Shown piece by piece: positions 1 through 36,361 of a stretch of DNA of 36,361 nt. Numbering within the stretch: position 1 is the stretch's first letter; each line of letters opens with the position of its first letter. Both the position numbers and the translations under genes were made by a program. The notes below the pieces were generated by a model. The model saw only the letters and a list, made by a program, of their open reading frames with translations. It was not told where the DNA came from and ran no database searches. Source of the stretch: Dissophora ornata (lineage: Eukaryota; Mortierellomycota; Mortierellomycetes; Mortierellales; Mortierellaceae); assembly GCA_025201705.1 (NCBI GenBank), contig MU616695.1, positions 17,623 through 53,983 on the forward strand. The letters are read 5' to 3'.

Positions 1-396
1 ACACTGAGTGGCCATAGCGAAGTTGTTTCGAGCATCGTGTATTCGCCAAAAGGTGATCAGATTGCGTCTGGCAGTTGGGACAACACAGTGCGGCTGTGGG
101 ACGTTGTAACGGGTCAGTGTCAGCTAGTAATTCAAACCATTGATGCCGTCTCCAGCCTCGACTGGAAAGCAATACTTGTCGGCAATTGTTTGGTGACTGG
201 CTGTCGTGATGGGTCAATTCGACTGTGGCTGGTCACTGAACATGGAAACGAATATAATGCACGGTTGCATTGGAGATCTCCGCCAAACGCGCTTAGTTTG
301 GTCGGTACCTCAATGCATGACGTTGAAGGACTGAATCGTGTGAATAAACAACTCTTGGAGCAACGTGGGGCCGTGGGCGAGCCGTGGCCGTTGTAG
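1..396 (+). CDS. 3' end of a WD40-repeat gene (partial, left edge)
   Basis: The frame is open from base 1, so this is the C-terminal end of a gene lying mostly to the left of the window. It starts inside a WD repeat (TLSGHSEVVSSIVYSPKG), has one further canonical blade ending VRLWDVVTG, then the diverged last blade ending IRLWLVTEHGNEYNARLHW and a short tail (DVEGLNRVNKQLLEQRG) before TAG. The same tail, nearly residue for residue, ends the NACHT-WD40 gene at 19446 and the fragment at 3541, so all three belong to one family. In the complete relative the WD repeats follow a NACHT NTPase; whether this copy has one cannot be seen. The 3' flank to about 500 matches the 3' flank of the 19446 gene. 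Confidence is high for the family, open for the integrity of the gene. Confidence 0.8.
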   Translation, partial: TLSGHSEVVSSIVYSPKGDQIASGSWDNTVRLWDVVTGQCQLVIQTIDAVSSLDWKAILVGNCLVTGCRDGSIRLWLVTEHGNEYNARLHWRSPPNALSLVGTSMHDVEGLNRVNKQLLEQRGAVGEPWPL

Positions 397-504
397 ATGG
401 GGCTTCCAGCAGACGTATATGAGGTTAGCTGGAATAAATATTGTTGGCATACAAAACGAACCTGCTGGGGATTGTCAAGGGATCTTGTAACCTGCTGTAC
501 CTAT

Positions 505-1040
505 GCTTTTCTTTTGGAGCCAGGTGTTTGATTCAAAAGATGATAAACTTGTGTCTAAATTAATTGTTTGTCCAGAGGAATGAAGCGATTTTTTTTCAGT
601 CGCTTGTTCGGAGCGTGTTTGGACGGAAAGCCATCTTTCGCATGGATTGGGTCATCTTGTCGATTTGAATGGTGCGGTCGTCAAAGGCAAAGACATAATG
701 TATTTGCCATATCCCTTGTAGGCCATAAGCAATCAGTTGAGACTCTTTAAGATGGAGTTGGTATAGTTGGTATTCGGGTTTGATGGTTATGCGGGACCGT
801 GTCCACTGAATTAGAGCACAGAGGTCTCGATCACTCCAGATAGACTTGGTAGCGATGTCCATAAGGTAGGTAACCCAAGTCCAGCGCTTAGTAGGACATG
901 AGAAGAGACATATGGTCCTTGTCTTCCGTTGTCCAACCGCAATGACAGCAAGCAGGGCTGGGAGTGCATTGCCATTTCAAAGTGCGTCACTTCTGCTGTT
1001 GCTAGCTTGTGGATGGTTCTCCACCATATATACTTGTTCA
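505..1040 (-). mobile_element. LINE-type retrotransposon 3' remnant (zf-RVT region)
   Basis: Minus-strand translation gives a decayed reverse-transcriptase C-terminal region: WWRTIHKLATAEVTHF, then in other frames the SKSIWSDRD, ALIQWTRSRITIKPEYQL and MIAYGLQGIW-like segments. The better preserved copy at 18790-19330 shows the zinc-binding pattern CCHCG...H of the reverse-transcriptase zinc-binding domain (zf-RVT) of LINEs. Here the frame is broken repeatedly. The 3' terminus at about 505-515 ends in a short A-rich stretch (minus strand) and abuts WD40 3' flank, as it does in the other copy. Between 1040 and 1150 similarity to the other copy fades. It is a dead, 5'-truncated fragment. Confidence 0.65.
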
Positions 1041-1149
1041 AAAAGAAAGTAAAGAAAAAAGCATGGGAAAGTGAGCAAGAAAAATGGAAACGTGAAGGTA
1101 GTAGGTTACCGTGGCTGTGGCTGGCCAATTCAGACTGACAGGCTGCCTG

Positions 1150-3231
1150 CTAGTATCCTGTCTCCTCGTGGCTCAAAGACCGTGCCGCGGCTATGTTTCT
1201 CAGAAGAGAGTTCAAAGTCGCTATCTCCTGGAATAGTTCGGTTCTGTCCACTGTGAATCGTGAGAACCCAAAGTCCACGAAAAAGAATTTGGCGTTCGGA
1301 CCACGGTGCTGCATGACTATATTCTGGGGTCGGATATCGCCATGAACTACACCCAGCTCATGGATAGCAGACATGGCCTCCCGAATCTTTATCGGGGCAG
1401 AGTCATCCAAAAGCTCCTGACTGACGTCTGTCCCAACAAAGTCGATCACCAGCAGCATCTCCAGGCCATCCGCAATGCCAGCAAGCCAAAGCTTAGGAAT
1501 GTGTCGACCTTGAAGTCTATGCAACTTTTGGTAAACCTTCGCCTCATTCTTGAGCTCCTCTGCAACTGAGTATTTATTCCAGATGTCGCATTTCTTGACG
1601 ACAACGTCATGACCCCGCCACGACGCTTTATAGGTTTGTGCACGTTCATTGTGCGAGATCAGTTCCATCCTCTCAAAATCAGGAAGAGTCACCCGACTGG
1701 TAGTCTTGGAAGATGTTAATTGCGTCCTGCGAGAATCAAAACTAGAAGAGCTTTACATTAGGCGTTGACTTAAAAATACCAAGTAGGATGTAGCACTTAC
1801 GGGAATGATATGAAGGCCTTAAATGAACTCTTTTTTCTTTTGTCTGATCTGGCAGCTCGCCTCCGTTTGTCGTTACGTCGCTCATCTCTGAGCATTTGAT
1901 CCCTTTGAATATCGGTCGGAGGGTCCAAGGGCTGTTCATCAGCGTTTGCCTGTCGTATGAACCACACGTAACATTGGAGAGAAGGTTCCGTGATGTCGAA
2001 GGCAATCGGGGGTGAAATTATGACGTCGTTCGCACATTGTTCCCCTCACTTCATGAACCACGTCTGTTCATAAGTTGACAAAATGCCATATCGATATCCA
2101 TTCAGTCGTATGTACAGTCGACTCCTGTTATAATGACAGAGATTTGAAGGTGTCATTATAAGCGATTGTATGGGAATGTCGTTACAACGAGAAGAAATGC
2201 ATAGTAAAAAAAATAATGAGAATTCAAGTGGTGTCACCATTATAACGGGAGTTGACTGTATCCATATGCTTGATTGACTGAGTTCTGTGCGCCCCCTGCA
2301 TACCCAGACCTGTCCTGCTCCAGATAGTCTTGCACCAAATTCTGCGACCGTAAGATGACCGGTCTCTTAATCTCAATGGGAAAGAGAGCCGACTCTGGCA
2401 ATTCTGGATCGCTGTTCTTCTTCTGGCACACTAGGTCAGGCTCACCACGTCTGAGCCTCATAATTTGGGTGGTCTCTGCAAAAGGAGTCAGGACTTTGAC
2501 TGATCCGAAGTCGTGCTCGACGAGGTCGTGAAGCATTGATTCGGGTCGAAATTTTCGGTCTTCCATGAACCGTGGACGTTCATATTGAAGGGTTGGGTCA
2601 AGCTCCATGCTGCGAACACTGTCCAAGATATCCCAAGACCGAGGTGAACACGATAGTGAAACAGTGCTGAGAGAAGAACTCAGACCAGCGCTCCGTTCTT
2701 GTTGTTCCCCAATAATAGCATCAGGCTCGCACCGCAAGAAATCGAGCACCGAGATGAGGCCTAAATGATGATTGCGTGGGAATAAAGTTAGTGCCAATAA
2801 AGCGAATGAATAGTTACTTTAGTGCTCGCGTACATTGAATTGGTACGACGGACAAGCATATTGGCGACAATTCAATGAAGAGTGCGTCTGCATTACTTGG
2901 CGGGGGTCGCTGGACGGTGATGTGGATTGCCTTCCTCAAGCAGGTCCTCAGAAAACACCTTGGACAGGCGAGTTCCAGAGCTGAGTTTCTTCTTTTCCTC
3001 CAGGATGTTGAGTACAATGGGAAGCTCCTCATCATCGTCGGTGAATGGGATTGAGACGCGCCAGAGGGTGAGGTCCTTGGCATCAACTCCATTGAAAGTG
3101 TCAGGAATCTCAGCCTTGATGGCTTTCTTGAGGTGATCCACTGTTTTCGTTCGGTCGATTTCGACAGAAAAGGCTTGAGATGTCGACTCTCCATCAACAA
3201 GACAGGACAGGGTGAAGTGGTTGTCAGCCAT
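1150..3231 (-). pseudogene. Crinkler (CRN) protein with nuclease and kinase modules, disrupted
   Basis: CRN proteins of fungi and oomycetes join a ubiquitin-like header to variable effector domains that usually act in nuclei. Exon 1 (3231-2897) starts MADNHFTLSCLVDGE and carries the header; its usual closing motif (HITVQRPPP) is present but one base out of frame, consistent with one extra G near 2930. A 136-nt intron (2761-2896) has a CTAAC branch point. Exon 2 (2760-1801) encodes a PD-(D/E)XK fold: GEPDLV, then PIEIKRP, then NQAYGY and YRYGILSTYEQTW. It is split by a TIR element (2115-2259) carrying a stop and has a TGA at 2046-2048 where CGA is likely ancestral. A 59-nt intron (1742-1800) leads to exon 3 (1741-1150), an intact compact kinase with VVVKK, HGDIRPQN and VDFG. 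With three lesions it is best read as a pseudogene; one or two could be sequence errors. Confidence 0.75.
2115..2259. mobile_element. 145-bp MITE-like TIR element with TA target duplication
   Basis: Both ends are inverted repeats: the left end reads CAGTCGACTCCTGTTATAAT and the right end, on the other strand, CAGTCAACTCCCGTTATAAT, differing at two positions. TA lies on both sides (2113-2114 and 2260-2261), the target duplication typical of Tc1/mariner-pogo elements. The interior has no coding capacity, so it is a non-autonomous copy. It sits inside the nuclease module of the Crinkler gene; removing it with one TA restores an uninterrupted frame through the conserved GY...LRYG region. No autonomous relative is in the window. 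Confidence 0.8.
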
Positions 3232-3500
3232 GGTGTTGAATAGACTGAAAGATGAAAGAGAGACGGCAAGGGTTGTAAAGAAGGTGTGGAATGAAAAGAA
3301 AACAAAGAGGAAAGAAAGTAGGTGTGGAAAGAATGAAAAAAAAAGAAGGCGAGAGATGAAAAAAAGGAAGTGGTGACGAAGGCGATGAAGGCGTGAGAAT
3401 GGTGGCAAAGGCGAGGGAGAGTAGTAAAGAAAGGAATACAGTAGCAGATTCGTTTAAAGAGGACAATGGGTGCAGCGTGTGACATCTCAAGATTGATCAA
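3232..3500. promoter_or_regulatory. Crinkler 5' region, strand-biased pyrimidine/purine tract
   Basis: Upstream of the Crinkler start the minus strand is a long C/T-rich stretch (purine-rich on plus, 3240-3430), with runs such as TTTTTTTTC and CTTTCC. Pyrimidine-rich leaders next to start sites are common in fungal promoters. No clear TATA box was seen. Long open frames here on the minus strand come from composition only. Confidence 0.35.
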
Positions 3501-3502
3501 TA

Positions 3503-3925
3503 ACAGGTGAGTTTCACAGATTCCGTAGTCGCATGTTTCAGTGTTTGGAGATGTTTCGAGCATCGTGTATTCGCCAAAAGGCGGCCAGATTGCGGCTGCC
3601 AGTGACGACATGACAGTACAACTATGGGACGTTGTAACGGGTCAGCGTCAGCTAGTCATTCAAACGCTAGATGAAGTAAGAAGCATCGCCTGGAAAGCAA
3701 TACTTGTCGGCGATTGTATGGTGACTGGCTGTGCTGATGGGTCAGTTCGACTGTGGTTGGCCACTGAGGATGGGAACGAGTATAATGCACGGTTGCATTG
3801 GAGATCTCCGCCGAAACGCGCTTAATTTGATTGGCACCTCAATGAAAGACGTTGAAGGACTGAATCGTCTGAATAAACAGCTCTTGGAGCAACGCGGGGC
3901 CGTGGGCGAGCCGGCGCCGTTGTAG
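3503..3925 (+). pseudogene. WD40 C-terminal fragment with one-base frameshift
   Basis: Second copy of the WD40 tail. One canonical blade (VYSPKGGQIAAASDD..VQLWDVVTG) and the diverged terminal blade (VRLWLATEDGNEYNARLHW) are in frame from about 3541, then a single extra base near 3813 (CCGCCGAAACGC against CCGCCAAACGC in the copy at 1-396) shifts the frame. The tail DVEGLNRLNKQLLEQRG continues one frame over to TAG at 3923-3925. Upstream of 3541 similarity decays quickly into the Crinkler 5' region, so the fragment has lost its NACHT part. The 3' flank matches the other copies to about 4020 and then diverges, without the LINE remnant that follows them. Confidence 0.8.
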
Positions 3926-4020
3926 ATGGGGCTTCCAGTAGACGAATATGAGGGTAGCGGGCATAAATATTGTTGGCGTCCAAATCCAACCTTGCTGGGG
4001 ATTGTCAAGGGATCTTGTAA

Positions 4021-4425
4021 CCCGCGCATTGGCCACTGTACATATCCTCATTAAAAAATACATATGAGGAATATGAGGTGTAAAGTAGTGAGGCGGACGA
4101 GCTACAGCATATACCTCCAGCATTGCGTGATGGGTATGAGGTTGAGGGGTTTTTGGCGACTTCACTTCGCAGGCTGTTTTCAGGAGGCCTCAACGCAAAG
4201 CTTCATGGTGCCTTGCGCAAGGTCCATGGTCTAGCCTTCTGTTTACGTGGGGGTAAGACACAGCCTGATTTGAAAAAAAAACAGTTTAATGTGGTGTTGC
4301 GTCATGCGGGATATCTACGGTGTGGTGTTGAAGCCTTTGCATTCAGTATTTTTGAGTGCTTTCAGGTTAGAACTGGCACAAAGTGAGTTCTGCAAACATG
4401 GAGGAATGGCCAAATATCAAGACTC
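4021..4425. other. Intergenic stretch, nothing recognised
   Basis: Sequence after the second WD40 tail. An 87-codon open frame at 4123-4386 (plus) has no recognisable motif and no relative in the window; I do not call it a gene. There is an A-run at 4274-4281. Confidence 0.4.
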
Positions 4426-4851
4426 ATGAAAATCGACTACTCGTCAGAGTACAGGGCTATACAGGAAGCATCTAGAACGTGTGGCATCACAACGCTTGCC
4501 AGGGTACTAGAGCTGAGTTTGCTCGAGGCAATAAAAGAGGACCAGGGATCACTGAAGGACTTTGGAAATTACCTACCTGATATAGTTGATGCCATGGAGA
4601 ATGCGCAACTTGATAGCATCAACTGTTTCGCGGCTCTACAGCTAAAGCGGCAGCAGTAGCAACAGAAGTTGGAGAAGCAGTTGCAACAGCTTCAGCAGGA
4701 GGTGTAATGTATCAATCAGCATATCCAAATGTTCTAGGAGACATACCAGCATGCCGTTCAGGTCCCTGAGTAGGCGATCAAGGAGCATGCAGCCTCACAA
4801 GCGCAAAAAGCACGCAACTCAAAACTAACTTTCTGGCAGCCGTTGCGCTGA
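4426..4851 (+). pseudogene. Decayed Gln-rich coiled-coil reading frame
   Basis: One frame stays readable for 141 codons from ATG 4426 to TGA 4849-4851, but with four internal stops: TAG 4657, TAA 4705, TAG 4735 and TAG 4771. Between them the translation is coherent and amphipathic, Gln/Lys-rich (for example QQKLEKQLQQLQQEV and AIKEHAASQAQKARNSK), as in a coiled coil. Every stop is one C-to-T change from a Gln codon, which fits the Gln-rich context. The N-terminal part (MKIDYSSEYRAIQEASRTCG) is not recognised. The function of the ancestor is unknown. Confidence 0.5.
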
Positions 4852-4887
4852 TGACAACAAACATGGCGTCGTGCGTCGTGCGTCGTG

Positions 4888-5122
4888 CTGATCCCTTTAA
4901 TTCAGCCGACCAAATAATATGTTGTCCAAAACCTTGCACGTAGATCCATCATGGATTAATATATATATACTGCGATATATGGTGCTAACATGCCACACCT
5001 TGGTCAGCCTTGCTAATTCCTTTACTTTGGTCGGCCAAATAATTTGTACAAAGCCTTACACGTAGATCTATTATGAATTGATAGACTCATAGCGATTGAT
5101 AGTCGTGCCACACCTTAGTCTG
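4888..5122. repeat. Degenerate tandem duplication (about 120-bp unit)
   Basis: Two imperfect direct copies lie side by side. Unit 1 (about 4888-5010) contains CGACCAAATAAT, CACGTAGATC and ATGCCACACCTTGGTC; unit 2 (about 5017-5122) contains CGGCCAAATAAT, CACGTAGATC and GTGCCACACCTTAGTC in the same order. Unit 1 also holds an (AT)n stretch near 4957-4970. The function is unknown. It lies just upstream of the XPG-TnpB-like gene. Confidence 0.6.
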
Positions 5123-5124
5123 CG

Positions 5125-5130
5125 TATAAA
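5125..5130 (+). promoter_or_regulatory. Possible TATA box upstream of the XPG-like gene
   Basis: TATAAA about 240 bases before ATG 5370, followed by a pyrimidine-rich leader and a TTCATTGCCAG immediately before the start codon, which could be the acceptor of a 5'-UTR intron. Position and motif only; weak support. Confidence 0.3.
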
Positions 5131-5369
5131 CACTGGGTGCTTCATTACAAGATAATCCAATCTTCACTTATTTCAGTCCCTACTTCCTACAAAAGACAAC
5201 CTCGCCCTACTCTCATAATCTTTCACTAGGTTTAAACAGCAATCCCACACCACGCCTCATCTCTCCATAGGTTCGCATGTGCTGCCTGTGCTATGGCTAT
5301 TCGTCATTGCGTTTTCTTTTACCACATAACTGCTAATGCTGCTGACCTTTATCCTTATTTCATTGCCAG

Positions 5370-6412
5370 ATGGGAGTCACAGGCTTTTACCAAGCTCTTA
5401 AGAAGCGCGGGCTCGATCCACCTCCTACGGATATCCAGGAATGCAAGAACAAGCTTGTCGATATTGATCTATTCGGCTCGTTTTACGGGTGGCTCGTAGG
5501 ACAGATCACGGGTGACTATGGTCCCACCAAGGTTGCTAAGGTCAGCCATGCGGTGGCAGCGCGACTAGCCAACGATTTCACACCAGTACAATGTACCATC
5601 CGCATTGACGGCGCTCCTTCCGTGCAGAAGCAGAAGGCGCATATCGAACGAAAAAATTCGCGGGCGGCAAGCTTCAGGGCCCTGGAAGCGAATTTGAAGG
5701 CCATGGGAACGAAGTCTGCAAACGGCCAATGGACATCGCAAAGCCTCATGCGTAAAATAGAGAAGGGTCTCCACAGCGTGTTTCGATTCGAGTCAGCCGA
5801 CAAGAACACAATGCGGGATATCTTCCGAGAGAAAGGATTCCAAGTTTGTGAATGCAAGACCGAAGCCGACGTCTGCATTGCACGCACTCTGGCCGGATCT
5901 TCGCCTGATCGGCTCGTGGTATCGGCCGACTCTGATCTGTTGATCTACCAACAGGTTGCCGGAGTTTTACGGCCAATCATTCGTGGGTCCTCGTATGCAT
6001 CGTACACGAAAGACGATGTCACTCGCGTTCTCCAGCTCCCAAGCGCGGACCACGTTACGCTCCTTGGGGTCGTTTCGAAAAATGACTATTGCGAAAACAT
6101 TTCGGGGCTTGGGATCGTCAGGAACCTCGAGCTCATCCGCAGCATTCCACATAACCCTGACCTCCGGTTGATGCTCCAAGTGTACATAGTTGCAGCGGCT
6201 GTCAAGATTCAAGCGCCTATAGATCCAAGCCGATTCAGGCCGTCGGAAGAAATATTTTTGGACCTCAAAGAAGACGTGCTTCAGCCCCAAGCAGGAGACG
6301 AGGCCGCTGATGAGGACATGCCCATGCTTGATTTCGATGACGCGGTTCATCTGTTCCGAACAAACAAGGGGTTGCGCTTTTCGGTTGCTGCAAGGCAACA
6401 TGCAGATAGAAG
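5370..6412 (+). CDS. XPG/FEN1-like (PIN-fold) nuclease module, exon 1 of a fused gene
   Basis: Structure-specific nuclease of the FEN1/XPG superfamily. The protein starts MGVTGFYQAL, the typical MG-initiated N-terminus. All the acidic positions expected of the two-metal site are visible: D31/D33 (LVDIDLFGSFY), D80 (IRIDGAP), E165/D167 (TEADVCIA), D187 and D189 (VVSADSDLLIY) and D239 (KNDYCENISGLGI, matching the DYC.I.GIG helix-hairpin-helix entry). There is no internal stop in 347 codons. Exon 1 ends at a GTAACC donor; the 97-nt intron (6413-6509) has CTAAC 35 nt before the acceptor and joins in phase to a lysine-rich linker and a TnpB/Fanzor-like part. It is shorter than cellular FEN1 (about 380 aa) and lacks an evident PCNA-binding motif. 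A host repair function seems unlikely; it looks element-associated. A free-standing product ending at TAA 6415 is possible if the intron is retained. Confidence 0.8.
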
Positions 6413-6509
6413 GTAACCCAAGCACGATTGAGTCTCATTCATGCAAATTGAGCAGTAAAGTCCAACTCTCTAACACTCCCGTACGATTATGTATGTCTTC
6501 GATGACTAG

Positions 6510-9153
6510 TACGCCCCATTTCTATGTTGCAAGAGGTTCAAGGCGCAACCAGTTCCATCGCATATTTTCGGATAAGGAATCGATCCTCGCCCCAAACTCG
6601 ATTGACATACTGAGCGCTAGACCCCGCCAGCGCCCACGGCTACGTGCAGGGCCAGGTACCAAGGACCGGAAGAAAGTCGTGCGGAAGCAGCAGCAGCAGC
6701 AGAAGAAGAAGAAGAATAAGAAAAAGAGGACGAAAGGAGCCCTGCCGAAGAAAACAAAGGAAGCGGATCCATCGAACCCACGCCCCACTCATGTAACTGC
6801 AGAGAATCACCATCTTCTCAAATTTCATCTCACCAAGACCCTTGCCGTAGAGAGTATACATGCCAACATGAGACGAATGAACACGATCTCGGACGACGAA
6901 AGCAAGCTCCTTTCGGAGACGCTCTGGTCGACGGTGGTTATTCTGAACAGGATCCAGATGCACATGTACGAAGCCATTGCACTGGATATCTTCCAGCTAA
7001 TTGCTTCCTGGGATACAACAACAGACGACGTACAGAGGAAGGCCGACATCCAAGACATTCTCGACAACAAAGCCTTTTACTTTGCACTCGACACTCTATT
7101 TTGCAGTGGTCAACAAGGGCGACAGTCTCAGGCTGCTCGGGCGATGAATGCTCCCACACGCACTATAGGAACTCGGAACAGGCCTATTGTCTCACCTGCT
7201 GCCCCACAACCGCAGCCACAACCGCAACCACAGAGTGCAGCCGCCCATGCACAAAATGCCTTTGACAGTTACAAGGCATTCACCGGGTTTGTCCCATTTC
7301 GTCAACAGCAACAAGGGTTCTTCCCTTCGACAGTTTCAAGGTTGGTTGCTTTGGCTGTGTACAATGCTGTTCGGGCTCATTACTACGGCGCAAAGGTAAT
7401 AACATAGTGCAAGACGCGTGTGATGGTTCGTGTTAAGAGCAATTGACTAAGCCATTTATTATTGATAACTCTTTAGTTTCCAGATGACATGGAGCGTCCC
7501 GACGACGTCAACGCCATTGATTTCTTCTTTGAGAAGAATGCTCAACATCGCGAGTTTGCAGACTTTGCTAAGGTCAAGTTTGCACATGGCTTCGTGTTCC
7601 TGTTAGAAGCGGACCTTGCCCACATATTCTTCCCCGACGCCGAAACAAAGCCGATTATATCTCGAGAACTAGGAGCCATAATCTCCTCAGCTGCGGAAAC
7701 CGAGGTCGTCAGCAAGAAAACGGTCCTCATCGAGAAGCTGCTGTATAGACTGGACCCGGTGAAACGGTTCGACGGGTTCTGCGAAAAGGCCTCGTTTCAG
7801 AGTGACAGGCGGCGCCGGACAAAATTCAAGCTCCGAGGCACCATTTGCACGAACGGCCTCGTACTGCATCTCCTTGCTCACGATACGACAACAACGCGGC
7901 GCAGAGCCACACCTCTGCCACACCAAATCTCCAAGGGCGATGACGATGAAGACAATGAAGACGGTGATGAAGCTCTGTTTCGCGATTTTAATGAGGACTG
8001 CGAACTCGACGACGCGTTTCTTGAGAGCGGCGGGACCATTCAGATTCAGCAAAGTACAAGCCTTGTGGCAGCGGGGGATCCTGGTAAGAGGAGGCGCATC
8101 AGGGGTGTGTCTCCAGAAGCAGAAAGTTCAAAGCGACAGAGGTTCTCGACACCTCAGCCTCTACCTGCAGGCCAGGATGTGGCTACTTCATCATCCATCC
8201 CGACTCCTACGGCTAGCCCAACTTCCAGCCTAGGGACGATTGAAATCTCTAAAGCACCATCAACCGGAAGCGAGGATCAAAGATGCTGGAAAATGTGGAC
8301 GTGCGTTTCAGCACACCAAATGTTTGTCCGCCAGCAGATACCGTGGTCATTGGCATCGATCCAGGCGAGGTTTACACCATGACAACCACGAGAGTCGACC
8401 CTTTGTCCACGGAAAGAGAGTCGGTGCGCATTCACAGATCGTTCCTTTATCGCCTATACACGACCTTCAGGCGCCTCTTGGGAGAGCAGAAGGCAGTCCA
8501 CGTAATTTGCGAACTTGAGGCAAGGATACCCTTATTTGGAGTGGAAACTATCGAAGAGTATTTTACCTCGATGCACCTGGCACCACAGTAAGAATCCGCC
8601 CCCCGCGATTTTTATAGTAGTCGATGGATAGTAAGGAAGCGCTGGGACGTAAAAAAGGCTCAGCAGACGACAAATGACTATGCAATCGCAGCCTTACTCG
8701 GTCTGGCTAAGGCTTGCAGGCTGGCCCACAAGTGGTGTTTGCGATAGGACTGGTTTCGTTTGATTCGCAAGCAGGTTTACCAAGCAAGCACGGCGTACTT
8801 TAGATGTTCGTCAGCAAGGTGTGTTACGTGACTGACTAAGCAAAAAAAAAAAAAAAACGGGTCGCCATCCTCCCTTCTTCCCCCACACAGTTTCACAGTT
8901 TCACATCCTCACTTCTTTTTTTTCTCTTGACAGGCGAAATCTTCAGGGTACACTGTCATAGGAATGCACAGGTACTACACGAGTGCTCGGTGTCCCAGGG
9001 ATCAGTGTTTGGCGTTCCTGGAGAACGACAAGCGCCGGTGATAGTAGCTGTCAGATGTACTGTGGCCGGGACATCGTGGGCTCCGAGGACATTGCGACTG
9101 TGTGCCTGTCGCAAATCCAACGCCAGTGTCGACCGGCACCTTTGACCAAATAA
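6510..9153 (+). pseudogene. TnpB/Fanzor-like RuvC and zinc-ribbon protein, decayed
   Basis: Continues the gene above. Exon 2 (6510-7395) has a Lys/Gln linker (NLS-like, 6660-6760) and a helical region; an 81-nt intron (7396-7476) joins in phase to exon 3. Exon 3 has KFKLRGTICTNGLVLHLLA, comparable to the DG..V segment before RuvC in TnpB, then an acidic linker. A one-base loss in an A-run near 8281 breaks the frame. After it come RuvC-I (VVIGIDPGEVYT, Asp at 8358) and RuvC-II (VHVICELEAR, Glu at 8511). Further on are WDVKKAQ, VVFAIGLVSFDSQAGLPSKH (another frame, with a stop), an intron (8819-8933), GYTVIGMHRYYTSARCPRDQC (half a zinc ribbon), a frameshift near 9035 and YCGRDIVGSEDIA (RuvC-III Asp at 9070). 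These motifs occur in TnpB/Fanzor order. At least four lesions make the 3' half nonfunctional. The family assignment is motif-based. Confidence 0.6.
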
Positions 9154-9197
9154 TGTGCGTCTTTCCTTTTTGGTATTACGAATGCTCACGTGTACAA

Positions 9198-9203
9198 TTT
9201 ATT
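9198..9203 (-). terminator. Polyadenylation signal of the LSB5-like gene
   Basis: AATAAA on the minus strand about 50 bases after the stop codon of the VHS-GAT gene. Confidence 0.5.
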
Positions 9204-9253
9204 GATTGGGCAATAAAGAAAATTTGCCGTTCCCACCCTCGGGACACGCTTGT

Positions 9254-11716
9254 TCACGGCAGGACAGACACAGGCACCGTGATGGTGTTGCTTGCTGCTT
9301 GGCTAGATCCACCACTTCCCTGCTGCTGCTCGTGCAGCAGTCGCTGCTCATTCTTCAAAGCATCGAGTTGCTCCTGCTCCAGCTGCTGCTGCCTAAAGTA
9401 TGCAGAAGCGTCAAAGATCTTGTCCTGATTATCTGTCCGCTTGCTGTGGGATGAAAAAAGGTCATGAGTTAGATAGATATTGCACCCTGCTACGCCAACC
9501 ACGCTTAAAACGATGAAGACATACCCCATCTTGACTGCCGCTGCAACATCGGCAGGCCCTGTCACGAAGTATTGCTCATTTGCAAATGGGTCTGCGGCGG
9601 ACTGTGACGTAGGCGCAGATGATACGGAATAACCAGCGACACCCTTGCCGTTTCCAACCGACATGCCATTGCCATTGCTGTGGGTATGACCATTTCCAAT
9701 GCCATTTCCAACACCGACACCCACGCCCACACCGTCACCATCATGGAATGACATCAAATCGTGTGTGGGGCTGAGCTGGCCATTGGGCGAGGCCTCACGC
9801 GATCGGTTGGGTATAACATCAACCAACTCTGACGCCTTCGTAACCTTGCTCAGGTGTTGACGCTCCATCATTTGATTGTACGCCGTAAATGCTTGGACGA
9901 GCTCCTGATTACAAGCCAAAAGCGATGCTAAACATTCAATACGAAGAACGTGTGAGCACAGAGTATACGTGCCAGTGTTGATGAATCTAACGCCCAAGGC
10001 TGATGCAAAGCTCGAACTTACTCAGCCACTGCTCGTTCGGTGTCGCTGACTCAGTCATTTCCGACAGATATTGCTGAATTCCGCGTTGAAGTGTCAAGCA
10101 CTTTGAGTGGAATTCCTGTATTTTCCAAGCAAAGATGATCATTCGTCAGTGACACAGTCTGCCATGCAGTCATGGAACATCTTTGACGTCATGAATAAAA
10201 TCTGATCACCGCGTGGCCAGGCCGCGCGGCAGGCTTTAACCGTACCCTAATCAACTCATTCTCCTCGATAGCCTCCAACTCTGGATCAGCAAACGAGACG
10301 GCCTCGATCAACATATGTGCGTTGTTTCTTGCGAGTTCGATATCTTGTGCCATCTGTCTCATTTGCTAATGCGACATATGCAAAAATATGACAGTTATTG
10401 TGAGTTTCAGATGCCTTCAAAGCAAAGGTTATCTCGATACGCACGACGGAGCGCTTTTGTAATACCTGCTCTGGCGTGATGGGTGCTCGCGGCGGAGACG
10501 GCGCGCCCTGCCGTGCGGCATTCTGCTGTATTAAAGGAGGGTATGATTTCAATTATTAGCAAATAGTGCCAGGCAGGGTCTCCTCAGCTTCCCCTGTGCT
10601 TTCCACTTTTTGATGGCGTTGACATACCGATCTGGGGGTGTTGTTCTTGACCAGCGAGTGGTAGAGCTGTGGGATGATAGCAAGGCCAGGGTCGGTAGAA
10701 AATGTAGTTGCCCAATCGTCCAGCCTCTCCATGAGGCGAATCTTGACATTGGCATCAGTAGCCTAAAACGTCCAGTTACAGACGTGGACAAAGCAAAATC
10801 AGTCATAGGTATTAATACACCTGCCAAGATCTACAGTCATCCGGTAACTGTGGCACTTTTGCCGCTCGACGATATTGGAATGGTTGCATTGTCAAGCGTG
10901 ATAGTGTTTCATACATCTGCGATGACCACGGCCTCGATATCCTCCGCAAACTTGGCAGTTGCCAATTGGACTGTGAGCAATCGCACACGAGGTAGAATAA
11001 ATTCATGTATCAGTAATGGGCATTGTGTTTGGGACATCCATGCATGGATAGCAGATGCTGCGTCGCCTACCCTTGAACTTTGAGCCACAACCATCAACCA
11101 TGGCTTGGATTAACTAGAATGGCACGCGCGAAAAAACCGGCATTTAGCAAGCGCAGTTATTTCAAACAGCAGAGAGCACACAATCGGATATTTCTTTATC
11201 CAACTCACTGTGATGGCATTCATCTGCTGCTGAGGCCGTCCTAGTCGCAGCTTCTTTCGCAACGCTTTTGCAGCCTCTTTGGCACTGCAACGTTTCAGAA
11301 TTCCCGTTGATTGGATACGAGGGCGAGTGGCGGCGGTACATAATGCATGGAAAAAGAGTAATTGGAGTGATATCCAGCACGGAATTAAGGAACATGGTGT
11401 GAGTTCTCTTTCTGTGAGTCGCATCCTGGTTGTGCGCAGACGGGTGCGTACCGGTCCTTGCTGGTACGGTATTTTACTTACCCGTCGTCCTTCGCATTGA
11501 CAGTCTCGCATAGGGTAGAGACAGCCTCCCAGTTGGTGATAGTGGCCGCGCTTGTGATGCCATCTGTTCAAGAGTCCATGAAGAAAAGGAGTCAAAAGGT
11601 TGTCAATGCCACTGCTGCTGGTGCTATTGCGATGGCGAGGATGGATAGACATGGTGGTGGCGATGGGTGTTACCGATTTGGCTGGTGATGACCGATTGCT
11701 TTGAGAACAGTCCCAT
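9254..11716 (-). CDS. LSB5: VHS-GAT domain protein, Lsb5-like
   Basis: Endocytic/ubiquitin-sorting adaptor; yeast Lsb5 links Las17/WASP and Arf3 at cortical actin patches. Twelve exons keep phase and sum to 439 codons: 11716-11674, 11563-11482, 11284-11209, 11113-11071, 10970-10915, 10847-10821, 10762-10628, 10525-10466, 10353-10246, 10115-10022, 9927-9525 and 9443-9254. Residues about 15-154 form a VHS domain (ITNWEAVSTLCETVNAKDDG; ALRKKL..GRPQQQMNAIT; CGSKFK; IRLMERLDDWA). Residues about 175-245 form a GAT three-helix region (MAQDIELARNNAHMLIEAV; FHSKCLTLQRGIQQYL). A Gly/Val/Asn-rich linker (VGVGVGVGNGIGNG) and a Gln-rich coiled tail follow. There is no GAE, SH3, FYVE or UIM domain, which argues against Gga, Hse1 or Vps27. 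The 27-nt exon is the least certain. Confidence 0.8.
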
Positions 11717-11815
11717 GGTTCGCGAGCAAGCTCTGTGGTTTCTAGAGAAGTGTGGTGGAGCTGAGGCGGAGGGGGGGATAGCAAGCCCGACGAGGTTATA
11801 GTAGTACTACAAGGA

Positions 11816-11935
11816 TGAGAGCGAGAGCGAGAGTTTATGTGTGTACGAGAGAAGAAAGAGAAGAGTGAAAGAGAGAGAAGAGAGAGAAGAGAGAGAAGAG
11901 AGAGCTCAGAAGCGAAAGGAGGGAGAGCAGGTCTT
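11816..11935. repeat. GA-rich low-complexity tract
   Basis: Purine tract dominated by GAGA and GAGAGAAGA units, just upstream of the LSB5-like gene; on that gene's strand it is a CT-rich promoter or 5'-UTR tract, common in fungal promoters. Confidence 0.7.
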
Positions 11936-12494
11936 TTTCTTCTTCATTGTGCTGTTTCCAGTTAGACGTTGAACATGCTCTTGGTTGTTGGCTGTTGCCG
12001 CCCTCGTCGTGTCATGTGATGGCTGGCACTTTCCTCTTTCTTCTTTCACACTCAACGTTACTGCTCATCTTTATTCCATGTGGGCTGTGGGAACCATCCA
12101 GTCTTGGCAGTTCACTGCTCATCCTCGGTGGCGATGTGCGTATCGTCTCTCCCTTTCTCACTCCGAACACTACTGCGGTGTTGTACGATCGGTGATCATA
12201 CCCCTCGATTACCGCAATCACCCTCTATCCTTCCTGACACACCCACATACTCAACATGGTCCATGTCCCTGACTGTGGAGGCAGGAGAGCAAGCCAAAAC
12301 AAAATTGATCGGGAAACAACCTGACGCAGCTCGCATGAAAAGGAACGAGGTCATTTTTGAGTTCGCATTGGTGGCAAAATACGGTTGCACAAATTGTACA
12401 TTACCCAAACAGCCTAGACAACGCTGATGTGGCCTCCAAACAGGTTTTAATTATTTACATTTTTTAATGTATTGTATTATACAATTGCAATAGT
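11936..12494. other. Intergenic region between LSB5-like 5' end and TRM8 3' end
   Basis: Open frames on both strands here (for example 11947-12272 plus) show no domain and overlap each other. The AT-rich stretch 12445-12490 is the likely TRM8 3' UTR. No gene supported. Confidence 0.5.
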
Positions 12495-13913
<1,419 letters not shown>

Positions 13914-14282
13914 GATGTGCTGCTGTCTTGTTGTCGAGCGAATGCAACGAGAAGGGATGAAAAAAAAAAGTGATCTGGTATTGCCTTGAGTGGACATAAA
14001 CAGAACTCAGCCACCAAAAGTGTCTGTTAGCATGAGGCAGGAAACGATTGGAGAGCATTTCGCGTTTAGCATCCTTAATCCCTAGTTTTTAGTTTTTTTT
14101 CTGACATCACTCCCATTGCTAACGAATCTTCGCAAGGTGAGGGAGGCGCGGGATTTACTTCGGGCGCATGGACGCCGCACAGTTTCATTCACAGAGACTG
14201 TCCGCCTGCTCCTTTATCGCCACCAACTTTCAATGTTAACACGCCCAGCTCTGTCACTACTTGCAGCCGACATAGCAGCACG
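13914..14282. promoter_or_regulatory. Shared promoter region, TRM8 and EAF3
   Basis: The two housekeeping genes start head to head here, so this interval must hold both promoters. A CT-rich tract lies near each start (13935-13975 on minus; 14195-14240 on plus). There is no TATA box next to either start. Whether expression is coordinated cannot be read from the sequence. Confidence 0.55.
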
Positions 14283-15724
14283 ATGACCAACAAAAGGCAA
14301 ATGACCTTTGAGGCCAATGAAACAGTTCTCTGCTTTCATGGCCCATTACTATACGAGGCCAAGGTACGAATGTCGAGGCGAGACATGGAACATCAGGTGG
14401 CAGAGGCACGCGACACAAACGGCTCATTTGTAAGGTTGAACCTTGACACCACAATAGATTCTGAAAACAGACTGGAGAAGCCTCGACCCGCCACACGGTG
14501 AAGAAGGCCCTGTATATCTAGTTCACTATCGCGGCTGGAAGCAAACGTAAGCTACACTGCGCCAATTTCGCGACTTATGCCTGTCTCACCCATGGCAGCC
14601 TGCAATAGCATATTCCTAACAGCAGTTGAACTTGGTTATACGTAGATGGGACGAATGGGTCCCAGAGTCGAGGGCACTGAAGTGGAACGAGGCGAACCTC
14701 GCAAAGCAAGCAAGCTTGAAAGAGTCATATCCTGGCAAAAAGAAGACAGTTCCAAAGACGTCAGGATCAACAGAAAGTTCAGAGAGAGGAAAGAAGCGCG
14801 CCAAGGACACGAGTGTGGACAAGGAGGAGGATTTTCAAAAGCGGCCCGAGATTAAAGTGCCGATACCCGACTCATTGAAGGCACAACTCGTGGATGAGTG
14901 GGAAAATATCACAAAAAATCAACAGGTATTGGAAAGCACCTTTGATATGGACTTCATGCGACAACCGCAAACACTCAACGCTGACTCGTTATTTATTTTG
15001 GCTTGCGAACGATAGTTGGTCCCATTGCCAAGGACGCCAAATGTTGTGCAGATCCTAGATATGTATAGAGACTCGAAGAAGGACAAGAAAGCGTATGTGT
15101 ACTTGGAAATGACGATATGCAAGGACGTCATGAATAGGCCTTCATTCAGCTTACAGAGTATATCTTTTCATTTTACCGGAACATGTTGAACAACTAGTAA
15201 GAACGACGAAATTTTTCAGGAAGTGCTGGCAGGAATCAAGACATATTTTGACAAGTGTCTTGGCAACATGCTTCTCTACCGGTTTGAACGCCAGCAGTAC
15301 GTGGACATCAGGAAAAAGAACACTGGCAAGGAAGATTCAGAGATCTACGGAGGAGAACATCTGCTTCGGCTTTTTGGTGAGTTATTAAATTCTTGAAAAA
15401 ACGCCTTTCGGTGTTTTATAAATACGTCCGAGACCTAACCAAATCTAATTGTCATAATATTTTACAAAGTGCAATTTCCCATGCTGATCGCCCACACCGA
15501 GATGGACCACGACTCAATTAACGCCCTCCGAGAAAACCTGGTCGATATGCTCAAGTATGTGGCGCATTATGGTCTGACCTTGCAGGAGCGTCGATCGTTT
15601 CTAACCGGTTTCAAACTATTACGTCTTTCTAACCAATAGGTGGATGCAGAAGAACTCCAAGGAGTTGATACTCACAGAATACGAGAACGCCAGCCCTGCC
15701 TACCAGTCAATCGTCAAGTCATGA
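14283..15724 (+). CDS. EAF3: Chromatin protein Eaf3/MRG15 (chromodomain plus MRG domain)
   Basis: Reads methylated H3K36 and is a subunit of the NuA4 acetyltransferase and Rpd3S deacetylase in yeast. Seven exons in phase sum to 292 codons: 14283-14363, 14458-14546, 14646-14925, 15016-15092, 15198-15376, 15470-15554 and 15640-15724. The chromodomain occupies about residues 10-75 (ETVLCFHGPLLYEAKILKT; VYLVHYRGWKQTWDEWV), with the aromatic YRGW and WDEW residues in place. A basic Lys/Ser linker follows, then the MRG domain from about residue 125 (PEIKVPIPDSLKAQLVDEWE; LVPLPRTPNVVQIL; NMLLYRFERQQY; YGGEHLLRLFVQFP; YQSIVKS at the C-terminus). The length is somewhat below yeast Eaf3 (401 aa) and near metazoan MRG15. 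An AATAAA lies at 15772. Confidence 0.93.
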
Positions 15725-15849
15725 AACATGGTGCGCCACAAGAATAGCAAGATCGTACAGGTCATCCCTCAAATAAAAACTCGCCAACAGGCTGCAATCA
15801 CTGGCCTTTCGGAGAGTGATAACTGCGGAGTCTCTGGGATGGTTTTTTT

Positions 15850-16755
15850 TAAGACTGTCCCTTGACCCTTTTTAAACACGCGTTACAAAACAAGCCGGTT
15901 GTTGTAGCACGTGGCTTTAAGTGGCACATAGATCAGTAAACTGCTTAAAGTTCATATTTCCGGTGCCTATTCACGTTATATTTATATCTCACGCGACCCT
16001 CCGTAGTTTCCCCGAAGTTTTACATGATCACAACTAGTCTTTCGTTCTAGCGAAAGTTCTTCGGGAATTGTATGAAAGGCGATCTTTCAATTACTACAGC
16101 CAAACCCTATTTTTCTACGATGTCCTCAATCCACTCTCTTACTCAAATCTTATGAGACCACCAAAAAAAAAAAAAAAACAAAAAAAAAAAAAAAAAAACA
16201 CAAAAACAAAAAAAAAAACACAAAAACAAAAAAAAGTGGCGATCCTTCTTATTTGACCCATGATACATGAAGCGGTGCCCCTATCAGAAGCATTTGGACT
16301 TGCCTTGTAACGTTGAACAGCGGTACTCTAGAAGCATGTTTTTGCGGTGCTGTGAAAATAGAGCATCCGAGCTTTGAACATGCGGCTATGTTACCATAGG
16401 CCTGTGTGCTGTGCCTAAATTACACGAGCACAACTATCACGCTGTCATAGATATGGTGAAGCTGGGTTGTTATCCCCACCTCTTCATTCTCTGAGGTGTC
16501 AATTGGCGTTTTCTGCTTGCGATCTCTATCAACAACGAGTCTTGATCTGCTGATGTTGCTTCTTTAGTTACTTTTCCTGCTCATGGTTCACACCAGCCAT
16601 CCTCTTCAACTTTGGCCAGTTCACTATGACTGCGACATCTTCCTAATATCTAATTCTTTAACCTTTCCAACCTTCTACCAAGAGATCTACTGCTACCACT
16701 ACTACTAACACTACCACTACCACTACTACTATCATCATGACTATCGTCGCTCTGA
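15850..16755. other. Gene-poor stretch with A-rich and trinucleotide tracts
   Basis: Contains an imperfect A-rich array at about 16163-16235 (A-runs separated by single C, with (CACAAAAACAAAA)-like units) and an (ACT/ACC)n tract at about 16694-16738. A 62-codon open frame across the A-rich array is a composition artefact. Nothing else recognised. Confidence 0.55.
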
Positions 16756-17880
16756 CTAGAGAGACTCAATTCCAAGCATGAGTACCGGAACACTATGTCC
16801 AGATAAACGATCACCACATTCAACTAAGCTCATAGGCATCTTCGCCTCTCCTTCCAGATCGTGGTCATCATGATTCAACCACAAATACTCCAATCGCGTT
16901 ATTCTTCAATTATGCGCCAATGCCTGCCGTTGCAGCTCAGCTCCAACTTGAACCATCCCATCGTGCAACAGACTCGCCAATGGCCACCGGCCAGAACCCT
17001 CTTTAGAATCTAATCGCGAGATATTGGAAATAATAACTTTCAGCGAGCAGAGTATATCGCGACAGACCCAAGAAGAGGTAGTAATGTCGCAGGGGCTGAG
17101 ATAAACATTGATAAGGAACTGGATTTCGCCGTCTGTAATTGCCTCTAGATGTTGAAGGGTTCTGCATTTGCTGAGCAGTCGTTAGAGGTGAAAGCTTCGG
17201 AAACCGCTAGAACCCTCAACAGTAAGGTATTCGAGTAGGCTGCATTTCCCGATAATCGCATTGCTGGTGAACGCCAAAGTAGAACGAATAAGTAATGTGT
17301 ATGTGGACAAGGAGCCAGCTTTCACAGGTGAAAGGATTAGGCGGGTGGTATTGGCGTCGCGGAAGCTGTCGCCGTTGAGGCTGTCGTCAGCGCGGTTGAG
17401 AGTGAACTCCTGGAGGGATAGACAAACCCACTACAGCAGAGCTGAGGTACTCGGAGGGAGGGGGATTCGAGATAGCGGCAGCGGCGGAGAAAGGGGTCTA
17501 GAGTGCAGTGGCATGACCGCCATGTCGCCGTGTAGGACTTGGGTGTTGACTGCCAATAAAGATTCTCCTCTGCCACTGTTCATTTCTCTTCTACTTTTTC
17601 ACCTTCTCTCCCGTATTGGGGAAGTAAAGCGAATTCCAAGGAGAACATCTCAATGGTTGGCGGCAAGTTCTCTAGCAGGGACCTCAAACATCCCGCAGGA
17701 TCTCATATGCTCGTATCTACCTTCAAGTTCAAGATCTTCAGTCTCCTTAAACAACGGAACCGTATTCTCGCAACGCGCTCATCGGGCAACATAAAGCCTT
17801 TTGTCCGCAGCGTCTCAAGATTAGGAATGTACTCAGTGATCAAGATTAAGTATTATTCCAAAGGTATGTCCATCGTCGAA
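16756..17880 (-). pseudogene. Decayed leucine-rich-repeat (F-box/LRR-type) protein
   Basis: Minus-strand translation is coherent but broken. The best stretch (about 17270-16756) reads NAIIGKCSLLEYLTVEG, then stop, LLSKCRTLQHLEAITD, VCRDILCSLKVIISNIS, stop, ITRLEYLWLNHDDHDLEGEA, with Leu spacing of degenerate LRRs. Upstream, in shifting frames, are EYIPNLETLRTKGFMLPDE, CLRRLKILNLKVDTSI and LENLPPTIEMFSLEF. This style (hydrophobic L..L.L repeats with a 'SKC..L..L' cap) resembles the large F-box/LRR families of early-diverging fungi, but the F-box itself was not found. Several stops and frameshifts exclude function. Confidence 0.5.
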
Positions 17881-18744
17881 GTGGGGCGTGGGGTTGGTAG
17901 TGGTATTGGCGTGAGTGTTGATGGCACTACTGAACCGAAGAGTATGAATAACCTTCCAACCGCCTATGGCAATAGCAGTGGCACTGGCGCTGACATGGCA
18001 CCAAAACTGCCTCCAAATCCACTTCGAAATCCACTTTCAGACCCAAATGTCGACACTTATCCCCGAATTGGCATTATTGACCCCAGGAGGAGGAAGAGTT
18101 GAACAAGAGGAGTCGGAACCCTGAATACGCACTTCCAGGGAAACTCAAAACTCTTCAATAGCTCCCAACAGTAGAAGCTTTACTCAATTATCCTGCGTTA
18201 GAATTGACAAAATCTTTTGATGTGATCGCTCAGTTGTAGAAATGGCCTTTAGATGCTGTAGGACCATGCGCGAAAAGACCGGACATTCTTCAGAAGCTCC
18301 CAGTGAACTCAACAAGGCGCTATGCAGAGTACACCGCGGGCAAGTCACAAGCCATGGTACCCCAAATATTGGGCAGAACAAACTCCCACAAGAGGGACAA
18401 TACATCAAAGGTGATAGAGAGACACCTCCAAAAAAGAACAGCACACAAGCGGTTAGTTCTGGAGAGCTTGCCAGACTTGAGATTTAGAATAAAGCCGTTC
18501 CAATCCTAGTGCAGCATGAAGGCTTTTTACCCCAAAGAACAAAACGTCTAAGGCGCACCTCCTATAGGTCAGCTTACATTGGCGAAGTAATAGTTCTCAA
18601 TGACACATTAAGGGCTGCGAATATGCTGATTTCCGAATTGCTCTGGAGAGTCTAGCGTACGCGCAAGCAGATCACTCTAGACACAGACACGGCCACATCC
18701 AAGAATCTACTGGCATCTTTCTAGGTCCCTGCTTCCACAGTCAA
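17881..18744. other. Intergenic, possibly the N-terminal ruin of the LRR gene and LINE 5' sequence
   Basis: Open frames at 17653-18102 (plus) and 18184-18487 (both strands) show no motif. 18600-18744 may belong to the LINE remnant that follows (short Leu/Ala/Arg-rich phrases such as YADFRIALESLAYAQADHS), but the frame is broken and this is not firm. Confidence 0.35.
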
Positions 18745-19330
18745 GTGACAAGGTGGCGGTGCAGACTGGAAAAGGTTCTGGCGAGAGACAATGTCACATT
18801 CTACTCGAACAATATGGCGGAGAACCATCCACAACAAGCTGGCAACAGCAGAAGTGATGCACTTCAAATGGCAACGCACTCCCAGCCCTGCTTGCTGTCA
18901 TTGTGGTTGGGCAATGGAAGACAAGGACCATGTGCTCTTCCTGCATCCTACTAAGCGATGGACCTGGGTTACCTACCTTACGGACCTCATTTCCAAGTCT
19001 ATCTGGAGCGACCGAGACTGTGCTCTAATTCATTGGATACGGCCCCGCCTAACCTTCAAACCCGAATACCAACTCCATTTTACAGAGTCTCAGATGATTG
19101 CTTATGGTCTCCAAGGGGTATGACAAATACATTATGCCTTTGTCTTTGACGACCGCACCATTCCAATCGACGAGATGGCCCAACCCATGCGAAGGATGGC
19201 TCTCCGTGCAAACACACTTCAAACAGGCGACTGAAAAAAAATCGCACCATTCCTCTGGACAAACAATTAGTTTAGACACAGGTTTATCATCTTTTGAATA
19301 AAACACCTGGCTCCAAAAGAAAAAAAAAAT
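18745..19330 (+). mobile_element. LINE-type retrotransposon 3' remnant with poly(A)
   Basis: Encodes the reverse-transcriptase zinc-binding region: WRRTIHNKLATAEVMHFKW, then CCHCGWAMEDKDHVLFLHP (CxxC...H), then ISKSIWSDRDCALIHWIRPR and FTESQMIAYGLQG before TGA. A further stretch continues after the stop. The remnant ends with AATAAA (19299) and a run of about ten A at 19320-19329, as expected for a target-primed LINE 3' end, directly abutting the 3' flank of the WD40 gene. It lies antisense to that gene. The fragment is 5'-truncated and dead, and is the counterpart of the one at 505-1040. Confidence 0.7.
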
Positions 19331-19445
19331 TACGCCGAGCACAGGTACAGGTCAAAAGATCCCTTGACAATCCCCATCAAGTTGGATTTGTATGCCAACA
19401 ATATTTATGCCAGCTAACCTCATATCCGTCTGCTGGAAGCCCCAT

Positions 19446-22400
19446 CTACAACGGCGCCTGCCCGCCCACGGCCACACGTTGCTCCAAGAGCTGTGTATTC
19501 AGACGATTCAGTCCTTCAACGTCTTTCATTGAGGTGCTGATCAAACTAAGCGCGTCTGGCGGAGATCTCCAATGCAACCGTGCATTATACTCGTTCCCAT
19601 CTTCAGTGACCAGCCACAGTCGAACCGACCCATCACCACAGCCAGTCGCCAAACAATCGCCGACAAGTATTGCTTTCCAGGCGATGCTGCAGACGGTATC
19701 AAGGGTTTGAATTACTAGCTGACGATGACCTGTTACAACGTCCCACAGCCGCACTGTCTTGTCAAGACTGGCAGACGCAATCTGATCACCTTTTGGCGAA
19801 TACACGACGCTCGAAACACTGTAGCTATGGCCGCTCAGTGTGTGGTGGCAATCTCCTGTTTCAACATCCCATAGCCGCACTGTGTTGTCCCAACTGCCAG
19901 ATGCAATCTGATCACCTTTTGGTGAATACACAACGCTCCAAACATAGCCGCTATGGCCGCTCAGTGTGTGACGGCAATATCCTGTTTCAACGTCCCACAG
20001 CCGCACTGTCTTGTCAAGACTGCCAGACGCAATCTGATCACCTTTTGGCGAATACACGACGCTAAACACAACGCCGCTATGGCCGCTCAGTGTGTGGCGA
20101 CAATCTCCTGTTTCAACGTCCCAAAGCCGCACTGTCTTGTCCCGACTGCCAGACGCAATCTGATCACCTTTTGGCGAATAAGCGACGCAAAAAACACTGT
20201 CGCTATGGCCACTCAAGGTGTGGCGGCAATCTCCTGTTTCAACGTCCCACAGCCGCACTGTCCCGTCATCGCTGCCAGACGAAATCTGATCACCTTTTGG
20301 CGAATACATGACNNNNNNNNNNNNNNNNNNNNNNNNNNNNNNNNNNNNNNNNNNNNNNNNNNNNNNNNNNNNNNNNNNNNNNNNNNNNNNNNACTGTCAT
20401 GTCGCCACTGCCAGACACAATCTGATCACCTTTTGGCGAATACGCGACGCTCAAAACACTGTCGATATGGCCGCTCAGTGTGTGGCGGCATTCTCCTGTT
20501 TCAACGTCCCACAGCCGCACTGTCTTGTCGCCACTGGCAGATGCAATCTGACCACCTTTTGGCGAATACACGACGCTCCAAACACTGTCGCTATGGCCGC
20601 TCAGTGTGTAGCGGCAATCTCCTGTTTCAGCGTCCCACAGCCGCACTGTCTCGTCCTTGCTGCCAGACGCAATCTGATCGCCTTTTGGCGAATACACGAC
20701 GCTCTAAACACTGTCGCTATGGCCGCTCAGTGCGTGGCGGCATTCTCCTGTTTTAACGTCCCACAGCCACACTGTCTCGTCCTTGCTGCCAAACGCAATC
20801 TGATCTCCTTTTGGCGAATACGCGACGCTTGTTACATAGCCGCTAATAGCCGTTCAGTGTGTGGCGGCAATCTCCTGTTTCAACGTCCCACAGCCGCACT
20901 GTCCCGTCCTGACTGCCAAACGCAATCTGATCACTTTTTGGCGAAAATACGACACCTCTGCCACGATAGCATATGGTCATAATTTTGTCCCAGTCCAAAG
21001 TCGTATAGATACTGACGTTGCCATTATCAAGTCTGACAGCAAATCTTTTGCCATCTGGTGAATATACGCATGATTGCACCATGTCCTGTTCTTGGAGAAA
21101 TGGCAACTCGCCAAACTCTACACCTGACATCTGGGCCTTGCTCAAATCTGCTCCAAGCAGCGAAACGCCACGGAGGACGACATTACTCATGTTAGCTCCT
21201 TGGAACTGAGTAAATTCGAATGCGCCATGACTCAGATTAGCTCCTGGAATATATATCCCTTGTAAATCTCCATTGAATTGCACTCCTGCCCTGACCAATA
21301 TCGTAATCGCATTGGCTGCTGCCAACCGCACAGCTTTGACTTCTGCCACATTAGTTTTCGAACGCTCAATGACTGAGAGTAGCTGTTTCTTGAAGAGAGG
21401 CTCCTGATAGACTCGTTCCGCCAAAAATTGAAGGATCGAAGGCTCACCAACATAGCTTTTCCGTCCCAGAGGCGAATAGAGCACCGGCTGCCCAACTGCC
21501 GCAAACATTTCATGCGAATGATCCTTAGTCTCAAATATGAGGGTAGAACTGGCGCTCCTTCGTCCGAACTCGGTTGTTGTTGGTGTCACCCACTCTGGTT
21601 CATTATTTCCTCTATCCTGAGGCTCGAATATTGCGCGTGCCAGACTGTATTCAAGAAGTGATTGATGGAGAAACCGGTACTGGTTGCCGTTGCGCTTGAG
21701 AGGACAAGCCTCACGCAAAAGTTTCTTCTCTCGACCTTGGCCAAAGAGCTCTTCTTTCCATGTGCCTTTATCCTTGGTTGACGAATATACAACCACTGGG
21801 TTACCCGCTTGTCTCTCGTAGATTGCTACAGCCAATTCCTTCAAGAGCGCAACTCCTTGCTGCATGAATCCCTCGTCACACAGGCTCTGCAGCGCTTCCG
21901 TGTCTAGGTCGCCCACAATCTCGAGCAGTCGTATTTTGCCACGCTCCAACCATTGCTCCACGAACTGATCGTACAGCGCAACTCTAGTGATACGGGTCGC
22001 TGAGAAAGGTTGTCCTGAATGCACCATGTGCGGCAATACCTCCAATGACAGGGTTAACAGAAACGGGTTCGTCACCAAGTCCTTCAGGCCTTGAATCCGA
22101 TCGAGTGCTTGCAAGTAGTCAGTGGCCGACCACTCCACACCTCTTTCAGGAGCATATTGCTTGATATACTCCTGAATCTGACCCTTCGAGAAAGGTGCAA
22201 TAGCTGCCTCCTGAAACAACGACAACTCCACTTTACGATTACGGTCTACTGGCTGGAACATATCTCGATAGTCGGCGCCAAGGTACTCACTGCGGCAACT
22301 AATCACCATCCGAGCGCGCCATCCTCCTTCTTGATTTAGTCGGTTACTCATGTAAAAGTTCTGCATCTGCCGATATTCGTCGTACCCATCGCAAATCAGG

Positions 22401-24910
22401 ATGAACTCGCGGTGGCCCTTCAACTCTTGGATTTGAGGCTTCGTGAACCCTTCATTCCGTAGTTGTTTGGTAATCATATCATGTTCAGGATTCTGAATGG
22501 CTGCCAAGGTGATAAAGAGCGGAATATGGCCATCATGTCTCCTGTAGTTGCTCCACAAGTCACACTCGAGTTCCTGGTTGAAGGTAGATTTTCCCGCCCC
22601 AGAATCACCTAGTATCAAAAACACCTTTTGTTCACTGTCTAGGAACTCCTTGACCTTGTCCATCAAAGGGAAAAGCGCATCGTCGCGGGCCTTCAGGTTA
22701 GCCTTAGCTAGTGGAGAAATATACACAGCTTTGCCTTTGCTTTTCTTTTTTAATCGCAGCCTTTGCAGCTTGCGCAAACTAGCTTCAACGTCGACCGTAT
22801 CCTGAACGCGATTGAGAAGGGATGGAGACAACAGCGGATGCAAGGCAGGTTTCAATGGATACGGACCTGGACCCTCCTTTCGACAATCTTGGCAAAGCGC
22901 CCTTTTCTTGGCACCCCCATCCGTTTCCAACTCCTGGAGCAAGGTTTCGGCAGCTGAGCATTTAAATGGCTTGATCTTGTTAGTGTTTGGCTATAAACCA
23001 TTACAAAATCAGTGGTTATCCATAAAGTGTCTCATTACACTTCTGTCTTTCATACCTTGCATTTCACTTCCGGATAGAACTGCTAGCTGCATGAGTATAT
23101 CCATGATCAACTGCTTAATCTTAGTGTGCTGACCCCAGACTGCATCGTTTTGATAAATCTCTCCTAGAAATGCGACAGCACTTTTGCGAGAGTCGTCATC
23201 GCACTCCGTATTAGCGGCCAGCTCTCCAAGCCGTTGGCATACTCCCCATTGGAATGCAGGATCACGTCGACAGGGCGCTTCACAGATCAGTCTCTTGAAT
23301 TCCGTGAGCTGACCATTCTGAAGCAAGACATCTGCATCGCGTAATGCTGGATACCACGCACGTTTGCGACGGAATTCGAGGCCTTCCTTAAGACAATCCA
23401 GAAATTGCTTCCCGCTCTTGGCTAGTGCACTGAAATCATCGTACGCGTCTTTGGCTAGCGTAAAGACCACCGATGCTCCGGCTAGCCCTTCTTGAATATG
23501 TTCCAAGCCTTCGATAAAGCCGTTGAGATCTACGGCTTTCACTGCGCTCACCAACCCTGAAACACCCTTAACAACCTTTCCTGTGCGACGGCGTGTGGCC
23601 TGCCACGGTGTCTCATCATCTGGGACGTATAATAAAGCTTGAGCGGCGTAGGCGGCTTGATAGACCAAGTACGGGTCAGTGCTATCTCCTAACCCTTGCA
23701 AATACACTGCGAGAGGCGCATGGATATTTTCTCGGTCTAGATCCTTGATCTTGCTATCGGCCATGGCATCCAAGACGTGTGAGACCGTTAATGCTAACCG
23801 ATAGATATAATCTGGCGACTGCTTGTGAGTGGATCTTAAGCGCGTGCTGATGAGATCCAGTATCTTGACCAGATTTTCAGCGTTGAGATGGCCAGGGCGA
23901 GCGTGTTGGACGGGTTGTGCAAGTCCTTCGAGTAGATTGAGATCCAGCAATTGAGATTTTTCGATGCCGTGAAAGAGTTGCTGGAGTAGCTGTTGAAGCT
24001 CATCCCTCTCGAAAACTGGGACCAAGCACACGACTTCTGCGACCATATTCGCATCCTTGAGTTTCTCGCTAGCAAATTCTCTGAGCAGCTTGATCGCCAA
24101 CGTCTCCAACCTTTCTTGCTCATCGGTATTTTGTGCTGTCGCATTTAGCCAGGTTTGCTCGGCTAGATCGAGTGAATCCTCGGTGGATTGCGAAGACTGT
24201 AAGAGACCAAGACAGTGGACGAGCTGCGATGTGCTCTTGAGACGCTCATCAACCTTCGGTAACTTGTTTATATCAGGAGGTTGATGCATGTCCTTTGCAA
24301 AAATGTGTGCTGGGATGATTGCAATGTCACGGCTTGGTGTTTCCTGAATCAGAGGAAGACGAGGGGTAGGAGGAGGGGGAGGAGGAGGAGGAGTTGGCAT
24401 TAGGTGAACGGCAGAAAGATCCACAGTGGTATTCGAAGCGGGAGGTGAAGCAACGTGGTCCGGGAGAGAGGGAGATTGGCCTGGCTCTTGAATATGTCCT
24501 CTATACGAACATATTGATTTACACGATCGCAGAACATTTAGGTATCGGAGTTTTATAAACATCCAGCAATAAAAACCATCGACGCCTACTTACCCCCATT
24601 TTCCCGAATCCTTGTAACAGGCCTTAGCCTTGTCGCGACGTTTCAAGTTGTCCAAAAACTCGCCAAGTTCGAAATAGGTGGAAGCAATTTCATTGCGCAT
24701 TACTCGATCTTCAAGGCTCACTGACGATACAAGAGCCTTTCTCACGGATGTTCTTATGCGGGCGAGGGCCGTTTGTGCTTCGTTGCAAAACGTTAGAGCT
24801 AGTTCAGAACTCTTTGCTTTGCGTGCGTTCTCTAAATGGGCATTGGCAGCCTCCAACGCGGCTTGCGGCGAGAGAACGCTTCTCCATGGCGAAAATGGAC
24901 TGCTGAGCAT
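19446..24910 (-). CDS. NACHT NTPase with pentapeptide and WD40 repeats (NLR-like), disrupted in the WD40 array
   Basis: Fungal NLR-like STAND protein. Exon 1 (24910-24594) has TPR-like helices (SPQAALEAANAHLENARKAK; FELGEFLDNLKRRDKAKACY). Exon 2 (24500-23056) has a Pro-rich stretch and a long helical domain; a 102-nt intron (22954-23055) enters exon 3 in phase. Exon 3 encodes NACHT with Walker A GDSGAGKST (about residue 703), Walker B ILICDGYDEY and RFLHQSLLEY, then pentapeptide repeats (GANLSHGAFEFTQFQGANMS), then 42-residue WD repeats of 126-bp period. Defects lie in the WD array: an extra base near 20846 (stop at 20843), TGG to TAG at 20704-20706, and an 80-N gap (20313-20392). The last five blades and the C-terminal tail are open (20309-19446). 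NACHT proteins oligomerise when WD repeats bind ligand; here a truncated NACHT protein, or an assembly error, is possible. Confidence 0.75.
19730..20840 (-). repeat. Tandem 126-bp WD40 repeat array
   Basis: About nine near-identical units encoding YSPKGDQIASGSxDxTVRLW and DVETGDCRHTLSGHSxxVxx. Spacing of the TTTTGGCGAAT landmark is exactly 126 bp outside the gap (for example 20169 to 20295, and 20431 to 20557). Confidence 0.9.
20313..20392. other. Assembly gap (80 N)
   Basis: Unknown bases inside a WD repeat. The landmark spacing across the gap is 136 bp, ten more than the repeat period, so the gap size is an estimate and the true number of repeats is unknown. Confidence 0.98.
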
Positions 24911-25822
24911 ATCGATTTTCTGGCTTTTTCTTTTGGTTTCTGGCCCCTAGCAATGTTAGTTTATAGCAATGTTAACAATTCTGTGAACATACTGGTGGAT
25001 ATGCATCCGCTTATCAAGGGAAAAGAAGCACTCGTTCACCTCAAACACGAATATGATGTTCACTTAGTCTTCTCACTTTTTGCAGAGATCTAAATATTCT
25101 TTCAGCATCGTTAGCTGGAATATACAGGTGCAGGCATTGATAACAATGGGCCTCTGTGAGTTACCAATAAACGTTGACGGACTATTCTTAGTTGGGCGGG
25201 ACAGACAGATGAAGCAGATGGGTGCGAGAGACGGCGAGAGAATGAGGAGAGTGAGAGAGGAAAGATGAGAAAGATACACAAAGAGGAAAAGAAAGATACA
25301 TTTTCCTCATGTCAGCATTGTTTACTCCCCTCCTGAAACTTTTCACAGACGCCCTTTGGAGACCGACAGGTGCTTTAACTTGTGTTCCATTTACACTGCA
25401 ACTGCGGGCTGTTTGGGGTCCAGTCTGTGTTCGCTCCTGCCCTTATTCATGTGCATGACGCCATTTTGGCTGTGTTTTTGAACACAACGATTAATAAAAT
25501 TTTGGGTCCAAATCTGCTGAATCGTCTTTGCTGCAACTGGTAGCCACCATGGTCCATGCTTTCAACAAGGTCCTAATCTGTACATCTTATCACGCATGCT
25601 CACATTGGGCGCATGTGGATGCCCCGCATGACAGTGATAGTTTATGCCTTTCATACTGGCGAAGTATGTCTCTTCTCTGCTTGACTTTGCCCATCGTGTC
25701 CCGTCAATCGGCGCATGGTTAGGAAAGTAGCGTTTGCCTGCGCGTATTTCGCTTCTCTCTCTCTCTTCCCCCTCTCTCTCTCATTCATTGCATTTCAACA
25801 TTATACATCTCACATTAGCGCA
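24911..25822. other. Intergenic region between divergent NACHT-WD40 and PA-RING genes
   Basis: Holds both promoters. A GA-rich tract lies at 25200-25290 and a CT-rich tract (CTCTCTCTC) at 25753-25782 just upstream of the PA-RING start. No gene supported; short open frames lack motifs. Confidence 0.5.
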
Positions 25823-27800
25823 ATGTTCCGTGGTGCATCCTTCCTCCTGCTCCTGAATTGGGTCTGCATCGTCGTCTGGCTAATCTCCTCCTTCGAGGCT
25901 GCTTCCGCCACAATCGTGGTCCTTGTAAGCCAGCGTTAACTTTAAAAAAATCCCCGTTTCCAGGAACACTCACTCGCTCACACCACCTCTTTCTTACGAC
26001 CAAAGGCGACCAATGACACATACGTCGACAGGATAGCTGCCTTTGGCCCCAGGATACCAAAGGAGGGGATCGCTCTCAATCTGATAGCCATCGAAGCCCT
26101 CGACACAGAGCAGGAGACGACTGCCTGTCGCCCTGTCTCGGGAGCACCGGAGAATGGTTCCTGGGCAGCCCTTGTCGAGCGTGGAGGTGACTGCAGCTTC
26201 ATAAGCAAGGTCAGGAACATGCAAGCCAGTGGTGCCAGTGCGGTTATTGTTGGTGATAACCAGCACAGTGGACTGGTTACCATGTATGCGCGCGGTAAGA
26301 ACGCAGCCCACGCAAGCACATGCCCTCTTTTTCTCGCGCGCCCATGGTCATCCCTTCCTGAAAGGCTAAATGTGCAAAAAGGATACAGAGAATGGGTGGA
26401 ACCATGTCGCGTGTTGTGTGTGCTATCCGATCACAAGGATGGCGATAAAACAAAAAAAAAAAAGCCTCGCCTTCCTCTCATCAATAGACGCCATTTTGAC
26501 TACTCATGGCTTTGTGTGGCCTGCACCTCTCTCACGTCTTTCTCCGGCGGATAATGAGTAAAGGGGTGGAGGGTGGACACGGATCAAAGACTGAATGCGA
26601 CATGCGACAAAGCCTATTTGACCTTTCCTTTTGCCCCTGTCGTCGACTGTTGCTCGCCATGGATGTCTCCCATCCCCTTCATTCCTCTCTTTTTACATCG
26701 ATTGTCTTTTTGTTATTTTGATAGCATATTCATGTGTCTCGCCACGTCCGTATGGTTGTGTGGACTCAAAGGGTTTCCGACTTATAATCCCTCCGATTTT
26801 GACCTTCCTTTTGTTTCGCTTGCGGTCCGCAATAGAGGACACAGCGGATATTCTCATTCCATCGGTCTTTATTGCTCAGAACCACTACCGAGAACTACGG
26901 TACTTTGGCGTGGAGTTTGGAAAAGGGGTTTCAATCAAGATGACTCCAGACGATATGAATTGGTAAGAAACAGAACTGCGGCGTGATCCCAGTCCACTTT
27001 TGCTTTCTGCAGGGGGAGGACTTTATCAAACTTCTTGACGGACCATACAATAGGTCGTTGCTGTATGTGATCGTCATCATTATCCTCTCGCCGGCGCTTG
27101 TTGTCTTCTTCCTCTACTTTCTCTGGAGGGTCCGTATTCGTCAGCAACACGTAGCGGACCAAGCGCCGCCTGAGGTCGTCACGAATCTTCCAATCAAAGT
27201 CTTTTATGCGGCCAAGCTTAAAGAGAATGACCCAGTCGAGTGTGTCATCTGTCTGGAAGAGTTTGAGGATGAGACGGAGCTACGTGTGTTGCCATGCAAG
27301 CACGAATACCATGTGGCATGCATCGACAGTTGGTTGACGACACGCAAGAAGTTTGTACGTTCTCTCATGTTTTCCATCCTAAAACTAGCTGAAAGCGCAT
27401 AGGACCATGCCATTCTGACTTCATTCATTTTTAGTGCCCGATCTGCAAACGAGATATTTGCGCAGCGACAGAGACAACACCGTTACTGTCCTCGGTGAAC
27501 CGTGATAACCGATTGACATCGTCCAGGCGTTCTCCGCGGGCCACAAATATACCTCCAGTATCAACTTTACTCTCCTCGTCATCAGCAGAAGCATCGTCGT
27601 CTTCATCGGCACCAGCATCGACTTTGTTTGGTCCTCGAGTTGCGTCGTCATGGCCGCAGCATCGTCAAAGTATGAGACCTAATGCCTTCCATGAGCCAAC
27701 TCTACAGACGGGGACAAGTTCAGCAGCAGGAAGCGGAGTATCAGTGAGGCGGCAGCAGGGAAATCTTTCCACGACGGAGGAAGTCTGCCGCAGGGTTTAA
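25823..27800 (+). CDS. PA-TM-RING E3 ubiquitin ligase (RNF13-like)
   Basis: Membrane ubiquitin ligase of the endosome/vacuole pathway type. Exons: 25823-25924, 25964-26294, 26836-26962, 27013-27354 and 27435-27800. The start MFRGASFLLLLNWVC gives a signal peptide; the next upstream in-frame start is in the CT-rich leader. The protease-associated domain spans exons 2-3 (WAALVERGGDCSFISKVRNM; ASAVIVGDN; DILIPSVFIA). One membrane segment in exon 4 (LLYVIVIIILSPALVVFFLY) precedes a RING-H2 finger with all ligands: CVIC, CKHEYHVAC and, after an intron, CPIC. The C-terminus is Ser-rich and disordered. Oddity: exon 3 ends in phase 2 but exon 4 needs phase 0 at the only good acceptor, so the G-run at 27012-27016 may carry an indel or the splice differs. 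Intron 2 (541 nt) is long for this window. AATAAA at 27833. Confidence 0.85.
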
Positions 27801-28009
27801 GTAGCATATTAGAAATGTCATGAACTCTCCAAAATAAACAAGCAAAGGCTCGGCGTGGTCATTTTACCACGAGGGAATACTGACGGTGGACTTGCTTTGA
27901 CTGTCAACATGCTTCGCCCTTGGATGCATAAGACTGAAGCTTTGTCCAGATAATTTTTTTATTGCTCTTCCCATCCTTCTTCACCTACTTTCCTCGCATC
28001 ACTGTCGTC

Positions 28010-29474
28010 ATGGAAAATAAAAACATGACTGCCCCTACAAGCAATGGTGTTATAGTGCCACAATATTCTCATGCACTGCCTGTATCCTCCACTGGATCTT
28101 CAAGCGGTCTTGATACCTACTTTGTCATGGATGACATGCCATTTGCTGCCGGAGACTACAAGGTCAATCCCCCAGAGAGAAATGAAGACTCGTTGCACCA
28201 TTATGGCACGCACCAGAGCAAGACCTATCTCCAAGGTCACATATTCCGCAGCGACAAGTCCGAGATTGAACTCCAACGATATTTCATCACCAACGAAGAA
28301 TCGTCTCGATTGTCTGGCGATATGCGAAGCAATGGAGATAAGCTTGGTGCACTAGCTATCAAAGTGCAGTCCCCGACAGATTCCCCATCGTGCGAAAAAA
28401 CGCATTCTCTTACCCCTGAAAGACAAATAGCAGGGCCCAGGACGACTGATCTTTCAGTAACTGTGCTTGGCAGCGATATTGTGGTTTTGACAGGAATTAT
28501 ATTTGACGGTATTTTTTTTTCTATCAATTTATGACTGCAATGAACAGTAGTCTATTTCCGTTCTTAACGATTTTTTTTTCCATTTGATTGTGGTTCTAGA
28601 TCTTACAGCCGAGTTTGGGCCGCTGGTGAAGGAGAACATTCGACAACTGATGGTGGATTTTTTTGTGCTACTCAGTACTTCTGATAACGGCTCCATATCA
28701 ACGAGCAAGAAGAGCCACAACTCGTACTTTGGCGCGCAGTTCATCAGGGATCAAAGTCAGCATAAGGAGATAGTCAAAAAGTGCCTGACGAAGGGATACG
28801 TCTCTGTGCTCTTGTACTATCCATCTGAAGATGGTCTTCAAAAAATGGTACAGGAGAGTCAACAAGGTATGGAAAACATCACTCCTTATGAGTCGACGAA
28901 CAAATACCAGGGTTCCACGTTTTGCAAAAGTCGGCGGCAAACTCTCATCTTTCTCTCTCTCTCTCTCTTTCTTTTCGTACCACAAATGAACGTGATCCCC
29001 CCAACAGTTGCCGAAAATAGCATCGCAGTGAAGATTGAATACAGCGAAAATGGGAATAACTACTACCATCCACATGACCAATATCCAATATGCAATACAT
29101 CCCAGGAACAAGCGCAGACGTATCCCAACATGGATGGCCTCGCAGCTATTCTCCAAGGACCTTTACCGTTTGCATACCTTCTAGAGAAAATCATCCATGA
29201 GATCCTGATAGCGCATCAGCACGATGTTTGGTGCGAATGTGGTAGCACCCACGTGGACACCTTTTGGTTTGAGCGACTTGTAGGCGATGCCGACGGCGAG
29301 CAGAGTTATTATGCTATGTTAGAGCTTCTGGAGCCCATCCTCGAGAAATGGATGGAGGCGATGAGGGGTCTGGAGGATTTGCATACAGAACTGTTGCTTG
29401 TGCATATATACACTGCGATGTCGGCGGGAACATTGTCAAGTTCAGGATCAGAGTCAGACTGCAAGGAGCTTTGA
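28010..29474 (+). CDS. Unrecognised 410-residue protein
   Basis: Three exons in phase (28010-28508, 28600-28866, 29008-29474) give 411 codons. Start at MENKNMTAPTSNG; an upstream in-frame start exists at 27962 but lies in a T/C-rich leader. The N-terminal 150 residues are polar and probably disordered. From about residue 150 the protein looks folded: TDLSVTVLGSDIVVLTGIIF, then EFGPLVKENIRQLMVDFFVL, YVSVLLYYPSEDGLQKM, and a helical C-terminal half with LPFAYLLEKIIHEILIAHQ, a CEC motif (VWCECGSTHVDTFWFERLV) and YYAMLELLEPILEKWMEAM. No family is recognised. No signal peptide or membrane segment. Intron 1 contains long T-runs. Confidence 0.75.
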
Positions 29475-29909
29475 CGCACCACGAAAAAAAAGCTGCGTTT
29501 CTTGGCGCAAAGGTGGACACCACCCTCCAAAATAGCGCGTCAGTAGGGAATAAGACCTAAGCGAACGCATACTTTTAGACGAGTATAAATACCCATAAAA
29601 CCCCCTCGGGTCCTCAGTCAATTTCAGCGACATCAATTCTCCGCTCCAGGTCAGCCATCTACTTCAATGTTTTTTTTTTTTTTTTTTTTTTTTTTTGGTT
29701 TGACTAACTAGAATCCGATACGAGTACAAATGGTATGAAGAGCTGCGGATGTTCTGGAACGTTTATGGCCCGCCATCCACAATAGAATAAATGTCTTTGC
29801 ATTTCTAAATAAGTTACAGGGGAATCTGCGTTTCGCATATGGTGGGAGGGGAATGAACGAACAAACACAAATAAATAATCAGACAGTGGCATTGTCATCT
29901 GCGTCGTTT
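29475..29909. other. Intergenic, with orphan TATA-like box and a 29-T tract
   Basis: After the stop at 29474 there is GAGTATAAATACCC (about 29580), a C/T-rich leader-like stretch ending TTCAATG, then an uninterrupted T-run of about 29 bases (29669-29697). No reading frame follows. The converging minus-strand gene ends at 29910. Confidence 0.45.
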
Positions 29910-32199
29910 CTATGACCAAAAGGCAGTCTCTCGCCGCCTCTTCGATAAGCGTCTTCGGTCCGCTAGTTCCTCATAGTCACCTTCTGCGTCCTCCGCTGCT
30001 CGTCTGTCCCTCCTCTCACGCAACTCCTCCTCCCGCGCCGTTTGAGCCCGCTTGTCCAGTAGGTCCTGCTGAGCCCTTTCCCTGAATATGTTTCTTTCCG
30101 GCTCCTGCTCTTGTTCTAGCTCCTCCTCAAAATCTCTCTCTCTCTCAAGCTCCTCCTCTTCCTCGTCCTGACCATTCACCTCCAGGTACTCATCTTCATA
30201 ATCCGTTTGTGGATGCGATCTGGATGATGTCGTTGGGATATACAAATCCAAGTATGTAGGTAAAGGTGGCGCCTCGGCCAAATTCTGACGCTCCACGCGC
30301 TTCCATCGGTCCAGTTTTCTTTGGAACCGTTCCTGATGTTTTTCGCCAGCAGGTTCGCTCTCAAAGTTCAACGGCTCTGATACTGTGGCTGGCATGGCGC
30401 TTGGTCTTGCAGCTTGGATACTGTCAAGCGATCTTCGGGGATGCTTATCCTTATTTTTCTTGCCCTGACTAAGCCTGCGAGCTGAATCTGCATCGGAAAT
30501 TAACCCACGCAGCGTGACATCGTGCTTGTGCACTTTGGTGGGTGATTGTTGATCCCGCTGTTGTTGCTGCTGTTGTTGTTGATTTTGGTGAGGTTTCGGC
30601 ATAACTGCAGGGCGCAATGGTGCTGGTTTCCGCTTTGCTATAGGTGACGACGCCTTTTGTACTGTCACCGGGGACGTTTCGAAAACCTAGCATAAAGAAG
30701 AGATGTATATTTACGCCGTTAGTTACTTATTACATTGCATATCACGAACTGCGCATATTGTATATAAAAAGCTCGGTGCGCGTTAAATCATTTACCAATG
30801 GCTTTGGCACAGTTGTCGAAAACCGCTTGTCATTCACAACCCGATCGGCGCTCCCGGCTCCTTTGTGTGAGTTCAAGGCAGACATGGCGCCGTTCAGCTT
30901 GGCCTCGGTCTCGGGTGAGAAAAGCTCTTGAAGGTTTGAGTAGACCCCCCGCAGTTCCTTGGTGATCGCCGCTGTCTTCTCTGCTACTTCCAGCAACGAG
31001 TCTTCCGCCTCTCTCTCAGGCGTATGTCCGTTTTGCACAGGAGTTCGAACTACAGACTGTTGAGAGAATGCACGAGATGGAGTTGGGCCGTGGGTTGAAA
31101 AATCGAGATCTTGCTGGATTTCCTGTTCCTCATAATCTTGTGATTCCCGATGCGCTTTCTCATGTAGACTGTACAGTTGATGCTGCTCATGGTTGGAATC
31201 AGGGTCCACCAGCGTGCTCAGGTTCGAGGATGAGGCCAACTCTGGCCTTTTAAAGGACACTTCGTCGTCGCCTCGATCGTATCCTTGATCGTCATCATCA
31301 TACTCTGCACCCTGAACGGCTCCATCGTTCTGATCATGGGCAGCTTGGAACAAATCCTCCTGTTCGTTAACTTCCTCCTCCTCCTGGGCCAAGGTTCTGT
31401 GTGGAGGCCACTCTGGCGCTCTAGCAAGCTCGTCTCGAAGAGTACTTGCTCGACCGAATAAAGCTGCATTGTTCCGAAGCATCCTTTCCTGCTCCTGTTG
31501 TATCTGTCTGTTCCGAGAGTGCCTGTTGAGCGGGGATGAGTTGAACGGAGACGACAGTAGAGCGTCCGATTCTGGTAGCTCATCCACATGGCGGTCATGG
31601 CGTAGTCTGGATGGTGTCCCGCTGAAGAGATTCCGCGGTGGTGTGCTGAGTAAACGGGTCGATCGATCCGGTGAGACGTCGTACTCAGTCTCTGTGGTCC
31701 TCAATCGCGGCGCAACAGAAATGGGTGCCGCGACGGTTGAGTTGTTTGCAGAGAGAGACTGGGCGCGCGATTTCGTTGCTGAGGTTTTTTCCAGTATCCT
31801 TGCTAGTGCATCAGATATTTCTTGGGCCTGGCGGGCATGTATTGAGCTGGCGGGTATTGTGTCCGAGGCTTTGGTGGGTGGTTGACTGGGTTTTAGAAAT
31901 ACAGACGAACCATGGTGCTCAGCTTGCTCTGCTTCATTGATGTACTGGTGCTCGTTATTATCCAGTAGCTGTCTGTCTTCTTGGTCCTGTTCATCCCGTG
32001 CATCCTGTAGCAGCTGCTGTCGCTGTTTGAAAGCATCTCCAGGACTGGAACGAGGGGTGGTAGATGGAGGTGAACTGAGGGTAGGGAATGACTGCCGCAA
32101 GTAGAGTCGATTTGGTGTCGACTTTTTAGGTGTCCGTTGACGATGAGACTTTTTGACACTAGGGGAATAGACCAAGCTCTCTGGCCGTGTTGATTCCAT
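29910..32199 (-). CDS. 726-residue disordered/coiled-coil protein, function unknown
   Basis: Two exons in phase (32199-30796 and 30686-29910; a 109-nt intron) give 727 codons. The N-terminus is basic and Ser/Pro-rich with SP/TP sites (SPSVKKSHRQRTPKKSTPNR), as in CDK-regulated nuclear or spindle proteins. Gln/Glu-rich stretches follow, then a helical segment (LLEVAEKTAAITKELRGVYS) leading into LQELFSPETEAKLNGAMSAL. Exon 2 has a poly-Gln run, GKKNKDKHPRRSLDS, and a long Glu/Arg coiled coil (EEEEELERERDFEEELEQEQ; EEELRERRDRRAAEDAEGDY) ending RRRLSKRRRETAFWS. It has no signal peptide or membrane segment. I do not recognise the family; a chromatin or cytoskeletal scaffold would fit the composition, but this is only inference. 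Confidence 0.8.
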
Positions 32200-32711
32200 T
32201 GTCTTCCTTGGGATCTTGTGTGGGTGAGAGGGAGATGTGATGGTGTAGAGATGATCACTTCCCCTTGTGGCACGAGCGGTTCGTGTTTCGTTTGTTTTGA
32301 TTGACAGCGTCGCGTTGAATGACCGCTGTTTGTGTCAAATCTTATGCCAAAATTCAGTTTGAACCAAACGGCGTCCGACAACGAAGAGTGGGTGGGACCG
32401 ACTGCATCTCAGGAAGTTGAAGAGCTATCTGCCTGAATACCAGTTGATATCTTGGTCAAGATTCGAGACTATCAGTTCGGTTTCCGGTATGCAGTTGCCT
32501 GATGAGAATTTGACGAAATAAACGATGGATCCTTTGTTTAACGATAAAAGTACGCTACAAGAAACGCGTTGCTAGTACGCGCCCTACTTTCTTTTGCGAC
32601 AATGCTGCCAGTGGTGAGGGGCCAAACTGCTGCGAATATATTATTAAGTATTGAGATTAAGAAGTGAATGTATGGCGTGGATGATTATATATGCATACGC
32701 AAATGCTGCAT
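32200..32711. other. Intergenic between two minus-strand genes
   Basis: Promoter of the 726-aa gene and 3' UTR of chitin synthase. AT-rich near 32640-32700 (ATATTATTAAGTATTGAG, ATTATATATGCATACG). No further gene seen. Confidence 0.5.
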
Positions 32712-35700
32712 CTACCACCGCAGCTCGCCGGTAACCAGTCGCAAAAAGATGTAGGCAACACTGCCTACAAACCTAAACGCCGCCAAGAATGCGACCGACC
32801 ACAACACGAACGCAAGATAGGCCTTGGACCGGTCATCATACGTTCCCGCCCTATTATTGCCCGCATATGTGATGATGCTGACCAGCAGTCCATTAGAAGT
32901 GCACCACAGCAGAACCAATCTCGTTCTGAATGCCTTGTAATAATCCTCCTGCTTTGTTTTGGCGTCTCTTTTCTGGGTCGTCTCCTCTGTCTTCGCCATT
33001 AGTGAATCGAGCGCGAGTTGGTATGAATGGTTGATGTCATTGTCCTCCGTGGGGACATCGACAGTTATCTCGCCGCCGGAACCTTCTTTTGAACTTGAAT
33101 TGACCGCGCCTAGATCCATATTGTCGATATTGTCGCCTTTGGTACCCCAACTCACATCATGGGTGTTGCAGAATGCGTACACATTCAGCACATTGACATA
33201 GCTATTGAGAATTAAAAAAAAAAATGGATATAGTTAGCTTCCGCAAGCTGGTCTTGGAAAATAATTAATAACCTAATAGCACTGTCTGTTACCTTGGCAT
33301 CATGCAGAGGTATTGCACAAAACTCGTGACCATATGCCACGGTTCCAGGTACAAGACACTGCCAAAGAAATAGAGACCGTAGGTCGAAGCAAGCGACAAG
33401 ATGACGTTCCTGAATGTTGGGTCTTTGATCACGGCTGAAAGTGTTGTCTCACCGTTAGCAAGAGCATGCGAGATTCCAAGGTAGGTCAACCAGATCGCAC
33501 AAAAGGTCATGTAGACCATCAGGAAGGCAAAGAAGACCATGGCTGCCGTGTACAGAACCCGGGATCCTGTAGGTCGGTTGCCCATGCTGAGAATAAACAC
33601 AATGATGACCAGGAACTCGTAAAAGTATTTTAGAACAATGAATACAATTTTGAAAATATCACTGCGGCCGAACGGGCTGTTTTCAGGAAACGTCAACGAG
33701 TTGGCTAGGATATAGAATGTGAGGTAGATGTTTGCCTATAAAAACATTAACGGTGAAATGCTGGCAAGGTTAGACATCTAGGCGGCTAGAATATGGAATG
33801 TCGCGATTCAGCTGGAGCCAGTATCGCTTACGATTGCAAACCAACTGAAAAAGAGGCTGAGGATATTGTACACCAATTGAAGGTGGAATAAAAGTTTTCT
33901 ACAGGGCAAAGACAAGCAAAAATGTATCAGCAAAACATGTATTACGACGGGAGACAGTTCCTTGCAGAATACCACTATTATTACCTCCAATAAGCGTGGT
34001 CGCTCTTGTAGATCTTGCCAAAGTGGAAAACAGAGAACAAAGCCACGAAGAACGTTCCATTCAGCCATCGACGACGCTGGCTGATTAGTTCAGGGACCGT
34101 GTCAGGTACATCGGTCTCAGCCCATGCTGCCTTGACATATCGCAACGTCCAGGCATAGTTGCGCTTGGCGACGAGCTCGAAGCACAAGATGCGGTCCTCT
34201 GCCAGGTACATGTTTGCGTCGAAAATCCCAGAGTCTGGCGTAGGTTTCTCGCCTTTAAAGTAACTGATCAATGGACCCTCGTTCGGAGTTTCTGGCGAGG
34301 TCAAGAGCGCCTTATATCGATATGCCGAGAATGCTCCAGGGAGGACAGAGATGTATCCAATGACGGACTCGAGCGGTTTGTCCAGGATGTTGTTCTGCAA
34401 CGGGACCGGAAATAGTACTTAGAGAGAAGAACTACATTCGACTGTATTATCTAAATGACCAACGAATTGTCCATACCATCTTGTACTCGAAATTCTGTGT
34501 TGCCACTAAAGGATTGAGTAAGTTCTTGGCGCCAGCTCCCTTGACAGGCTTGATCTCTCCACAGGCGCCTGCGACATTAGAGTTGAGATCAAAGGCCTTC
34601 CAAAGCTGATAGATCGAAGTTGGTCCTGGTCGTGTACCGACATCCAGCAGAACGCAAACGCGAGGATCGATGACTGGTCCAAAGGCATTGAAGAACCAGC
34701 GATGAGAGTTCAGTTTCTTGGCGTTCTTTTCCTTCAAGCAGAACATCATCTGCACCGGGACGTAGTCGCTTGACTTGGACTCGACAATCTTCATGTGTGG
34801 ATCAATTGTCACTTGTGTCGTGTACTACCGGAATTGGAAGAAGGTTCGGCGTCAGTTGCCTGCCTGACACCCTTTGAAGCCCACAAGAGAATAATGAGAA
34901 AGTTCAAAATAGCGCTCTTTGCCATACCTCATAAATGTGCGCTTGTACTTCTTTCCCCTTGACCTCTCGTTTGGCTACACCCTCCTGATAAACGCCCATG
35001 GATGCAAGATAATTATAGACCTGGGCGTCACATTTCTTGCGCCCATCCGCCACGATGCAGACCACGACCTTTTGCCATGACCCTTCACCCCACGTTTTAG
35101 AGTTGTTCCTAGAGCAGAGGTGACGAATGTTTTTCATGATACCATGCATGGTCTCTGCAAACAACTTGACGCTCTCCTGCATGGTAGAATATCAACGAAC
35201 ATATTAGCCACTGCATGAACGATTTAGACAGGATATCATACTACGCCTCGAACATTGGCTTTACGTTGTACATCGTGACTACGATAAACAGCTCCGTCTC
35301 TCTGTTCCACATGGCTGGTCGCAAGGTGTAGTTCTCAGTCTTGAACAGGTCTGGATCACAGGTCACGGCTGTATATCGCATAAACTCCCATTCGTGACCC
35401 TTTTGTAGTGTCTGCTTCACCAGATAGTGTGGAGGGACAGGACAGTCGAGGACGAGGTTGTCGTTGGTGAGCTCAACGACTTTTTTGGTCTTGTAACGCC
35501 TCTCCTGTCGCTCAGGTATTTCGCCCAGGGGTAATGGAGCAGGAGGTATGACTGGGGAATCTGGAGGAGGAGGAGGAGTGAAGTCTTGCAGTTGCACTGA
35601 GAAAATGGGTTCTTGTACAGGCTCAGGCTCGGACTTGGGACGTTTGGGGTGTTGGTGTGGGTAATAAGAGTATGCGTTTTCAGTGTCGAGGTCCGGATTA

Positions 35701-36059
35701 GAGATGATGGAAGCTCGAGACTTGAGTGACATTACAGAGTAGACAGACTGATGTCGAGCGAGGTTGGTTGGGTCCCGAATGAATGTTGAGTAGGCGGGAA
35801 TGTCGAATGCAGGCGTCCCTGAGCCGGGTTGCTCCAGGTCTGGGATCCGAGAGGATGAGAACTGAGGCTGGCCCCTCCATGGTGTCTGTACTGGCTGTGG
35901 TTGTTGTGGTAGCTGTGGTATGGTTGGTGTCCGCTGCTGTCTGGGATGGAGGGATTGTAGAGGGTGAGAAAGCTGCTGAGGCTGTGGCTGCGGCTGTTGT
36001 GATTGAGTAATGAGGGATGAGCGGTCGCTCTCCTTGTTGGGCTGTCGATGGCGGGACAT
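32712..36059 (-). CDS. Chitin synthase (class I-III type)
   Basis: Plasma-membrane GT2 glycosyltransferase polymerising GlcNAc from UDP-GlcNAc. Seven exons in phase sum to 934 codons: 36059-35265, 35176-34928, 34824-34477, 34394-33985, 33898-33832, 33735-33293 and 33201-32712. A long Pro/Gln-rich disordered N-terminus precedes the family N-terminal domain ([10 protein letters not shown], then [17 protein letters not shown]). Catalytic motifs: [31 protein letters not shown], the EDR in [13 protein letters not shown], and [11 protein letters not shown]. Membrane segments follow ([55 protein letters not shown]) and two near the C-terminus ([40 protein letters not shown]). No myosin, cytochrome b5 or DEK_C domain, so not class IV-VII. 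The start [15 protein letters not shown] is chosen; the frame is open to another ATG at 36194, whose His/Pro-rich extension looks like leader. Confidence 0.92.
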
Positions 36060-36361
36060 CAGTGCGTTGTTTTTGTGGAGAAGGACATGGACATGGGGAT
36101 GGGGGAAGCGATGAGGAATGAAGAGAGGATGCAATGGGTCATGCCAACCATCTAATAACCAATCTTCAGCCGACGGTTCAGGCACCAGCGGCAACCTTAT
36201 TTCAAACAGGATTTGTATAGCGTCTGTCTCGGTCCGAGGCCGGGTGAATGAGAAACTACTCTCGAGCTAGGCCATGTGTTCCTGCGCTACAGGACTACTA
36301 GCGGTGCGGGGCAAACTGGCGTCGTGCACATGTAATGCATTCTAGACGTGGGCGACCCCCC
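36060..36361. promoter_or_regulatory. Upstream region of chitin synthase
   Basis: Minus-strand 5' region of the chitin synthase gene. An in-frame ATG at 36194 means the protein could be 45 residues longer. No TATA box seen. Confidence 0.4.

Follow-up and report, generated by a model that had tools for sequence, protein, structure and literature searches.

At positions 5370–9153 (plus strand) of the window, i.e., the whole 36,361-nt stretch of Dissophora ornata DNA analyzed here (GCA_025201705.1, contig MU616695.1, 17,623–53,983, forward strand), lies a locus that we read, with confidence and doubt evenly balanced, as a degenerate copy belonging to a transposon family in which an XPG/EXO1-fold nuclease is fused to a Fanzor-type protein and would act as a cut-and-resect enzyme for retention or homing. 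Among genome cutters encoded by transposons, the family seems to be a new variety. A preliminary description of the window had proposed that an XPG/FEN nuclease is fused to a TnpB/Fanzor protein in a mobile element; this holds for the family, but not for the window copy as a working gene. In a genome search, 17 of 132 match clusters contained an XPG part and a Fanzor part in that order and on the same strand, open copies keep both active sites, the ribbon is of the TNB type, and element ends are found at copy L024 (L-numbers denote loci in the same genome as the window copy). The family is multicopy and includes near-identical pairs; open exons occur elsewhere in the genome in L022, L023 and L033. 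Viral contigs contained no relatives of the ribbon or XPG family alignments.

The window copy

All features lie on the plus strand. Exon 1 (5370–6413) is open over 348 codons and is assigned to the XPG/FEN1/EXO1 fold by its open reading frame, profile and predicted model. It carries D33, D80, E165/D167, D187/D189 and D239 in the numbering of the preliminary description, and its reading frame extends beyond the NDY..NISGLG motif. The open exon with its acidic set, as described earlier, is thus present, and matches to profiles and to the model argue against chance for the family as a whole. Alone, the window exon matched Pfam weakly (XPG_I_2, E 0.15), whereas the family profile found RAD2/FEN1 chains at E 4e-10. 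The stretch of the window around RuvC-I likewise matched profiles weakly, with a best E of 0.004. Because both parts match weakly on their own, the case rests on the family.

A frame change in the sequence marks a putative intron after exon 1 (6414–6522), with a GT near 6413 and an acceptor at about 6510–6522. The following middle-region exon (6523–7395), which begins with a Lys-rich linker and continues into a conserved region, is the N-terminal part of the Fanzor-like half according to its matches to L020 and L018 and to the family alignment. Sequence and a second frame change indicate a putative GT...AG intron (7396–7476). The exon ahead of RuvC-I (7477–8280) matches the family profile of the RuvC-I region weakly and, relative to L018, loses its frame near the 3′ end, so that the frame breaks between its end near 8280 and RuvC-I. 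No intron is indicated at this break, because the sister copy L018 runs on here without a gap and is one base longer. Family alignment places IGIDPGE of RuvC-I, with its Asp codon at 8358–8360, and the equivalent of the DIES.LPPL segment at 8290–8588. VICELE, formerly taken for RuvC-II, aligns with this (S)I.DIES.LPPL segment in our reading of the family alignments. A profile match instead locates a decayed helix and the RuvC-II-equivalent stretch at 8592–8800, in more than one frame, where the window has VFAIGLVSF (about 8738–8800) and the family VGLGQF. A putative last intron (GT...CAG, 8819–8933) is proposed from sequence; family copies also have an intron before the ribbon exon. The first half of the zinc ribbon, GYTVIGMHRYYTSARCPRDQC, with its C-x4-C (8934–9041), then runs into three consecutive stop codons, and the second half with the RuvC-III Asp, YCGRDIVGSEDIA, follows in another frame (9049–9153) with an incomplete second CxxC, of which one Cys is left. 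Moreover, the Fanzor-type Glu is replaced by Arg (HRYYTSARC versus NEYYTSKKC in the family).

The RuvC-I-like IGIDPGE, the downstream exons in the order given before and the C-x4-C half ribbon were all recovered. Splicing of the window copy in phase into a working protein, however, finds no support. Judged from these lesions, namely frameshift, stops, half ribbon and Glu to Arg, the Fanzor half of the window copy is a pseudogene; in the XPG half of this copy the frame is complete and uninterrupted. The right-end motif of the element is absent from this copy, and Rfam gave zero matches in the window. A Chitin_synth_1N match is also present in the window and speaks for fungal DNA.

The XPG half

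The alignment of the XPG part has 11 open rows, drawn from the window plus 20 loci with broken-frame copies omitted. D82, E167, D169, D186, D188 and D236 (family numbering) are invariant in these 11 copies and D39 is found in 10, as is a Met-Gly start; the active site is retained among copies about 40% identical. We take these seven acidic positions to have their FEN1 active-site roles, and the NDY..NI.GLG motif presumably resembles the H2TH region. Among the matches listed for the family profile, all 33 were RAD2/FEN1/EXO1/XPG proteins, and the fen_arch profile matched at E 2.9e-7 and 8.7e-8. Structure prediction succeeded for one half only: the XPG part was modeled with a pLDDT of 84.5 and EXO1 as its first fold match (TMq 0.71), whereas the model of the RuvC-I region with the zinc ribbon had a low pLDDT of 46.7. 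We confine the fold assignment to the XPG part, which sequence and model place in the XPG/FEN1/EXO1 fold with a FEN1-type acidic active site and a predicted nuclease activity.

The Fanzor-type half

TnpB and Fanzor proteins are RNA-guided nucleases. Our alignments hold eight rows for RuvC-I and nine for the ribbon, picked for open frames with broken-frame copies omitted; decayed copies, such as the window and L018, are without some Fanzor residues. In these rows, the RuvC-I Asp (8/8), the Glu six residues ahead of the ribbon (E13, six residues, C20; 9/9), and the four Cys of the CxxC...CxxC ribbon with the RuvC-III Asp (9/9) are all kept. Cas12f1-like_TNB (PF07282) matched all nine members at E ≤ 1 (best 3e-14; 48.9 bits for the first member versus a cut-off of 26.3), and 54 of 59 genome matches passed its cut-off. 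C1_1, the next best-shared Pfam family on the ribbon rows, reached seven of nine with a best E of 1.7e-4. The best PDB sequence matches of this half were TnpB-like L79, LaTranC and SpuFz1, and hhalign against a set of eight TnpBs gave 98.6% over the ribbon. When family and TnpBs are forced into a global alignment, their RuvC-I aspartates fall together. The middle and RuvC-I regions had no significant PDB sequence match, and the latter no Pfam match below E 0.08.

Bao and Jurka describe the superfamily motif, in the available text, as D-X(125,275)-[TS]-[TS]-X-X-[C4 ribbon]-X(5,50)-RD. The family conforms to it and the window copy does not: in L022, D244 and YTSKKC lie about 190 residues apart if one counts over an intron, [TS][TS] is found in nine of nine copies, and RD in eight, with KD in L024. 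According to the part of Yoon et al. at hand, the RuvC-II Glu of Fanzors has moved to a position six residues ahead of the ribbon, as in all nine aligned copies but lost in the window copy. DPG at RuvC-I is said to be near-exclusive to Fanzors, again in sources available in part; here it occurs in two of eight aligned copies (L021, L033), and also in the window copy and L030, while six have DLG or DGG. We treat DPG as a tendency and not as a firm requirement, and accordingly file the family as Fanzor-type, not as Fanzor1.

One gene and its history

No Met occurs anywhere in exon 2 of L039, nor ahead of the conserved start in exon 3 of L023, L026, L028 and L039. These exons therefore need an upstream exon, which is where the XPG exon lies, and exon logic indicates that both parts form a single gene. 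Two neighboring genes in one element, XPG-like and Fanzor, each translated separately, would agree with the upstream Met available in the exon-3 frame of L022, L029, L031 and L038, with the XPG-less copies L038 and L041 and with the exchange of halves between lineages seen in L021 and L024, but the exons lacking such a Met make this arrangement very improbable.

In L021 and L024, the XPG parts are 78% alike but the Fanzor halves only 40%, with similarity stopping near the end of exon 2. As far as the sequences tell, lineages have swapped XPG parts and Fanzor halves, and the two do not always have a common history. Because the XPG part was exchanged between two Fanzor lineages, it may be a selected module. 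Distances of the two halves correlated over 10 copies (r 0.67, p 0.0009), but without L030 and L033 r fell to 0.25 (p 0.10) and without L028 too to about 0, so that we do not regard co-inheritance of the halves as established.

Some copies are 5′-truncated and XPG-less; among them, L038 and L041 keep a Fanzor half that is constrained according to omega. With X for the XPG exon, M for the middle region, R for the RuvC-I region and Z for the zinc-ribbon exon, omega was 0.20 (R), 0.34 (M) and 0.05 (Z) for L022 versus L038, and 0.26 (M) and 0.67 (R) for L038 versus L041. This set omits X rows with L044x and L021, plus three X/R rows of diverged pairs that gave no dS. The R value of XPG-less L038 against L022 and both values against L041 would suit an XPG exon that is a captured, non-functional passenger hitch-hiking on a Fanzor element. 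We give this very little credence, as the XPG active site is kept in copies of about 40% identity. Omega of the XPG part itself, measurable solely against stop-bearing partners, is 0.46–0.79 and does not decide.

The element and its possible mode of action

L024 retains both element ends, and its gene is now frame-shifted. The ends of the family element bear a 21-bp inverted repeat, of which 15 bp are left in L024. The right-end 30-mer occurs 72 times in the genome and the left-end 30-mer 17 times, versus 0 in reversed controls; elements of about 0.8 kb that lack the XPG–Fanzor gene carry the same ends. Behind the gene, a conserved 3′ non-coding motif was found in 14 of 37 stretches. The 3′ region has a hairpin, in which 4 of 54 cells changed on both sides in rows picked by eye, and folded better than shuffles in four of seven tails.

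This conserved hairpin region would agree with an XPG half that matures guide RNA, or acts as a structure-specific partner on RNA or an R-loop, while the Fanzor half alone cuts DNA. The RNA nuclease XRN1 (9e70) is indeed among the fold matches of the XPG model, yet at rank 44, and DNA flap and 5′ exonucleases lead both the fold and the sequence matches. TnpB-type proteins, moreover, mature their own guide RNA, and we hold such a role to be unlikely.

Six other stretches of L024, from open reading frames of at least 80 codons on both strands and covering part of the frames, had no Pfam match, and neither had three stretches of a short element. Among the stretches scanned, the fused protein is the only one recognizable by sequence between the L024 ends. 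It could accordingly be argued that it is itself the transposase, excising or copying the element via its two nuclease sites, also in view of the ends common to the short elements. However, SpuFz1 elements of Spizellomyces punctatus (a Fanzor1) are also without a transposase between their repeats, as stated in the available text of PMC10432273, whose authors allow for help in trans. A likely target duplication, a 10-base repeat, flanks just one short element, L096 (other loci have at most 6 bases); this scarcity also speaks against the transposase reading, which we regard as quite unlikely.

We return to the cut-and-resect enzyme, for which RNA guiding and the role of the XPG domain are inferred. 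By analogy to SpuFz1 elements, the 3′ region may give rise to a guide RNA. The Fanzor half would then cut an empty site, or an allele without the element, where the tethered XPG half could trim or resect the 5′ strands with EXO1/FEN1 chemistry and so steer repair toward copying from the element-bearing chromosome. In its fullest form, a two-nuclease, RNA-guided selfish enzyme would be the only recognized protein of an inverted-repeat element, its EXO1/FEN1-like half resecting at once where the Fanzor half cuts, repair copying the element in, and short elements genome-wide supplying guides; this we consider possible, but doubt more than we believe.

A flap/5′ exonuclease built into a Fanzor-type protein directs attention to break processing and homology-directed retention, an idea directly testable through each active site. 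If true, nature would have provided a precedent for joining a resection nuclease to a guided cutter and thereby biasing repair.

Comparison with known systems

In open-access PMC, we found no described XPG–Fanzor protein; Fanzor was never combined with XPG, Mortierella or a PIN domain, although TnpB with XPG and Fanzor with "flap endonuclease" co-occur in print. We compared the family with Fanzor and TnpB systems from the available parts of PMC10432273, PMC10711439, PMC3627910 and PMC11423790. According to the available text of PMC10432273, SpuFz1 and the D. ornata family share TnpB-type C-terminal signatures with the alternative Glu, one recognized gene inside inverted repeats with no transposase seen, a conserved region from the stop codon to the right repeat, and many gene-less short elements with the same ends ("ghost" loci). 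In contrast, the N-terminal XPG/EXO1-fold domain and introns are found in the D. ornata family, where RuvC-I is mostly DLG or DGG and a guide RNA is presumed. The inverted repeat is 30 nt in SpuFz1 elements versus 21 bp here, and short elements measure about 550 nt versus about 0.8 kb (PMC10432273). TnpB of IS200/IS605 and IS607 shares the RuvC Asp, the CxxC...CxxC ribbon, the final RD and PF07282, whereas the D. ornata family is eukaryotic, spliced and fused to XPG, with a long N-terminal region and the Glu at the alternative position. FEN1, EXO1 and XPG (RAD2) have in common with it the fold, the Met-Gly start and the seven acidic positions, but the D. ornata version, with predicted nuclease activity, resides in a multicopy transposon gene and is fused to a Fanzor-type half. 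Finally, PpFz1 with its FRI is, in the available text of PMC11423790, likewise a fungal Fanzor carrying an extra domain; there, however, the extra domain is inserted into RuvC and binds cyclophilin, whereas the D. ornata proteins carry an N-terminal nuclease.

Results

XPG exon and Fanzor-type half

The XPG exon of the window (5370-6413, + strand) is, unlike the Fanzor half, an open frame; it starts with MGVTGFYQALKKRG and contains all seven acidic residues (7/7). Taken alone it gave a faint Pfam match (XPG_I_2, E 0.15); the XPG/FEN1 fold proposed for it in the preliminary description is borne out when its family is considered. The genome from which it comes, 31.4 Mb in 968 contigs, contains 43 protein-level matches to the exon, fragments counted, and 20 loci around matches were retrieved (L018-L037). 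Across 11 aligned open XPG-region sequences, M1, D82, E167, D169, D186, D188 and D236 are invariant, and D39 is kept in ten. Against solved structures, the profile of this region found RAD2 (E 4.3e-10) and also FEN1, EXO1 and XPG; all 33 of the 33 listed sequences belong to these families. XPG_I was matched at E <= 1 by nine of the 11 members (best 2.3e-6), and an archaeal FEN model by both members tested, far below the model's cut-off. The predicted structure of the XPG region of family member L022 (pLDDT 84.5) has human EXO1 (TMq 0.71) and FEN1 (TMq 0.67) as its nearest solved structures.

Better copies have a further set of exons behind the XPG part, on the same strand and in the order M (middle), R (RuvC-I) and Z (last exon, zinc ribbon). 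R contains an invariant D-x-G (D244, 8/8 aligned copies), and Z a Glu six residues ahead of a double CxxC, followed by an Asp within [HQ][RK]D; the Glu, the four Cys and the Asp each occur in 9/9 aligned copies, with both alignments omitting rows with broken frames, among them L018 with Asn at RuvC-I and the window copy without the Glu. The aligned open copies show both the Glu position six residues before the ribbon, the Fanzor arrangement according to Yoon et al., and the TnpB/Fanzor motif D-X(125,275)-[TS][TS]XX-[C4]-X(5,50)-RD of Bao and Jurka. Z matched PF07282 in 9/9 members, and 3/3 ribbon-bearing queries matched NCBIfam guided_TnpB, under its whole-protein cut-off. The best PDB chains for the Z profile were the TnpB-like L79 (1.4e-7), LaTranC (2.9e-5) and SpuFz1 (1.4e-4); from E 0.01 onwards, zinc fingers of unrelated proteins came in. 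Alignment with eight TnpBs from plasmids and phages (hhalign) gave 98.6% for the ribbon region (65 columns); the RuvC-I aspartates of both groups coincide when a global alignment is forced. R had no Pfam match below E 0.08 (OrfB_IS605 in 1/8 at 0.14). PDB sequence searches with R and M returned nothing significant (best E 1.2 and 0.27, unrelated chains), and structure prediction yielded no usable model of R+Z. The second half hence appears to be TnpB-type on the basis of motifs, ribbon and order rather than of a fold. RuvC-I reads DLG or DGG, versus the Fanzor-typical DPG, in L022, L023, L026, L028, L029 and L031; the DPG copies (L021, L030, L033, window) may form a more Fanzor1-like branch.

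Of the in-phase fusion protein first described for the window, the XPG exon stands, whereas the Fanzor half is broken. Compared with its sister L018 (the two Fanzor halves are 74.8% identical as DNA across 1757 aligned columns), the window copy is missing one base just upstream of the RuvC-I frame; the ribbon has three stops inside, its second half lies in another frame with a single Cys, and Arg takes the place of the Fanzor Glu. L018 is decayed as well. VICELE, formerly read as RuvC-II, aligns to the DIES.LPPL stretch of the family and is not supported as such.

Selective constraint and 3' region

For L022/L038, omega was 0.20 in R, 0.34 in M and 0.05 in Z; for L023/L039, 0.45 in M and 0.44 in R; and for the XPG-less pair L038/L041, 0.26 in M and 0.67 in R. 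In the XPG part omega was 0.46-0.79, and the pairs close enough all had a stop-bearing partner, so that constraint on this part is suggested by the residues conserved in copies that share about 40% identity.

A hairpin alignment of nine distinct rows chosen by eye had 92.6% of 54 cells paired and four cells changed on both sides. None of 500 shuffles reached its pairing or covariation score; 84 had at least as many pairs with both sides changed, and all 500 at least as many pair types. Four of seven tails had a better folding energy than their shuffles (z -2.0 to -2.6); the other three did not. The 3' region is a candidate guide-RNA region, no more than that.

Copies and ends of the mobile element

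L023 and L039x, on different contigs, are 98% identical over 3.6 kb and diverge abruptly at the 3' side; L038 and L041, also on different contigs, share 96% over 2.5 kb. L044 is an internal-deletion copy whose XPG part joins the 3' end directly. Of 37 stretches that follow a ribbon exon or lie close to one, 14 contain TTCGGTGACG with at most one mismatch; one of the 14, L035, does not follow a ribbon exon. A perfect 6-bp hairpin of the GTGTGT type is present in eight of the 37. The 30-mer TTCGGTGACGTAATTTTCGCGCCCATTGTC has 72 genome occurrences (<=3 mismatches) and none in a reversed control. When 16 of its 23 exact matches were compared, nine had ~0.7-0.8 kb in common, L091 was shorter, L085, L088 and L098 shared less, and L090, L095 and L097 were cut off by contig ends; similarity breaks off right after the motif. 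A left inverted repeat, AGGACAATGGGCGCGAAAATT, is recognisable in five of these 16 loci, and the genome has 17 occurrences of the left-end 30-mer, against none in the control. Stored loci with the left repeat are L024, L032 and L035.

In L024 this repeat lies 553 bp upstream of the XPG start, and the first 72 bp are identical to a short, gene-less element; the last ~150 bp also match short elements, with the right repeat 8 bases short (15 bp remaining). These ends make L024 an element of ~4.7 kb. The XPG-Fanzor gene in it has a frameshift, and Pfam gave no match in six further stretches of L024 or three of the short element L096.

In L035, turned to the XPG strand, a gene-less short element (680-1506) stands directly before the start codon of another copy's XPG part, an arrangement of nested insertions among family members. 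L021 and L024 are 78% identical in the XPG part and 40% in the Fanzor half, with DNA similarity stopping near the end of exon 2; lineages of the element thus seem to have exchanged the XPG part. Immediately upstream of the XPG-less copy L038 (L038:2-1690) lies a Crypton-like protein (NDC10_II, GCR1_C), presumably of tyrosine-recombinase kinship.

Other genes in the window

Upstream of the XPG exon lies a Crinkler-type gene (1150-3453, - strand): PF20147, the N-terminal domain of CRN proteins, matched at 2893-3453 (E 1.2e-23), and a stretch at 1150-1752 is kinase-like (PF00069); that both form one gene is a guess. An NLR-like gene with NACHT, pentapeptide and WD40 domains (20843-22990, - strand) is adjoined by WD40 repeats (19446-20703) that look near-identical, in an array that is partly N. 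A PA domain (PF02225) followed by a RING-like C..C segment, identified by eye, makes the product of 25946-27800 (+ strand) likely a PA-TM-RING protein. The chitin synthase N-terminal domain (PF08407; 35241-36266, - strand) supports a fungal host.

Discussion

By analogy with SpuFz1, the Fanzor-type half would make a guided cut. The attached EXO1/FEN1 chemistry might then trim or resect 5' ends at this cut, and resection would favour copying from the element-bearing chromosome. We infer guide, cut, resection and their order alike; cutting followed by resection would be the simplest reading with an EXO1/FEN1-like part attached. The nearest analogue of the family, SpuFz1, is itself an RNA-guided nuclease. 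Searches of the open-access PMC literature found no paper that names Fanzor together with XPG, Mortierella or a PIN domain; Fanzor does co-occur there with 'flap endonuclease', and TnpB with XPG.

According to its description (PMC10432273), the SpuFz1 element carries a single gene between 30-nt inverted repeats, with no transposase between them, an omega RNA arising from the stretch beside the right repeat, and 42 gene loci accompanied by 134 'ghost' loci. The layout of L024 is the one reported there for SpuFz1.
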